64,000 nucleotides of DNA from Blastopirellula retiformator (GTDB lineage: Bacteria > Planctomycetota > Planctomycetia > Pirellulales > Pirellulaceae). The stretch covers positions 806,001-870,000 of the forward strand of contig NZ_SJPF01000003.1 of the NCBI RefSeq assembly GCF_007859755.1, written 5' to 3'. A program made the translations under genes and the position numbers. The notes beneath the pieces are model-generated. The model made no database searches. It saw only the letters and a list, made by a program, of their open reading frames with translations, and was not told the DNA's origin. Below are positions 1 to 64,000 of this stretch, in pieces (the first letter of the stretch is position 1; each line of letters begins with the position of its first letter).

Positions 1-651
1 CTGTTTCAGCCAGTTTTCGTCCCACTCTTCCTCTTCGACGCCATTCTCCAATTCCCACTGTCGGTCACGCTCATAGATGACGTCGTACGGTTCGCGGGAC
101 TTCTCGTAGGCATCTAGGTAATCTGGCAGCGATCGTTGCGTTTCCAGCGATAGCTTTCGCCGCATCTTGCGAAGGGCATTCAGTCCAACCCCTTCAATTC
201 CGGCCGAAACGAGATAGTCGACGATCAGTCCCCCTTTGCGATTGGCGGTCGCCAAGAGGAAGCCGTACTCGATTTCCTTGACGGCAAGCGAAAGGTCGCC
301 AGTCCGTTCAGCATGATGCGCTGACCAGGCGAATACGCGAGACAATTGCCGCACTGACTGAAATCGCCCGCCCGATTCGGCTTGCCATGTTTCCGCCGTT
401 TCTGGGACCCAATTCTCACAGCGTTTTTTTAGTAGCTGACGGGCGACCGCCAGCAGACCAGCGTGGTCTGCCAGATATGCGGGGGATTGCTGGACGGCCG
501 CTGCTTCGATCTTTTCGTCGGACGGAAAAGGGCCTTCGTAGCCCGGTTCGAAAAGGACGGCCAGCTCGGCTTCCCACGGGAAATCCGGAAGCTGACTAGC
601 GACCTCCACCAATTGCGGGAAATTGTTCCCCTCGCGCATCGTGGTTTTCAT
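1..651 (-). CDS. Hypothetical protein, C-terminus cut by the window edge
   Basis: An open minus-strand frame runs from an ATG at 651 to the window edge (217 codons, no stop), so the gene is truncated at its 3' end. The protein begins MKTTMREGNN, has no signal peptide or membrane segment, and ends the visible part in a very acidic stretch (NGVEEEEWDENW). The middle has repeated Ala/Leu helices, including ARQLLKKRCE. I do not recognise the family; it looks like a soluble cytoplasmic protein. Codon use matches its neighbours and opposing frames are poorer, which supports coding on this strand. It is divergent from rpsA. Confidence 0.6.
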   Translation of the reverse strand, partial: MKTTMREGNNFPQLVEVASQLPDFPWEAELAVLFEPGYEGPFPSDEKIEAAAVQQSPAYLADHAGLLAVARQLLKKRCENWVPETAETWQAESGGRFQSVRQLSRVFAWSAHHAERTGDLSLAVKEIEYGFLLATANRKGGLIVDYLVSAGIEGVGLNALRKMRRKLSLETQRSLPDYLDAYEKSREPYDVIYERDRQWELENGVEEEEWDENWLKQ

Positions 652-1000
652 GCTGCCGGCTCCTCTGGGCTACTGGCCCGATTCTACGGCGCGTGACGAA
701 AACTTGCGAGAAAATTGGGGAGCCTGCGGCAGTCAGGCGGTTCGGCAGGCCACAAAAGCGGGTGTAGATTATCTATCTTGTTGCTGACTGATTCGGATTC
801 GCAGCCTGGGAGGGGGTAGCGCGGTTGATTGGACTTGACAAATTTGCTAATTTTTCCTGTTCTCGCCCGATTGTTGACGGTGGGTAAGGCGCCGTGCGGC
901 GCCGCCTCACGTCGGGGATGACGTTTCTTAACTTTTGGAGCCGAACGAGCGGCTGGCTGGGTCGTCCGCTGGTTTCTGGCTAGGTGTTTCTCTTTAATTC
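652..1000. other. Intergenic region upstream of rpsA
   Basis: This 349-nt divergent intergenic stretch has no credible ORF. A TTGACA -35-like hexamer lies at 835-840, but the hexamer 17 nt downstream is poor, so the promoter is only tentative. A GC-rich palindrome (GGCGCC, loop GTGC, GGCGCC; 888-903) lies about 100 nt before the rpsA start and would fold in the leader mRNA. The last 20 nt before the start codon contain no good Shine-Dalgarno sequence. Confidence 0.4.
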
Positions 1001-2785
<1,785 letters not shown>

Positions 2786-2845
2786 AACCGGAGCATCCGG
2801 ATAGCCTATCGCCATCATTGACGGCGAAAATCGCTAAAACCTGCA

Positions 2846-2882
2846 CGACCCCAACGAGTCAATCGTTGGGGTCGTTTTTTTT
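2846..2882 (+). terminator. Intrinsic terminator of rpsA
   Basis: A perfect 12-bp stem (2846-2857 with 2863-2874), a 5-nt loop and a run of eight T (2875-2882) lie 60 nt after the rpsA stop. The structure also argues against placing the next gene's start upstream of it. Confidence 0.93.
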
Positions 2883-3018
2883 GCGCCTGCCGGAACCGCC
2901 CGCACATCCGATCCACCTGCGCCGTTTTGCCCTGGAGTTGAGATTCCCGTTCGATATCGACGATAGCATCCGTAAGTGCCAGCAACGCCCTCCCCCGCAC
3001 CGTGAGCTATCGGACGAT

Positions 3019-3909
3019 ATGGCGACGAATACGAAAAAAGAGATCAAGGAAGAATCGGTCCAGAGCCCGCTGGAGACGTACCTTCGCGAGATCAACGAGA
3101 CCGCTCTGCTCTCCGCCAAGGATGAGAAAGAGTTGGCCCGCATGATCGGCGAAGGGGACGTCAACGCGCGAGACCGCATGGTTCGGGCAAATCTGCGCCT
3201 GGTAGTCAACATTGCCCGGGGATATACCGGCAAGGGACTCGGCCTGCAGGATCTGATCGAAGAAGGCAATCTCGGCCTGTTGCGTGCGGTCGAAGGTTTT
3301 GATCCCGCGATGGGAACCCGCTTCAGCACGTACGCCAGCTATTGGATCAAGCAATCGATCAAGCGGGCCCTGATCAACTGCGCCAAGACGATTCGCATTC
3401 CGGCCTATATGGTCGAATTGCTGTCGAAGTGGCGCCGTGCGACCAACCGCTTGACCGAAGAACTCGGCCGTACGCCGACCCCCGAAGAGGTCGCACGCGT
3501 CTTGGGCCTGCCGAAGAAGAAGCTGCCGATCATCAAGAAGGCGATCAAGATCTACAACTCGACCCCGCAAACCGATCAGGCCGACAGCGGCTGGTCGCTG
3601 GGTGAGATGGTGATGGACGAGCGTCTGAAGAACCCCGAAGACGAGATGGTCGAACATGACGATCTGAAGAACGTCATGCAGATGCTCAAAACGATGGACG
3701 GTCGCGAGGCGACGGTCCTGCGGATGCGTTTCGGCCTGGAAGGGATGACGCCGCATACGCTGAAAGAGATCGGCGAGAAGCTCGGTCTGACGCGAGAACG
3801 GGTTCGCCAGATCGAGACCGAGGCGCTCGGCAAGTTGGCCGAAGGGCTGCAAGATCCTCGCGAACGAGAGCTGGAAGGCCCGTTCCGCCGCCGCCTGGTT
3901 CGCCGCTAG
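3019..3909 (+). CDS. RNA polymerase sigma factor, RpoD/SigA family (short form)
   Basis: This 296-residue sigma-70 factor lacks region 1.1. Region 1.2 is near residues 16-50 (SPLETYLREIN); region 2 includes LIEEGNLGLLRAVEGFD and the promoter-melting/-10 helix TRFSTYASYWIKQSIKRAL; region 3 follows; region 4.2 has the helix-turn-helix TLKEIGEKLGLTRERVRQIE near 255-275. The frame is open further upstream to 2818, but that part runs through the rpsA terminator, so the ATG at 3019 (MATNTKK) is the sensible start. Its size and lack of region 1.1 suggest a group 2 (alternative primary-like) factor rather than the housekeeping RpoD; this is inference. The C-terminal tail is Arg-rich. A terminator follows closely. 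Confidence 0.92.
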   Translation: MATNTKKEIKEESVQSPLETYLREINETALLSAKDEKELARMIGEGDVNARDRMVRANLRLVVNIARGYTGKGLGLQDLIEEGNLGLLRAVEGFDPAMGTRFSTYASYWIKQSIKRALINCAKTIRIPAYMVELLSKWRRATNRLTEELGRTPTPEEVARVLGLPKKKLPIIKKAIKIYNSTPQTDQADSGWSLGEMVMDERLKNPEDEMVEHDDLKNVMQMLKTMDGREATVLRMRFGLEGMTPHTLKEIGEKLGLTRERVRQIETEALGKLAEGLQDPRERELEGPFRRRLVRR

Positions 3910-3966
3910 TCCTATTGGCGGTTCGCCGGCCCTGGCTTTCGCCGCTTCGATAAACCGCGTATATTC

Positions 3967-4002
3967 ACCACCTGAGCGCTAGTCATTCAGGTGGTTTTTT
4001 TT
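3967..4002 (+). terminator. Intrinsic terminator after the sigma factor gene
   Basis: A 9-bp stem (3967-3975 with 3987-3995) is followed by a run of T to 4002. It ends 17 nt before the apt start, so apt must have its own promoter or depend on read-through. Confidence 0.88.
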
Positions 4003-4019
4003 GCGCGCAGCGAGACTCG

Positions 4020-4541
4020 ATGAACGCTATCCAACTCGAAGCTTACATTCGCGACATCCCCAACTTTCCGAAGGAAGGGATTCTGTTCAAAGACATCACT
4101 CCCCTGCTCGCCGATCCGCAGGCGTTTGGCGCCGTGATCGACCAAATGGCGGCGCAGTACGAGGGAAAAGGGATCGATGTGATCGTCGCGGCCGAAGCCC
4201 GCGGGTTCATCTTCGCCGCCCCGCTGGCGCTGAAGTTGGGAGTCGGCTTCGTGCCGGTTCGTAAGCCCGGCAAGCTGCCGTTCGACACGCACTCCTTCGA
4301 GTACGAACTGGAGTACGGTACCGACACGCTGGAGATCCACATCGACGGCGTCTCGGCTGGTCAGAACGTCTTGCTGGTCGACGACCTGCTGGCGACCGGG
4401 GGTACGATCAAGGCTTGTGCGAACCTGGTCGAAAAGATCGGCGCCACCGTCGCTGGTTGCTGCTTTCTGATCGAGCTGGGCTTTCTGGACGGCGCCGCCA
4501 AGGTTGCTCCGCACGAATGCTTCAGCCTGATCAAATACTAG
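4020..4541 (+). CDS. apt: Adenine phosphoribosyltransferase
   Basis: A 173-residue type I phosphoribosyltransferase that converts adenine and PRPP to AMP in cytoplasmic purine salvage. The PRPP-binding motif LLVDDLLATGGT lies near residues 117-128, and the N-terminal DIPNFPKEGILFKDITPLL block and the EARGFIF segment are typical of Apt. The length matches the family (170-180 residues). The start is the ATG at 4020, just behind the preceding terminator. The SUFU-domain gene begins 22 nt downstream on the same strand and may be cotranscribed. Confidence 0.96.
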   Translation: MNAIQLEAYIRDIPNFPKEGILFKDITPLLADPQAFGAVIDQMAAQYEGKGIDVIVAAEARGFIFAAPLALKLGVGFVPVRKPGKLPFDTHSFEYELEYGTDTLEIHIDGVSAGQNVLLVDDLLATGGTIKACANLVEKIGATVAGCCFLIELGFLDGAAKVAPHECFSLIKY

Positions 4542-4563
4542 TCCGCTGTCGGGAGAGGCCCGG

Positions 4564-5625
4564 ATGCAGGAATCGGTGATCCTTCGCGAACAGCCGAACT
4601 TGTTCGAAACCCAAGTCGCCATCCTGGAAGTTGATGGCGACAACGAGAGCATCTATCTCTACGTCTTCCCGCCGCAAGCGCCGAAGCAGATGCATGCGCT
4701 TTGGGTCGGCAACTATAGCGAGCGAGACGCCGCTCAGGTCGAAGAGCAAATGCGGGCCGCGCTGCCGCCACGGTTGCCCCATGCCGAGATCAACGAGGCC
4801 GGCCTAATTCAAGATCTGGAGCCAGACAACTGGGATGTACGCTGGAGTCTGGATCAGCAAAGCGTCGCGGTGTGGCACTTGGAAAAGATCGTCGCGATCA
4901 TGCCGTCATGGGGCCCGGCGAATCGCTTCCCTGGCTTTGCCTTGGGCTGTAAGAACGAAACGTCGGTGGCCTGGCCGCTGACCTCAGAGAATGTGTTGCT
5001 GACGCGGTTTGCCCAGGAAGACGAATTCTTGCGCGACTGGAGCGAAGACTCGTGGCGTCAGATCCAAGAGGGAACGCTCAAAAGCTACGAGTCGCTCCAT
5101 GTCGGCACGATGCGTTACTTCGCCGCCGATCAAGGGAAGTGGCCGCCGCTGGCGATTACGCTCTCCAGCAACGAGGGGCGTAGTTTCATGGCGACCGCCG
5201 GCATGGCGATCTTGCCGATGCCGGGCGCCGAACCGGATGACGACGACGCCAAGTCGCGTCGCATCGAATTGGGAATGATTGGCGATACCTCGGAAGCCGA
5301 CGAGGAAGTCTGCCGGGCACTGTCAGGCTTGGCCCGCTATCCCTGGCGTTACGCAACCCATTTTGATCATGCACACACGATTCCGACCGAGGCCTTCGCT
5401 GGCGTCGCCCCGCAGTTTACGCACCTGGCGATCGCCGAAACGGCCAGTTTCTTGCCGAACGTTGGACTCCCCCAAGTCGCCGGCGAGCAGCCTCGCTTCC
5501 TGTTTCTGATCCCAATTACCGCCGCTGAACAAAAGCTGGCCGAAAACCGCGGAACGCAGACGCTGCTGGAAAAACTAGAAGCCTCCCCTGCCCCGCTTTC
5601 TCTAAAACGCGATCCGGTGGAGTAG
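4564..5625 (+). CDS. Suppressor-of-fused (SUFU) domain protein
   Basis: A 353-residue soluble protein with no signal peptide. Residues from about 170 to the end resemble the bacterial SUFU domain: a TLSSNEGRSF segment, then RIELGM, a Y-x-T-x-F-x-H-x-HTIP stretch, and the closing block FLFLIPITAAEQKLAENRG with a LLEKLE helix. The N-terminal 160 residues are not recognised and contain several conserved-looking Trp residues. In animals SUFU regulates Hedgehog signalling; bacterial members are often linked to toxin-immunity or unknown roles, and nothing here settles the function. It lies just behind apt and faces plsC, with only 6 nt between their stops and no visible terminator. Confidence 0.72.
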   Translation: MQESVILREQPNLFETQVAILEVDGDNESIYLYVFPPQAPKQMHALWVGNYSERDAAQVEEQMRAALPPRLPHAEINEAGLIQDLEPDNWDVRWSLDQQSVAVWHLEKIVAIMPSWGPANRFPGFALGCKNETSVAWPLTSENVLLTRFAQEDEFLRDWSEDSWRQIQEGTLKSYESLHVGTMRYFAADQGKWPPLAITLSSNEGRSFMATAGMAILPMPGAEPDDDDAKSRRIELGMIGDTSEADEEVCRALSGLARYPWRYATHFDHAHTIPTEAFAGVAPQFTHLAIAETASFLPNVGLPQVAGEQPRFLFLIPITAAEQKLAENRGTQTLLEKLEASPAPLSLKRDPVE

Positions 5626-5631
5626 CGGCGC

Positions 5632-6294
5632 CTACGCCAAAGCCCGGCTCGCTCGAATCGCGGCGAACGCATCCGCAATCCGTCGATCGAGTTCCGCCAG
5701 CAACTCTTCATCGCAAAGCGTCTGCAGCATCTCTGTGGAAATCGGTGGTGCGATGCGGATGTGGATCACGCTGCGGCGCGGCAGTGTGGCGGTTCGCGGC
5801 CAGGCGTCAAACGCGCCGTCGATCGCTACGGGGACGATTGGCACGCCGCCGCGACGCGCCATCGGAATGAAGCCCCCTTTGAGCGGCTGGAGTTCGCCGT
5901 CGCGGGTGCGGGTTCCTTCGGGGAAGATCAGAACCAATTCACCCCGCTTCAGACGCTTCAGCGTTTCCTTTAGCCCTGCCAGGCCGGAACCTTCGCGATC
6001 GACTGGGATCGCATCCAGCGAGCTGATCAGCATCCGCAACGGTAGGAATTTGAACAGCGTGCCGCGGGCCAGAAAATTGAGTCGGCGATCGCACGTCAGC
6101 CCGACCAGCAGCGGATCGAGAAAGCTCTGGTGGTTCGGGCAGACGAGCCCGCCTCCTTCGGTCGGCCAGTTTTCGCGGCCGTAGACGCGGATCCGGAAAA
6201 GGCAGACGCCGGCCAGTCGCGACGTTACCCGCAACGTGTCGTACCAAATTCGCTTCAGGAACGAGCGTTTGTGCTGCGCTGCTTCTTTGCTCAT
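5632..6294 (-). CDS. plsC: 1-acyl-sn-glycerol-3-phosphate acyltransferase (PlsC family)
   Basis: A 220-residue membrane-associated acyltransferase that adds the second acyl chain to lysophosphatidate in phospholipid synthesis. The catalytic NHQSFLD motif (H55, D60; family pattern NHxxxxD) and the glycerophosphate-binding FPEGTR block (124-129) are both intact, and IVPVAI represents the last conserved block. It is the third gene of a minus-strand operon: its ATG (6294) lies directly next to the cmk stop, which suggests translational coupling. A second PlsC-type gene lies at 33797-34579; this one is the more canonical. Confidence 0.9.
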   Translation of the reverse strand: MSKEAAQHKRSFLKRIWYDTLRVTSRLAGVCLFRIRVYGRENWPTEGGGLVCPNHQSFLDPLLVGLTCDRRLNFLARGTLFKFLPLRMLISSLDAIPVDREGSGLAGLKETLKRLKRGELVLIFPEGTRTRDGELQPLKGGFIPMARRGGVPIVPVAIDGAFDAWPRTATLPRRSVIHIRIAPPISTEMLQTLCDEELLAELDRRIADAFAAIRASRALA

Positions 6295-6295
6295 G

Positions 6296-6952
6296 TCAGA
6301 GGGCGGCCTGTCGCTGTTGCACGATGTCGATCAACCGCTGGATCACTTCGTCGGGCGTCATCCCGTCGGTGCACAACTCGACCGCGTCGTCCGCTTTTCG
6401 CAGCGGGCCAACTTCGCGGCTCGAGTCTTCCTCGTCGCGGCGATTCTGTTGCGCCAGGATGTCGTCAAACTCGGCGGCAACGCCCCGCGTCGCCAGATCC
6501 GCCACGCGGCGGCGAGCTCGTTCTTCCGGCGATGCGGTCAGAAAGATCTTGCATTCGGCATGCGGAAAGACGACCGTCCCTTGATCGCGGCCTTCGGTGA
6601 CCAGGTCTTTCTCGCGGCCAAACTGTTGCTGTAGTCCGACCAAGTGCATCCGTACGGCGGTATTCGACGCAGCGAAACGCGTCGCTTGGGTCACTTCGGG
6701 CGAACGGATGTCGTCGGTCGCGTCGACGCCGTCGACTAGCACTCGCCCGCCAGAGAGATCGATGCCGATCTGGTTGGCGACTTCGGCGACGGCCGTTTCG
6801 TCAGTCAGCTCTCGGTCGTTTCGCAACACCGCCCACGCGACCGCGCGGTACATCGCGCCGGTATCGAGAAACTCAAAGCCCAGCCGCTGAGCGACTTGCC
6901 GCGAGATCGAGCTCTTGCCGGCGCCGGCTGGCCCGTCGATGGTGACGATCAT
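6296..6952 (-). CDS. cmk: Cytidylate kinase
   Basis: A 218-residue CMP/dCMP kinase that supplies CDP and dCDP in the cytoplasm. The P-loop GPAGAGKSS (7-15) comes at the N-terminus, followed by LDTGAMYRAV, the CMP-binding TRFAAS region, and the EGRDQGTVVFPHA block with the LTASPEERARRR lid. Length and motif order match bacterial Cmk. It sits between the GH38-like gene (6 nt gap; the AGGGA ribosome-binding site overlaps the end of the upstream gene) and plsC. A cmk-plsC pairing is common in bacteria. Confidence 0.96.
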   Translation of the reverse strand: MIVTIDGPAGAGKSSISRQVAQRLGFEFLDTGAMYRAVAWAVLRNDRELTDETAVAEVANQIGIDLSGGRVLVDGVDATDDIRSPEVTQATRFAASNTAVRMHLVGLQQQFGREKDLVTEGRDQGTVVFPHAECKIFLTASPEERARRRVADLATRGVAAEFDDILAQQNRRDEEDSSREVGPLRKADDAVELCTDGMTPDEVIQRLIDIVQQRQAAL

Positions 6953-6958
6953 TCCCTG

Positions 6959-9772
6959 TTAGCCCTTCGTCTGTTCATCCCAATAGACGTCGATCTGCCG
7001 CCACTGGCCGGCTTGCAGTTCGAATTCGACGCGATCGCCGTTGGTCAGCGCGCCGCCGGTCGCTTCGCCGTTGAACTCCTTTAAAACCGCTTTGCCGACA
7101 TTGCGGAAACAGCGGAGTTTTCCCTTGGCCGGGCGTCCTTCGGTCTCTAGCAGCCGCACCGAGAAGCCGATGACCGCCTCGCCCGAGGTCAGCGGATCAA
7201 GCGCCGTTATGATGACGTTTTTCGCGTCCAGATGCAGCGCCCAGGAAGTGTCGCCAGGCGTCGGAGAAGGGGCGTTCTCGAGTCGCGGCGGCGGCGAGTA
7301 AGTCAGGCGCCGCGCGTCTTGCAGAGGATACGGCAGGTCGATGCCGATGCCGAGTTTGAACGTGCGAGCCGTTTCGCCGCGAGGAATCAAGATCGTGTCG
7401 AGCATCCGCCCGCGCACGTGCTGGTGAAACGGCAGGCCGCCGGTCAGCACCTGAGTGCGGGCTTTGCCATTTTCGACCTCGATGTAGTTGGGGGCTTCAA
7501 TCCGCTTCGAGTCGACCCGGCGGCGTTGCCAGTGTTGGTCGCGATACAAAAACGCCGAACCGTCGCTCCACGCGAATCGGGCACAGAAGTAGGAGTTCCA
7601 GGCCTCCATCTTCGGCTCTTCGTGTGGCGTCAGGTGGATGTCGATTTCTAGCACGCGACTTGATCGCCACAAGGTGTAGACCTGCTCGAACTGGGCGAGC
7701 GCGTGACCAGCCGTGTTAATCAAGCGGCCGGCGATTTTGATTTTTCCGGCGGCGGAAGTGTTGGTGACGATGTCGATCGAGTCGGCCGCCATGATCGAGT
7801 AAACGGCGGTTTCATCCGGATCGACATAGCGAGCACCGGTCGCCGGGCGTTCTCCCGGGAGTCGCAACGCCAACTGTTGCGAGAAGCGATTGCCGCGGCT
7901 CTTGTAGTCGTAGATCGATTGCAGGGCGCCGGTGATCGGATCGAAATGAACCTCCATATATTCATTGCGCAAGACGCCATCTTTGATCATCGTTTGCGTC
8001 TTGCCGCTCGGCGAGGATCCGCCAGCGGGCAGCCAGGCGTAGCCGCACGCCGGAGCCTCCCAAACCGCGTGGCGGCCACTCTTGTCTTCCGCCGCGATCA
8101 ACGTCGCTTTTCCGCCGGGGAGCGAATCAAGTTGATCGGTCTCGCTGCCGCCGACCGCAGTAAAGCTAATCGGATTGGCGATCAGCAGGGCAGGGGACGG
8201 GGGATCGTCGCGACGCGGCAATTTCGCGGCGAAGTTGGTCAGCGCGCCTTCCACGATTGAATCGGCATTGGATTCGGCAGTCGACCCTTCGGCCGGCTCT
8301 GCCCAACTGCGATGTGGATCATGGCTTGGGCCAGCATGACCGGTAACCAGGGCGGTGACCGCCTCGACGCTATTGGCCGCATCAAACTTGGCGTTGTCGA
8401 CCGCTCGATCGCGATGCGCAGAAACAGGGCCCGCCTGGCGGCGAATAACCGCTTGCTTGTGATAGGGCGAGTTGTAACGTGCGTCTTTGAACGTGTCGTG
8501 ATACGGGGGAAGTTCGGTCTCGGCGAAATAACGCTCGACCGTCATGAAACTACCCAGTCCGCTCGAATAGCGGGCGATGCGGCGGAGGTCTTCGTACCAG
8601 GGAGAGACATTGCCGGGCCAGTGGGCGAAGCAGATCGTCGCCACATGGTCCGAGTCCATCGCTTCGCCCAGCCGTTGAAACAGGGCGATGAAGCTGTCAG
8701 GCGTGCTGGCGTCGAGCGGCGGTCGGGCGATGGCGTCGATCTTGCAGCCGTCATTTCCTTGCCACGAAACCTTGGTCTGGTTCGAGTGGGTGAACTTGCC
8801 GTCGTCCATCGTGGCGTGGATCGCCCCGTGAAAACCAAGGCTCTTCAGCACTTGCGGCAGAAACGAGGAAAGGCCGAAGCGGCGGCGGCCGAAGATGGTC
8901 GGGCGATACCCTACATGTTTTTCGTACGCCGAGATGCCTTGCCGGAAGTTGGCCAGCAGCGTTTCTGGATCGTACAGCGGTAGCGGGCCTTCGCGGTATT
9001 CGCCGCCAATCAGGCCGCACTGTTTCGCTTGTAACTTTTCTCGCAGCTTCGCAGCCGTCTCGGGCTGCGACTGAGCAAGCTGCTCGATCACTTCGCCGCT
9101 GGCGACGACGTTGGTCGGCTGCCCGTTTTCCAGTTCCTTCGCCAGGGCGGTCAGCGTTGTTGACGCGCAGAGGGTCAGGTCCAGAAAGTAGGAGTCGACC
9201 GGATAGAAGCTGTTTCGTTCTTCGGCGAGAACGTCGAAGCAGGTTTGCAGCAGCACGCGAGCCGCTTCGGTCTCGCCGATCACGGCCGACTGGGCGGCGG
9301 CGACCAGCTTTTCGCTGAAATAGACCTCGTCCAAATTGCTGGAGTAACGCATCTGCCGCGTCAGTAGTTCGGTCTGCAAGTAGCAGTAACCGAGGGCGAC
9401 AAAGTCTGCGGCGAGATCCTCTTCCAGGCTGTCGGGGTTTTCGAGGCCTTCCAGCGCGGCGGCGATCGCTTCGTCGCGATTGACCATTTTGCGGATCACC
9501 TTGGCGCCCGATTCTTTGGCCCGGCGAGAAAATCCGGCCTGCATATCCTTTTCGCTGACCAGCGGGATCAGCAGCAGACGCTCATCCAGGGTGTCCGGCG
9601 GCGAGTCGATGCGGGCCCATTGCGGCATTTTTCCGGTCCCGGCGATCAGTTCAGGACGCCAGATCGCCGACCAGCAGGCAAGTAGGCTCGCCGCTTCGTC
9701 TCCGCGATGATGCGTCGGAAAGTCCTCGAAACTGTGGCAGGGGATCAGGATGTAGACTTCTTGATACATCAA
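6959..9772 (-). CDS. GH38-like glycoside hydrolase (alpha-mannosidase-related)
   Basis: A 937-residue cytoplasmic protein without a signal peptide. The C-terminal half has the beta-sandwich features of GH38 alpha-mannosidases: LRNEYMEVHFDPITGALQSI and later FEQVYTLWRSSRVLEIDI. The N-terminal half resembles the (beta/alpha)7 catalytic fold of GH38/GH57 enzymes (PCHSFEDFPTH start, GGEYREGPLPLY, GYRPTIFGRRRFGLSSFLPQ, THSNQTKVSW), but I cannot assign the catalytic Asp with certainty. It is the first gene of an operon with cmk and plsC. The start at 9772 (MMYQEV) is preceded by about 480 nt of non-coding sequence. Substrate unknown; mannosidase activity is a family-level guess. Confidence 0.78.
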   Translation of the reverse strand: MMYQEVYILIPCHSFEDFPTHHRGDEAASLLACWSAIWRPELIAGTGKMPQWARIDSPPDTLDERLLLIPLVSEKDMQAGFSRRAKESGAKVIRKMVNRDEAIAAALEGLENPDSLEEDLAADFVALGYCYLQTELLTRQMRYSSNLDEVYFSEKLVAAAQSAVIGETEAARVLLQTCFDVLAEERNSFYPVDSYFLDLTLCASTTLTALAKELENGQPTNVVASGEVIEQLAQSQPETAAKLREKLQAKQCGLIGGEYREGPLPLYDPETLLANFRQGISAYEKHVGYRPTIFGRRRFGLSSFLPQVLKSLGFHGAIHATMDDGKFTHSNQTKVSWQGNDGCKIDAIARPPLDASTPDSFIALFQRLGEAMDSDHVATICFAHWPGNVSPWYEDLRRIARYSSGLGSFMTVERYFAETELPPYHDTFKDARYNSPYHKQAVIRRQAGPVSAHRDRAVDNAKFDAANSVEAVTALVTGHAGPSHDPHRSWAEPAEGSTAESNADSIVEGALTNFAAKLPRRDDPPSPALLIANPISFTAVGGSETDQLDSLPGGKATLIAAEDKSGRHAVWEAPACGYAWLPAGGSSPSGKTQTMIKDGVLRNEYMEVHFDPITGALQSIYDYKSRGNRFSQQLALRLPGERPATGARYVDPDETAVYSIMAADSIDIVTNTSAAGKIKIAGRLINTAGHALAQFEQVYTLWRSSRVLEIDIHLTPHEEPKMEAWNSYFCARFAWSDGSAFLYRDQHWQRRRVDSKRIEAPNYIEVENGKARTQVLTGGLPFHQHVRGRMLDTILIPRGETARTFKLGIGIDLPYPLQDARRLTYSPPPRLENAPSPTPGDTSWALHLDAKNVIITALDPLTSGEAVIGFSVRLLETEGRPAKGKLRCFRNVGKAVLKEFNGEATGGALTNGDRVEFELQAGQWRQIDVYWDEQTKG

Positions 9773-10256
9773 CGAGGCGGCTCTTGGGCAGGGTGGTGAT
9801 GCGGCAAATCCGGGGCGGACGTGTCGGCATTATAGCCGAGACGCGGCGGTGGGCGACATCCACCGTTAGGCCATGATTTGTCAGAAGTTATTGTCGTTAA
9901 ACGTGTTACAGCACGAACTGCGAAGCTGAAATGCAGCCTTAGGCAGCACGCAAATTCTTAAAAATTCGAATGGCGGGAGTAGGGTTTTGTGTCGTAAGTT
10001 ATTTTGTAGTAGTGGTTTGCTGCGTTTTCTGCCCCCCGCAAATTCATTGACACTTCAGGTTCGCCCGCATTAGAATAAATCAAGCTGCCGCCCAGGTCTG
10101 CTGCGGCGTCAGTTCTCATCTTCCGTTCTACCTAAATACTTTTCGCGATCAGCACGCGGCGGCTGGCTTTTCTGTGGTGCAGGGGAAATCTCTGCTCGAC
10201 TTCGCTATATTACCGCTCAGTTTCTGCGCAAATTTCGAGTGAATTGAGGACCCAAC
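9773..10256. other. Intergenic region between the GH38-like gene and the pilM-like operon
   Basis: This 484-nt divergent region has no convincing gene and is more AT-rich than its surroundings. A good sigma-70-type promoter toward the pilM-like gene lies at 10047-10076. I see no repeat or structured RNA here. Confidence 0.5.
10047..10076 (+). promoter_or_regulatory. Sigma-70-type promoter for the pilM-like operon
   Basis: A perfect TTGACA (10047-10052) and a TAGAAT -10 element (10071-10076) are separated by 18 nt, about 180 nt upstream of the pilM-like start codon. Found by eye; a long 5' leader is implied. Confidence 0.6.
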
Positions 10257-12554
10257 ATGGCTGCTGGGAAAGGCGTTTGGAGCATTGATATCGGGCATGC
10301 CGCGATCAAGGCGCTCCGATGCACGGTGCATGATGATGGTTTTTGGCTGGTTGCCGACGCCTTCGATTACATCGAATATCCAAAGCTGTTGACGCTGCCG
10401 GACACCAATCCGGAGCAGATGATTCGCGATGCGCTGAAAGAGTTTCTGTCGCGCAACGAACTGAAGAACGACAAAGTTGCGATCTCGGTGCCGGGGCAGG
10501 CCGGTCTGGCTCGTTTCTTCAAGGCGCCGCCGGTCGAAGCGAAACGCATTCCCGACATCGTCAAGTACGAAGCGAAGCAGCAGATCCCGTTCCCGCTCGA
10601 CGAAGTGGTTTGGGATTATCAGCCGATGCCGGGCGCCCATGTCGAAGAAGGGATCTCGCTGGAGACCGAAATCGGCATCTTCGCGATGAAGCGGGACCAG
10701 GTTTTCCGCTCGCTGCAGCCGTTTTTGGACGCCGGGATCGACGTCGACTTCGTGCAGCTGACGCCGGTCGCGCTGTACAACTTCGTCGCGCATGACCTAC
10801 TGACCGCCAATCCGACCAAAGAAGAATATGACCCGGCCAATCAGCCTGAGTCGTACGTGATCCTCTCGATGGGAACCGAGACGACCGATCTGGTCATCAC
10901 CAATGGTTTCCGCGTCTGGCAGCGTAGCTTGCCGATCGGCGGTAACCACTTTACGAAGCAGCTGACCAGAGACCTGAAGCTGACCTTCGCCAAGGCCGAG
11001 CACTTGAAGCGTCATGCCCGCGAAGCGGACGACGCCAAGCTGATTTTCCAGTCGATGCGGCCGAAGTTCAACGAACTGGTGACCGACATCCAGCGTTCGA
11101 TCGGCTTTTTCCAGACCCTCGACCGTAAGGCGAAGATCTCGCGGATCGTGCCGGTTGGCAACGCGATGAAGCTGCCCGGTCTGGTCTCGTACCTGGCCAA
11201 GAACCTCGGCTACGAAGCGGTCGAAATCGACGGCTTTCAAAAGCTGTCAGGTTCTGAAGTCACCTCGTCGGCGGCGTTCCGCGACAACATCATGTCGTTC
11301 GCCACCTGCTACGGCATGTGCTTGCAGGGGCAGCGGAAGTCGTGCCTGCAGACCAACCTGCTGCCGCAGGAAATCTTGGTCGACCGACTGATCCGCGAAA
11401 AGAAGCCGTGGGCGGTCGCGGCGGTCGCCGCGCTGCTATTGGCCTGCACGGTCAACTTCTTTTTCCACTGGAAGGCCTGGAACACAGCCGATCCGGAGAA
11501 GTTTGCTCAGGCCATTAGTGCCGTAAAATGGGTTGAGCAGCAGAGCAGTTCGCACAAGTCGACTGACGATCAATATATGACCGACGCCGAGAACCTGCGG
11601 GCGATCGGCAACTACGTGGTTGGCAACGAAGAGAACCGTCGCCTCTGGCCGGAGTTGCTGCGAGCGGTCACCGCCTCGCTGCCGACCTATGAAGGGAAGC
11701 CGGAAGAGCTGTGGAAGATGCCGATCGAAGAACGGCCGTTCCTGTACATCGACAGCGTCGAATCGAAGTATTACCCCGACGTCAGCTTCTGGTACACCGT
11801 ATCGCTGCGCGAACGTTATCGCCAAACAGTCGATAACAGCAAACGCCTGGACGAAGCGGCCGAAGTGGGTCTGACTGCGGAAGACTTGGACGAAAAGGGC
11901 GCCGCTCCTGTCGAAGAAGGCGCCGAGCCTGGCGCTGCTAACCCGATGACGCCGGCCGCCGCGCCTGACGCTTCGATGGAGGAGGAAATTACTCCGGCCG
12001 AAGGGGAAGAGGCGATGGAGATGGTCGACGAGAACGGCGAAATCGTTGACGCGTTGGCCGGGCCGACCGAAAGCGGCTGGGTGATCCAGCTGAAAGGAAA
12101 GCACTTCCACAACAGCACCAAGGCCCGTCAGAATTCGGGGCCGCAGTATGTTCGTAATACGCTGATCCATCAGCTTGAGTCGGGCTCGATCATGCTGGAC
12201 GACGGCAGCGGTCAGATGATCGAAGTCAGCATGAAGGAACTGGGGATTTCGCACCCTGTGATCGTGCTCGACTCGGTTCCGCGGACCGTTCAGGTCGACA
12301 ATCCCGACTACGATCCGGCCACGATGGGCATGAACGGCGAAGCCGGCATGATGGCCCCGATGGGCGGCGTGAACCCGATGGGCGCCGCGGGGGAAATCGT
12401 TCCGCCCAAGATCCCCGTCAAGGTTTACGAGTTCACCGTCCAGTTCTGCTGGCAGGAAACGCCAGTGAGCAAGCGTATCGAAAACAAGAAACTAGAAGCT
12501 GAAGCCGCGGCGGAAGCTGCTGCGGCCGCTGCTGCCGCCGAGGAGGGATTTTAA
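10257..12554 (+). CDS. pilM: PilM-like type IV pilus/secretion ATPase fused to a transmembrane (PilN-like?) region
   Basis: A 765-residue protein. Residues 1 to about 370 form an actin-like PilM/GspL-type ATPase: GVWSIDIGHAAIKALR at the start, ISVPGQAGLARFF, the KYEAKQQIPFPLDEVVWDY block, and VPVGNAMKLPGL near the end. Ordinary PilM stops at about 350 residues and is cytoplasmic; here a membrane segment follows (about 383-404, AVAALLLACTVNFFF) and then a 360-residue extracytoplasmic part with an acidic Ala/Glu/Pro linker (about 540-600) and an Ala-rich tail. This resembles PilM joined to a PilN-type subunit, or GspL; that reading is inference. GAGGA precedes the ATG. It is the first gene of an operon with the next two. 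Confidence 0.85.
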   Translation: MAAGKGVWSIDIGHAAIKALRCTVHDDGFWLVADAFDYIEYPKLLTLPDTNPEQMIRDALKEFLSRNELKNDKVAISVPGQAGLARFFKAPPVEAKRIPDIVKYEAKQQIPFPLDEVVWDYQPMPGAHVEEGISLETEIGIFAMKRDQVFRSLQPFLDAGIDVDFVQLTPVALYNFVAHDLLTANPTKEEYDPANQPESYVILSMGTETTDLVITNGFRVWQRSLPIGGNHFTKQLTRDLKLTFAKAEHLKRHAREADDAKLIFQSMRPKFNELVTDIQRSIGFFQTLDRKAKISRIVPVGNAMKLPGLVSYLAKNLGYEAVEIDGFQKLSGSEVTSSAAFRDNIMSFATCYGMCLQGQRKSCLQTNLLPQEILVDRLIREKKPWAVAAVAALLLACTVNFFFHWKAWNTADPEKFAQAISAVKWVEQQSSSHKSTDDQYMTDAENLRAIGNYVVGNEENRRLWPELLRAVTASLPTYEGKPEELWKMPIEERPFLYIDSVESKYYPDVSFWYTVSLRERYRQTVDNSKRLDEAAEVGLTAEDLDEKGAAPVEEGAEPGAANPMTPAAAPDASMEEEITPAEGEEAMEMVDENGEIVDALAGPTESGWVIQLKGKHFHNSTKARQNSGPQYVRNTLIHQLESGSIMLDDGSGQMIEVSMKELGISHPVIVLDSVPRTVQVDNPDYDPATMGMNGEAGMMAPMGGVNPMGAAGEIVPPKIPVKVYEFTVQFCWQETPVSKRIENKKLEAEAAAEAAAAAAAAEEGF

Positions 12555-12557
12555 GCC

Positions 12558-14144
12558 ATGGATCAAATGCGTGTCTTTCTCGCCGCGATGAAGAAATACG
12601 GCTTCTGGGTTTTGACCGGGCTCGTGTTGGTGGCCTCGCTGGGCGTCTGGTTTTACGCGTCAATGACGATTGACGCCGATCTGGCGAAGCAGAAATCGGA
12701 GATCGAATCGAAACGGAACTCGGCCCAGCAGATCGCTTCGACCGAAGAGCACCCGAACGAAAAATTCGCCGCCGGCATGGAAGGGTGGCTCAATCGCTAT
12801 CGCGAAGATATCGCCAAGAGCTGGCAATATCAGTGGGAGTCGCAGCAAAAGGAATTGGTCTGGCCGAAGGAGCTGAACGCCGGTCGGATCGACTTTGCGG
12901 CGACGGTCAACTCGGTACTGCAGAACCACCCAATCGAAGCGGTGCCGGATGAAGAATTGGTAAAGGGACGTACCGGTTTGACGACGCAGCTCTGCGAAGT
13001 CTACCGCGACTACATCAAAGAAGAATTGCCGAAGCTGGCCGAGAAAATCGGCGCCGAATGGAACGTGGCCGAAAATGCGGGCGGCGGCGGTGGTTTTGCC
13101 GGCGGCTTCGCTGGCGGTGGCGGCGATTTCGCCATGGAAGGAATGGGGCCGATGGGTGGCGCCAATCCGGGCGTCGGCGTCAAGGAGCGTCCCGTCGTGC
13201 TCTGGGATTCCGCGAATCAGCAGATGATTCAAGCGAAGAGCTTCGATTGGTCGAAGCGTCCGAACAATCGTCCCACGCCGCGAGAAGTGCTCTACGCTCA
13301 GGAAGACCTGTGGGTCTTGGAAAACCTGATGCGGATCATCAAGGCGGTCAACGGCGACACGACCGAACATCACCTCGCCGCCATCAAACGCATCGAAGCG
13401 ATTGAGCTTGGCAAAGGGGTCGCCAACCAGCGTATCCAACTCGAACTTCCTCCGATGATCGCCGCTGCCGGCGAAGACGGCATGGAGATGGGAATGGACG
13501 GAATGGGTATGGGAATGGATGGCATAGGGATGGACGGAATGGGCATGGATGGCATGGATCCCGAGATGATGGGGATGGACGGTATGGGGATGGATGGCAT
13601 GGGAATGGACGGAATGGGCATGGACGGAATGGGCATGGGTGGCGCCATGGCGCCGGTCGATCCCGCGATGTTCCGCTATGTCGACAAGGACTACAAGAAG
13701 ATCGACGCCGAAACGCTGAAGACGGCGATGACGTCCCCCACAGAAGAAGGTTATTATCTGGCGGTCGCCAAGCGGTTGCCGGTTCGCATGCGGATCACCA
13801 TCGATCAACGCAAAATTGACAAGCTGTTGGTCGAATGCGGTAACGCCGACCTGATGCTGGAAGTGCGTCAGCTGCGTCTGAACCCGACGACCGGCGCCAG
13901 TGGCGGTATGGGTGGCATGGGCGGATTCGCCGGCGGCATGCCCGGCGGCTTTGAGGGTGGATTCGATGGCGGTCCTGGGATGCCCGGCGGCGGTCAGCAG
14001 AAGGTCGACAATCGGTACGACGTGCCGATCGAAGTTTACGGCATTGTCTATATCTACAATCCCGTGAACAAAGAGTTGTTGGGAATCACCGACGAAAGCG
14101 AGTCGGAAGATGGCCTCGACGGCAACGAAACCGCCATGCGGTAG
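12558..14144 (+). CDS. Single-span membrane protein with Gly-Met-Asp repeats, pilus platform-like
   Basis: A 528-residue protein starting 3 nt after the pilM-like stop. Residues 1-13 are cytoplasmic, 14-36 form a membrane anchor (GFWVLTGLVLVASLGVWFY), and a coiled-coil-like stretch (EIESKRNSAQQI) follows, the topology of PilN/PilO/GspM platform subunits. Low-complexity parts are a Gly-rich stretch (about 173-201), a striking run of G-M-D/G-M-G units (about 309-362) and a second Gly-rich stretch (about 450-480). Between the low-complexity parts the sequence is ordinary and ends acidic (DESESEDGLDGNE). I do not recognise a named family; a platform role is inferred only from topology and from the pilM-like neighbour. 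Confidence 0.72.
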   Translation: MDQMRVFLAAMKKYGFWVLTGLVLVASLGVWFYASMTIDADLAKQKSEIESKRNSAQQIASTEEHPNEKFAAGMEGWLNRYREDIAKSWQYQWESQQKELVWPKELNAGRIDFAATVNSVLQNHPIEAVPDEELVKGRTGLTTQLCEVYRDYIKEELPKLAEKIGAEWNVAENAGGGGGFAGGFAGGGGDFAMEGMGPMGGANPGVGVKERPVVLWDSANQQMIQAKSFDWSKRPNNRPTPREVLYAQEDLWVLENLMRIIKAVNGDTTEHHLAAIKRIEAIELGKGVANQRIQLELPPMIAAAGEDGMEMGMDGMGMGMDGIGMDGMGMDGMDPEMMGMDGMGMDGMGMDGMGMDGMGMGGAMAPVDPAMFRYVDKDYKKIDAETLKTAMTSPTEEGYYLAVAKRLPVRMRITIDQRKIDKLLVECGNADLMLEVRQLRLNPTTGASGGMGGMGGFAGGMPGGFEGGFDGGPGMPGGGQQKVDNRYDVPIEVYGIVYIYNPVNKELLGITDESESEDGLDGNETAMR

Positions 14145-14257
14145 TCGTCAAGCGGTTGGACGCTTGGATTGGAACAGAGAACACGCGCCCACGTGGCGAG
14201 CGACAAATTACGGAACATGCGGGAAGCTGCTTCCCATAAAGGTGAGGGAACTACGAC

Positions 14258-16435
14258 ATGCAGAAGCTAGACTTACAAAACGGCGGCATGAAATCGAAGT
14301 TGATCTTGCACGTTGAAAAGATCGTCTTCGCCATCGCGGTGTTGTTGGTCGTGACGTTTATCTACTTCGGCGCGCAGCGCGAAGGTATCACCGTTACGCC
14401 GGACCAAGTCAAGCAAGTCGCCGATCGCGCCAGCGCCAACATTAACGAATCGGAATGGTCGCCGGTCGAAAAGAAACGCTGGACCGAGCCGATCTACGAA
14501 CAGCGGGCCGAGCATGCCCAAAACCCGATCAACATCAGCAACTATGCCGCGATGTCCGAATTTGGCCCGCCGATGTATCAGTCGATTCAGAAGCGCACCG
14601 ATCCGAAGATCCTGGCGCTGGAGAATCTGGAGGCGATCCCCGGGGGCGCACCTTTCGTCTATGACGACCAGCGATTGGGCAACGCTTTTGCCGGCGGAGG
14701 GGCCGGTTCTGGAATGATGGAAGGGGCCTATCCCGGCGGCTATGGCGGAGAAGGCGGCTTCCCAGGAATGGGCTATGGCGGACCGGGCGGGCCGCAGCAG
14801 AAAGATCCGCCGCCGGTCATGACTCCGGAGCAGCAGAAGCGATTTGGCCCGGCTCGCGCGACCGCGGGGACTCGGATCGAATGGAAAAACTTTGTGGCGC
14901 TGGTCGGCAAGATTCCGCTCGAAAAGCAGTGGGATGAATATGATGCGGCGCTGCTGGATGCGACTGGATATGATCCGCAGCGTGATGTGCCGAAGTACAT
15001 CGGTTTTGGCGTTCGTCGCCGCGAACGGCTGCCCGACGGCACGTGGAGCGAATACAAAGATCTGGTTCCCCAGATGGCGTTCGCCGATGCGATGAAATGG
15101 GCCTTCCGTCCTGAGGAAGTGATTCCGCCGGAATACGCCCACCCGCTGCTCACCTTTCCGATCGCCCCGATGCTGTTGGTCGATCCGGCCGATTATGCTC
15201 GGCACTCGGAAGTGCCGAAATGGTCGCCGATGCAGAACGGGATGAATGGCGAAGGCTATCCTGGCATGCCCGGCGGCGGCTATCCCGGTATGGCTGGGAT
15301 GGAGACGGAGGATGGTAAGCCGGTGCAACCGCAAATTCCGGAGATTACCGCGGACTCCACCTTCATGCCGGGCGGTTTTGGTACCGGCGGCCCCGGCGGA
15401 ATGGGCATGCCTGGCATGGGAGAAGGGGGCGGATACCCCGGCATGATGGGGCCTGGCGGCGGAATGATGCCCGGCGGGCGTCCGGGGCGTGGAGGCCGCA
15501 CTGGTCGTGGCGGCGGAATGCCCGGCGGCGGCATGATGTATGAAGGGGGCGGCATGGGCGGCGCGACGGCCGGCTACTCGAAAGAGAAAATGTTCCGCTT
15601 CTACGACATCACCGTGAAGCCGAACACCGAATACCAATATCAGGTCAATCTCTGGCTGGAAGACCCGAACAATCCCGCTATTCCGCAGGGAGCTGGCCGA
15701 GGCGGTCAAATGGCAGGTATGCCCGGCGGCCAAGGCCAGGGGTTGGCCCCGGCTTCGATGACCTTGAGCCGCGAAACATTGGAACGCGTCGCGCTCAAGA
15801 AGCAGGAAGCGGGCAATGACCCGGTCAAGCTGAGCAAGGCTTCGCGTCTGGAAACCGAGTACTCGGAACCTAGCCCGGTGGTGAAGACGCCGATTGATAC
15901 GTCCGTGATTGCCGGAAGCGTGGCTGCGGGGCGCGAAGCCCGCTCGCAAGGCGGCGTGCTGATGAGCAAACGCGATGCGAAGGCGACCGTGCTGGGCGTC
16001 GCGTGGGACGAAGCGGAAGGGATCTTGGCTTCCAAGAAACTGACGCTCGAACGGGGCGACTCGGTCAACGAAGAAGAGGACATGTGGGTGCTCAATCCAG
16101 GCACGCTGATGTTCGACAAGGAAGAAGACTACCAGCTGAACACCAGCGCGGTGGTGCTCGATATCCGTGGCGGCGAAGGGCTGCCGGGGAGATATCGTGA
16201 CCCTGCCGTGAACGAGGCTCTGGTTAGCCCTGGCGAGATCCTGGTGATGGACGCCCGGGGCAACATCAAGATTCATAAGGAGCTGAAGGATCGAACCGAC
16301 TTTGCCCTGTTCGACTTCACGCCGCCGGAGGTCAAGAAACGACGAAGCTCTGGCGACGATCCGTATGGCTATGGTGGCGAAGGGCCGGAAGGAATGGAAG
16401 GCGGCGGTCGCAGACGCGGCCGCATGCGGGAGTAA
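14258..16435 (+). CDS. Single-span membrane protein with Gly/Pro/Met-rich repeats
   Basis: A 725-residue protein, third in the pilM-like operon after a 113-nt gap. It has one N-terminal membrane anchor (about 23-42, IVFAIAVLLVVTFIYFG) and an otherwise extracytoplasmic body. Three Gly/Met/Pro-rich stretches occur (about 145-190, 328-355 and 365-445, with PGGGYPGM- and GMPGMG-type units) between normal segments; the block after 445 includes a beta-rich part (RFYDITVKPNTEYQYQVNLW). The C-terminus is Gly/Arg-rich (GGGRRRGRMRE). A second in-frame ATG at 14288 (MKSKLIL) is possible, but GGTGAGGG before 14258 supports the longer form. Function unknown; operon position suggests a pilus or secretion platform component. 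Confidence 0.7.
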   Translation: MQKLDLQNGGMKSKLILHVEKIVFAIAVLLVVTFIYFGAQREGITVTPDQVKQVADRASANINESEWSPVEKKRWTEPIYEQRAEHAQNPINISNYAAMSEFGPPMYQSIQKRTDPKILALENLEAIPGGAPFVYDDQRLGNAFAGGGAGSGMMEGAYPGGYGGEGGFPGMGYGGPGGPQQKDPPPVMTPEQQKRFGPARATAGTRIEWKNFVALVGKIPLEKQWDEYDAALLDATGYDPQRDVPKYIGFGVRRRERLPDGTWSEYKDLVPQMAFADAMKWAFRPEEVIPPEYAHPLLTFPIAPMLLVDPADYARHSEVPKWSPMQNGMNGEGYPGMPGGGYPGMAGMETEDGKPVQPQIPEITADSTFMPGGFGTGGPGGMGMPGMGEGGGYPGMMGPGGGMMPGGRPGRGGRTGRGGGMPGGGMMYEGGGMGGATAGYSKEKMFRFYDITVKPNTEYQYQVNLWLEDPNNPAIPQGAGRGGQMAGMPGGQGQGLAPASMTLSRETLERVALKKQEAGNDPVKLSKASRLETEYSEPSPVVKTPIDTSVIAGSVAAGREARSQGGVLMSKRDAKATVLGVAWDEAEGILASKKLTLERGDSVNEEEDMWVLNPGTLMFDKEEDYQLNTSAVVLDIRGGEGLPGRYRDPAVNEALVSPGEILVMDARGNIKIHKELKDRTDFALFDFTPPEVKKRRSSGDDPYGYGGEGPEGMEGGGRRRGRMRE

Positions 16436-16825
16436 CTTCCACGCGTCATAGCGTGAATGTCAATGCGATTCGGAGCGTCGTCCATCTGGGCGGCGCTCTT
16501 TTTTTGCGCTACGCGAGCCCAATAGTAGCCCGCAGCGCGAGCCAGCGAAAAGCGTCCGCAATTTATCAGCAACGATCGAACCCAGCGTGGAGACTCCGCC
16601 ACGGCGAGAGCGATTGATCGGACGATCGCGCAGGCTATGCTTCGTGAATCGGCGGCCGGCAGCGGACTAGAGCGTTTTTCTGATAGCTGTAGTGTTTCTG
16701 GCTTTGGTGAGGCAAGCTGGTCAAGGCGACCGAAGCAGGCGAATCCTCAAGATTCGTCGATGCAGGTCAACGCCGACCAGCGCGGCCGCAACCAGCCACA
16801 ACGATACAGATGGAGGAAAACCGCT
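16436..16825. other. Intergenic region with terminator and palindromic repeat
   Basis: This 390-nt region between convergent genes holds the terminator of the pilM-like operon (16473-16505) and a copy of a palindromic repeat (16668-16828). The 160 nt between them have no recognisable feature. Confidence 0.6.
16473..16505 (+). terminator. Intrinsic terminator of the pilM-like operon
   Basis: An 11-bp stem (16473-16483 with 16488-16498, two G-U pairs), a 4-nt loop and seven T lie 38 nt after the stop codon of the third operon gene. Confidence 0.85.
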
Positions 16826-16828
16826 CTA
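16668..16828. repeat. Palindromic intergenic repeat, family A, copy 1 (161 bp)
   Basis: The ends are inverted repeats (TAGAGCG at 16668-16674, CGCTCTA at 16822-16828), and the two arms stay largely complementary inward (GTTTTTCTGATAGCTGTAG against the opposite arm). The same element recurs at 26736-26846, where about 45 bp of the central part is missing. The last three bases, read on the minus strand, form the TAG stop of the DUF1559 gene. Could be a terminator-type or REP/MITE-like element. Confidence 0.8.
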
Positions 16829-17818
16829 ATCGAGCGAAACCGGGTTGCCGTCGCTGCGATTGCCTAGATTCGCGAAGGCGTCCATGTCGATCGTGAAGGG
16901 GAGAAAGCGGACGCTGCCGTCGAGCAGTAGCGACGTGAATCCGCCGGGATGGGACGAGCCGAAACGCTGCTGGCCATCGGTGTCGAGTTCGTCGGGCCGC
17001 GGATCAAGCGTCGTTGACCGAACCGTATCGAACGTGAGTGATGACCCCGAGCCGTCCCAGCCCGAAACATAGCCGGCGCTGTCTCCTTGTTCGCGATCCG
17101 ATGGGCTGGCGACAATCGAGCGATTCGCCTTCTTTTCGGCGGCGACCAGCGTATTGGAGGTGCCGTCGGTCGCGTCTCCCATTCGTAGCAGCGTTCGCTT
17201 GACGCTGGGCATCATCGACGACGAGCAACTGAACGTTCCCGACCAGGGCCGGGCCAACACGCCAGTTCCTTCGGCATTGGCGGCGGCGTAGTCGACTAGG
17301 CCATGCTCCTGCTTGGCGAAAGACCGCGGCAGATAGTTGCCGGCGGCGTCGACTCGGCAGAACCAGTCGTTAGTTTCCGACTTGGCGTAGGGGGATCGGC
17401 GGGAAGGGCAGTAGTAGCCGGGGATGACGCCGGCGATGGCGTTGGAGGATTGCTCCAAAGTGGTCGTTCCACCGGCGCCTTGGTGAATCGCTTGCTGCTC
17501 GAGATAGGGAAGGATCTGAAACGCCCAACCTGCCGCCTGGCGCTCGCCCACTTCCGGGCGGCCGCCAGTAAAGGTCGGGTGGACGTTGGCGGTATAGCCG
17601 CCGGTCGGCAGAAAGCGGAAGGTATCGTGGTGATTGTGCCAGGCCAAGCCGATTTGTTTCAGCTGGTTGGTGCACTGCATCCGTCGCGCCGCTTCGCGAG
17701 CCATTTGGACGGCCGGCAGCAGCAGCGCAATCAGGATCGCAATGATCGCGATCACGACCAAAAGCTCGACCAGCGTAAAGCCTGCTCGGCCGCGTCGGCT
17801 CAACAGAATCCCCCTCAA
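16826..17818 (-). CDS. DUF1559 domain protein with prepilin-type N-terminus
   Basis: A 330-residue protein with a type IV prepilin leader: [20 protein letters not shown] follows a short Arg-rich leader, with the expected Gly/Phe cleavage point and Glu at +5 of the mature form. The DUF1559 body follows ([18 protein letters not shown]-like [15 protein letters not shown]), and near the end comes the H-X9-DG motif ([12 protein letters not shown]). DUF1559 proteins are expanded in planctomycetes; they are thought to be pilin-like surface or secretion proteins, with unknown exact role. The TAG stop lies in the terminal bases of the palindromic repeat downstream. Confidence 0.9.
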
Positions 17819-18163
17819 TGTGGTGTAACGATTCGGCGCTTCTCATCTAGCGTATCCACGCCTATGGTTCTTGGCAAATGAACCGACGCTCGGGGAGCAA
17901 AGTTTTGAAAAAAGTAGCCGGAAAGTCCGGGTTTCGCCCTTATCCTGCGGTGTGGTAACCACTTAGGGGCGAAAGGGGCAAGCCAGCGGCCTGGCTGCGA
18001 TTTCCCACGCGGACGGCTTGTTTGGGCTTGTAAACCCCAAAACATCTGGCAAAATAACCTGTTTCCGATTCTCCCCAGAGTCGCAAGAGAAGCAACTGAC
18101 TCCGCCGAGGCTGTTCAATTCGGCGGAACATCCATACAAGACTATCGAGTTTCGAGGGTTCCG
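17819..18163. other. Intergenic region upstream of rplY
   Basis: A 345-nt divergent region without a gene. An 8-bp perfect hairpin (TCCGCCGA 18101-18108 with TCGGCGGA 18120-18127, 11-nt loop) lies 36 nt before the rplY start and would be in the mRNA leader; I do not recognise it as a known ribosomal-protein leader. AT-rich stretches around 18020-18060 may hold the promoter, but no clear pair of boxes is visible. Confidence 0.4.
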
Positions 18164-18436
18164 ATGGCCGAAGTGCTGAACGTTAAAAAGCGTGAGCTGA
18201 CGGGCAAGCTTAACAACCGTCGCCTGCGTAACGCTGGCAAGATCCCGGCCGTACTGTACGGCAACGGACAAGAGTCGGTTTCGCTGGAAGTGTGTGCCGA
18301 AGAATTTGCCGCGATCGTTCGCCACAAGGTGAAGAACGTTGAACTGGCTGGCGACGCCACCGGCGCCGTGGTAATGCGCGACATCCAGTGGGACACCTAC
18401 GGCCTGGAAGTCCAACACATCGACTTTTATCGCTAA
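18164..18436 (+). CDS. rplY: 50S ribosomal protein L25 (short form)
   Basis: A 90-residue L25 protein that binds 5S rRNA. Recognisable parts are the N-terminal TGKLNNRRLRNAGKIPAVLYG and the closing VQHIDFYR. Only the L25 domain is present; the longer CTC/TL5 form of many bacteria has a second C-terminal domain, which is absent, as in E. coli L25. It starts a run with pth, rpsF, ssb, rplI and dnaB, and pth follows after 30 nt. L25-Pth adjacency is common in bacteria. Confidence 0.93.
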   Translation: MAEVLNVKKRELTGKLNNRRLRNAGKIPAVLYGNGQESVSLEVCAEEFAAIVRHKVKNVELAGDATGAVVMRDIQWDTYGLEVQHIDFYR

Positions 18437-18466
18437 GCTGGCTGGCAAGCCGAGTCTGGGCGAGGC

Positions 18467-19021
18467 ATGAAATTGATTGTGGGGCTGGGGAATCCCGGGC
18501 CTAAATACGATAAGACACGGCATAACGTCGGATTTGAGGCGCTCGATCGGATCGCCGCCGACTCTGGGGTTACGCCAAGAGCCAAGTTCAACGGAAACAT
18601 CGTCGAACTTGGCGTGGGAACGGAGAAGATGGTTCTTCTCTATCCTCACACCTATATGAACAACAGCGGGACAAGCGTCCGGGCCGCCTTTGATTTTTTC
18701 AAGACGCCCTGCGAGTCGGTGCTGGTCGTTTGCGATGACTTCAACTTGCCCGTCGGCACGCTGAGGTTTCGCGGCGGAGGTTCGGCCGGCGGCCAAAAAG
18801 GTCTGGCTGACATTCTTCGCAAATTGGGGACGGACGAAGTGCCCCGGTTACGGATTGGCATTGGGCCGTTGCCCCAAGGACGAGACGTTTCCAATTTCGT
18901 CCTGGGGAAATTTGCTCCCCAAGAGCGGGCCGAGATCGACTTTACGCTCGATCGCGCCAAAAACGCGATAGCGGATTGGATCGCTCACGACCTCACATAC
19001 TGCATGAACCAATACAACTAA
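18467..19021 (+). CDS. pth: Peptidyl-tRNA hydrolase
   Basis: A 184-residue enzyme that frees tRNA from peptidyl-tRNA that dropped off ribosomes. GLGNPGPKYDKTRHNVGF carries the conserved Asn and the catalytic His (family H20), and VCDDFNLPVG carries the conserved Asp (family D93). The substrate-binding loop that usually reads GGHNGL appears here as GGQKGL, so the Asn equivalent to E. coli N114 is Lys. The rest looks intact and the length is normal, so it should be active. Its neighbours are translation genes. Confidence 0.95.
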   Translation: MKLIVGLGNPGPKYDKTRHNVGFEALDRIAADSGVTPRAKFNGNIVELGVGTEKMVLLYPHTYMNNSGTSVRAAFDFFKTPCESVLVVCDDFNLPVGTLRFRGGGSAGGQKGLADILRKLGTDEVPRLRIGIGPLPQGRDVSNFVLGKFAPQERAEIDFTLDRAKNAIADWIAHDLTYCMNQYN

Positions 19022-19069
19022 CGCCGACTTCGGTTAGCAACAACTCAAATTACGTTTAGGAGATCGACC

Positions 19070-19477
19070 TTGGCGGCCAACGTTTATGAAGGGCTGTTTA
19101 TCCTGGATTCCAACCGCTATGCCCGCGATCCGGGCGGCGTCGCTGGCCAGATTCAGGAATATGTCGAGAAACTCGGCGGCGAACTCTTGGTGAGCCGGAT
19201 GTGGGTCGAGCAACGTCTGGCCTACCCGATCAACGGTCATCGCAAGGGTACCTACTGGCTGACCTATTTCAGCCTGGAAAGCACCAAGCTGACCGAGCTG
19301 ACCTACCAGTGCAACATCAACGACAACTTCGTCCGCTTCATGTTTGTGAAGCATGATCCGCGGATCAGCGAAATGTTGATCGCCCACGCCACCGGCGAAG
19401 CGGAAGCGGCGCCCGAAGGCGAAGAAGCTGGCGAAGGCGAACCGGCTGCGGCTGGCGCTGCGGCCGAAGGCGAATAA
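19070..19477 (+). CDS. rpsF: 30S ribosomal protein S6
   Basis: A 135-residue protein of the small-subunit platform. The S6 fold is evident (YEGLFILDSNRY, WVEQRLAYPINGHRKGTYWL, DNFVRFMFVKHD), followed by a disordered tail rich in Glu, Ala and Gly. The start codon is TTG at 19070, with TAGGAG 8-13 nt upstream; no in-frame ATG lies near. It precedes ssb and rplI, the common rpsF-ssb-(rpsR)-rplI order, but rpsR (S18) is not between them. Confidence 0.93.
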   Translation: MAANVYEGLFILDSNRYARDPGGVAGQIQEYVEKLGGELLVSRMWVEQRLAYPINGHRKGTYWLTYFSLESTKLTELTYQCNINDNFVRFMFVKHDPRISEMLIAHATGEAEAAPEGEEAGEGEPAAAGAAAEGE

Positions 19478-19597
19478 GTCCCGCTTTTTGCAAGACGGTA
19501 AGTCGCACGAGGCGCGCCAATTTGGTAGGCTGTTGGTTGACAAACGTTCACTGGTGAGTGGCGTTGACGGCCAACAAAGTACAAGGGAGATCAACAC

Positions 19598-20095
19598 ATG
19601 GCGAGTTACAACCGGGTGATTCTGGTCGGCAACCTGACCCGCGACATCGAAGTTCGCTATATCCAGAGCGGATCGGCCGTCGCCGAAATCGGGTTGGCCG
19701 TTAACGATCGCCGCAAGACCGCATCGGGCGAATGGATCGACGAAACGACGTTTGTCGACGTGACGCTCTGGGGCCGGACGGCGGAGATCGCTGGCGAATA
19801 CCTCAGCAAAGGCTCACCAGTGTTGGTCGAGGGACGCTTGAAGCTCGACAGTTGGGAAACCGACGGACAAAAGCGATCGAAGCTTCGCGTCGTTGGTGAA
19901 AAGATGCAGATGCTCGGCGGCCGTAGCGGCGGCGGACAAGGCGGTCCCGCGGGCGGCGGCGGTCAACGTCGTCAACCGCAACAATCGGCGCCCAATCGTG
20001 GCGGCGGTGGTGGTGGCGGCGGCGGCGGAGACAGCTACGGCGGCGGCGACGATTACGATTCGTTCGGCGGTTCGTCGGACGACATCCCGTTCTAA
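19598..20095 (+). CDS. ssb: Single-stranded DNA-binding protein
   Basis: A 165-residue SSB. The OB fold covers residues 1 to about 105 ([54 protein letters not shown]). A Gly/Gln-rich flexible linker follows, and the acidic tip DDIPF, which binds replication and repair partners, ends the protein. AAGGGAGA precedes the ATG. It lies between the S6 and L9 genes, with dnaB downstream. Confidence 0.96.
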
Positions 20096-20182
20096 ATCAC
20101 GACAAATCAACCTTACATTCAACGTACAGACGCCCCGAACGCGGTTCGCCGGGCAAAGTGACAAGCAAGAGGAACTTCGATC

Positions 20183-20713
20183 ATGGCGAGCATTCGTGCC
20201 GAAAAGCATAGCGAACGTGTTTGGAAGCGTCTCCCCAAAGGGAAGCACGGCGGTATCGAATTGCTGCTGATCCAATCGGTGGACCACCTGGGCAAGCAAG
20301 GCGACGTTGTCGAAGTCCGTCCGGGCTACGCCAACAACTACCTGATTCCGCAAGGCTTGGCGACGATCGCCACCCCGCACCACAAGCGGATGGTCGAGAA
20401 GCACCGCGCCAAGCTGTTGGAGATCGAAAAGTCGCGTCTGGCCGGTCTTCGCGCCATCGCTGACCTGCTGAACCGCCAGAGCGTCACGATCGAAGCGAAC
20501 GCCAACGACGAAGGCCACCTCTACGGCAGCGTCGGTCCGGCCGAAATCGTTTCGGCTTTGAAGGAGCAGAACTTCACGATTACCGCCGATCAGGTTCGCC
20601 TGGAAGGCCCGCTGAAGGAACTCGGCCTCTACACGGTCAAGATCCACCTGCACGCCGAAATCGAATCGGAATTGAAGGTGTGGGTCGTTCCGACCGTCAC
20701 CGGCGACGAATAG
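20183..20713 (+). CDS. rplI: 50S ribosomal protein L9
   Basis: A 176-residue L9. The N-terminal domain has the hallmark VDHLGKQGDVVEVRPGYANNYLIP-type block, here starting near residue 32 because of a short family-unusual N-terminal extension rich in basic residues. A connecting helix (MVEKHRAKLLEIEKSR) and the C-terminal domain (ANDEGHLYGSVGPAEI) follow. AAGAGGAA precedes the ATG. A strong terminator lies 43 nt downstream, so the rplY-to-rplI run probably ends here and dnaB is read separately. Confidence 0.95.
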   Translation: MASIRAEKHSERVWKRLPKGKHGGIELLLIQSVDHLGKQGDVVEVRPGYANNYLIPQGLATIATPHHKRMVEKHRAKLLEIEKSRLAGLRAIADLLNRQSVTIEANANDEGHLYGSVGPAEIVSALKEQNFTITADQVRLEGPLKELGLYTVKIHLHAEIESELKVWVVPTVTGDE

Positions 20714-20756
20714 TTGCCGATAGGGCGATCCGTCGAGCCGAAGAAGCGATTCATCA

Positions 20757-20788
20757 AGAGCCGTCCCGCAAAGGACGGCTCTTTTTTT
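20757..20788 (+). terminator. Intrinsic terminator after rplI
   Basis: A perfect 10-bp stem (20757-20766 with 20773-20782), a 6-nt loop and seven T. It separates the ribosomal-protein run from dnaB. Confidence 0.92.
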
Positions 20789-20963
20789 CGACAGTTTTTC
20801 CACGCGCAGGTCGCTAGCGTCTGGACATTGCGCCCGTTCGACTTACGACGCGACTTGGTCGGCTCTTTCCGTCGCTTGATTGCCGACGAAGATCGCCCAA
20901 GTATGATTGATCCCGCGACGATTGGTCGCGCCGGATCGACGAGTTATATCAGGGAAGGTTCTC

Positions 20964-22397
20964 ATGAAGACGAAATTCAACCGCGTCGATAGGGCGGATC
21001 GCGATAAGCCGCCAGCCAGCGAGATTTTCGATCGGCAGCCGCCGTGCAACCTGGAAGCGGAAATGGGAGTGCTTGGCAGCATCTTCCTGCTGCCCGATTG
21101 CGCCGACGAAGTGGTAATGATCGTCCGCCCCGACGACTTCTACGACGAGGGCAATAAGAAGCTGTACGAACATATGGTTCGTTTGCACGACAGCGGTCGC
21201 AAGATCGACCTGACGCTGTTGGCCGAGCAACTGAAAGCGGACGGCGACTACGAGTTCATCGGCGGCGCCGCCTACTTGGCCAAGGTGCTCAATAGCGTCC
21301 CCAATGCCGCTCACGCCGAGCACTACGCCCAAATCGTCGCCGCCAAGGCGATCAACCGCAATCTCATTGGGGCCGCGACCGATATCCTCCGCGACGCCTA
21401 TGAGGAGAACGACAAGTCAGATCGCCTAGTGAGCCGGGCGGAAGAAAAGATCTTTGCGATCACCGATACCCGCAGTTCGACCTCGATGGCGAACATGAGC
21501 GACATCGTCACCGCGTCGATGGAGCGTATCGACGCTCGACTTCGCGGCGAACACCTGGAAGATGGCGTCGCAACTGGCTACACCGATCTCGACGGCATGA
21601 CCGGCGGGTTCCATGGCTCGGAACTGCTGATTCTGGCGGCTCGTCCGTCGATGGGAAAAACGGCGTTCGCGATGAACATCGCCGAAAACGTCGCGGTGAA
21701 TGACAAGACGCCGGTGCTGTTTATCAGCCTTGAAATGGGAGCGATTGAACTTTGCGATCGTTTGCTCTGTTCGGTTGCAAAGGTTAACGGTCATCGCCTG
21801 CGAAATGGGACGATCTCGCAAGAGGATCGCCGCCGGTTGGTTGAGAAATCAGCCCTGGTCGCCGAGTCGCCGCTGTTCGTCGACGACTCCCCCTCGCGGA
21901 CGGTGTCGCAGATCGCGGCCGGCGCCCGGCGCATTAAGCGGCGTCACGGACGGTTGGGCTTGATTGTGATCGACTATTTGCAGCTGATTGAGCCGGACAA
22001 TTCGAGCGATCCTCGTCAGGAACAGGTCGCCAAGATCGCCCGACGTTTGAAGGGGATGGCGCGTGAAATGGACGTGCCGATCTTGTGCCTGGCGCAGCTG
22101 AATCGCCAAGCGGAAGCTTCGAAGGACAACCGGCCGAAGTTGAGTCACCTCCGCGAATCGGGGGCGATCGAACAAGATGCCGACGTTGTGATGTTCGTGC
22201 ACCGCGAAGAATACTATCATCATGGAGAGGAACGCGATCAGTTCGCCGGCAAGGCCGAAATCATTATCGGCAAACAGCGTAATGGGCCGGTGGGCGAAGT
22301 GCAACTGACCTGGCTCCGAGACTTTACCCGCTTTGAAAACGCGTTCGAGCGCGAGCCGGACGATTTCTCCGCCTTCAACGGCGGGGGCGAATTTTAA
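20964..22397 (+). CDS. dnaB: Replicative DNA helicase DnaB
   Basis: A 477-residue hexameric helicase that unwinds DNA at the fork. The N-terminal domain (PPCNLEAEMGVLGSIFL) interacts with primase, and the RecA-like C-terminal domain has Walker A (RPSMGKTAF) and Walker B (LIVIDYLQLI) plus the SHLRESGAIEQDADVVMF segment. The frame is open back to 20907, but the ATG at 20964 (MKTKFNRVD) has AGGGAAGG at a good distance and family-like length. There is no intein. The Bpt-like gene follows after 38 nt. Confidence 0.96.
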   Translation: MKTKFNRVDRADRDKPPASEIFDRQPPCNLEAEMGVLGSIFLLPDCADEVVMIVRPDDFYDEGNKKLYEHMVRLHDSGRKIDLTLLAEQLKADGDYEFIGGAAYLAKVLNSVPNAAHAEHYAQIVAAKAINRNLIGAATDILRDAYEENDKSDRLVSRAEEKIFAITDTRSSTSMANMSDIVTASMERIDARLRGEHLEDGVATGYTDLDGMTGGFHGSELLILAARPSMGKTAFAMNIAENVAVNDKTPVLFISLEMGAIELCDRLLCSVAKVNGHRLRNGTISQEDRRRLVEKSALVAESPLFVDDSPSRTVSQIAAGARRIKRRHGRLGLIVIDYLQLIEPDNSSDPRQEQVAKIARRLKGMAREMDVPILCLAQLNRQAEASKDNRPKLSHLRESGAIEQDADVVMFVHREEYYHHGEERDQFAGKAEIIIGKQRNGPVGEVQLTWLRDFTRFENAFEREPDDFSAFNGGGEF

Positions 22398-22435
22398 GCC
22401 GAATCATTCGGCGAAGGCGAACCACGAGCGCCGGC

Positions 22436-23152
22436 ATGGATCAGATCCTCGGATTCAAGGTTTGGGATCACGAAGAGCGGTGCCCCTATTTACCGGGACG
22501 TCAGGCCCGGCTGCCGCTCTACTATCCGTTGACTGCGATGTCGGGCGGCGACCTTGATCTGGCGCTCTCGCAGGGCGCGCGGCGGGCTGGCGTTTATCTC
22601 TATCATGTCTGCTGTCGCGCTTGTCGGGCGTGTGAGCCGATTCGGCTCGACGTGAAAAAGTTTGAGCCGCGACGTCGCCATCGACGCGTGCTAGCAAAAG
22701 GGGACGCCCGGCTGAGGATGAGCGTGGGTGCGCCGATCGCCGACGACGAGCATGCTCGCATCTACAACCTACATAAGTCAGAGCGAGGTTTGGCCGACGA
22801 GAACCAGGGGGCGATCAGCGCCCAGCAGTATCACGAGTTCCTGGTGCAGTCCTGCTGCGAGACGGTCGAGTTCGGCTACTATTTGGAGAATCGTTTGGTG
22901 GCGGCGGCGACGGCCGACCTGGGGGATGATTCGCTTTCCGCGGTTTACTGTTGCTACGACCCGAGTGAGAGCGGTTTGTCGCTGGGAACCTATTCCGTCT
23001 TGAAGCAGTGGGAATTTTGTCGCGAGACCGATCGCCGCTATCTATACCTTGGTTTCTACATCGCGGAGTCGCCCCACATGAACTACAAGGCGTCGTTTCT
23101 GCCGCATCAACGACGGATTGCCGGCGTATGGAGCGAGTTCTCGGATCGCTAG
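22436..23152 (+). CDS. bpt: Aminoacyl-tRNA-protein transferase (Bpt/Ate family)
   Basis: A 238-residue enzyme of the leucyl/arginyl transferase family, which attaches an amino acid from charged tRNA to the N-terminus of proteins marked for ClpS/ClpAP degradation (N-degron pathway). CPYLPGRQAR and the YHVCCRACRACEPIRLDV cysteine cluster at the N-terminal part are typical, as are GTYSVLKQWEFCRE and LYLGFYIAESPHMNYKASF near the end. Bpt transfers Leu to acidic N-termini; whether Leu or Arg is used cannot be told from sequence alone. It lies just behind dnaB. Confidence 0.86.
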   Translation: MDQILGFKVWDHEERCPYLPGRQARLPLYYPLTAMSGGDLDLALSQGARRAGVYLYHVCCRACRACEPIRLDVKKFEPRRRHRRVLAKGDARLRMSVGAPIADDEHARIYNLHKSERGLADENQGAISAQQYHEFLVQSCCETVEFGYYLENRLVAAATADLGDDSLSAVYCCYDPSESGLSLGTYSVLKQWEFCRETDRRYLYLGFYIAESPHMNYKASFLPHQRRIAGVWSEFSDR

Positions 23153-23353
23153 CACTTCTAGCGTCGAAACATGTCGAACCGATTCGACAACCGTCGCGTA
23201 TCGTATCGCATTGCTGATAGTTGCGCAAACAGAGCCGAATCCGTATTGCCCTGGCGTCGCTCATTCAGTATCTCTACCCAACCGCTTACTTAGGCTATAG
23301 CGCCTAACGCCGCGCACGGATCGCGCGGTGGGCCAGAATTCAAGGACGATATT

Positions 23354-24895
23354 GTGTTAAATTGCCGCCTAATAGCCGCTTTCGCACTCAGCATCGGGTG
23401 CGGTCTTTCGCTGCTTGTCGCAAGTTGCGAAACCAGTCTCGCCCAAGGTCTTGATCCTCGCAGCTTTGATCCGGCTCTGTTGACGCCGCCGCCTGCCGAA
23501 CCAGGCGCCATTCCGACGCGACCGTTGATCGTCGATCTGCGAATCACCGGCAACAACAGCACGCAGGAAGCGAAGATTCGCTCGATGATTCGCTCTCGTG
23601 CGGATCGCGAATTCGATCCAGAAATGATCCAGTCCGATGTCCGCAAATTGGCCGAATCAGGACTGTTTCGCGACGTCAAGATCTTGACGCAACAATCAGC
23701 GCAAGGCGTCGTCGTGACGTTCCAGGTGTTTGAGCGGCCGTCGATTCGCTACGTCAAGTTCCTTGGCAACGAGTCGGCGACCGAAAAGGCCCTGCTAAAA
23801 AAATCAGGGCTGGAAGTCGGCGGCGCCCTTAATCGGTTTGTCGTCGAAGACGCTCGCCGTCGCATCGAAGAATACTATCGAACCCGCGGGCATGGCATGG
23901 CGACGGTCACGATCGCCGAAGGCCTAGAGCAGGACGATACCGGCGTTGCCTTCATGGTGCATGAAGGTCCGCTGGCCCGCGTCCTGTCGACCAGTTTCGT
24001 CGGCAATACCATCGCCAGCGACGGCCGCTTGAAGACGCAAGTCAAATCGAAGCCTGGCTTCCTCTATTACATCCGGGGCAAAGTCGACATGGACCAGGTC
24101 GAAGCGGACGTCGAAGCGTTGACTTCGTACTACCGCGGGCTTGGCTACTTCCAGGCTCAGATCAACCGGATCATGGAGTACTCGGAATCGGGACTGTGGG
24201 TCGACATCACGTTCGTCGTGGACGAGGGGATGCGGTACGAAGTGCGTAACGTGTCGTTCGTTGGGCAGACCAAGTTCACCGAAGACCAACTTGGGACCCA
24301 GGTGAAGCTGCTGCAGGGGCAGTACTTCGACCAAAAGAAAATGAACTCAGACCTCGCGGCGCTGACCGACCTATATGGCGCCCAGGGATACATCCACGCG
24401 GACGTGCAAGCCGAACCTCGCTTTTTGGAAGAGCCGGGTCAGATTGACCTGGTTTACGACATTCGCGAAGGAGAGCAGTATCGCGTTGGCCGCATCGATG
24501 TGAACATCGATGGCGAGTACCCGCACACGCAGCGCGACGTCGTCTTGAATCGTTTGGACCTAGTGCCGGGCGACATTATCGACATCCGCAAGATTCGCGA
24601 TAGCGAACGCCGTTTGGTCTCGTCGCAGCTGTTCGTCAACGAACCGCACCGCGGCATCAAGCCGACGATTCAAGTGAAACCGCCGGAAGTTAGCGACATC
24701 GCCGACAAACGTGGCGGCGAGCAGTCTCCGACGTATCGCGGACAAAGCCCGGGACCAGCGGTTCAACCGGCCTACCATGGTCAGCCTCAGATGTCTCAGC
24801 CGCGGATGCCGGCCGTGCAGATGGGGCAGCGGATTGCTCCGGAAAACCTGCGTCCGTCTCGGTACTCGGCAAACCCTGCCGCGGCGCCTTGGTAA
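23354..24895 (+). CDS. BamA-like POTRA-only periplasmic protein
   Basis: A 513-residue protein with a Sec signal peptide (LIAAFALSIGCGLSLLVAS, then CETSLAQG; a lipobox-like Cys is possible) and about five POTRA-type repeats across residues 55-440 (for example the RGHGMATVTIAEGL and RYEVRNVSFVGQTKF segments). POTRA domains of BamA receive unfolded outer-membrane proteins. The usual C-terminal beta-barrel is absent: residues 440-513 are a Pro/Gln-rich tail. The barrel is found in the next gene. The start is GTG at 23354, preceded by AAGGA. Stop and next start are 60 nt apart, so the pair is probably cotranscribed. Confidence 0.85.
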   Translation: MLNCRLIAAFALSIGCGLSLLVASCETSLAQGLDPRSFDPALLTPPPAEPGAIPTRPLIVDLRITGNNSTQEAKIRSMIRSRADREFDPEMIQSDVRKLAESGLFRDVKILTQQSAQGVVVTFQVFERPSIRYVKFLGNESATEKALLKKSGLEVGGALNRFVVEDARRRIEEYYRTRGHGMATVTIAEGLEQDDTGVAFMVHEGPLARVLSTSFVGNTIASDGRLKTQVKSKPGFLYYIRGKVDMDQVEADVEALTSYYRGLGYFQAQINRIMEYSESGLWVDITFVVDEGMRYEVRNVSFVGQTKFTEDQLGTQVKLLQGQYFDQKKMNSDLAALTDLYGAQGYIHADVQAEPRFLEEPGQIDLVYDIREGEQYRVGRIDVNIDGEYPHTQRDVVLNRLDLVPGDIIDIRKIRDSERRLVSSQLFVNEPHRGIKPTIQVKPPEVSDIADKRGGEQSPTYRGQSPGPAVQPAYHGQPQMSQPRMPAVQMGQRIAPENLRPSRYSANPAAAPW

Positions 24896-24955
24896 CCTTG
24901 AAGCTTGCGACATTGATATTGGCGACCTCCCCCCCCGGTCGAGAAGGATTCCTTC

Positions 24956-26581
24956 GTGCGAGATAGCTGGAAACTTACAAGCCTGGCGCTGCTATCGGCC
25001 CTGTTTGCGGCCGTTGGCTGCACCACTCCGGGCGCACAGGTCGCGGCGATTCCCTCGACGTTTTCGACGGGCCCTGGGGCGGACCGTTCTGTGGTCGCCG
25101 TCGGCAAACCGCCGATCGTTCGTGCGCAAGACGCCGCACTTCCCGCCGACAACAGCGCGACGCGGCAAACGTCGCCGGGCAACGCCAACCAATACCGCGG
25201 CGGAATGCCTGCCTCGGGCGCGCCGATTCAACAGGCTCAATATACGGCTCCGCCGCTTCCGCAAGCTTCGGTCGCCGGACAAGTCGCTGCGCCGCAATCG
25301 ACGGTCGTCGGCGCCCCAACCTACGATCCGAACGCTTATGATCAGGCGGTCGCCAACGGCTACGTCCAGGCGCCGACATTGCCGCCGCCGGCCTCGGTCG
25401 GTCGCCCTTTGGGTGGCGCGCCGATTTACAATCCGCCGCTTGGCCCCGATCAGATCTATGGGCCCGACCCGGTCTATGACCCGGGCCGCCAACCATTCTT
25501 GCCGGGCCGCACGGCCGACATTCTGGTGAACGCCCAAGAGGCGCAAACCGGTCGCTTTCAGTTTGGCGTCGGAGTCAACTCGGATGCGGGCGTGACTGGC
25601 TCAATCGTCGTCGACGAACGCAACTTCGACTACGCGGCGGTGCCGACCAGCTGGGACGACGTCTGGAATGGCCGCGCCTTCCGCGGGGCAGGGCAGGGGT
25701 TCCGATTGGAAGCTTTGCCAGGTACCCAGGTGCAGCGCTACATGGCGACCTTCACCGAGCCGTACCTGTTCCGCACGAACATCAGCATGAACCTGAGCGG
25801 TTACTACTTTGACCGCATCTACCGCGACTGGAACGAAAACCGCGTTGGCGGCCGGATCGGCTTTGGTTATCGCCTGACTCCCGACTTGTCGGTCGGCGCC
25901 AATCTGCGATTGGAAAACGTCGATATCTCGGATCCGAGCACTAACGCCTCGGCCGATCTGAACGAAGCGATCGGCAGCCACGACCTGTTCAGCGGTCAGC
26001 TGACGGTGACGCACGATACGCGCGACCAGCCGTTCGCTCCGACCGAAGGGCACCTGGTCGAATTCAGCTTTGAACAAGCGTTCGGCACTTTCAGCTTCCC
26101 GCGAGCCGAAGTCGACATGCGTCGCTACTTCCTGCTGCGAGAACGCGCCGACGGTTCTGGCCGCCATACGCTTGGCTTCTCGGGCCGGGCCGGGTTCTCC
26201 GGATCGGATACGCCGATCTTTGAGAACTACTTTGCGGGCGGTTACTCGACCTTGCGTGGTTTCGATTTCCGCGGCATCGGTCCTGTCCAAGGGGGCGTCT
26301 ATACCGGTGGTCCGTTCCGCGTACTGGGGTCGGTGGAATATATGTTTCCGATCACGGCGGACGACATGCTGAAAGGGGTGATCTTCACCGACGTCGGTAC
26401 CGTTCAAGAGTCGGTGAAGCTACCGTGGGACGAGTTTGACATTGCGCCTGGTTTCGGACTTCGCATTTCGGTGCCGGCTCTTGGTCAAGCTCCGATCGCG
26501 CTCGACTTCGCCTTCCCGGTCAACAAAGCTGACAGCGACCGTACGCAGGTCTTCAGCTTCTTCATCGGTTACGCTCGTTAG
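24956..26581 (+). CDS. BamA/TamA-type outer-membrane beta-barrel, predicted lipoprotein
   Basis: A 541-residue protein with an N-terminal signal (LTSLALLSALFAAVGC, lipobox LFAAVGC-like, Cys near 22), a 160-residue Pro/Ala/Gln-rich linker and a C-terminal Omp85 beta-barrel from about residue 200. The barrel has the loop-6 motif LRGFDFRGIGP (the VRGF/Y motif of BamA) and ends in alternating aromatic residues (FFIGYAR). There is no POTRA domain; these sit in the gene directly upstream. The start is GTG at 24956 with GAGAAGG before it. The first of two family-B repeats begins 45 nt after the stop. Confidence 0.85.
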   Translation: MRDSWKLTSLALLSALFAAVGCTTPGAQVAAIPSTFSTGPGADRSVVAVGKPPIVRAQDAALPADNSATRQTSPGNANQYRGGMPASGAPIQQAQYTAPPLPQASVAGQVAAPQSTVVGAPTYDPNAYDQAVANGYVQAPTLPPPASVGRPLGGAPIYNPPLGPDQIYGPDPVYDPGRQPFLPGRTADILVNAQEAQTGRFQFGVGVNSDAGVTGSIVVDERNFDYAAVPTSWDDVWNGRAFRGAGQGFRLEALPGTQVQRYMATFTEPYLFRTNISMNLSGYYFDRIYRDWNENRVGGRIGFGYRLTPDLSVGANLRLENVDISDPSTNASADLNEAIGSHDLFSGQLTVTHDTRDQPFAPTEGHLVEFSFEQAFGTFSFPRAEVDMRRYFLLRERADGSGRHTLGFSGRAGFSGSDTPIFENYFAGGYSTLRGFDFRGIGPVQGGVYTGGPFRVLGSVEYMFPITADDMLKGVIFTDVGTVQESVKLPWDEFDIAPGFGLRISVPALGQAPIALDFAFPVNKADSDRTQVFSFFIGYAR

Positions 26582-26625
26582 CAGTCCGTTGATATTCTCG
26601 ACGGGCTGACGGACCGCAGGGAGAT

Positions 26626-26726
26626 GCGATCCCAAAATGGCGACGTCAGTCGTTATTTTGCGAGCCGTGAAGAGCTACGCTCTGAACTTGGCGAGTTTGC
26701 AAAAAGCCAGGAGGGCTTTTTGCAAA
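26626..26726. repeat. Composite palindromic intergenic repeat, family B, copy 1
   Basis: The first module (26626-26675) is an imperfect hairpin, AAAATGGCGAC with GTCGTTATTTT, and nearly matches 56157-56206. A second perfect hairpin follows: TTTGCAAAAAGCC (26696-26708), loop AGGAG, GGCTTTTTGCAAA (26714-26726). It lies directly behind the beta-barrel gene and 10 nt before a family-A repeat, and probably ends transcription from both sides. Confidence 0.75.
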
Positions 26727-26735
26727 GGGGAGTTC

Positions 26736-26846
26736 GAGCGTTTTTCTGATAGCTGTAGCGTTTCTGGCGTTGGTGAGGCAAGCTGGTCAACGCCGACCAG
26801 CGCGGCCGCAACCAGCCAGAACGCTAAAGATTGAAGAAAACCGCTC
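26736..26846. repeat. Palindromic intergenic repeat, family A, copy 2 (111 bp)
   Basis: This copy matches 16668-16828 closely but lacks about 45 bp of the centre. Its arms (GAGCGTTTTTCTGATAGC at the left, the complement of GAGCGGTTTTCTTCAATC at the right) form one long imperfect stem. As in copy 1, the right end overlaps the TAG stop (26846-26848) of the minus-strand gene. Confidence 0.8.
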
Positions 26847-27106
26847 TAGTAAGTTCGCCACTCGAAGTATTCGTTGTGGTACCCGGTATGTCCCGACCAG
26901 GTGTCGCGGGCTGAGCAGGCGCCGAAGTAGCCGTAGCTGTAAGCAGGCGTGCTGACCGAGTAGCCCCAGCCGTGGTAGTAGTGGCCATAGAAGGGAGCGG
27001 CGTTCGACTTTTGCGGCGTCAGAATCAAGTACGACGGCGGAGCGGCCTCGGCGATCGTCGCCATGGCCAGGCAAAGCGTCAGCGACGCCAACAATATACG
27101 GATCAT
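26846..27106 (-). CDS. Small secreted Tyr/Gly-rich protein
   Basis: An 86-residue protein with a clear signal peptide (IRILLASLTLCLAMATIAEA, then APPSY) and a short mature part rich in Tyr, Gly, His and Ser (YGHYYHGWGYS, SYGYFGAC). It has two Cys-free stretches and a single Cys. I do not recognise a family; small aromatic-rich exported proteins are common in planctomycetes and may be envelope proteins. Its TAG stop is part of the family-A repeat. No gene is visible between it and mtdB. Confidence 0.6.
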   Translation of the reverse strand: MIRILLASLTLCLAMATIAEAAPPSYLILTPQKSNAAPFYGHYYHGWGYSVSTPAYSYGYFGACSARDTWSGHTGYHNEYFEWRTY

Positions 27107-27268
27107 AGAACGGGGCCCTGCTGCAAAAGGAATTGTCGCACCGCTGCGACTCTTTCGCGTAGCATCGGCATTTCGGCGCTGCTGGACTGACCAGGGATCG
27201 CCTGGTGGTCCCCTTTTTCGACCGCTTGCTCGCGTGATAGCGGTCGTGCGGATTATTTCGCTGTAACG

Positions 27269-28135
27269 CTATTCCAGGCCGCAGCCGATCTCGTAGATCT
27301 CTTCCGCGTTCAGGACGAGATCGTTCTGCTCAAAGATTCGGACCAGCGCCTGCTTGTGGATCTTCATCTTGGTCCCGCCAACGCCAATGGCGCCGTAGCA
27401 GATCCGGCCGTCCCGCTCTTTCGCTTTGTCCATCGGATCGACTCCTTCCAAGCCAACCGGTGGGGCGGCATTCAGGTCGATCAGCACCTTCAAGTCACTC
27501 GCGCTGCGCAGCGACGGTTCGCTGGCCAACTGCACGTTGGCGGCTCCGGCGGCGATGACGACGGCGGCGCCTTGCAGGGCGTCCGCCAGACCGGCGTCGT
27601 CACTGACGGCCAGCGGCAGGAACGTACCGTCGGGGATGTCGGCTTTTAGAGCGTCACAGACTGCCGTCGCCTTGTCGAGTTTGCGCGAAGCGACTCGGAC
27701 GCGAGCCCCTTGTCGCGCCAGCAGACGTGCGGCCCGTTGACCGACTGGGCCGGTACCCGCCAGAACCAGCGCTTCGGCGCCATCGAGCGGCAGATGGCGG
27801 CCGGCGGCGATGACGGCTGCGGCGGCGGTCGTGTTGGCGCCGTTGGGGTCAAACAAGATCGAAACCCGCATCGGCCCGAAAAAGCTGCTGGTGGCTTCTT
27901 TCAGCAGGGTCTCGGCCTGCGGGACGTCGCCGCCGCCGACAAAAATCGCCGAGTTCTTCAGCTCGGCCGGCGATCGCGTGAAGATCAAACCATAGACCAG
28001 TCCGCGAACCTGATCGGCGGTAACGCCGCCATGTCGAAAGAGTTGATCGACGCCGGCGTCGACGGCGACAACGCTGTCGAAGGTGCTGACTTGCGGATCG
28101 GGATCGAGCTGCAACAAGACTTTGGCGGTGGACAT
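27269..28135 (-). CDS. mtdB: NAD(P)-dependent methylene-tetrahydromethanopterin dehydrogenase
   Basis: A 288-residue enzyme that oxidises methylene-H4MPT to methenyl-H4MPT in the tetrahydromethanopterin C1 pathway. The N-terminal part has RVSILFDPNGANTTAAAAV, and the Rossmann domain has VLAGTGPVGQRAARLLA (GxGPVG) and the closing GAIGVGGTKMKIHKQAL, all typical of MtdB/MtdA. Planctomycetes are known to carry this pathway, otherwise found in methylotrophic proteobacteria and methanogens. The fae gene lies directly upstream on the same strand, with a terminator between them, so the two need not share all transcripts. Confidence 0.9.
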   Translation of the reverse strand: MSTAKVLLQLDPDPQVSTFDSVVAVDAGVDQLFRHGGVTADQVRGLVYGLIFTRSPAELKNSAIFVGGGDVPQAETLLKEATSSFFGPMRVSILFDPNGANTTAAAAVIAAGRHLPLDGAEALVLAGTGPVGQRAARLLARQGARVRVASRKLDKATAVCDALKADIPDGTFLPLAVSDDAGLADALQGAAVVIAAGAANVQLASEPSLRSASDLKVLIDLNAAPPVGLEGVDPMDKAKERDGRICYGAIGVGGTKMKIHKQALVRIFEQNDLVLNAEEIYEIGCGLE

Positions 28136-28153
28136 GAGCGCGACTTACGTAGT

Positions 28154-28189
28154 TAAAAAAAGAAAACCGCCCTGCGGTAGGACGGTTTT
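28154..28189 (-). terminator. Terminator between fae and mtdB (minus strand)
   Basis: The stem is 28163-28173 with 28179-28189. Read on the minus strand it has a G-U pair where the plus strand would have C-A, and a T-run (28155-28161) follows. This is consistent with ending fae transcripts. Confidence 0.75.
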
Positions 28190-28226
28190 CGGAAGTTGTC
28201 GAAAGAGCGAGTTTGTCGCTGGGCGA

Positions 28227-28724
28227 CTAGAAGCCGCGGAACGGGTGGGCCGCTTTTTCTTTACCGGCCAGAACTTCGTCGACCGTCGGCTTGGCGCCCA
28301 TGGCGTTAGCGATCGACTGCTTGGTCGCTTCGTAGTTGTAGTCGAAGATTTTCTTGTCGTCGGCTGCGTCCCAGTGAATGAACACGCCGCAGACGATGAC
28401 CAAGTCTTCGCACTGATCTTTGGGGATGATGCCGGCTTCGACCGAATCGGCGACCGCCTTGGCGACGGCGGCTTGAGCCGGGCCAAACATCTGAGTCGCT
28501 TGCTTGGCGCCCTTAATAGTCACCTTGGTGATGGTGACGGTGGCCGGTTTGACCAGCAGGTTCGGCTCCAGCACGGCGAGCAGATTCGAGTGCCCGGCGG
28601 TTTGGGTCGCCAAAGCGCTGGCGAACGCGGCGCCAACGGGGCCCGTCTTGGAGCCGATCATGAGATCGATATGAGCGATTTCGTTGCCCTTGCCAGCGAG
28701 CGCTTCGCCAATGAACATCGACAT
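28227..28724 (-). CDS. fae: Formaldehyde-activating enzyme
   Basis: A 165-residue enzyme that condenses formaldehyde with tetrahydromethanopterin to methylene-H4MPT. The conserved His lies in AHIDLMIG; GPAQAAVAKAVADSVEAGIIP and CEDLVIVCGVFIHW are typical blocks, and length fits. The frame extends to 28781, but the ATG at 28724 (MSMFIGEAL) has GGGAGAAA at the right distance and matches family starts. It produces the substrate of the neighbouring MtdB, so the two catalyse consecutive steps. Confidence 0.93.
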   Translation of the reverse strand: MSMFIGEALAGKGNEIAHIDLMIGSKTGPVGAAFASALATQTAGHSNLLAVLEPNLLVKPATVTITKVTIKGAKQATQMFGPAQAAVAKAVADSVEAGIIPKDQCEDLVIVCGVFIHWDAADDKKIFDYNYEATKQSIANAMGAKPTVDEVLAGKEKAAHPFRGF

Positions 28725-28896
28725 GCGTAGTTTCTCCCGAAAGTGAAGATTGGATGGAGCGTCCCGAACTGGGCGCCGCATGGAGGAAAGGTTGGGGGGC
28801 GGCGCCCCTGGCAGCGCACATTCGCAATGTTAGAGCGCGATACGGGCCCAATGCCGTTCAGAAAAACTTATCAAACCCCGACGCGATTGCAACCAT

Positions 28897-28961
28897 GGCC
28901 CCGCCGCCTGCGGCGGGGCGTAAAGAAAAGACCGCCGCACGGCAAGGGCCATGCGGCGGTC
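28897..28961 (-). terminator. Double hairpin/terminator behind the tadG-like gene
   Basis: On the minus strand a 10-bp stem (28930-28939 with 28952-28961) runs into a T-rich stretch (28922-28928), 39 nt past the stop of the tadG-like gene. A second, GC-only hairpin (28899-28907 with 28910-28918) follows. Confidence 0.8.
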
Positions 28962-29000
28962 CACACGAGGCAGGAAACGGGAAAGGTGGGCTGGTGCGGG

Positions 29001-30737
29001 TTACTTCACCAGTTTCAGGGGGCGGTGGCCAGCTACCTGGCGGAAGATCTCGGTGAGGTCATCGGTGTATTCCTCGACGGTTTGACCGCCGGGAACATTG
29101 AAATGGACCCCTTTTGTGATCTCGGCGACTTGATCCATCAGGTTCTTGTCCGCCCCGGCGCCAAGACTAATCGTCAGGATCTTAATGTTTTGCTCCGCAC
29201 AGAGATACGCTTCGTCGAGCACATACTGTTTGGCGCCAGAACTGTTGGTTCCGCCGTTAACCCAGTTCGCCTGACCGTCGGTCAGCAGCACCATCATCTT
29301 CACGGCGCCGACCCGGGCGCGAGCTTGCAACTCTTCACGGGCGACGGTCATGCCGCCGCCGATGTTCGTGTAGTTGTGATAGTGGCCGGCCTGACGTTGC
29401 CGCGACTGGGCCATGATAAACGGCAGGTTCTCGGTCAGCGTCGACTCAAGCAAGCCGTCGCCATTGGGGGCGTTATAGACCGCCAAGCCGATCCGATCGC
29501 GTCCATCCCCTTCCTGCATGAAGTGAATAAACAGGTCGACCGAGTTCTTCACCGCCGTCACCGGCTGAGCGCTCACTTTCCACAGGTCAGGCGTGGCGTT
29601 GTACGAATACCGCCGTTCCAACAGATAGTTAATCCAGTTGAAATAGCCGAAGCGGTAGCGATAGCCGGCGTTGTTGTTTTGGCCGGCGCCCAAGCAATAG
29701 TTGATGTAGTCGTTCCAGCTCCCTTGCGGGTAGGGATAGGCGACGTTGTTCAGACCAAGGGCGTTGCGAATCGTGGAGACGCGATTGCCGTCAAAGTCAA
29801 ACGAATGGACTTGGTCCGAGTTGTCTGGGTTCTTACCGCTGGTAACCCTGACGTAGCGGATCTCGCGATTCGGATTGGCCGTGTAGTTGGTTGCTCCGCC
29901 TGGGTAGTAATTGTAGGTGTACCCATTGCTGGTCCGGACCGTAATCTTGCTGATTCCCTTGCTCGACGTGACGACGGCCGATGGACCGCGGTAGGTGACC
30001 GAAGTCTGTGCCTGACCTTCGGAGCCGGGCGCGGGACCTTCCGCTTTCGCATATTGCGGATCAAACGTCAGATCGCCGTAAACCGGATAGCCAAGATCCG
30101 CGTACATCTGCTGTCCGTTGGAGTAGACGTGATCAAAGCCGAGCTTGTTGATCGCGTTGAATTCGCTGTCGTTGTTCATCGAGCCTGACAAGTCGAGCAC
30201 CAGCATGATGTCGCGGCTTTGATAGGTTGCGATCGATTCTGCGGAGATATCAAACGAGTCGCGGCCGAGCAGGTGACCAAAGAAGAAGGGCATGTTCTCG
30301 TAGGACATGCGAACAGAGACGGTCGACGGACTGTCTTCGGCCGGTTCAACTTGTTCGGTCGTGGCGTTCCACTCACCGATCGAAAGTTCGAGCCCTTCGC
30401 CATACTTGTTCAGAAAGAGATCGACGTTGCTGGCGGTGTTGCCGTCAGTAAACTCTTTCCATTGGAGACCGACCGGATTGTGCGTCAGATACTCGTGCAC
30501 GCTAGCGGTGGCGACTTCTTCGCCTTCGATCAGCGATCCGGCGCCGGCCAGCGCCGCAGCGTCTACCGAACGCTGGAGTTGCGATTGCATCGTGAACATG
30601 TAACCGACGTCGACGCTCAGCGCGATGAAACCCATCATCACGATCATCAGCACAGCGGATAGAACCACAATTACCCCGCGTCTTGCCGCGGAGCGTACTT
30701 GGGTTGGGATTTCTCGATCTCTACGACGGGACGACAT
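29001..30737 (-). CDS. TadG-like Flp-pilus protein with vWA domain
   Basis: A 578-residue protein. After a basic cytoplasmic start (MSSRRRDREIPTQ) comes the Tad/TadG N-terminal segment with one membrane helix (GVIVVLSAVLMIVMMGFIALSVDV-type, about 20-43) and SQLQRSVDAAALAGAG. The vWA domain starts at IMLVLDLSGSMN (MIDAS D-x-S-x-S) and ends with LTDGQANW and ILTISLGAG, split by a large Tyr/Asn-rich insertion (about 215-370). Such proteins lie in the inner membrane and face outward, probably in pilus or surface adhesion. The frame is open to 30785, but the ATG at 30737 follows AGGAG. No tad operon is adjacent. Confidence 0.82.
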   Translation of the reverse strand: MSSRRRDREIPTQVRSAARRGVIVVLSAVLMIVMMGFIALSVDVGYMFTMQSQLQRSVDAAALAGAGSLIEGEEVATASVHEYLTHNPVGLQWKEFTDGNTASNVDLFLNKYGEGLELSIGEWNATTEQVEPAEDSPSTVSVRMSYENMPFFFGHLLGRDSFDISAESIATYQSRDIMLVLDLSGSMNNDSEFNAINKLGFDHVYSNGQQMYADLGYPVYGDLTFDPQYAKAEGPAPGSEGQAQTSVTYRGPSAVVTSSKGISKITVRTSNGYTYNYYPGGATNYTANPNREIRYVRVTSGKNPDNSDQVHSFDFDGNRVSTIRNALGLNNVAYPYPQGSWNDYINYCLGAGQNNNAGYRYRFGYFNWINYLLERRYSYNATPDLWKVSAQPVTAVKNSVDLFIHFMQEGDGRDRIGLAVYNAPNGDGLLESTLTENLPFIMAQSRQRQAGHYHNYTNIGGGMTVAREELQARARVGAVKMMVLLTDGQANWVNGGTNSSGAKQYVLDEAYLCAEQNIKILTISLGAGADKNLMDQVAEITKGVHFNVPGGQTVEEYTDDLTEIFRQVAGHRPLKLVK

Positions 30738-31025
30738 TTCGACTCTCCTGCAGTGGTTGGGCGAATAGGCGCAGCCGCCGACCAATCGACGCTGACGCGG
30801 GTATCATGGACAATTTTGTGGGGAGAGATTTGCGACCGGTCGCTTCATGCGGACTGGTCGCGATATAGCAGCGTTTGGCCGAAGCCGTCCGCATGAAATG
30901 GGAAAATCAGAAAAGTACCGTCGAAATGGAAACAGTGTGTCCTAGCCCAATGGAAACCATAGCTTGAAAAAAAACTTGGGGTCGGCTCTTAGAAAAAAAT
31001 TCCCAAAAATCGGCGCGACCCACTG

Positions 31026-32141
31026 ATGACGTCCCCTAATCTGCCCCAGCGAATCGCCGTGGTTGGCTGCAGTTGTCGGGCTGCTGTTGCCTGTTTGCAA
31101 CGTAGCGGCGCTGCAGCGCTTGCCGCCGATCAATTTGCCGACGCCGATCTCCGCCAGATGGCGCCGGCGATGCAATTGGCCGATTATCCAGCCGAAATTC
31201 CCGCCTGGTTGGCGGCGACCGACGCGACCCACTGGATGTATGTCGGTGGTCTTGAGAACCATCCCGAGATCATCGAAGCCGCGGCCGATGTGCGTCCGCT
31301 GTTAGGCGTTCCCGCCCCTGCCCTAGCGGCGATCCGTGATCCGCTGACGCTACAGCAAACTTTGCGTTTGGCTGGTTTTCCGTTTCCCGAGACGCAGCTT
31401 GAGCCGCCCCGGGCAGGACATTGGATCGTCAAACCGCGGAAGACCGCCGGCGGTTTGAGTATCGGCCCGTTTCGTCAACCGGTGGAAACGGAGGAGGTCG
31501 TTTATCAGCGGTTGTTGCGGGGACAAGCCTACGGGGCGGCGTTTGTGGCGATTGATGGTCGGGCCCATTTCCTGGGCGCCACGCGTCAATTGTTTGGGCG
31601 AAAATGGAAGGCGCCCCAGCCGTATCAGTATGCAGGCTCCGTTGGTCCAATTTCCCTTGCCGATACCCACCAAGCGACGCTTGAGCGCCTAGCCAATTAT
31701 CTTGTCGCATCGACGGCGCTAAGCGGGCTGTTTGGCGTCGACTTTATTCTGAGCGATGGGGAACTCTGGCCGCTGGAGATCAACCCGCGATTCACGGCGG
31801 CGATGGAATTGTTGCCAGTCGATGTCATGCGATTGCACCTGTCGGCTTGGCTACCAGAGTGGCGAGGTGAAAACGCAACGCCAATCGATCATCCGGTCGA
31901 CGTGCGAGGGAAACTGTTCGTCTATGCGCCCGTCGACTTCGTTTGGACGGAACAGCTGGCAGCGGCGATTTGCGCCACTGGCGCTACGATCGCCGACGTC
32001 CCGATGGTAGGCGCTGTGCTTATCCAGTCGTCGCCGGTTCTGACGCTCCTTGATTCAGCTGTTTCTCCAGGTCACTTGGCTCGTCAGCTCGCCCGTCAAG
32101 CTGGCCAAATTCGCCATCTCCTCTGCCATAAAAGACCGTGA
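31026..32141 (+). CDS. ATP-grasp family protein
   Basis: A 371-residue soluble protein with an ATP-grasp fold. The N-terminal pre-ATP domain begins RIAVVGCSCRAAV, the ATP-binding part has HWIVKPRKTAGGLSI, and the Mg-binding region has FGVDFILSDGELWPLEINPR with the catalytic E-x-N-P-R. These enzymes join a carboxylate to an amine or thiol. Planctomycete and methylotroph genomes carry an ATP-grasp gene (COG2232 type) among tetrahydromethanopterin synthesis genes, and fae and mtdB lie 2-4 kb away, so a role in that cofactor's synthesis is plausible, but this is inference. No clear Shine-Dalgarno precedes the ATG. Confidence 0.82.
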   Translation: MTSPNLPQRIAVVGCSCRAAVACLQRSGAAALAADQFADADLRQMAPAMQLADYPAEIPAWLAATDATHWMYVGGLENHPEIIEAAADVRPLLGVPAPALAAIRDPLTLQQTLRLAGFPFPETQLEPPRAGHWIVKPRKTAGGLSIGPFRQPVETEEVVYQRLLRGQAYGAAFVAIDGRAHFLGATRQLFGRKWKAPQPYQYAGSVGPISLADTHQATLERLANYLVASTALSGLFGVDFILSDGELWPLEINPRFTAAMELLPVDVMRLHLSAWLPEWRGENATPIDHPVDVRGKLFVYAPVDFVWTEQLAAAICATGATIADVPMVGAVLIQSSPVLTLLDSAVSPGHLARQLARQAGQIRHLLCHKRP

Positions 32142-32253
32142 AAGAAAAAATAAGCTCGTAAAAACTTTTTTGTGGACTTGTTTGCGCCTTACGTGATATC
32201 TTGAGGCATCTAGCTCCCTTTGCTGTCTTTAAATACTTCTCGAGGGGTGTCTT

Positions 32254-33324
32254 ATGCGTATCCGTAGATATCAGGCCGGGTTCACGCTGGTCGAACTACT
32301 CGTGGTAATTGCCATCATCGGCGTCCTGATCGCATTGCTGCTGCCGGCGGTGCAACAGGCCCGGGAAGCGGCCCGGCGTGCGAGCTGTACCAACAACATG
32401 CGGCAGCTGGGGCTGGCGCTGCACAACTTCCATGACACATACAACCGCTTCCCGCCGGGAAGTTCGGACGATCAACGTCCGTTCGGAAATCGCGACAGCG
32501 GCGGCGGCTATGGGCCTTCGTGGTTGGTGTTCCTATTGCCCGGCGTCGAGCAGGGGAACCTGCACGCCAAGTTTCAATTCAACATGGGCAACTCGGGTTG
32601 GGGCAATGTGAACAATGTCGACGCGATGAAAGGCGCCAATATCGAAACCTATGTTTGTCCCTCGGCGCCGTACGATGCGGTCGCTGACAATCCTGGCACG
32701 TTTAGCTCGGGCGTCACCGGCGACGTCACGTCTCCGTCGTATGTCGGCATCTCCGGCGCGATTGATGGTTTGATCCCCGGATACACCGAGAACCGAACCA
32801 ACGCCGGCGCGTCGGGGGTCGAAGGTTGCTGCTCGGGCGGGATCGTCAGCGGCGGCGGGATGTTGTTTCCCTTTGGCAAGTTGACGATGGCGTCGGTTCA
32901 GGATGGAACGAGCAATGTCGCGATTGTTGGCGAACATGGCGACTTTCTCACGACCCGCGATGGTTCTAAGGTCACCTGGCGGGGAGGTCAGCCGCACGGT
33001 TACTTCATTGGCGGGCATGGCGACAACAACGATCGTCGCCCTCCCAACTATTATCCCGGCGGTGACGCCCGGACGTTCAATCAAACGACCGTACGCTACA
33101 AGCTGAACCAAAAGATTGGCTGGGACAATGGATCAGGCACCTGCATGTCGACCGGCGTTTGTCACAACTTCGGCAACAACATCCCACTCAACAGCGCCCA
33201 TCCAGGCGGTCTGCAGTTGCTGTACGTGGATGGATCGGTGCATTTCGCCACCGAAACGATGGCGTTGGAAGAAGTCGCGAAGCTGGTGACCCGCGATGAC
33301 GGCTTGGTCCTTTCGGGAACGTAA
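32254..33324 (+). CDS. DUF1559 domain protein with prepilin-type N-terminus
   Basis: A 356-residue protein. The leader MRIRRYQAG is followed by [19 protein letters not shown], the canonical prepilin-peptidase site with Glu at +5. DUF1559 follows ([35 protein letters not shown]) and ends with the H-X9-DG motif ([12 protein letters not shown]). GAGGGGTG lies 9-16 nt before the ATG. It is probably cotranscribed with the small lipoprotein gene 56 nt downstream, a frequent DUF1559 pairing in planctomycetes. Confidence 0.92.
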
Positions 33325-33380
33325 CGGTCGCACGAAACGTCGATTGCATCCCCCCCATTATTCCTGGAAGGAACTTGCCC

Positions 33381-33800
33381 ATGAATGCGAGAAAGCTGTG
33401 CGCATGCGCCCTGGTCGGCGGTTTGATCCTGACGCTAAGTTCGCTTGGCTGTACGCCGGCTGGCGACGCCAAAGTGCCGGTCGCCGGAGAAGTGACGCTT
33501 GACGGAAATCCGCTGCCCGACGGGACGATCTATTTGCGACGAACCGACGGCGAGTTTTTCAGCTTCGACGTCGACGCTGGCAAATGCCAAGGGGAAGCGA
33601 TGCCGGGCGAATACCGCGTCGAGATCTCCGCGATTCGCGAAGAAACGCCCGACGCGACTGCCGTGGCGATGTATGGCGCCGACGCGCCCAAGCGAGAGGT
33701 CAACTACATTCCGCTGCGATACAACGTCGATTCCAAGCTGACCGCGACCGTCGGCAATGGCGGCGCCAAGGATCTGAAGTTTGAACTAGAGACCGACTAG
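33381..33800 (+). CDS. Small lipoprotein, carboxypeptidase-regulatory-like fold
   Basis: A 139-residue lipoprotein. The signal ends at a lipobox (TLSSLGC, Cys near 24), and the mature part is one beta-sandwich-like domain with VPVAGEVTLDGNPLPDGTIY and an EYRVEISA block, as in carboxypeptidase-regulatory-like domains. A TTG at 33375 is in frame, but the ATG at 33381 lies 9 nt after GGAAGG. Downstream of DUF1559 genes this type is common in planctomycetes; function unknown. Its stop overlaps the stop of the facing acyltransferase gene in the tetranucleotide CTAG. Confidence 0.75.
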   Translation: MNARKLCACALVGGLILTLSSLGCTPAGDAKVPVAGEVTLDGNPLPDGTIYLRRTDGEFFSFDVDAGKCQGEAMPGEYRVEISAIREETPDATAVAMYGADAPKREVNYIPLRYNVDSKLTATVGNGGAKDLKFELETD

Positions 33801-34579
33801 CGCGTCCACTTTCGCTGTTTGGCGTCGGCCATCGCCTTCTCCAGGTCGGCCCGGGTCGGTTTCCAATCTCGCCCGGCCAATTGCGGCTCGAAGTCGTCAC
33901 GGCCGGCGAGATGGGCGATTGCGCGAGTCGCCTGTTCCATGATCTCCTGCGGCGTGCCGGTCGAGGTATCGATCGGCTCGCCAACTTCTACGATCACATG
34001 TGCCGGCATCAGAAACGGGCTGGCGGGGGACCGATCGTACGGCGCTCCCTCGATATAGATCGGTATGATCGGGACGCCGGCATGCTGGGCGATCATCGCC
34101 GCGCCGGGGCGAAAAGGGAGCATCAACTGGTCGGTCATATTGATCCGCCCTTCTGGCAAAACGCCCACTAACTCGCCGGCGCTGAGCAGTTCAATCGCGG
34201 CGCGGATCGCCTTGGTGTCGCGCCCGCCGCGATTTGTGCCGATTGCGCCGGTTTGTCGTAAAAACCAGGCCAAAGCAGGATGTTCGACATATTCTTTGGC
34301 GACCATCCAGTGGACGACGCGATGGGCGGCGACTTGAATGAAGAATGGGTCGGCGCTGCTACGATGGTTGGCGATCAACACGGCGCCTTGGCCGATCGGG
34401 ATCGGCAGGTTCGCCGCAATCGACGTCCGCCAATAGCAACGCGACAGCACCACGTTTACGCACGCCAGCACATATCGCGGAAACGTGTAGACCCGCCGCG
34501 ACCAGTTGGCCAGCCACCACAACGTGGGAACCGCCAACAGCGCCGTCAGAAAAATCGCAGAAAGGATATCGCGTGACAA
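33797..34579 (-). CDS. PlsC-family acyltransferase (second copy)
   Basis: A 260-residue membrane acyltransferase with an N-terminal hydrophobic helix (ILSAIFLTALLAVPTLWWL). The catalytic NHRSSADP motif (NHxxxxD) is intact, and the second block reads LPEGRINMT instead of the canonical FPEGTR, with Gly-Arg retained but Thr missing. It resembles lyso-phosphatidate acyltransferases and may use another acyl acceptor. It is shorter in similarity to E. coli PlsC than the copy at 5632-6294. Divergent from the phosphoesterase gene. Confidence 0.8.
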   Translation of the reverse strand: MSRDILSAIFLTALLAVPTLWWLANWSRRVYTFPRYVLACVNVVLSRCYWRTSIAANLPIPIGQGAVLIANHRSSADPFFIQVAAHRVVHWMVAKEYVEHPALAWFLRQTGAIGTNRGGRDTKAIRAAIELLSAGELVGVLPEGRINMTDQLMLPFRPGAAMIAQHAGVPIIPIYIEGAPYDRSPASPFLMPAHVIVEVGEPIDTSTGTPQEIMEQATRAIAHLAGRDDFEPQLAGRDWKPTRADLEKAMADAKQRKWTR

Positions 34580-34614
34580 CGCGGTTCTTCCGGTTCGAAT
34601 CAGGGAAACAATGG

Positions 34615-35097
34615 ATGCAAATAGGAATTGTGAGCGATACGCACGGTCAGGTCGAGTTCACTCGCGACGCGATTCGGATGCTCGAGTCGTTTGAGGTCGA
34701 CCAGGTCATCCATTGCGGCGACATAGGCGCCGCGGCGATTATCGACCTGTTTTCGTCCTGGCCGACCCACTATGTCGTCGGCAATGTCGATTACGACGCT
34801 GAGACCCTCTCGGCCGACTGTAAGACCGCCGGGCATACCTTCCACGGCCTGTTTGGCAGCCTGACGCTGGCAGGGCGGAAAATCGCTTTCCTGCATGGTC
34901 ACGAGGAAGCCCGGCTCGCACAAACGATCAACTGCGGCGCCTACGACCTAGTCTGCCATGGGCATACGCACAAAGTTGCTAGCTATACCGTCGGTCAGAC
35001 GCACGTGCTCAATCCAGGCGCTTTGTACCGCGCAAGTCGCCACACAATCGCTATCGTCGACCTGCCGGCGCTGGAAGTCAATATTGTGCCGGTTTAA
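34615..35097 (+). CDS. MJ0936/YfcE-family metallophosphoesterase
   Basis: A 160-residue enzyme with the calcineurin-like metal motifs: SDTHG (residues 7-11), a GDIG segment, GNVDYD, LHGHEE and CHGHTH. Family members are cyclic-nucleotide or phosphodiester phosphodiesterases. The frame is open upstream to 34345, but that part overlaps the divergent acyltransferase and lacks conserved features; the ATG at 34615 begins at the metal-binding strand as expected. Its stop overlaps the stop of the facing gene by the tetranucleotide TTAA. Confidence 0.88.
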   Translation: MQIGIVSDTHGQVEFTRDAIRMLESFEVDQVIHCGDIGAAAIIDLFSSWPTHYVVGNVDYDAETLSADCKTAGHTFHGLFGSLTLAGRKIAFLHGHEEARLAQTINCGAYDLVCHGHTHKVASYTVGQTHVLNPGALYRASRHTIAIVDLPALEVNIVPV

Positions 35098-35648
35098 TTG
35101 CCGCCGCGAGCAAGCTGCGCTTCTCGCTGCAATGCTTCGCGAACGCCGACGTAGGTTTGCCGTCCCTTCAAGCAGGCGGCGCGAAACGCATCGGGGCGAC
35201 TGACTCCGCTCAGGCGGAAAGTCTCGACATTGTCGAGGTAGAAGATCATGTCGCCAGCGTGATACCAGGCTTGGCCTGGTTGGACGTCGATTTCGATCCG
35301 ATTGAAACGGTCGAGATCGACCCAGCGATCGGGTTTGCCGTTGAGTCCCTGCTCGATGATCACGCGACGATTCGTCAAGCGATAATGGGCGCCAACGCCC
35401 GGCGCAGCGTGCCATAGATAGATCGCAGCGCCGATGGGGCTGGTTGCAAGCGCCAGCAGATTGCCGACGGTCAGGAAACCAACGCCCGACTCGATTAGGT
35501 ACAAACGGCCGAGAAAACGGCCCAGTCGCGACGCGCCGTTGGACGGCCAGACGGTCATGACGGTCGTTTCCGACTTCGCACTCGGGGCGACTCCGGCGAT
35601 GGCCTGAGACACGGGCGACCTTTCTACGCGGGGGAGGTGGCGATTCAA
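35094..35648 (-). CDS. Membrane protein with bacterial PH-like domain
   Basis: A 184-residue protein with one or two membrane helices (about 49-82, GFLTVGNLLALATSPIGAAIYL) followed by a PH-like domain: HYRLTNRRVIIEQGLNGK, RWVDLDRFNRIEID, FRLSGVSRPDAFRAACL. This order is like YdbS-type bPH2 proteins, of unknown function. The N-terminus is basic and variable. Its TAA stop shares TTAA with the phosphoesterase stop. Confidence 0.72.
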   Translation of the reverse strand: MNRHLPRVERSPVSQAIAGVAPSAKSETTVMTVWPSNGASRLGRFLGRLYLIESGVGFLTVGNLLALATSPIGAAIYLWHAAPGVGAHYRLTNRRVIIEQGLNGKPDRWVDLDRFNRIEIDVQPGQAWYHAGDMIFYLDNVETFRLSGVSRPDAFRAACLKGRQTYVGVREALQREAQLARGGN

Positions 35649-35703
35649 TCCGCCTAGTTTATCAGAACTCCCCAGCGATCGACCAGTAGATTCGCCGCGG
35701 CGG

Positions 35704-35889
35704 CTACATCCGCTTGGCCATGATGTGCCAGAAGACGCCGCCGACCGAGAGCATCGAGCCGAATAGAATCACGCCAATCAGCAGCGGCATATTGATGCCC
35801 GCTTCGCCAGCATTGACGACGCAAAACAGGACGCCCAATACCTCGACAACGCAACCGGCGCCGATCAGCAATAGAGAGAGTGGGTTCAT
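35704..35889 (-). CDS. Small membrane protein with two helices
   Basis: A 61-residue hydrophobic protein with two membrane segments (LLLIGAGCVVEVLGVLFCVV and LLIGVILFGSMLSVGGVFWH) and a short basic end (AKRM). AAGGA lies before the ATG at 35889. Small two-helix proteins are easily missed, but helices with charged ends and a ribosome-binding site favour a real gene. Function unknown. Confidence 0.55.
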   Translation of the reverse strand: MNPLSLLLIGAGCVVEVLGVLFCVVNAGEAGINMPLLIGVILFGSMLSVGGVFWHIMAKRM

Positions 35890-36088
35890 CAGTGGTTCCT
35901 TGGTGTTTGACGCATGTTGTTCTGCGAGACTATTCGCAATTCTCGGGGAGATCTTGCCGCCATGGCGAGACGAATGGGGCCAATAACAGGCCCGATTCGG
36001 GAAGAATTCGCGGCGCAGCCGTCAAATTACGCAAGATCTGAAACAGAGATCGACTGGTGGAAGTGGTAGTCGCCGTTACCACCGTCCG

Positions 36089-36385
36089 CTATCGCACTTT
36101 CAAGATGACGCCATGCACGACCAACACGGCGCCTGCCGAAAGGAGACACCACCCGACCCAGCCGCGAGGGCGGATCATATGCCGCTGATCGGTATTTTCG
36201 ACAATGATGCTCTGGATGGCGCCCTCGGTCGTGTCAGTCGAAGGGCCGGCATGTCGCGATAGCAGCCGCGTCGCCGTCGGCGTCAGCGTGAACGACTCGA
36301 CCGATTTCAGCGTGATGCCGGCCAATAGTAGAATCGCGCCGAGATAGATCGCATGCAGCGGCCACTCGCCTCCTTTGCGCGCCAC
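36089..36385 (-). CDS. Hypothetical two-helix membrane protein
   Basis: A 98-residue protein with helices near residues 11-28 (AIYLGAILLLAGITL) and 75-94 (WVGWCLLSAGAVLVVHGV) and a soluble loop between. It follows the NosR-like gene by 27 nt on the same strand and may belong to its operon. I do not recognise the family. Confidence 0.6.
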   Translation of the reverse strand: MARKGGEWPLHAIYLGAILLLAGITLKSVESFTLTPTATRLLSRHAGPSTDTTEGAIQSIIVENTDQRHMIRPRGWVGWCLLSAGAVLVVHGVILKVR

Positions 36386-36412
36386 GGTCTCCTCCTGATT
36401 TCGTCTTGGTCT

Positions 36413-38104
36413 TTAGAACAACAGCGCCACCGCGCCCAGCGCCACCAGGCCAACGGCGACCCAATCGCGCCGCGTCCAGAATTCGCTCTTTCCATTGTAG
36501 CGAACGTAGTCGAGCAGGGCGCCAGTCGGACAGCCGAAGCGGCAGTAGGCCATTGGGGTGAAGAGGGAAGCGATCAGCCCAACCACGGCGACCGCAATCG
36601 TCCCCCAGCCGGCGATATGCCAGACGTAGGCGTCAAACGGTTCGATATCGACCAGGCTAAACGACCAACGGGCCGCCGCGACCAGCACGACCCACGCGAG
36701 TAAGACGCTGGGAATCGCTTTGAGCCAAGGTAGCGTCTTTGTGGACGGTTTCCACTGCCACTTGATCCGCCGTTTGGTCCATTGCTGCACCGCGCCATGT
36801 GGGCAAAGATGGCTGCAATAAACGTTGGTCCGGGTAAAGGTCGGCAGCGCCAATGCTGCGGCAACCAACAGCACCAACCCAAACGCCGATTTCCACGGCA
36901 CGCCATTTTGCGCCCAACCGACCAGCAGCGCCTGCGAAACAAAGTCCCCATTGGCAAAGCCGAGATAGACCAGCACCAATATCTGAAACGGAATCCGCGC
37001 CCATGGTTTGCCACGCCATGGGCTGAAAGCGAGCAGTACGCCGATGACCACGACGGCAATGGTGATGTAGTCGCGCTGGCGGAACTGAATCAGCGAGGCT
37101 TGCTCACGAGAATTCTTCGCTTCTTGATAAGCTTTGATCCGCTCAGCTGCGGCAAGATAAACGCCAATCGCCGCTGCCTGGCTCGTCATCGTTGCCCCCG
37201 AGACCCCCTCGATCTGCAGCGATTCGAGATGTTCCTTCGCCAACTCCGCTAGCGATTGGCCGTTGAGCAGGCCCAGAAAATAGTCGTCGGTCCGCACGTA
37301 GTCGACGTATGGCTCGTTGTCGTAGCTATGCGAAAGGGCCAAGCCGGTCACTTTGTCGTCGTTGTCCAGCCCAATCAGCATGTCGGTCGGACCTTGGTAG
37401 CCGACCACGTTGTCGGCCGCCGGCGAGGTTCGCAGCAGCTTGCCGATCTGGGCGCCGCTTGCGTCTTGCACATTTAGGAGGGCAGGGTAGTGGGGATCCT
37501 CTGCGAGCGACTCAGCGTCCGGGTAAAGTTTCCGAACAACCTCGATCCGAGGCGGCTCTGGAAACTTCAGCGATCTTTGGACGCCGCCAAGAGTTCGCTG
37601 GACCGCTTCGATCATCGCCAGGCTGGTGAGCGTCGCGCCGGAGACGGCGTCAAAGTCGGTTCGCGCGAGTACCTCTTCCCGGGTCAGGCCGTCTAGGCTG
37701 TCGAGGAACTTTCCTTCACGCTCAATCGCCGCCACATGCTCGCGGGTATCGCGGCTCGAGAGAATCGCCATGCCGACGATTTTTTCGTCGGACGAGAAGC
37801 CAAGCAGAACATTGGTCGGCCCCGAGAAACCGATCGCCTGGTCGCCTGCCGGAGAAGTCTGAATGACGCGCCCCAGCGTTTGTCCGGCGGCGTCGAGCAC
37901 GACGTCTCCTTCAGCAAGACGATCAGCGGTTTCGAACAGCTGCTTTGTGACGGCGATATCGACCGTGGGCGAAGGACCACTTTCGTCCGGCGCATGCAGA
38001 GTGGCGGCTAGATGAATGATCAGCGCGATCGCGACCAGAATCAGCACTCGCCCGGCGTGGACGAAAGGTCGCCAGGCCGGGCGTCGCAGTTGCGGATCGG
38101 TCAT
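36413..38104 (-). CDS. NosR/NirI-like membrane flavoprotein with two FMN-binding domains
   Basis: A 563-residue membrane protein. An N-terminal helix (about 18-36) is followed by two FMN-binding domains (about 60-165 and 190-320), each with a flavinylation motif of the S-G-A-T-x-T/S type (SGATLTS, SGATMTS). The C-terminal half has several membrane helices and two cysteine motifs, CSHLCPHG and CRFGCPTG, as in NosR-type electron-transfer proteins. ApbE-type flavin transfer would be needed. It carries electrons across the membrane to an unknown acceptor. Its ATG follows the stop of the FAD oxidoreductase gene directly (TAG-ATG), so the pair is likely coupled. Confidence 0.85.
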   Translation of the reverse strand: MTDPQLRRPAWRPFVHAGRVLILVAIALIIHLAATLHAPDESGPSPTVDIAVTKQLFETADRLAEGDVVLDAAGQTLGRVIQTSPAGDQAIGFSGPTNVLLGFSSDEKIVGMAILSSRDTREHVAAIEREGKFLDSLDGLTREEVLARTDFDAVSGATLTSLAMIEAVQRTLGGVQRSLKFPEPPRIEVVRKLYPDAESLAEDPHYPALLNVQDASGAQIGKLLRTSPAADNVVGYQGPTDMLIGLDNDDKVTGLALSHSYDNEPYVDYVRTDDYFLGLLNGQSLAELAKEHLESLQIEGVSGATMTSQAAAIGVYLAAAERIKAYQEAKNSREQASLIQFRQRDYITIAVVVIGVLLAFSPWRGKPWARIPFQILVLVYLGFANGDFVSQALLVGWAQNGVPWKSAFGLVLLVAAALALPTFTRTNVYCSHLCPHGAVQQWTKRRIKWQWKPSTKTLPWLKAIPSVLLAWVVLVAAARWSFSLVDIEPFDAYVWHIAGWGTIAVAVVGLIASLFTPMAYCRFGCPTGALLDYVRYNGKSEFWTRRDWVAVGLVALGAVALLF

Positions 38105-40372
<2,268 letters not shown>

Positions 40373-40524
40373 GACAGATGCTCCAGATGAAGGGCGGGCT
40401 GGTGGGGTATCGACGAATTAGACTGGGTGTGAAAATTCACAGCCCAGTCCCGGATTTTACACTGATATCCCGCCCTAAGAAACTTCTGTTGCCAATTTTC
40501 GTGCTTCTATTGCACTTCTTTTCG

Positions 40525-41388
40525 CTAGAAGCGGGGGGAAGGGTGATCGGAGCCCAAGTGGATTGGAACGGCCGCATCGGGAGATTCCAGCGACAGAAGT
40601 TGTTCGACCATCGTCTGCGTGTCATCGGCGTAATTGGAGATTCGCAGTTCCCACAGGGGGCGAATTACGCCGGTTGAATCGAAAAGTTCCGGCCCAAAGC
40701 AGGACATGATGGCCGCAGCGATCTGCTGATTGAATTGGGGATGGGCGGGAGAGTCGATGGTGCTGGTGCGGAAGGCGTCGAGGGCCGAGGAGAGGAGCAG
40801 CGGCCAGCCGGCGCTGTGCGATCCAGCGCGAGCCTGTTCGCGAATGTCGCGACAGAATTCTTGCACGCGATCATTGTCGAAGCCCATGTTGCGGACGTCC
40901 GTCGCAACCGCCACATAGCCCAATAACATATCGGTCCAGCGTTCGGTCCGGCGGCGGAGACGATTGAGTTTGACCGCCAGGTCGGCGTCGAGGCCTCGTC
41001 CGTAAACCATCAGGTTAAGCGCCCGGTTGCGGGCTTCCAGGTGTCCGATAAATACGCTCCGGACGGTCGCTTCGGCGGTCTCGGAGCGATGGATTTTGTC
41101 GAAAGCGATGCAAAGCGACGTCCAGATCCGGGTCAGCACGTCGCTGATCAAAATCTCTTCCAGTACCGGCCGAATCGTCTCCCAGTGGCGGGGCAGGTCG
41201 GCGGCCGTTGCGTTTTTGACGCTTTCAGAATGATCTTTGAGTAACCGGCCCCAGCGATCGAGTCGCGCCTTGGAGTTGGTCCAGTATTGTTCGAGCCCCT
41301 TGGCCGAGATCTGCTTCATCGAGCGGATTTGAATCGGAGCGTGGGTGGCCAGCAGGGCCGCAAGTTGAACTTGGTCTCGTGAGTGCAT
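40525..41388 (-). CDS. Hypothetical protein with a terminator in its leader
   Basis: A 287-residue helical, soluble protein (MHSRDQVQLA at the start). No membrane segment, signal or known motif is visible; Arg and Trp are frequent. A strong terminator-like hairpin (41435-41472) lies 47 nt upstream of its ATG in the direction of transcription, so expression may be attenuated. The family is not recognised. Confidence 0.65.
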   Translation of the reverse strand: MHSRDQVQLAALLATHAPIQIRSMKQISAKGLEQYWTNSKARLDRWGRLLKDHSESVKNATAADLPRHWETIRPVLEEILISDVLTRIWTSLCIAFDKIHRSETAEATVRSVFIGHLEARNRALNLMVYGRGLDADLAVKLNRLRRRTERWTDMLLGYVAVATDVRNMGFDNDRVQEFCRDIREQARAGSHSAGWPLLLSSALDAFRTSTIDSPAHPQFNQQIAAAIMSCFGPELFDSTGVIRPLWELRISNYADDTQTMVEQLLSLESPDAAVPIHLGSDHPSPRF

Positions 41389-41427
41389 GGAGGTGGTTCT
41401 TCCGCTTCGGCGATGTGATGGGCAAGG

Positions 41428-41577
41428 AAAAAAGGGTTGCGAGAGCCCGAGGGGACAAGGGCTCTCGCAACCAACCGCTGCATGCCTGGGGGAAGGGAGG
41501 AAGTTTCAGGCGACAGCAATCCTCAATTGCATCCGCCGGGCCAAAAGCCAAAGAAAACCGCAAGGCAGGGCGCAAGT
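41428..41577 (-). ncRNA. Candidate leader/small RNA ending in a terminator
   Basis: From a TATAAA at 41589-41584 (no good -35 box) a transcript would start near 41577 and reach the terminator at 41472-41429 after about 150 nt. It contains a GAGGA...TCCTC stem and no clear coding frame. No known RNA family is recognised. Confidence 0.25.
41429..41472 (-). terminator. Perfect terminator-like hairpin on the minus strand
   Basis: A 14-bp stem (41459-41472 with 41435-41448) has a 10-nt loop and, on the minus strand, a CTTTTTTCC tail. It lies upstream of the gene at 40525-41388, an unusual place for a terminator. Confidence 0.7.
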
Positions 41578-41791
41578 GCATGTTTTATAGAGACTTGCGG
41601 CCATTGGGTTTGAGCCCGCGTTTGGGCCAATGGTGCGTTTTCGCCACGGCCGCGGTTTGCGAGCGTCGTTTTCTCGCCACAGGGTTGCAACGAATCATCA
41701 TGTAAACAACTGTCCAAGTGTTTGCGTTTTTCCCTTAACTACGGCATCATGGAAGGCTCTCATCACTTCACTGTCCATTCAGGGCTGCGCG

Positions 41792-42820
41792 TTGCTGCGA
41801 TTTTCTCGATCTTTGGCGATCGCCATTCTGCTGACTTCGGTCGCTCCCTTGCCGGCGCAAGAGGAGACGGAGGCTCTGTTTGAGCAGCAGGGACTCGTCA
41901 AATACGGACGTCGCTGGATCTTGCCGTGCGAAACCGATCTCGCGCCTGAACTGCGGCAGCTCGATTCGTTGGAGCAGCAACTCAGTTTTGTTCAGCGCCA
42001 GGTCGACCTGGCGCGGGAAGATAACGCCCGGAATTGGAAACGGCAGCAAGCGACTTTGGCCGCCATTGATCGGCTGGGGAAGCGTTTGAAGGAGCATGCG
42101 GTCGGCAGCGATCAAGAGAAAGAGCTGGCGCAGGAAATCGGCCGACTTCGCAAAATGGCGACTAGCGCCGGCGACGCCGTCGAGCCCAAGAAGCTGGCCG
42201 CACTGCCCAACGTCCGCGAATTGTTGATGCAGCAAGCGCAGTTGTTGGCGACCCTGACGACGCGCACGGTCCAGTTGCGTGAAGATATGGTGAATTTGGA
42301 CCAGCGTTACGCAAAGATTCGGGGCGAGTTTTTGGAGGAGGATCAAGCGGTTATTGGGCCGCTGGAACTCCTCTCTCGACGGCTCGGCCGGCTGGCTCGG
42401 TTCGAGCGATTGGCCAACCAAGATCGGCTTCCCATCTTCTTGCAAAACGATAAGCCGCGTGTTGCCGCGGTTTTGGATCAAGACAATCCACAAATTTTCA
42501 CGTGGAATCCAAACGGAAAAGAAATCATTCTGACCGCAAATATGGCCCAAAGTGCTGGCGTCCAATACACGCCGGAAGAAGGGGGCGTTGTCGTGCTGGA
42601 AAAGCAAGAATTGCCGGTTCGCAAAGGGCGGGTCGCGGCGCTGCGAGTTGGGCCAGCGCTGCTGCAAGATGTCGCTGTGTCGGTCTTGCCGCCAGAGCAA
42701 GAGTTTAGAGGCGGCTTTCTGGGCGGTAAGGTGTTCCAGCACTTTCAGCCCGACCTTTCGCTGGAGGAGCTGTGCTTGCAGTTTGACGCCGGCGCGATGG
42801 AAGCGACCGCCGATCACTAG
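41792..42820 (+). CDS. Exported protein with degenerate retropepsin-like domain
   Basis: About 342 residues from TTG at 41792. The N-terminus has a signal peptide (LLRFSRSLAIAILLTSVAPLPAQ), then a coiled coil (about 40-160), and the last 110 residues resemble retroviral-type aspartyl proteases: a strand that in the family reads D-T-G-A is here FTWNPNGKEIILT, and the closing block GGFLGGKVFQHFQPDLS matches the GLLG-x-x-FL-x-x-F pattern. The catalytic Asp appears to be missing. The start is uncertain: an ATG at 41630 is in frame, but the sequence between is atypical in composition and the signal peptide would be internal. Confidence 0.6.
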   Translation: MLRFSRSLAIAILLTSVAPLPAQEETEALFEQQGLVKYGRRWILPCETDLAPELRQLDSLEQQLSFVQRQVDLAREDNARNWKRQQATLAAIDRLGKRLKEHAVGSDQEKELAQEIGRLRKMATSAGDAVEPKKLAALPNVRELLMQQAQLLATLTTRTVQLREDMVNLDQRYAKIRGEFLEEDQAVIGPLELLSRRLGRLARFERLANQDRLPIFLQNDKPRVAAVLDQDNPQIFTWNPNGKEIILTANMAQSAGVQYTPEEGGVVVLEKQELPVRKGRVAALRVGPALLQDVAVSVLPPEQEFRGGFLGGKVFQHFQPDLSLEELCLQFDAGAMEATADH

Positions 42821-42996
42821 CACTCCAGGCGACGGAAGACTTTTCCGATTCTAACCGTCAGGCAAAGCGCTCTCAGGTTTGCGGGCGTCGCTTCCGACCT
42901 TAGTATGAAGGGGAAACGCCCAGGCGATGACGTTGTTTCAAATTTAACCGACCTTATAATTACAACGTCAAGGTGTTTCGGTAGGAGTAATGCGGG

Positions 42997-44724
42997 TTGG
43001 CTGGTAAGCCCAAGATCCTCTGTTTGTGCGCACCAGGTGGGCAACACTCGGTTCTAGAGCAATTGCGCACCGACTACGACATTACGGAAGTGCAGACGCC
43101 GCTCCGCACTTTCGCCCTGTTGAAGAATCATGAATTTGACGGGGTCTACATCTGTACCGATTATTTCGAAGATTCCTCTCGTATCGGCAACCTTCTGCAG
43201 AACGAGCGAATCTTGGAAGGGATGCCCGACGGGGTTGCGATGCTCGATCGCGACAATACCGTACTCTGGGCGAACAGCTGTTTGCAGCGCTGGGCCGGTT
43301 GCGATGACGTAGTCGGCCGTAATTTTTATGGCGCCCTCAACAGTCCCGAAATCCTCGGCCCCGATTTCTGCCCGTTCCATACCGCTCTGACGTCGGGTCG
43401 TCCCAGCACGTCAACGCTGCGAACCGAAGACAATCAGTACTATCAGGTTCACGCCGCTCCGGTTCTCAACCCGAACGCGTCACCCAAGAACCTGATCGTC
43501 ACGATCCGCGACGTCACCGAAGAAGTGCTGCAGCGGCAGAAGCTGGAAGCGATTCACAAAGCCGGCATCGAACTGGCCGACCTGACGACCGAAGAGATCT
43601 TCAATATGGAGGTCTCGGAGCGGATCGAACTGCTCAAGTCGAATATCCTGCACTACACCAAAGACCTGCTCAATTTCGACGTCATCGAAATCCGCGTCCT
43701 CGATCAACGGACCGGAGAGCTGGTCCCGCTCCTGTCGGTCGGCATTGATAAAGAAGCGGCCGAACGCGAACTGTACGCCCAATCGACCAACAACGGCGTG
43801 ACCGGCTTCGTCGCGTCGACCGGCAAGAGCTACCTGTGTGAGGACACCCAGTCTGACCCGCTCTACCTGGAAGGTTTTAAGGGAGCGAAAAGTTCGCTGA
43901 CCGTGCCGCTGATTCTGCACGACGCGGTGATCGGTTCGTTCAATGTCGAAAGCCCCGAACCGCGGGCCTTCACCGAGAGCGACCTGCAGTTCCTCGAAAT
44001 CTTCTGCCGCGACCTGGCCCTGGCGCTGAACACGCTCGAATTGTTGTCGGCCCAGCAAGCCAATACCGCCCAGGCGAGCGTCGAAGCGATCCACAGCGCC
44101 GTCGCGCTGCCAGTGGACGAAATCCTGAACGACGCCGTCAACGTCATGGAGCGTTACATTGGCCACGATGAAGAAGTGGTCGATCGTGTCCGCCGCATCA
44201 TTCAAAACGGCCGCGACATCAAGCGCGTCATCCAGAAGGTGGGCGAGCGGATGACGCCCAGCAAAGCGGTACCCGCTTCGGTTCAGGCCGAGGTACGTCC
44301 GCGTCTGCGTGGCGCCCGGGTGTTGGTAGTCGACGAGGACGAATCGGTACGCAGCGCCGCTCACGCTTTGCTCGATCGCTACGGCTGCGATATCGAAACG
44401 GCCCATGACGGGGCCGAAGCGCTCTGCATGGTCCGAGCCGGACTGCATGGCGCCGGTTACGATGCGATCATCTGCGACGTTCACCTGCCCGACATGTCAG
44501 GCAACCGCCTGTATCAGCGGCTGAAGGATATCGTCACCCCGGTTCCGATGATCTTGATGACTGGGTTTGGCTATGATCCGGGACACTCGATCGTGAAAGC
44601 TCGTCAGACCGGCCTGTTGCCCAACGCGGTCTTGTACAAGCCGTTCCGCCTGGACGACTTGCTGGCAACCGTCGAACGGATTATCGAAGCGTACGCCGAT
44701 CAGGCTCAGACCGCCTCGCAATAA
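42997..44724 (+). CDS. PAS-GAF regulator with C-terminal receiver, kinase domain absent
   Basis: A 575-residue cytoplasmic protein. The start resembles a receiver domain (KILCLCAPGGQH, then YICTDYF), followed by PAS (about 70-180, EGMPDGVAMLDRDNTVLWAN), GAF (about 205-355, ...LTVPLILHDAVIGSFNVESP), a helical stretch resembling a dimerisation/phosphotransfer domain without a clear His (about 370-430), and a REC domain (about 445-565) with phospho-acceptor Asp in IICDVHLPD and the Lys of LYKPF. No HATPase domain follows. The start is TTG at 42997 behind AGGAG; an ATG at 42990 gives only a 5-residue ORF. Divergent genes do not suggest a partner. Confidence 0.82.
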   Translation: MAGKPKILCLCAPGGQHSVLEQLRTDYDITEVQTPLRTFALLKNHEFDGVYICTDYFEDSSRIGNLLQNERILEGMPDGVAMLDRDNTVLWANSCLQRWAGCDDVVGRNFYGALNSPEILGPDFCPFHTALTSGRPSTSTLRTEDNQYYQVHAAPVLNPNASPKNLIVTIRDVTEEVLQRQKLEAIHKAGIELADLTTEEIFNMEVSERIELLKSNILHYTKDLLNFDVIEIRVLDQRTGELVPLLSVGIDKEAAERELYAQSTNNGVTGFVASTGKSYLCEDTQSDPLYLEGFKGAKSSLTVPLILHDAVIGSFNVESPEPRAFTESDLQFLEIFCRDLALALNTLELLSAQQANTAQASVEAIHSAVALPVDEILNDAVNVMERYIGHDEEVVDRVRRIIQNGRDIKRVIQKVGERMTPSKAVPASVQAEVRPRLRGARVLVVDEDESVRSAAHALLDRYGCDIETAHDGAEALCMVRAGLHGAGYDAIICDVHLPDMSGNRLYQRLKDIVTPVPMILMTGFGYDPGHSIVKARQTGLLPNAVLYKPFRLDDLLATVERIIEAYADQAQTASQ

Positions 44725-44817
44725 CCTGCCTGGCGACTTGGCGGGCGAAGGCTTCCCTCTGCGGGGTTTCTGTTGTCCGGCGACTTTGGCCGCCACAACC
44801 CTGCGACAAAATGCACC

Positions 44818-46014
44818 ATGTCTTCGCCGCTTGATCCCTCTCCGCTCGCCTGGCTGTTGATTCTGTTGGCCTTGGCGGGGCACCTGGCTCTGTGGTCGCG
44901 CATCCATTGCTACGTTCACTCGCTTCCCTGGAAGCAAACGGTGATCGACTGGTTCGAGCTGGCGATTGTGTTAACGACCGGCGTCGTACCGCTCGCCTAC
45001 GTCGCTTACTTTATTTTTGCCCCCACTCTTGATTGGGCCGGCAGCGAAATCTGGTACCAGTTTCCCTTGCTCTACTTTTGGGCTTGCTGGACGGCCCTGG
45101 TGATCGCCTTTGGGCTGTGGGTGCAGCACCGCTTGGACGAACGTCATGCAGCTGGCTATTTCCAGAGCAAGCAGATCGGCGCGGTCGACCTGGTTCGTGA
45201 AGTCCCAATCGAAGAACTCGCGATCCCCAAGATACAGTTCGCCTATCGTTTCCCGGGCAATCAGATTCTGGAGTACGTCGTCACCGAAAAGGAGCTCTTC
45301 CTGCCGCGGCTGCCGGCGGCGCTGGAAGGGTATACGATCACGCATCTCTCCGACTTGCACCTGACCGGCGAATTTTTGCCCCCTTTCTACCAGCACGTCA
45401 TGGAGCGGGCCAATGCGCTGCAATCCGAGATGATCGTCATCAGCGGCGATATCTTCGACAAGGACGTCTGCATCGGCTGGAGCGAGTCGACCTTGGGCAA
45501 GCTGACGGCGCCGGATGGGGTTCACTTTGTGCTGGGAAATCATGACACGCGTCTCGCCCAGGTGCAGCCGGCTCGCGATGAACTAAAGCGGCTGGGCCTG
45601 ATTGACCTGGGGGGGCGATGGATCGAAAAGACGATTCGCGACACGCCGATTGTCTTGGCCGGCGATGAGGCGCCTTGGATGTCGACCGTGAAAGATGTCG
45701 AGCAGTGCCCCCTTGAGCACAATGGAGATCGACTCTTTCGCTTGCTGATCGCCCACACGCCCGACCGTTTGCACTTCGCCGCCGATCACGACTTTGACCT
45801 CGTGCTAGCGGGCCACAATCATGGCGGCCAGATCCGCTTGCCGGTGATCGGCCCGATGATCAGTCCCAGTCGCTATGGCGTCCGCTACGCCAGCGGCATC
45901 TTCTATGAACAGCCGACTCTGGTGCACGTCTCGCGTGGGCTGTGTGGAACGTTCCCACTGCGGATTCGTTGTCAGCCGGAGATTACGCGGCTGATTTTGC
46001 GCCGCAAGGCTTAG
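44818..46014 (+). CDS. Membrane metallophosphoesterase (YkuE/YpbG type)
   Basis: A 398-residue protein with N-terminal membrane helices (LAWLLILLALAGHLALW, LAIVLTTGVVPLAYVAYFIFA, LLYFWACWTALVIAFGLWV) and a calcineurin-like domain with HLSDLHLTG, VISGDIFDKD, LGNHDT and AGHNHGGQ. The closing GTFPLRIRCQPEIT fits the family. Members cleave phosphodiesters, possibly lipid- or nucleotide-linked. A TTG at 44773 is in frame, but the ATG at 44818 is the normal start. It is followed by a convergent vWA gene. Confidence 0.85.
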   Translation: MSSPLDPSPLAWLLILLALAGHLALWSRIHCYVHSLPWKQTVIDWFELAIVLTTGVVPLAYVAYFIFAPTLDWAGSEIWYQFPLLYFWACWTALVIAFGLWVQHRLDERHAAGYFQSKQIGAVDLVREVPIEELAIPKIQFAYRFPGNQILEYVVTEKELFLPRLPAALEGYTITHLSDLHLTGEFLPPFYQHVMERANALQSEMIVISGDIFDKDVCIGWSESTLGKLTAPDGVHFVLGNHDTRLAQVQPARDELKRLGLIDLGGRWIEKTIRDTPIVLAGDEAPWMSTVKDVEQCPLEHNGDRLFRLLIAHTPDRLHFAADHDFDLVLAGHNHGGQIRLPVIGPMISPSRYGVRYASGIFYEQPTLVHVSRGLCGTFPLRIRCQPEITRLILRRKA

Positions 46015-46096
46015 ATAGACTCGCCTTTTACTTGCGAACGCACTGCCTCGCTGGCGCTGCGGGCTCGTGTTCCGTCTGGCGGAATGTCGAAGCCGA

Positions 46097-48067
46097 CTAC
46101 AAGTAAACCCGCCGGTTATAGATCCACCATTCGACCAGCAGCACCACGATTGCGGCGGCGACGATCCATTTCCAGAAGTCGACGCGAACTGGCTCCCAGC
46201 TGCTTTGCCCTTCGATCGGTTCGCCCCAGTCGGTGGCGATCGCCTCGGCGGGCAGAGTGTTCGTTTCCTGCGAGTCGAAAATGTTCACCGAGAAGCTTTG
46301 CGTGACGTCGGGACCGTTCCCTTCGCGGACATCGTAGGTCCCCAGCTGATCGGTTTCGCTGAAGCTGAACAGGTTTTTCCCTTCGCGGCCGATCTCGCGT
46401 ACCCGACCGGTTGGCGGCGTTACCGAGACTTCTTCGACCGGCGTCGAAGTGCGCAGTTCTATCGGCACCCCAGGGCGAACTGACAGGTCGGCCGCGCCTT
46501 GGCGGACGTCGCCAAGATACTCAACCACGTTTTTCACAAACACCGGAAAGCTCTGGCGTTTCGGCCATTCGGTGTTGTAAAAGGTCGAACCATCTTTCTC
46601 GATCATAAACTGAAAGCCAAGGACCGCATCTTCAAAACCTTTGCGGGGGGCGATCGCCAACAGCGGGCCATGCTGCGAATCAATCAGCGTGGTTCCACCC
46701 TGCACTTCCACGGGAGTGGCGTAGCCGATCATGACGTTGGTCATTTCGATGAAGTTCATCATCGGGTGCGAATGGGCGATATCGATCACCTGCGGCACGG
46801 TCACCTCTTCCCCTAGCTTCCAATTGTCGCCAGGAGGAACGACGCCCAAAAAGAGGGTGCTCGACTCAGGCATGTCTTCAGGGACGCAGTTGTCGTAGAT
46901 GATCAGATCGTAGACGCCGGTCGCCGCTTCTTGTTTGTATTGATCTTCTTGCAGATAGCTGGGGTCGACTGTCGTCACGCGGGCCAGACGCGTGATCGCC
47001 TCGGTCGCCATCGCCAGGCGGAAGTAATCGTTCCCCGTACTAACCATCAACACGTTCGCTTTGCGGGGCGGATTGATCGCGGCGTAGGCGACGTTATCGG
47101 CTTTCAGCACATCATCAACGTCGAGCGTCAGACGCAACTTGCCGGCGTCGAGCGTTCCCAGCTCAAACTGAATCCCCGCGGCGCCTTCGGCCGGCAGCTT
47201 GACCGTTTGGGCGTCGAGCAAATCGTCGTTGTAGTAAAGGTTCGCGACCACTTCGTCCGGAGCGTCCCCGACTCGTTCGATGCGGGCATACGCTTGCAGC
47301 TCATCATTGCGGTCCGGATTGCGCTGCGTGTTGAAGGCGACGATGCCGACGTTGCCGGTCAACGGATCGCCAATCGGCACGTAAATTGGCGCCAGGTTGC
47401 CAAAGGTGAAATCGGTAATCGCCGGAAAGCGGCCGTCGCTGAAGATATAGAGCGTCGCCGGTTTGGCGTCGGCCACGCCTGCGTCCCCTTCGCTGAAGGC
47501 CGATTGGCCCGGATTGGCCAAGCCTGATGCGACGCGGAGCGCTTCGCTGATGTTGCTGACCCGATTGGTTGGCTCGATGGCGGTCAGTTTCCGCTGCAAG
47601 ATCCGGCGGTCGTCGGTAAAGGCCTGCTCGATCTTGGCGCGATCGGCAAAGCTGACCAGCATCGCGACGTCGCCTGACTGCATCTGGTCGATCATCTCCG
47701 CGATGCGTCGCTTCGATTCTTCGAGGCGGTTCTTGGCGTCAGGGACATCTTCGGCGGCCATGCTGGCCGAGTTGTCGATCAAAAAAACGAAGCGATCCCC
47801 GATTAGCTTTTGCCCCTGCATGCCAGGCCGCAGCGCCGCCAGAATCAACAGCAACACGAACAGCAACTGAAGAAAAAGCAGAATGCTTTGCCGTAGACGC
47901 TGCCAGAGACTGTTGACGTGCAGGTCCTCGATCGTGCGGCTCCAGAGATAGGTACTGGGCACTTCGAGCGGCTGCCGGCGAAGTTTCAGGAAGTAAAGGG
48001 CGACGATCGCCGCCGGCACAATCGCCAGCAACGTCCAGCCCAACCAACCTAGCGTCGGAAGAAACAT
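46097..48067 (-). CDS. BatA-like membrane protein with vWA domain
   Basis: A 656-residue protein: two membrane helices in the first 80 residues (WTLLAIVPAAIVALYFL, SILLFLQLLFVLLLILAAL), a BatA N-terminal PLEVPS region, a vWA domain with MIDAS FLIDNSASM, a long beta-rich extracytoplasmic part, and a C-terminal helix (IVAAAIVVLLVEWWIY). Last gene in the vWA-MoxR-DUF58-vWA operon; its ATG shares an A with the DUF58 stop (TAATG). BatA-type proteins are thought to act with MoxR in the envelope or stress response. Confidence 0.85.
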   Translation of the reverse strand: MFLPTLGWLGWTLLAIVPAAIVALYFLKLRRQPLEVPSTYLWSRTIEDLHVNSLWQRLRQSILLFLQLLFVLLLILAALRPGMQGQKLIGDRFVFLIDNSASMAAEDVPDAKNRLEESKRRIAEMIDQMQSGDVAMLVSFADRAKIEQAFTDDRRILQRKLTAIEPTNRVSNISEALRVASGLANPGQSAFSEGDAGVADAKPATLYIFSDGRFPAITDFTFGNLAPIYVPIGDPLTGNVGIVAFNTQRNPDRNDELQAYARIERVGDAPDEVVANLYYNDDLLDAQTVKLPAEGAAGIQFELGTLDAGKLRLTLDVDDVLKADNVAYAAINPPRKANVLMVSTGNDYFRLAMATEAITRLARVTTVDPSYLQEDQYKQEAATGVYDLIIYDNCVPEDMPESSTLFLGVVPPGDNWKLGEEVTVPQVIDIAHSHPMMNFIEMTNVMIGYATPVEVQGGTTLIDSQHGPLLAIAPRKGFEDAVLGFQFMIEKDGSTFYNTEWPKRQSFPVFVKNVVEYLGDVRQGAADLSVRPGVPIELRTSTPVEEVSVTPPTGRVREIGREGKNLFSFSETDQLGTYDVREGNGPDVTQSFSVNIFDSQETNTLPAEAIATDWGEPIEGQSSWEPVRVDFWKWIVAAAIVVLLVEWWIYNRRVYL

Positions 48068-48972
48068 TAACGCACCAGTCCTCTCTGTCGCAGATACGAG
48101 GAGACGACTTGATCAACCGGCATGTCGGTGTTGGCCAGCATGTAGGTCATGCCGCGTTTGGTGCAGAACGACCGGGCGCCTTCGACAAAGGCGTTGAGCG
48201 TCTTGCGGTACTTCTCTAGCAGCGGCCGGCTGACGGTGATTTCGGCGGCGTCTTCATCCTCGGCGTCGACCAATCGCAGATCCCCTTTCAGCTGATCTTC
48301 TGGATTCAGTTCGACCGGCGAAAGCGTATGGATCACGTAGACGTCCATCTGCTGTGCGGTCAGAAAGCGGAACGCCGCCTCGTAGCCGGACTTGTCCATC
48401 AGGTCGGTGATTAGGACCAGAACGCCCTTGCCTTGATTTCGCAAGCAGAACGATTTGACCGCTTCGAGCAATGAGACGTTTTCGCCCGGCTCGATCTGGT
48501 GCACATAGTCGAGCATCCGCATCAAGCTATGGCGTCCACGCAGGACAGGGCCGGGTTTGCGAATCGGCGTGCCAAACGTTTCGATTCTAACGCGATCGGC
48601 TCGGCAGAGACCGATGTAGCCGAGCGCCGCCGCCATCTGCTTGGCGAAGTAGAGCTTGGTCGGTTCGCCGAAGTCCATTGATGTGCTGGCGTCGATCAGC
48701 GTGAAAAAGTGGAGGTCTTCCTCTTCCAGGAAGAGCTTCAAGAAGAGCTTATCGAGCCGCGCGAACGTGTTCCAGTCGATGAAGCGGAGGTCGTCGCCAT
48801 GCACGTAATTGCGAAAGTCGGCGAACTCGACGCTCTGCCCTTTCCGTTTGCTGCGGCGTTCTCCTTTCATCCGTCCACGAAAGATCTTCCGACTGACCAG
48901 CTCGAGCCGTTCAAGCTGGGCCAGCATCTTGGGAGATAGAAGATCGGCGGGCGATATGGTCGTGGCAGGCAT
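48067..48972 (-). CDS. DUF58 domain protein
   Basis: A 301-residue cytoplasmic protein with the DUF58 core EFADFRNYVHGDDLRFIDWN (about 48-67) and a degenerate vWA fold (FTLIDASTSMDFG). DUF58 genes usually lie directly behind moxR, and this is the case here (66 nt gap). Its stop and the next gene's start overlap by one base, so the two are translationally coupled. Confidence 0.92.
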   Translation of the reverse strand: MPATTISPADLLSPKMLAQLERLELVSRKIFRGRMKGERRSKRKGQSVEFADFRNYVHGDDLRFIDWNTFARLDKLFLKLFLEEEDLHFFTLIDASTSMDFGEPTKLYFAKQMAAALGYIGLCRADRVRIETFGTPIRKPGPVLRGRHSLMRMLDYVHQIEPGENVSLLEAVKSFCLRNQGKGVLVLITDLMDKSGYEAAFRFLTAQQMDVYVIHTLSPVELNPEDQLKGDLRLVDAEDEDAAEITVSRPLLEKYRKTLNAFVEGARSFCTKRGMTYMLANTDMPVDQVVSSYLRQRGLVR

Positions 48973-49037
48973 ACGCGTTCGTAGCGTCCTTAGCGAGAAT
49001 CAGCGTCCAGGAATGGCGAAGCGAGGTAACGCCGCGA

Positions 49038-50072
49038 CTAGCTGCTGACGACCCGGGCGGTAACCGGCTCGTCGTCGCTCTTCTCCGGAAGTTTTTCGAG
49101 GATCTCGAGCAGGACGTGATCGGTATCGAGTCCTTCGGCTTGGGCTTCGAAGTTCAGAATCACGCGATGGCGCATCGTCGGCAGGTAGACGCGGCGAACG
49201 TCCTCGAAGCTGACGTTGTAGCGGCCATCGAGCAAGGCACGCACCTTCGCAGCCAGCGCCAACGTTTGGGCGCCACGCGGGCTCGAACCCCAGCGTAGGT
49301 ATTGGTTGGTGACCGGCAAGGCCATCGGCCCATCGGGATGGGTGGCCAGCGTCAGCCGCACGATGTAGTCCTGCACATGCTTGGCTAGGATCACTTCGCG
49401 GATCAGCTTCTGCCACTTCATGATCTCTTCGCCGTCCATCACCTTTTCCGGCTCGGCGAACGTTCCCTTGGTGGTCCGATCGATGATCGTCGCCAGATCT
49501 TCCGCCGTGGAGTAACCGACGACCAGCTTGAAGAAGAAACGGTCGAGCTGCGCTTCGGGCAGCGGGTAGGTTCCCTCTTGTTCGATCGGGTTTTGCGTCG
49601 CGAGCACGAAGAACGGCTTCTTCAGTTCGTACCGCGTGCCGCCGACGGTGACGCAGAATTCCTGCATCGTTTCGAGCATCGCCGATTGCGTCTTGGGCGT
49701 GGCGCGGTTGATTTCGTCCGCCAGGCAGATCTGCGTGAAGATCGGACCTTTTTGGAACTCGAACACGCGGCGACCTTCGGGGGTTTCCATCACCATGTTG
49801 GTCCCCAAAATATCTGCCGGCATCAAGTCAGGCGTGTACTGGATGCGATTGAACGGCAGATCGAGCGTCTGGGCGAGCGTCCGCACCAAGAGGGTTTTGC
49901 CGAGACCTGGCACACCTTCCAGCAGGCAGTGACCGCCGACGAACATGCAGGTCAGCACGCCATGAATGATCTCGTCGTGCCCGACGATGACGCGACCGAT
50001 TTGCTCTCGCACTGCGTTGTACCGATTGCGGAATTCTTCCGCCTGTTGTTGCATCGTCTCGCCGACGCTCAT
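49038..50072 (-). CDS. MoxR-family AAA+ ATPase
   Basis: A 344-residue ATPase with Walker A GVPGLGKT (53-60), Walker B LADEINRA (117-124), a sensor segment FFVLATQNPIEQEGTYPLPE and the RWGSSPRGAQTL block. MoxR ATPases act as chaperones that remodel or insert cofactors into partners with vWA domains, and the partners are encoded on both sides here. It belongs to the four-gene minus-strand operon. Confidence 0.94.
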   Translation of the reverse strand: MSVGETMQQQAEEFRNRYNAVREQIGRVIVGHDEIIHGVLTCMFVGGHCLLEGVPGLGKTLLVRTLAQTLDLPFNRIQYTPDLMPADILGTNMVMETPEGRRVFEFQKGPIFTQICLADEINRATPKTQSAMLETMQEFCVTVGGTRYELKKPFFVLATQNPIEQEGTYPLPEAQLDRFFFKLVVGYSTAEDLATIIDRTTKGTFAEPEKVMDGEEIMKWQKLIREVILAKHVQDYIVRLTLATHPDGPMALPVTNQYLRWGSSPRGAQTLALAAKVRALLDGRYNVSFEDVRRVYLPTMRHRVILNFEAQAEGLDTDHVLLEILEKLPEKSDDEPVTARVVSS

Positions 50073-50135
50073 GTCGCATTCCTCACGGGTGATTGGATGA
50101 CGAGTCTATCTGGATGGGAGTTCGTATCGTCCGCG

Positions 50136-53100
50136 TTATTCTTGCGGCGGCTGATCGCCGCGTCCCTGCTGCTTGCGGGCCTTTTGCTTCGCTTTCAGCA
50201 ACCGTGACGTGTAGTTGTCTTCTTCGCTCTCGGTCGCTTGCTGTTTGGGTTGAACGCGGCGTTCGAGCTTGGGGCCGCTGGTCGACAGTTCGTCGGCCAC
50301 GGCGTCGCCTGATTCCGCAGCGGCGTCGTCCGATTCAAATCGAGTGCTGGCCCGCCGCTGATCAATGTCGGAGGCGACCTTCTCCTTGCTCATCCGCAGC
50401 CGTTCGAGCCGATCGTCTTGTTTGACTTCTTTGCCGAAGCCAAACAGGCGGCCGACATACTTAATCGCCGGGCTCAGCCACTGTAATCCTATCGTAACCC
50501 GGCGGATGAAAACGTCGTGAAAAAAAGCGATCGCACAGATTACCACCAACAGGGGCCAAATCGGCTGACTGCTGATCGCTTTGGCCAGATTATGTCGGAA
50601 GGTATCGACCTCGAGCAGGTCGTCGACGCGGCCCAGGGCCATTTTGCCTTCAATCATCGCCCCTTTTTCGCCCCCGGCTGGTTCTAGATCGGCCAGCGAC
50701 TCCAGCAGATTGCGATTGGTAAATTGCTGGCGAAATTCAGCCGAGTAGGGGACATTCACCCCAGAGCGAAGTGGGGCCTGGCCGGGGCCCGGTACGAGCG
50801 ACAGGAAATAGCTGCCCGACTCATCGGAATCGAACTCGCCGATGTAGCGGCCCGGCGCCACCTGTTCCAGACGAAAGTCGCGCGTCTCCATCCGCGGATC
50901 GACGGCGTTTCCGGAGATGTTCAGAAAGTTCAGGTATTCGTCATCCTCGCCGATCGCAGTGACGACGACGCGAACCTTGCCGTCCTTCGCTTCGCTGGCG
51001 ATCGTGAATTTCCCCTCGTTGCCGCTGGGACGCATCGCCCAGCGAATCATCTGCGTATAGAACTTGTCGTACCCGTCCCAGCCGGTCCACTGGTTCGTCC
51101 AGCGGTGTCCGGAATCGCTGGTAAAGACGACGCTGCGTCCTAAGCCATACGTCCAACTGGCCAGCAGCGTGGCGTTCTCTGGATGCTGCGCTGGATCGGG
51201 GGCGATCAGCGCGACGTCGACCAGCGGGTTGTTTTTGACCGACGTCATCACGTAGCCGTCGAACGAAGGGAAGCCGTCGGCGCCAGTCGTGATCTCATGC
51301 GGGTAGCGACCGAGCGGAACCATGCCGGGATGATCTTTGACCAAGGGTTGCGCAATGCGGCGGGCTTCGCGCTGATAGATGCGCGGCAGCGCCTTGGGGT
51401 TGGTCACTTCGTAGTACTTGCCGCCGGTCGCCTTGGCGATTTTCTTCAGCTCCTGGCTGTTCGCCGGTCCATGGGTGCCGATGGCGACGGTCGTGACCTT
51501 GATCCCGGCTTTGGAAATCGCGCCGAGCGTCAACGGATTGGCAGGTGAGGGGTCGCCGTCACTGATGATAATCATGTGTTTGATGGCGACTTCATTGGGG
51601 GGCAACTGGTTGAAGGCCCGCAGCGCCATCTTCATCGACGGTTCGAACTGCGGCATGTCGCCCGGCGTCATTCGCGACATCTTGGCGAGCATACCGGCGC
51701 GATTGGGGCCCACGCGAATCAGCCCGTTGCCGTTGCTGGACCAGAGCCATTGGTCGGTGTTGCCGTAATGAATCAAGCCGCAATAGTCAGAGTTTCCGAG
51801 CGCCTGCAGCGCTTCGCGACCGATTACCTTTTGCCAGTAGTTGCCTTGCGGCAGTTCCGAGGCGTGCATCAACATCGCCAGCGCGCCAACCGGAACGACC
51901 TTCGCGTCTTTGATCGTAAAGTCGACCGGCATCGCTTTTTCGAGTTCGGTATTGGCCCAGCCGCCGGCGCCAAACGCCTGTGGCCCGCCGAGCATTACCA
52001 GCCCACAGCCCATCTGCTGTGTGTTGCGGACCAGCACGTCAATCTGCTGATCGCTAAAGCTGGCCAGATCGCCGGCTTCGGCTCCGCTCGAGCGAGGCGT
52101 GCCCGCCAAGATGACGCAGTCGTAGCGCTGCAGTTCGGCCAGCGTGGTGAACAACTCGTTGGTCGGCATCACGTCGACCTCCAGGTTGTTCAGCCGCAAC
52201 CGTTCGACCAGCGTGTCGTATTCGCCAGGAGTGGTCCAATCCTCGATCAACAGAATATTGCCCTTGCCGCGGACATGCGTGAACGCGGTCGCGGCGTTGT
52301 TCTGCGTCATCGAGTCGTCAGTACGGTCTTCGGGGAAGAACTCCGCCTCGAAGGTGTAGAAGTCGGGGCGATCGATCACCTGCTCGAAAGTAAGCACCTT
52401 CTTGCCCGGCGGTAAGACGACCTCCTGTTCGGCAAGTTCCTCTTTGATCTTGCCCGCCTTGCGAGAGACGACCAGCTTGCCCCGGACGACGCCGTCGTTG
52501 TCAGGCGTCGGCTCGGTCATGTTGTTGATCACAACCGAAGTCCGAATCGGCTCTCCTTTCCGAATGTCGTCGGGGATCGTCACCTTTTCGACGGCGACTT
52601 CCGATCGGCTTGACAACTCGATCGGCGCCACGTCGAGTCCGATTCCGGCTGCGGCCAGCGAACGAGCGATCGGCTGCGCATCGCCGAGCGTCTGATTGCC
52701 ATCGGTGACGACGACGATCCGTTTCGCTTCATCTTCCGAGAACGAAGCTTGCGCCAGCTTTAAGGCCGCCTCCAGGTTGGTTGCGTCGAGCTTGATATGG
52801 TCCAATCCGATCAGGCGGCGACGTCCAATTGGCACGTCATCTTCGTAGGGCGGAACTTCGATCGCCCCTTCGCGGCCAAAGACGATCACGCCCGCCCGAT
52901 CGCCGCGCGCCGGTTGGCGGTGTTTTTTGACTTCCTTGGCGACGTATTGCGCCATCGCGGCCCGCTGCTCTTCGGGAATGCTGAGCGACTGGTCCAGCAC
53001 GTAGATCACCGTCAGGCGATGATTGACGCGCAGAAACTGCGCTTCGGCCAGGGCGCAGATCAGCATCACCAAGACCGCCGACCGCAGGCCGAGCGCCATC

Positions 53101-53219
53101 AAGCGGCGGACGGGGCCCAGCCCCGCCAGACTGCGGAAGCTGAAATACCAAAGCAGCGGCAGCGTCGCCAATAGCCACAGCCAAGCCGGTTTGTTGAACG
53201 CGATGTCGATCCCGAACAT
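50136..53219 (-). CDS. Large membrane vWA protein, glutamine amidotransferase-like middle
   Basis: A 1027-residue protein. Helices near residues 10-58 precede a vWA domain with DQSLS as MIDAS (about 75-80). The middle has a class-I amidotransferase-like segment (VILAGTPRSS, GGPQAFGAGGWANT) as in planctomycete batA-like proteins, then a second vWA-like part (MIIISDGDPSPAN) and an extracytoplasmic beta-rich region. Near the end lie a helix (about 905-924, WPLLVVICAIAFFHDVFI) and a Lys/Glu-rich cytoplasmic tail. It starts the operon with moxR, 63 nt before it. Function unknown. Confidence 0.85.
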   Translation of the reverse strand: MFGIDIAFNKPAWLWLLATLPLLWYFSFRSLAGLGPVRRLMALGLRSAVLVMLICALAEAQFLRVNHRLTVIYVLDQSLSIPEEQRAAMAQYVAKEVKKHRQPARGDRAGVIVFGREGAIEVPPYEDDVPIGRRRLIGLDHIKLDATNLEAALKLAQASFSEDEAKRIVVVTDGNQTLGDAQPIARSLAAAGIGLDVAPIELSSRSEVAVEKVTIPDDIRKGEPIRTSVVINNMTEPTPDNDGVVRGKLVVSRKAGKIKEELAEQEVVLPPGKKVLTFEQVIDRPDFYTFEAEFFPEDRTDDSMTQNNAATAFTHVRGKGNILLIEDWTTPGEYDTLVERLRLNNLEVDVMPTNELFTTLAELQRYDCVILAGTPRSSGAEAGDLASFSDQQIDVLVRNTQQMGCGLVMLGGPQAFGAGGWANTELEKAMPVDFTIKDAKVVPVGALAMLMHASELPQGNYWQKVIGREALQALGNSDYCGLIHYGNTDQWLWSSNGNGLIRVGPNRAGMLAKMSRMTPGDMPQFEPSMKMALRAFNQLPPNEVAIKHMIIISDGDPSPANPLTLGAISKAGIKVTTVAIGTHGPANSQELKKIAKATGGKYYEVTNPKALPRIYQREARRIAQPLVKDHPGMVPLGRYPHEITTGADGFPSFDGYVMTSVKNNPLVDVALIAPDPAQHPENATLLASWTYGLGRSVVFTSDSGHRWTNQWTGWDGYDKFYTQMIRWAMRPSGNEGKFTIASEAKDGKVRVVVTAIGEDDEYLNFLNISGNAVDPRMETRDFRLEQVAPGRYIGEFDSDESGSYFLSLVPGPGQAPLRSGVNVPYSAEFRQQFTNRNLLESLADLEPAGGEKGAMIEGKMALGRVDDLLEVDTFRHNLAKAISSQPIWPLLVVICAIAFFHDVFIRRVTIGLQWLSPAIKYVGRLFGFGKEVKQDDRLERLRMSKEKVASDIDQRRASTRFESDDAAAESGDAVADELSTSGPKLERRVQPKQQATESEEDNYTSRLLKAKQKARKQQGRGDQPPQE

Positions 53220-53394
53220 GGTGCGCCCGCTTGGCAGGGAAAAGGTGACGAAGGGTACGAAACTGCTTCAGACGAAAAAACGTTGCAGCAGCGCCGTAGG
53301 AGATTCCGGAAAAGGTGGTCGCTTGTTCCCTCTATGGTACCGCTTGGAAAATCGTAAAGCGATAGCCGTTACGTACTTTGGGAAATTCTGTCGA

Positions 53395-54324
53395 TTACAA
53401 CGCGACCCGCTGTACCCGATGATTGTTGGAGTCGACTACATGCACGCGCCCCTGACTGTCGAGGGCCAGCGCCCAAGGGCAAAACAGTTGACCCGGTTCG
53501 CGGCCGTTGCCTCCCCACACGCCCAGGCTCTCGCCATCAAGAGTGAACTTCTGTAAACGATGGTTGCCGAACTCGATCACGTAGACGTGACCCTCGCCGT
53601 CGAGGACCAAGTCGTACGGATAGCTCAACTGTCCAGGCTCTTCGCCTTGGATTCCCCACATTTTGACCAGCACCGCCTGATCGCCGGTCGCGTCAAAGAC
53701 CTGAATCCGGTGGTTGCAAGCGTCGGCGACCCAGATGCGGTCCTCGGCGTCGATGGCGATATTCTGCGGGCGAACGAACTGTCCCGGCTCGCTACCGTGT
53801 CCTCCCCATTCAAACAAATATTCGCCATCTGGGCTAAATTTTTGAATGCGGTCGAATTGGCCATATTCGCCGATGTAGTAATTTCCTTGCGAGTCCTGCA
53901 CGGCGTCGGTCACAAATCCGAACTCACCAGGGCCATGTCCTTCGACGCCGCCGATCGTCTGCTCGTCTAGTTTGCGGCCGTCAGCGGTGTAAACCAGCAT
54001 CCGGTTGTAGTGCGTGTCGGCGATCAGCAGGTCGCCCGCCTTATTGAACGACAAGCCTGAGGGTCGACCGCGATAATATTCCGGAATTTGCCAGGCACGC
54101 AAGAAAGTCCCGTCCCGGTCAAAAACCTGGATCCGGGCCGTCATATCGACGATGTACAAGCGGTCGTCGGCGTCGATGGCGACGGCCCGCGGCTTTTCAA
54201 ACTTGCCGTTGGAGATGCCTCGCTCGCCCCAAACGGTCTCCAAACCGCCGGGTGAATCCAAACGGGGGACGCAACCGCCGAGCAGCCAGAGAAGCGAACA
54301 GAATAGGAGCAATTTGCGAAACAT
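53395..54324 (-). CDS. NHL-repeat lipoprotein
   Basis: A 309-residue lipoprotein: signal LLLFCSLLWLLGGC with a lipobox Cys near residue 18, then about six NHL repeats of a beta-propeller (for example FEKPRAVAIDADDRLYIVD, FVRPQNIAIDAEDRIWVAD, NHRLQKF, NHRVQRV). Such propellers bind partner proteins or ligands outside the membrane. The frame is open to 54372, but the ATG at 54324 (MFRKLLLF) gives a proper signal peptide. Divergent from the fusion gene below. Confidence 0.86.
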   Translation of the reverse strand: MFRKLLLFCSLLWLLGGCVPRLDSPGGLETVWGERGISNGKFEKPRAVAIDADDRLYIVDMTARIQVFDRDGTFLRAWQIPEYYRGRPSGLSFNKAGDLLIADTHYNRMLVYTADGRKLDEQTIGGVEGHGPGEFGFVTDAVQDSQGNYYIGEYGQFDRIQKFSPDGEYLFEWGGHGSEPGQFVRPQNIAIDAEDRIWVADACNHRIQVFDATGDQAVLVKMWGIQGEEPGQLSYPYDLVLDGEGHVYVIEFGNHRLQKFTLDGESLGVWGGNGREPGQLFCPWALALDSQGRVHVVDSNNHRVQRVAL

Positions 54325-54397
54325 CCGCCTATTATTTCGCGAAAAGGGGGATAAGGGCAACGGTTCGGCCACAATATTGCCGATTTGGGGCTTCCAC

Positions 54398-54427
54398 TTG
54401 TGGAGCGCGGCAGCAATTCCGTATAGT
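54398..54427 (+). promoter_or_regulatory. Candidate sigma-70-type promoter for the TsaC fusion gene
   Basis: TTGTGG (54398-54403) and TATAGT (54422-54427) are 18 nt apart, in a divergent gap 63 nt upstream of the start codon. Found by eye. Confidence 0.4.
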
Positions 54428-54489
54428 TAACTTTTGGCTAGACAATAACTTCGGGCAAGTAAGCCCCTAGCGGAGCGCAAGCGGCGAGC

Positions 54490-55632
54490 ATGACAGTTCG
54501 GGTTATCGACGTAAAGGCGGCCGAAGACCGTCGCGACGTCATTCACCGTGCGGTTCAGTCCCTCGCCGAAGGGCAAATCGTCGCCTTTCCGACCGAAACC
54601 GTGTACGGCGTCGCCGTCTCGGCGCTCAACGGTGGGGCGATCGACCGCCTGATGGAAGCGAAAGGGCGTCCGAAAAATCAACCATTCGCGTTGGCGATTC
54701 GCAGCAAGGACGAATTGACCGATTACGTCCCGCAGGCGACGCCGCTGATGAAGCGATTGGCGATGCGTTGTTGGCCGGGTCCGGTCACGTTGGTGTTACC
54801 CTGCGATGATTCGCGCAGCGTGGTGCAAAGCCTGCCGCCGAGCGTCATTCCGTCGGTTTCCCCCAGCGGCTTTGTCGGACTGCGGATTCCTTCGCATGAC
54901 CTAATTCAAGAAGCGATGCGGCTGTTGCCGGGGCCCCTGGCCCTGACCAGCGCCAATCGCTCGGGCCAACCCGACGCCGTTCGGGGGGGCGAGGTGACCG
55001 ACGCGCTGGGCGATGCCCTGGGTTTGGTGTTAGACTGCGGCAAGTGTCGCTACGCTCAGCCGTCGACGGTCGTCCGCGTGGTCGGCAACAAGGTAGAGGT
55101 TTTGCGTTCTGGCGTCGTCTCGGAGAAAGTTTTGAAGCGTCTCAGCAGCTACTGCGTCGTATTCGTCTGCACCGGCAATACCTGTCGTAGTCCCATGGCC
55201 GAAGTGTTGATGCAAAAGCACGCCGCCGAGCGTTTCGATTGCAAGATCGAAGAGCTGGATGGGCGCGGCTTTATCGTCGCCTCGGCGGGTTTGGCCGCCT
55301 TCCCCGGCGGACGGGCGGCGCCAGAGGCCATCAAAGTTATGGGAGATCGCGGGCTCGACCTGTCGGGGCACGCCAGTCAGCCGCTCAGCGATCGCTTGGT
55401 TGAGCACGCCGATTTAATTCTGACGATGACTGGCAGCCACCGAGACGCGATAATGGCACAGTGGCCCGATGCGGCGGACTACACACACAATTTATGCTTG
55501 GACGGGTTTGACGTGGCCGACCCGATTGGTCATCCCGAAGTCGTCTACCAACAGTGCGCCGACCAGATCGAGGCGGAAATCATCGCTCGCGTAAGAGCGA
55601 TTGATCTTGATCATTTGCCGGCGACCTCCTGA
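54490..55632 (+). CDS. L-threonylcarbamoyladenylate synthase fused to a low-molecular-weight protein-tyrosine-phosphatase
   Basis: A 380-residue fusion. Residues 1-215 are TsaC/Sua5 (VAFPTETVYGVAVSA, KGRPKNQPFALAI, LTSANRSGQPD), which makes threonylcarbamoyl-AMP for the t6A modification of tRNA. Residues 222-380 are a low-molecular-weight phosphatase with the P-loop CTGNTCRS (C227, R233) and the general-acid ADPIG segment near 345. No frameshift or stop lies between, so the fusion is not an artefact of sequence reading. The two activities have no obvious link; the phosphatase could be an ArsC/Wzb-like enzyme. Confidence 0.9.
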   Translation: MTVRVIDVKAAEDRRDVIHRAVQSLAEGQIVAFPTETVYGVAVSALNGGAIDRLMEAKGRPKNQPFALAIRSKDELTDYVPQATPLMKRLAMRCWPGPVTLVLPCDDSRSVVQSLPPSVIPSVSPSGFVGLRIPSHDLIQEAMRLLPGPLALTSANRSGQPDAVRGGEVTDALGDALGLVLDCGKCRYAQPSTVVRVVGNKVEVLRSGVVSEKVLKRLSSYCVVFVCTGNTCRSPMAEVLMQKHAAERFDCKIEELDGRGFIVASAGLAAFPGGRAAPEAIKVMGDRGLDLSGHASQPLSDRLVEHADLILTMTGSHRDAIMAQWPDAADYTHNLCLDGFDVADPIGHPEVVYQQCADQIEAEIIARVRAIDLDHLPATS

Positions 55633-55661
55633 GGTCTTGCAAAGGGGAGGGTTAGAGAACC

Positions 55662-56132
55662 ATGCGCATCGCCATTGGCAGCGACCATCGCGGCGTCGCC
55701 GTTCGTCATAGCATTATTGAGTTACTGAAGCGACTTGGGCACGAAGTGCACGATGTCGGCGCTTTTGACTGCGGAAGCGTCGACTATCCCGATATCGCGG
55801 CGACAGTCAGTCAAAGCGTCGCCACCGGCGAGGTGGACCGCGGCGTTCTGATTTGCGGCAGCGGTATCGGTATGGCGATCGTCGCCAACAAGGTGCCTGG
55901 CGTCCGCGCCGCCACATGCCACGACGATCTCACGGCCGAGATGAGCCGTCGTCACAACAACGTCAACGTCTTGTGCCTGTCCGCCGACATGTTGGGCGAA
56001 CGCCTGATCGATCGCATGGTCGAAATCTGGCTGACGACCGAGTTCGAGGGTGGCCGTCACGCTCGCCGGATTGAAAAGATCTGCGAGTTTGAGAAGCGCC
56101 TGCACCAGCAGCAAGAGCAGAAGGCGCCGTAG
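55662..56132 (+). CDS. rpiB: Ribose-5-phosphate isomerase B
   Basis: A 156-residue sugar isomerase of the RpiB/LacAB family, interconverting ribose-5-phosphate and ribulose-5-phosphate. SDHRG at the start, the active-site Cys in LICGSGIGMAI, and RRHNNVNVLCLSADMLG are conserved. AAAGGGGAGG precedes the ATG; the gene follows the TsaC fusion by 29 nt and is probably cotranscribed with it. A family-B repeat follows. Confidence 0.95.
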   Translation: MRIAIGSDHRGVAVRHSIIELLKRLGHEVHDVGAFDCGSVDYPDIAATVSQSVATGEVDRGVLICGSGIGMAIVANKVPGVRAATCHDDLTAEMSRRHNNVNVLCLSADMLGERLIDRMVEIWLTTEFEGGRHARRIEKICEFEKRLHQQQEQKAP

Positions 56133-56558
56133 CGTTGGCACTATTCTCGCATTCCTGCGATCCCAAAATAGCGACGTAAGTCGTTATTTTGCGAGCCCCG
56201 AAGAGCCTGTTGAAAAATGCCACGATGGCATTTTTCAACAGGCTCTTCGCGCTCAAAGTTCGATTGGGCCGATTCTAATGGGCCCTTCATCTGAGGGGTT
56301 AAAGATCCATGCGGGAAGCCGCCGATTTTCTAGTGGCCGATCTTTGCCTATTGGTCCCCAGGAAAGGGTGGTCTGCCTTCCACCATCCCGTCTCGTTTTG
56401 CGTGCAATTCTCATATCGTGGCTAATTTCGCGAGAGTCGCCAGTCGTAATCCAGCGGCAACCTATTATTGCGAAAGCCGTTGAATTCCGTCCTGCGGAGC
56501 AACGTGGCGTGCACAAATAAACAATCTGACAGCTGCTAGTTATGGAGAGATTGGGGAG
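56133..56558. other. Intergenic region with family-B repeat upstream of the MCP gene
   Basis: This 426-nt stretch contains the family-B repeat (56157-56248). The remaining 300 nt show no clear gene, and the region before 56558 has no obvious promoter boxes. Confidence 0.5.
56157..56248. repeat. Composite palindromic intergenic repeat, family B, copy 2
   Basis: The first module (56157-56206) matches 26626-26675, with AAAATAGCGAC pairing GTCGTTATTTT. A second hairpin follows: a perfect 22-bp stem (56200-56221 with 56227-56248) with the loop ACGAT. In both copies the structure follows the stop of a plus-strand gene (here rpiB), consistent with a terminator-type repeat. Confidence 0.78.
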
Positions 56559-58550
56559 ATGATGCTAAATCGACTAAGTTTGACCAAGAAGACGATCTTG
56601 GGATTTGCGTCCGTATTGTTGCTGATGGTCATCGGCTCGGCTGTGTCTTGGAATGCACTTAGCGGCGCCACGACCGGTTTTTCCCAGTATCGAAAACTGG
56701 CGCGTGATTCTAATTTTTGCGCTGACCTTCAAAGCTGTATGATGCAGACGCGATTTGCAGTGAAGAACTTCGATATCTATGGTCGCGACGTGGATATCAA
56801 GAAATATGGCGATCGTTTGGGTGAAATCACCCAACAGCTGGCCGACGCGAAATCGCGAATCGAGAGACCCGAACGACGAGAGATTGTTGACGAAATCTCC
56901 GCTTTGATCAGCGAGTACGACGCTTCTTTCGAGCAAGTGATCGCCAACCGCCGTCTCCGCGATTCGGAGCAGCGCGACGTTCTGGATGTACAGGGCCCGC
57001 AGATTTCCAGCTACATGATTGAAATCATGAACTCGGCACAAGTCGACGGTGACGCGGAAGCGGCCGCCGCAGCCGGCGAGGTCTTGAACACCCTGATGGA
57101 CGTTCGTTTGGGAGTCTACAAGTATCTCGACTCGGCGCTGCCGGAGCACCACCAAAGCACAACTCAATTGCTCGCTAAAATGGCAAGTCAATTGGAAAAG
57201 CTCGATACGGAAATACAAGACCCGAACCGCCGGGCATTGCTAGCCAAGTCGGAGAAGTCGGCGCAGTTGTATGCTGCCGCGTACGCCACGATGGCGGAAG
57301 CGCTGAAGAGCGAACGCCAACTGATGGCGGATAGCCTGGATGTGATTGGCCCAGCCGTGGCGGCGAAGGCGACCGAGTTGAAAGGGGAAATCACCGGCGA
57401 GCAAGACAAGTTGGGTCCGCAATTGCAGACCGCCAACCAAACGGCGCTGGCGATTGTAGGCGGCGTCAGCGTCGTCGCTGTCGTGTTGGGGGTGATAATT
57501 GCGACCTCGTTGAGCCGTTCGATTATTGGGCCGATTCGCAAGGTGATGACCGTGTTGAATCTGGTCGCCGAGGGAGACTTGCGTCAACAACTGCAAGTTG
57601 AGTCGCAGGACGAAATCGGAGCGATGACCAACTCGCTCAATACGGTGATGAAACAGTTGCGAACGGCGATGACGGAACTGGCGACTAACGCCGGCGAAAT
57701 TGCTCGCTCGGCCAACGAAATGAATGAGACCGCCGACAACATGGCGTCGATTTCTGACGATACGAAATCACAGTCGACCTCGGCTGCCGGCGCCTCCGAA
57801 GAGATGTCCGCCAACGTCCGGACCATCGCCGCCTCAGCCAACCAAATGTCGGGCAATTTGGATTCGGTCGCCAGCGCGGTCGAGGAGATGTCGATTAGCG
57901 TCAATCAAATCGCCCAAAACATCAAGCAGGCTAGTCACGTCGCCGGCGAAGCGAACCAATTGGCGGAAGGAAGTCGCCGCGAGTTGAGCGAGTTGGGCGA
58001 TGCGGCCAACGAGATCGGCAAGGTCGTCGAGCTGATTCAGGATATTGCCGAGCAGACCAACCTGTTGGCGTTAAACGCGACGATCGAAGCGGCGCGAGCC
58101 GGTGAGGCTGGTAAGGGGTTCGCCGTCGTCGCCGAAGAAGTCAAGCAACTGGCTCGCCAAACGGCCAACGCGACCGAAGGGATTCGTACTCGCGTTAATG
58201 GGATTCAGAACGCCTCTAACAATTCGGTCGAATCGATTGAAGCGATTCGTAAGGTGGTCGGCAATCTCAGTCAGATCTCTCGAGATGTCGCCGCGGCGAT
58301 TGAGCAGCAGTCGACCGCGACCCAAGAGATCGCCAAGAATGTCGCTCAATCAAGCTCGGCCGCTCGTCAGGTCTCGAAGGCGGTTGACGAATCGGCCACC
58401 GCGGGCGAGGAGATTTCGCGAAACGTCGTCTCGGTCGACCGAGGCGCTCAACGGGTTTCGGAAGATGCGGGGCGCACGAAGACTTCAAGCAATCAACTCG
58501 CCGGCATCTCGCAGCGATTGCAGTCGCTGGTGGAGCAGTTCCAGGTCTAA
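56559..58550 (+). CDS. Methyl-accepting chemotaxis protein
   Basis: A 663-residue transducer: membrane helix about 10-32, a periplasmic helical sensor region, a second helix about 291-315, a HAMP domain (316-370), and a long cytoplasmic coiled coil with the conserved hairpin tip EQTNLLALNATIEAARAGE. There is no C-terminal NWETF-like pentapeptide. A second ATG (56562) directly follows the first, and GGGGAG lies near. It implies motility or a related signalling array; no che genes are in the window. Confidence 0.95.
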   Translation: MMLNRLSLTKKTILGFASVLLLMVIGSAVSWNALSGATTGFSQYRKLARDSNFCADLQSCMMQTRFAVKNFDIYGRDVDIKKYGDRLGEITQQLADAKSRIERPERREIVDEISALISEYDASFEQVIANRRLRDSEQRDVLDVQGPQISSYMIEIMNSAQVDGDAEAAAAAGEVLNTLMDVRLGVYKYLDSALPEHHQSTTQLLAKMASQLEKLDTEIQDPNRRALLAKSEKSAQLYAAAYATMAEALKSERQLMADSLDVIGPAVAAKATELKGEITGEQDKLGPQLQTANQTALAIVGGVSVVAVVLGVIIATSLSRSIIGPIRKVMTVLNLVAEGDLRQQLQVESQDEIGAMTNSLNTVMKQLRTAMTELATNAGEIARSANEMNETADNMASISDDTKSQSTSAAGASEEMSANVRTIAASANQMSGNLDSVASAVEEMSISVNQIAQNIKQASHVAGEANQLAEGSRRELSELGDAANEIGKVVELIQDIAEQTNLLALNATIEAARAGEAGKGFAVVAEEVKQLARQTANATEGIRTRVNGIQNASNNSVESIEAIRKVVGNLSQISRDVAAAIEQQSTATQEIAKNVAQSSSAARQVSKAVDESATAGEEISRNVVSVDRGAQRVSEDAGRTKTSSNQLAGISQRLQSLVEQFQV

Positions 58551-58577
58551 AGCTTCGGACGTAGGGCAAACTGTGCC

Positions 58578-59174
58578 CTACTTGGACGCTTGATCGGCCA
58601 GCCAACAAAAAGTCGTCGCCATCATCTTCTGGATCTTGGCGACCGGCCAATCGCCCGAGGCGCTGCCGTCTTGTTCGGCGGCGAGGGGCACGTGGACGAA
58701 GAGGGCGTGTCCTGGGTTGCCAATCTGCTCGCTCTGCTGCAGGCTCCAGTAATAGACGGCGTTGCAGAGATACGTGCCGGCGTGAAAGCTGATGTCGCCG
58801 CAGATGTCGGCCGCCTGCAGCGACGCTTGCCAGCTGGGATGGTCAAGCTGGGTGCGAAATGCCTGGGGGCCTTCGTAATCGAGCGGTCCTGGCTCGGCGG
58901 CGCCGACTTGTTTCCAGTTGATGGCGAACATCTCGAACTCGGCGTTGCGAGCTTTGCTCGACTGGCCGAAGTGGAGCGTCGCGGCGTACGACTTCTCGCG
59001 ATAGAGATCGGCCAATTGCGCATGCGCGGCGACATATTCAACCGGCAGGATCCGCTGCTCGACTTCGTAGTCGGGGGCAAGCTCGGACAGCGTAAGTTCG
59101 CGGAGCGCCAGTTCGGTGCAGTTGGTCGCCAGTTCGCCGAATGGCTCGAAGCCGGTCACCAGGATGCGTTTCAT
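58578..59174 (-). CDS. pcp: Pyroglutamyl-peptidase I
   Basis: A 198-residue cysteine peptidase that removes N-terminal pyroglutamate. The triad is visible: E81 in the NAEFEMFAIN segment, C137 in HAGTYLCNAVYYW and H161 in ALFVHVPLA. The signature VTGFEPFGELATN is at the N-terminus. Length is slightly short for the family. The stop lies within a 7-bp hairpin (58561-58581) between it and the convergent MCP gene. Confidence 0.9.
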   Translation of the reverse strand: MKRILVTGFEPFGELATNCTELALRELTLSELAPDYEVEQRILPVEYVAAHAQLADLYREKSYAATLHFGQSSKARNAEFEMFAINWKQVGAAEPGPLDYEGPQAFRTQLDHPSWQASLQAADICGDISFHAGTYLCNAVYYWSLQQSEQIGNPGHALFVHVPLAAEQDGSASGDWPVAKIQKMMATTFCWLADQASK

Positions 59175-59186
59175 GGGTGTCTCGTT

Positions 59187-60149
59187 TTACTCGGTGGCGA
59201 CGACGTAAGGGGCGCCGCGCTCGCGAAGCATGACGGCGATTTCCGCCTCTTCGGCCAGCGTGATTTCCCAGTCGAGGGCGCCTGCGTTGTCTTGCAGTTG
59301 GTCGACCCGTTTGGCGCCGCACAGCGCAGCGGTCACGCCTGGCTGGTTCAGGGTCCAGCGAATGACCAACTGCGAAACGGTCCGTCCCATGCGCTCGGCC
59401 ATGGCACGCAGTTTCTCGACCAGTTCCAGGTTCTTGGCGTACTCTTCCCCTTGAAAACAAGGGTATTTGGGACGGCTGTCATGCGGCTCGAACGTTTGAT
59501 CAAGCGTCATCTTGCCGGCCAGCAGGCCTTTCATCAGCGGCCAGTAGCAGGCGACCGCGATATTCTGTTCACGACACCAGGGGATCAGGTCGACTTCGGC
59601 CCCGCGGAACAGCATGTTGTACGGCGGCTGAATGATCTGGATCGGGCAGACCTGATGAAACTCGATCGTTTCGGCAAGCGTGAGGTTGGAGACGCCTACC
59701 GCTACGGTCAGACCTTGCTCTTGCAGTTCGCGAAAGGCAGCCGCGGTTTCGGCGATCGGCGTGCTGCGATCTAGGGCATGCAGGTAGAGAATTTCGACAC
59801 GGTCGGTGTTCAGGCGGCGAAGGCTCTCGGCCGCTTCGCGGCGAATCGTCTCGGGCCGAGCGTCGCGATGTTGCTTGCCGTTTTCCCAGTGCAGGCCAGC
59901 CTTGGTCGCGATCACATATTCATCACGGCGCTCGGCGATCACCTCGGCGATATACCGTTCGCTTTCGCCTTCGGCGCCATAGGCGAAGGCGGTATCGAAG
60001 AAGTTGATGCCCAGGTCGAGCGCCGCGGCGACTGTCGCCCGACTGTCCGCTTCGGTGACGCCTGGGCTGGTCATGCCAGTCAGCGGCCAGCAGCCAAGCG
60101 CCGCGGGGGAGACCTGCAGCGAAGTGTCGGCGATCTGTCGGCGTTCCAT
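59187..60149 (-). CDS. Aldo/keto reductase
   Basis: A 320-residue (beta/alpha)8 oxidoreductase, probably NADPH-dependent. The catalytic residues are D52, Y57 (FFDTAFAYG), K83 (ATKAG) and H124 (LYLHALD). VGVSNLTLAETIEFH and RWTLNQPGVTAALCGA are typical of AKR family members. It lies 12 nt before pcp on the same strand and 22 nt after hemH, so the three genes form one probable operon. Substrate unknown. Confidence 0.92.
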   Translation of the reverse strand: MERRQIADTSLQVSPAALGCWPLTGMTSPGVTEADSRATVAAALDLGINFFDTAFAYGAEGESERYIAEVIAERRDEYVIATKAGLHWENGKQHRDARPETIRREAAESLRRLNTDRVEILYLHALDRSTPIAETAAAFRELQEQGLTVAVGVSNLTLAETIEFHQVCPIQIIQPPYNMLFRGAEVDLIPWCREQNIAVACYWPLMKGLLAGKMTLDQTFEPHDSRPKYPCFQGEEYAKNLELVEKLRAMAERMGRTVSQLVIRWTLNQPGVTAALCGAKRVDQLQDNAGALDWEITLAEEAEIAVMLRERGAPYVVATE

Positions 60150-60171
60150 GTTCGCGTTGCCAGGGTTGAGG

Positions 60172-61191
60172 TTAGGCGGGACGTGGCCGCTGCGGCGTGT
60201 ACAGGCAGCAATCAGCCGGGCAAAAGTCGTGCGATGGTCCCATTGTACCGACTGCCAGCTTGGGCTGGTCAGCGTTCAAGCGTTCCTCGATCAACTCCCG
60301 GATCATCTGGACAAAGCGGGGGCGAACGCCGGCGGTGCCGCTGCGAATGAAGTTGAGCCCGACCTCGGCGGCCGTGTCTTTCGCTTCGGTATCGAGATCG
60401 AACAGCACTTCCATGTGATCCGAGATAAAACCGATCGGCGAGACGATGACGTCGCTGGCGCCCGCCTTCGCCAAGTCGCGGATCACATCGCAAACGTCCG
60501 GTTCCAGCCAAGGTTGCGTCGGCGGGCCGCTGCGGCTTTGGTAGACCAGCCGCCACTTGGCGTGGCCGGTCGCTTCGCTCACCAGGCGGCAGCTTTCTTC
60601 CAGCTGTTTGACGTAGTTGCAGTTCTCCGACATGCCGAGCGGAATGCTGTGCGCGGTGAAGACCAGTTCGGCGGCGTCGCGCCGCTCGGCCGGGATCTGG
60701 GCGAGCGACTCGTTGACGCACTCGGTCATCGTTTCGATGAAGCCGGGGTGATTGAAGTAGGTGCGGATCTTGTCGCACCGCGGGGCGTCTTCGCCAATTT
60801 CGGCCTGGGCCTTAGCGGTGTCTTCGCGATATTGCCGACAGCCGGAGTAAGAACTGAAGACCGACGTGACGAACACCAGCGCGTGGCCGACGCCATCCGC
60901 TTTCATTTGCTGCAGCGTGTCGACCAGGTAGGGCGTCCAGTTGCGGTTGCCCCAGTAGATCGGCAGGTCGACGCCATGCTCTTTCAGTTCGACTTCCAAT
61001 GCCGCGATCAGGTCGCGGTTCTGCTGGTTGATCGGACTGACGCCGCCGAAATGCTGGTAGTGTTCGGCGACTTCGAGCATTCGCTCGCGGGGAACGTTGC
61101 GACCGCGGAGGACGTTTTCCAGAAAAGGAATGACGTCGTCGGGGCCTTCCGGGCCGCCGAACGACTGAACGAGCAGGGCGTCGTATTTCAT
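60172..61191 (-). CDS. hemH: Ferrochelatase
   Basis: A 339-residue enzyme inserting Fe2+ into protoporphyrin IX in the last step of haem synthesis. The catalytic His is H181 (FTAHSIP) and the catalytic Glu is E261 (HMEVLFDLD); NRNWTPYL and SPIGFISDHMEV are family blocks. The C-terminus has a CPADCC cluster that may bind iron-sulfur or metal, as some ferrochelatases do; this is speculative. It heads the probable operon with the aldo/keto reductase and pcp genes, downstream of a tRNA terminator. Confidence 0.94.
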   Translation of the reverse strand: MKYDALLVQSFGGPEGPDDVIPFLENVLRGRNVPRERMLEVAEHYQHFGGVSPINQQNRDLIAALEVELKEHGVDLPIYWGNRNWTPYLVDTLQQMKADGVGHALVFVTSVFSSYSGCRQYREDTAKAQAEIGEDAPRCDKIRTYFNHPGFIETMTECVNESLAQIPAERRDAAELVFTAHSIPLGMSENCNYVKQLEESCRLVSEATGHAKWRLVYQSRSGPPTQPWLEPDVCDVIRDLAKAGASDVIVSPIGFISDHMEVLFDLDTEAKDTAAEVGLNFIRSGTAGVRPRFVQMIRELIEERLNADQPKLAVGTMGPSHDFCPADCCLYTPQRPRPA

Positions 61192-61255
61192 GATCTTACG
61201 GGGGGGCTACGAGGGAAGCTGATTTCGTTGACTAAGAGTTGTAGCCGCAACGCGC

Positions 61256-61294
61256 AAAAAAATAGCCCCTCTCATGGAGAGGGGCTATTTTTTT
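61256..61294 (-). terminator. Symmetrical terminator behind tRNA-Glu
   Basis: A 13-bp stem (61260-61272 with 61278-61290) is flanked by A-runs and T-runs, so it could stop transcription from either side. On the minus strand it directly follows tRNA-Glu. Confidence 0.85.
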
Positions 61295-61297
61295 GAG

Positions 61298-61370
61298 TGA
61301 CCCCAACGGGGTTCGAACCCGTGTTGCCGGCGTGAAAGGCCGGAGTCCTAGGCCACTAGACGATGGGGCC
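61298..61370 (-). tRNA. tRNA-Glu (anticodon TTC)
   Basis: A 73-nt tRNA. The acceptor stem GGCCCCA pairs with TGGGGTC, the anticodon stem CCGGC/GCCGG encloses the loop CTTTCAC with anticodon TTC, and the T arm contains GTTCGAAC. CCA is not encoded. It decodes GAA/GAG. A terminator follows at once. Confidence 0.95.
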
Positions 61371-61538
61371 CCTAGGTGAAAAGCTCTAAAATAGCGTCTG
61401 ATCCCGATTGTGTGAAGGCGGGGGAGCGCGTTATCTGGGGTAGATACGGGAAAAAGCGTTTGGTTCACCAAGAAACAGGAAAAAGTACGGCACCTAGTGC
61501 AGTATCGCAGCGGAAATTAAGACGCTTCGATCCTTCAA

Positions 61539-61748
61539 CTAGCCTTCAGTGCTGGGCGAATCAGCGCCCGCTTTTTCCTGAGACTCGTTACGAAGAATCG
61601 CGTCATAAACTTCGCGGCGATGCACCGGGACTTCTTTGGGAGCTTCCACGCCCAAGCGTACCTTGTCGCCGCGAATTTCCACGACCACGATCGTAATGTC
61701 ATTGTTAATGACAATACTCTCGTTCTTTTTCCTTGAGAGAACCAACAT
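61539..61748 (-). CDS. csrA: Carbon storage regulator CsrA
   Basis: A 69-residue RNA-binding protein that blocks or stabilises target mRNAs. The family core [15 protein letters not shown] and [20 protein letters not shown] is intact, including the RNA-binding Arg and Glu-Val-Pro-Val-His segment. A short Glu/Ser/Pro tail is added. AGGA lies before the ATG and GGA triplets surround it, so CsrA may bind its own mRNA. In bacteria CsrA often controls flagellar and metabolic switches. Confidence 0.96.
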
Positions 61749-62360
61749 TTCCTACTTCTCCACTGTCGCCAGTTGTTACGCCGGGGGAGGGAACGATTTT
61801 TTGGCGACTGGGTTTTGTCGGACGCTTGATGGGCAAACCCGACTGCGTTAAATTACCTGAATCGTTGGGAGACCTGCTGAGGTCAGCCCCGGTTGATGAA
61901 AAAGGAAACAAAGGGAATTCAAATCTAGCGAATTCCGATCAGCCGATTTCAAACCGTGAGGGCCGTAATTCAACGGGCGCCAAGGCGATCTTCTCAGGCG
62001 TCGCACGGCCTGTGCGCATACACGCTTCCCCTTCACTCTACGTGCTAAAAGTGTGTCGTCAAGCGAAGACGTTCGCCCAATCTGAGGAAATCCTGGAATC
62101 TTTTTCCGGGGAAATGCACATTTGGCACAGGTTCCCGCGTTTCTTTAAATTGCCCCAGTTGTCTAGGTGGAAGACTGCTAAGTGATTGGCATATTTGAAC
62201 TTGCGTGGATTTGCTAGATTATGAAATCTGCTTTGCCTGCGAATTAAACGGCGCCTATCGGTCGTTATGTTGAGGTCGCTCCTGGCGTGACAGTCGACCG
62301 CAATGGCGATATCTTGAGGGCGCGCTCTGCAAAATCGTTGGATTAGGAGGTGCCTGCGCC
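61749..62360. other. Long intergenic region between csrA and nuoI
   Basis: This 612-nt divergent region has no convincing gene; a 150-residue frame on the plus strand (61733-62185) overlaps csrA's start and has no family features. It is AT-richer than its surroundings. A weak promoter pair toward nuoI may exist (TTGAAC at 62195-62200, TTATGA-type box near 62219). A strong TAGGAGGTG (62343-62351) precedes nuoI. Confidence 0.4.
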
Positions 62361-62888
62361 ATGTTGACTTGGCTGCGCAACGTCTATGCGGCGGTGGTCA
62401 CGGTCGCCCAGGGCTTGGCCATTACAATTCGTTACTGGTTCAGCACTTACAACAAAGATCGTAAGGCGTTTACCGAGCACTTCGAATACCCGGAGCTGCC
62501 GGTGGCGGTCTCGCCGCGGTATCGTGGCTTCCATCGATTCGACCTCACCACGTGCATTGCCTGCGATCAATGTGCGAAAGCTTGCCCGGTCGACTGCATC
62601 TACATCGGGAAAGAGCGTGTTGAAGGGGCGAAAGGCTTCGCCGTGACCGGGTTTACGATCGACTACACAAAGTGCATGTTTTGCGCACTTTGCGTCGAGC
62701 CTTGTCCGGTCGACTGTATTTTCATGGGTGGGACCCTCGACCTAAGCAGTTATAGCCGCGACGGCGCCATTGTTGATTTCTCCCGCTTGCCGGTAGAAAT
62801 TGCCTGGGGACGCAGCTCGCTCAATCCCACGGCGGTCGCCGAGTCGAAGGTGATCGTAGAGCCAGTGCATAGCGGTCCTAATCAATAA
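62361..62888 (+). CDS. nuoI: NADH-quinone oxidoreductase subunit I
   Basis: A 175-residue peripheral subunit of complex I holding two 4Fe-4S clusters. The motifs are CIACDQCAKACP (C65, C68, C71, C75) and CMFCALCVEPCP (C105, C108, C111, C115). The N-terminal helix sits near the membrane arm. The start is preceded by a strong AGGAGG. In most bacteria nuoI lies between nuoH and nuoJ; here it is upstream of a DUF2203 gene and nuoA. Confidence 0.94.
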   Translation: MLTWLRNVYAAVVTVAQGLAITIRYWFSTYNKDRKAFTEHFEYPELPVAVSPRYRGFHRFDLTTCIACDQCAKACPVDCIYIGKERVEGAKGFAVTGFTIDYTKCMFCALCVEPCPVDCIFMGGTLDLSSYSRDGAIVDFSRLPVEIAWGRSSLNPTAVAESKVIVEPVHSGPNQ

Positions 62889-63004
62889 AATCGTTACCTT
62901 GGGACTGTCGCTCAAGAATCCGCTGCAGGTCGCTTTTCAAGGAGCGAAGCGAGGCTTAGACTTGGGTTAGTCAGTCTTCTCTCGAACAGCGATCAGGTTA
63001 TTTG

Positions 63005-63448
63005 ATGACTTCATCTTCCGTGCCGTCGGTTCGTGTCTTTTCTGTCGAACAAGCGAATGCGATGTTGCCGCTCGTTTCGGCGATCGTGGCCGATATCGTT
63101 GAGCTCTCGCGCGATGTGATTTCGCGCCGTGAACGGATCGTCGACCTGGAGCATCGCGCCAATTACGACAGCGCTCCGCGCGTTTACGCGGAAGAGCTGC
63201 GTCTGGTGAAGGATGAGCTGCAGAGCGACTCGGATCGTTTGCAGAACTACGTCGAAGAGCTGCGCGAACTGGGCGTCGAGCCGAAGAGCGGTCCCGAAGG
63301 GCTGGTTGATTTTCCGGCGGTGATTAACGGTCGCTCGGTCTTTCTCTGCTGGAAGTTGGGTGAGCCGACCGTTTCGCACTGGCACGACATGGATGCTGGC
63401 TTTGCTGGCCGTCAGCCGATTACGTCGGATTGCGCCTTTCAAGACTAA
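63005..63448 (+). CDS. DUF2203 family protein
   Basis: A 147-residue cytoplasmic protein with the DUF2203 features: [20 protein letters not shown] at the start, a long coiled region, and [23 protein letters not shown] with the closing [14 protein letters not shown]. The family is of unknown function, often beside energy-metabolism or stress genes. A TTG at 63002 is in frame; the ATG at 63005 is the likely start. It lies between nuoI and nuoA. Confidence 0.85.
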
Positions 63449-63658
63449 AGGCTGCTCGAGGCTTCTGAGGCTCGCGAAGTCCTGAATTCGCCGAGCGAAA
63501 TCGCCGCTCGCCAGCTTCGGCTAGTTGCATTGAATCCCGGTAGTTCTACAATCCGGGTTGAGTTGCTTCTGCCGTTCAGGGTGATCTCTCCGGCCAGTGG
63601 GTCGCAGTGATGGGCGCTGCCGGCGAAGCAAATAGGTTTTCGCCTCGCGGGATTGGTA

Positions 63659-64000
63659 ATGACGCTCTCTACGACGATTGTCGGCTATCTGCTGTTGTTC
63701 GGCGGCGTCGGTATGGGGTTTGTGCTCTTCAACATCGTGTTGGGCATGTTCCTCCGTCCCAACAATCCCAGTGAAGAGAAAGGCGAGATCTACGAATGCG
63801 GCGAGCCGACCATCGGGTCCAGCTTCGTGCAGTTCGATCTGCGGTTCTACGTCGTGGCGCTGCTGTTCATCATTTTTGACGTCGAAGTGGCGTTCTTCTT
63901 TCCGTGGGCGGTCGTGTTTGGAAAGTCGGCGCAGTTGTCCGATCCCGGGCAGCCGGTCGTGATTGAAAGCGCTGAGGGGCCGGCGACCCTCTCGCCGGCG
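63659..64000 (+). CDS. nuoA: NADH-quinone oxidoreductase subunit A (C-terminus cut by window edge)
   Basis: The frame from the ATG at 63659 runs open to the window edge (114 codons). The family signatures are complete: an N-terminal helix (YLLLFGGVGMGFVLFNIV), the EIYECGEP segment, FDLRFYVVALLFIIFDVEVAFFF and PWAVVF. NuoA is part of the membrane arm of complex I next to the quinone site. Visible sequence after residue 90 is atypical (SDPGQPVVIESAEGPA). The rest of a nuo operon probably continues to the right. Confidence 0.92.
   Translation, partial: MTLSTTIVGYLLLFGGVGMGFVLFNIVLGMFLRPNNPSEEKGEIYECGEPTIGSSFVQFDLRFYVVALLFIIFDVEVAFFFPWAVVFGKSAQLSDPGQPVVIESAEGPATLSPA

Follow-up and report, generated by a model that had tools for sequence, protein, structure and literature searches.

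In Blastopirellula retiformator, a planctomycete of the family Pirellulaceae, two adjacent genes most likely encode an obligate two-chain BamA whose fifth POTRA domain is completed in trans, although the formation of a complex by the two proteins is inferred rather than shown. The genes lie in a 64,000-nucleotide stretch of DNA (hereafter the window; assembly GCF_007859755.1, contig NZ_SJPF01000003.1, positions 806,001 to 870,000), and all features described below are on the forward strand and numbered within the window. An earlier note, made from the sequence alone, had proposed that a BamA-like function is divided between a POTRA protein and a barrel protein, possibly with a lipid anchor on the latter. 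This observation was confirmed and its interpretation supported, with two amendments: the cut lies inside POTRA5 and not between POTRA and barrel, and the predicted lipid anchor is common but not universal.

Gene 1 (23354..24895; 513 aa) and gene 2 (24956..26581; 541 aa) are separated by 60 nt between the stop and the next start. Gene 1 encodes a signal peptide and five PF07244 stretches (E 1.9e-50), but no barrel. POTRA1 (23528..23737), POTRA2 (23741..23968), POTRA3 (23987..24229) and POTRA4 (24236..24472) are complete, whereas the fifth stretch (24497-24616) is a weak match under the cut-off, covering only profile positions 5-43 of 79. Based on structural models, POTRA5 without its last strand (beta1, alpha1, alpha2 and beta2; gene-1 residues 376-442) was placed at 24479..24679, and it is followed by a mostly disordered tail (24680..24892; residues 443-513). 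Gene 2 begins with a predicted lipoprotein signal (24956..25021; lipobox AAVGC, Cys22), followed by a Pro/Ala-rich disordered linker (25022..25507; residues 23-184), the last strand (beta3) of POTRA5 (25508..25540; residues 185-195) and an Omp85 barrel (25550..26578), which matches PF01103 over profile positions 2-323 of 325 (E 6.5e-52) without any POTRA match. The RGF motif, presumably of loop L6, lies at 26255..26263 (residues 434-436); R, G and F are all invariant in one alignment, while R and G are invariant and F is at least 90% conserved in another. The BamA profile TIGR03303 is shared out between the two proteins without overlap, with positions 3-370 in gene 1 and 418-738 as the best stretch in gene 2. 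The two genes gave the only POTRA and Omp85 matches at E<=1 in the 6.2-Mb genome, which is 97.33% complete.

Comparison with single-chain relatives located the break. In 58 single-chain proteins of the same class, a Pro/Gln/Ser-rich linker of 115-506 residues is present in the loop between strands 2 and 3 of POTRA5, and in this family and some other lineages of the order the coding frame is broken inside that linker. By contrast, only 1-60 residues are found at this point in seven proteins from other classes of the phylum. The last strand is kept in the split barrels, with alternating hydrophobics and a hydrophobic residue at -9 in 97% and at -7 in 93% of 61 family loci, although some family members (loci L117, L131, L139 and L143) have a changed strand 3 without the conserved Glu. 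The predicted lipid anchor was detected in 47 of the 61 by a home-made rule rather than a trained predictor, and the rows counted as no match include four with lipobox-like ends and two in which a looser scan found one.

The split is family-wide. Barrel and POTRA matches were each found in 227 of 241 family genomes, and the two halves were adjacent in 104 of 107 genomes with both places listed, the other 3 being broken by contig ends. Four genomes had a barrel match only and four a POTRA match only; no loss of the partner was seen among the one-half cases that could be checked, which all lie at contig ends, while four one-half genomes remained outside this check. On the other hand, seven family genomes show two Omp85 matches, which were not resolved. 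The neighbors of the pair change: the commonest flanking gene family is shared by 13 of 61 family loci, and no conserved operon partner was seen within the fetched flanks of about 4 kb. A match to OmpH (Skp) lies on another contig.

Phylogenetic analysis suggested that the split recurs in the order. Single-chain BamA relatives surround the split lineages in the trees, the best tree needs 5 changes, and a single origin was rejected on 84 rows with more families (p-AU 0.0026), but not on a smaller sample of 82 rows (p-AU 0.138). The smaller tree used every second family row and omitted three outgroup rows and two short rows of the group labeled f2. The larger tree, whose backbone is weak, was thinned further (one in three rows of the family and every second fused f2 row plus two), and four f2 rows with long branches and four outgroup rows were left out by hand. 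Moreover, the state of the family labeled f71 and of many other places is unknown.

To examine whether the halves could rebuild one protein, AlphaFold was applied to a read-through pseudo-chain joining them. A BamA-like protein was obtained both with 47 fused relatives in the alignment (pTM 0.65) and with split sequences alone (pTM 0.52, a model of modest confidence), and both models match BamA structures along both halves. In each model an ordered strand from gene 2 follows POTRA5 (pseudo-chain residues 719-729 and 720-729, respectively), while pLDDT is under 50 over nearly all of the gene-2 linker and from gene-1 residue 456 or 448 onwards. However, the pseudo-chain tethers the halves, which favors their meeting, and the strand call rests on DSSP rather than on an observed pairing partner; in the absence of experimental or multimer evidence, binding of the two proteins is still an inference.

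Taken together, it is likely that the two genes are one bamA that has undergone gene fission. In this view, gene 1 gives a periplasmic protein with POTRA1-4 and an open POTRA5, and gene 2 gives an outer-membrane barrel, usually lipid-anchored at its N-terminus, whose first ordered element docks into the open POTRA5 sheet (strand complementation) and rebuilds the POTRA5-barrel joint, so that the pair works as the only BamA of the cell and inserts barrel proteins. The lipid anchor and the disordered tails would keep the parts at the membrane and may bind partners through the RGQ motifs. A more extended reading, which is about as likely as not, is that BamA in Pirellulaceae is an obligate two-subunit machine with a strand donated by the barrel subunit, that this design arose several times because a linker inside POTRA5 made the break tolerable, and that the R[GA]Q motifs left on both sides of the break are docking sites for a still unknown partner or for joining the halves. 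BamA is normally treated as one chain, and movement of POTRA5 against the barrel is part of current models (PMC13067283). A lineage that cut the protein at this joint, apparently several times, suggests that covalent continuity is not needed there, and gives a natural system for studying the role of the joint, how POTRA and barrel modules find each other, and barrel insertion in the little-studied planctomycete envelope.

Several alternatives appear less probable. The two proteins might work apart, the POTRA protein as a soluble periplasmic chaperone and the barrel protein as an insertase that needs no POTRA, since Omp85 proteins without an N-terminal extension have been described, Sam50 has been cited as functional with its POTRA removed (PMC4104836), and the two chains have separate signals. 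This is unlikely, because the barrel keeps the last POTRA5 strand, which has no evident use alone, and the pair stays adjacent while its neighbors change. It is very doubtful that the halves are sometimes made as one chain by stop-codon readthrough or frameshifting. The ORFs do share a frame in the window and in 13 of the other 60 family loci, in 10 of those 13 with a single stop between them, but 14 of 61 is below the one third expected by chance, three in-frame stops (TAA, TGA and TGA) separate the ORFs in the window, and gene 2 has its own signal peptide. A sequencing frameshift, which the earlier note had considered unlikely, was also rejected, as the ORFs are separate and adjacent in all 61 family loci read and in different frames in 47 of them.

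Equally remote is the possibility that the barrel protein is another kind of Omp85 (TamA-like, surface lipoprotein or secretion pore), with BAM function elsewhere. The lipobox recalls the Bacteroidetes Omp85 lipoprotein subfamily, and the best PDB sequence matches of the barrel half alone are TamA chains. Nevertheless, no other Omp85 was found in the genome, the best NCBIfam profile is BamA, and the pair groups with single-chain BamA of the same class. No TamB match (PF04357) was found at E<=0.01; the control search gave a match in 6 of 14 genomes. The halves scored 22 and 44.2 bits against the NCBIfam TamA cut-off of 625 bits, and 36.3 and 30.2 bits against 400 for lipo_TamL. In the Bacteroidetes lipoproteins (TamL; PMC4104836) the anchor precedes POTRA1 on one chain, whereas here it precedes the linker of the barrel chain, which has no POTRA match. 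The 'noNterm' Omp85 subfamily shares a barrel without complete POTRA on the same chain, but here a linker of about 160 residues and one POTRA5 strand precede the barrel, and a conserved POTRA partner gene lies next to it.

Compared with the BamA of E. coli and Neisseria, the pair provides five POTRA domains followed by an Omp85 barrel with RGF, but on two chains, with POTRA5 divided between them, disordered tails at the break (71 residues on gene 1 and about 160 on gene 2 in the window) and a lipobox on the barrel chain. Neither half reaches the TIGR03303 equivalog cut-off of 297.15 bits (218.6 and 167.7 bits), and annotation that relies on a full-length score can therefore miss it. Entries listed in the structure comparisons included E. 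coli BAM-hinge structures (PDB 9h84, 9h85 and 9h89), which are engineered and, by title, have an altered BamA hinge. The single-chain relatives share the same domains, linker position and RGQ motifs, but consist of one open reading frame of about 830-1580 aa in the listed cases.

The motifs flanking the break are an RGQSP in the gene-1 tail (24737..24751; residues 462-466) and an RAQ in the gene-2 linker (25121..25129; residues 56-58). R[GA]Q was present in 33 of 61 family tails (shuffled mean 2.7) and in 42 of 61 family linkers, considering the last 150 residues before the barrel (shuffled mean 5.1). A search with the RGQ pattern also finds unrelated places, with 41 listed hits in 25 genomes, none of them in the window's own genome, against 5 of the reversed control. 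Promoter and terminator scans gave nothing above chance, whereas possible ribosome-binding sites were read upstream of both genes: AAGGAC (23342..23347), 6 nt before the GTG start of gene 1, and GAGAAGGA (24941..24948), 7 nt before the GTG start of gene 2.

Consistent with the earlier note, which had described a BamA-like function split over two adjacent genes carrying the POTRA-type domains and the Omp85 barrel, two ORFs of 513 aa (23354..24895, gene 1) and 541 aa (24956..26581, gene 2) were found on the same strand, 60 nt apart. Each of them has a plausible ribosome-binding site, and no terminator-like site lies between them on the + strand. Gene 1 carries five PF07244 stretches and no barrel, whereas gene 2 carries a near-complete PF01103 barrel and no POTRA match. 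The BamA model TIGR03303 is divided between the two proteins (positions 3-370 and 418-738), and neither half reaches the cut-off of this model (297.15 bits). Sequence matches of the POTRA half in the PDB are mostly BamA chains, while those of the barrel half are TamA chains first, followed by BamA. At the genome level (6.2 Mb in 10 contigs, 97.33% complete), one Omp85 match was detected and POTRA matches were found in gene 1 only. No TamB match could be found, whereas an OmpH/Skp match was present elsewhere in the genome, together with 13 repeat-type YfiO matches (best E 8.3e-7).

To locate the position of the break, single-chain relatives were compared across the joint. In most proteins of other classes, POTRA5 runs from its second strand through a short loop to its third strand and the barrel, whereas a long linker sits in that loop in the class to which the window belongs. 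In the window, gene 1 ends after strand 2 and a tail, and gene 2 begins with a signal and linker, followed by the third strand, ADILVNAQEAQTGRF. Linker lengths between fixed points were 1-60 residues (median 19) in 7 proteins of other classes of the phylum and 115-506 residues in 58 single-chain members of the class. In 61 split barrels of the family, the positions 9 and 7 before the TG junction are hydrophobic in 97% and 93%, respectively, with Pro-rich sequence before them; in 60 fused proteins of the class, the corresponding values are 95% and 63%, with 83% at position -11.

The occurrence of the two halves was then examined in 241 genomes of the family, which corresponds to Pirellulaceae in the NCBI lineage. 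The barrel and the POTRA protein were each matched in 227 genomes; based on the two lists, 223 genomes have both, 10 have neither, and 8 have one only. One genome in which neither half was found (G268) is fairly complete (96%, 80 contigs), and this absence might reflect either missing assembly or real loss. In addition, seven genomes of the family (G404, G316, G368, G455, G376, G297, and G377) show two Omp85 matches each, which may represent fragments or a second Omp85. In 104 of the 107 genomes with both places listed, the two matches are on one strand with at most 805 bases between the matched parts, whereas the 3 others lie on two contigs each, with the matches at contig ends. No listed barrel of the family sits in an open frame longer than 720 residues. 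Further inspection of 61 family loci (the window and 60 others, 55 genera, selected from the listed places and therefore not a random sample) revealed that the two ORFs are adjacent, on one strand, and separate in 61 of 61, and in the same frame in 14 of 61. Flanking genes are kept much less. The most common neighbor family, an Mpt_N dehydrogenase-like gene, occurs in 13 of 61 family loci and DnaB in 12, although these numbers are lower bounds because the loci hold about 4 kb of flank, and less at contig ends.

A comparative analysis of a wider range of genomes was conducted to examine the history of the split. In a phylum sample of 244 genomes, all 244 have an Omp85 match. Other families of the order are mostly single-chain among the listed places. 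In family f3, frames of 966-1263 aa were observed in 7 of 7 genomes. In family f2, 96 of 101 genomes have a match, and for the best place, 81 of 96 have frames of at least 900 aa; of the 15 shorter ones, 13 were retrieved, of which 7 are split and 6 run off a contig end. A wider survey of the order (286 of 296 genomes with a match, only part of the places being listed) led to 26 more loci: 8 of 8 loci read from families f66, f67, f68, and f72 are split, whereas 18 of 18 from 12 other families are single-chain. A first tree of 82 rows needs 2 changes of state and did not reject one origin (log-likelihood 33.0 lower, p-AU 0.138). On the other hand, a second tree of 84 rows with more families needs 5 changes, and holding all 36 split rows together is rejected (log-likelihood 144.9 lower, p-AU 0.0026). 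However, the backbone is weak (25 of 81 inner branches open), and the number of fissions is uncertain. The proteins of other classes used as outgroup are single-chain, so fission is more likely than fusion, although later re-fusion in some lineages is not excluded.

For structure prediction, the gene pair of the window was read through the three in-frame stops as a pseudo-chain of 1075 residues. With 47 single-chain relatives in the alignment, AlphaFold gives a mean pLDDT of 74.2 and a pTM of 0.65. In this model, POTRA5 has strands at 376-386 and 438-442, and the next ordered strand is 719-729 (residues 185-195 of gene 2), whereas 305 residues, mainly the start and the stretch 456-707, are below pLDDT 50. 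With 15 split loci only, the same elements appear at lower confidence (strand 720-729, mean pLDDT 68.0, pTM 0.52). A Foldseek search against the PDB gives BamA entries at the top, in alignments of about 1,070-1,125 columns that span both halves, with TM-scores by target of mostly 0.4-0.6 and large rmsd, as expected of a flexible string of domains. Because the tether is artificial and the contacts of the strand could not be measured, completion of POTRA5 in trans is inferred. Taken together, the split of BamA inside POTRA5 is real, conserved, and probably recurrent, and a two-chain function is likely but unproven.

With regard to previous work, a partial search of titles and abstracts of open-licence papers showed no report of a split BamA. 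Speth et al. 2012 (PMC3422733) list one BamA accession each for Pirellula, Blastopirellula, and two Rhodopirellula strains, and the words POTRA and split do not occur in the text. Heinz and Lithgow 2014 (PMC4104836) define ten Omp85 subfamilies; no two-gene BamA is described in the parts consulted, and planctomycetes are not named in the main text. Planctomycetes are also not named in the consulted passages of a 2026 review (PMC13067283).

The signals of the two proteins were examined by an in-house rule. In 47 of 61 family barrels, a lipobox was found after a hydrophobic stretch, whereas 10 have a hydrophobic stretch without a match, and none was found in 4; of the 7 split f2 barrels, 4 have a lipobox. 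Barrel proteins of genus g2 (loci L089-L091), which are the nearest relatives of the window's genus in the first tree, and some of those of family f2 (L162 and L163) have a signal without a lipobox match, so lipidation of the barrel half seems changeable. Of the POTRA proteins, 9 of 61 match the rule, including that of the window, but not those of its closest relatives (loci L087 and L088).

Moreover, a short motif, R[GA]Q (mostly RGQSP), is repeated in the disordered BamA linker far above shuffled expectation, on both sides of the break (24737-24751 and 25121-25129 in the window) as well as in fused linkers (loci L067-L079 and L172-L198). The observed numbers against the shuffled ones were 34 against 2.8 in gene-1 tails, 46 against 5.3 in gene-2 linkers, 31 against 4.8 in fused f2, 9 against 1.1 in f3, and 27 against 1.3 in family f4. 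Shared descent inflates these numbers, and the motif is missing in part of the rows (28 of 61 tails and 19 of 61 linkers, among them loci L131 and L140). In two genomes of the same genus as the window (G270 and G195; loci L216 and L218), an RGQSPE motif sits in a 392-residue ORF elsewhere in the genome, which by eye begins like a secreted protein and may share a binding partner with BamA.

As for the genes around the pair in the window, DnaB helicase (20907-22397) and an arginyl-tRNA-protein transferase gene (22436-23152) lie upstream, and a DnaB-like neighbor is shared with 11 of the 60 other family loci read. A methylene-tetrahydromethanopterin dehydrogenase-like gene (Mpt_N, 27269-28135) and a formaldehyde-activating enzyme (Fae) gene (28227-28781), both on the minus strand and belonging to tetrahydromethanopterin C1 metabolism, lie downstream.
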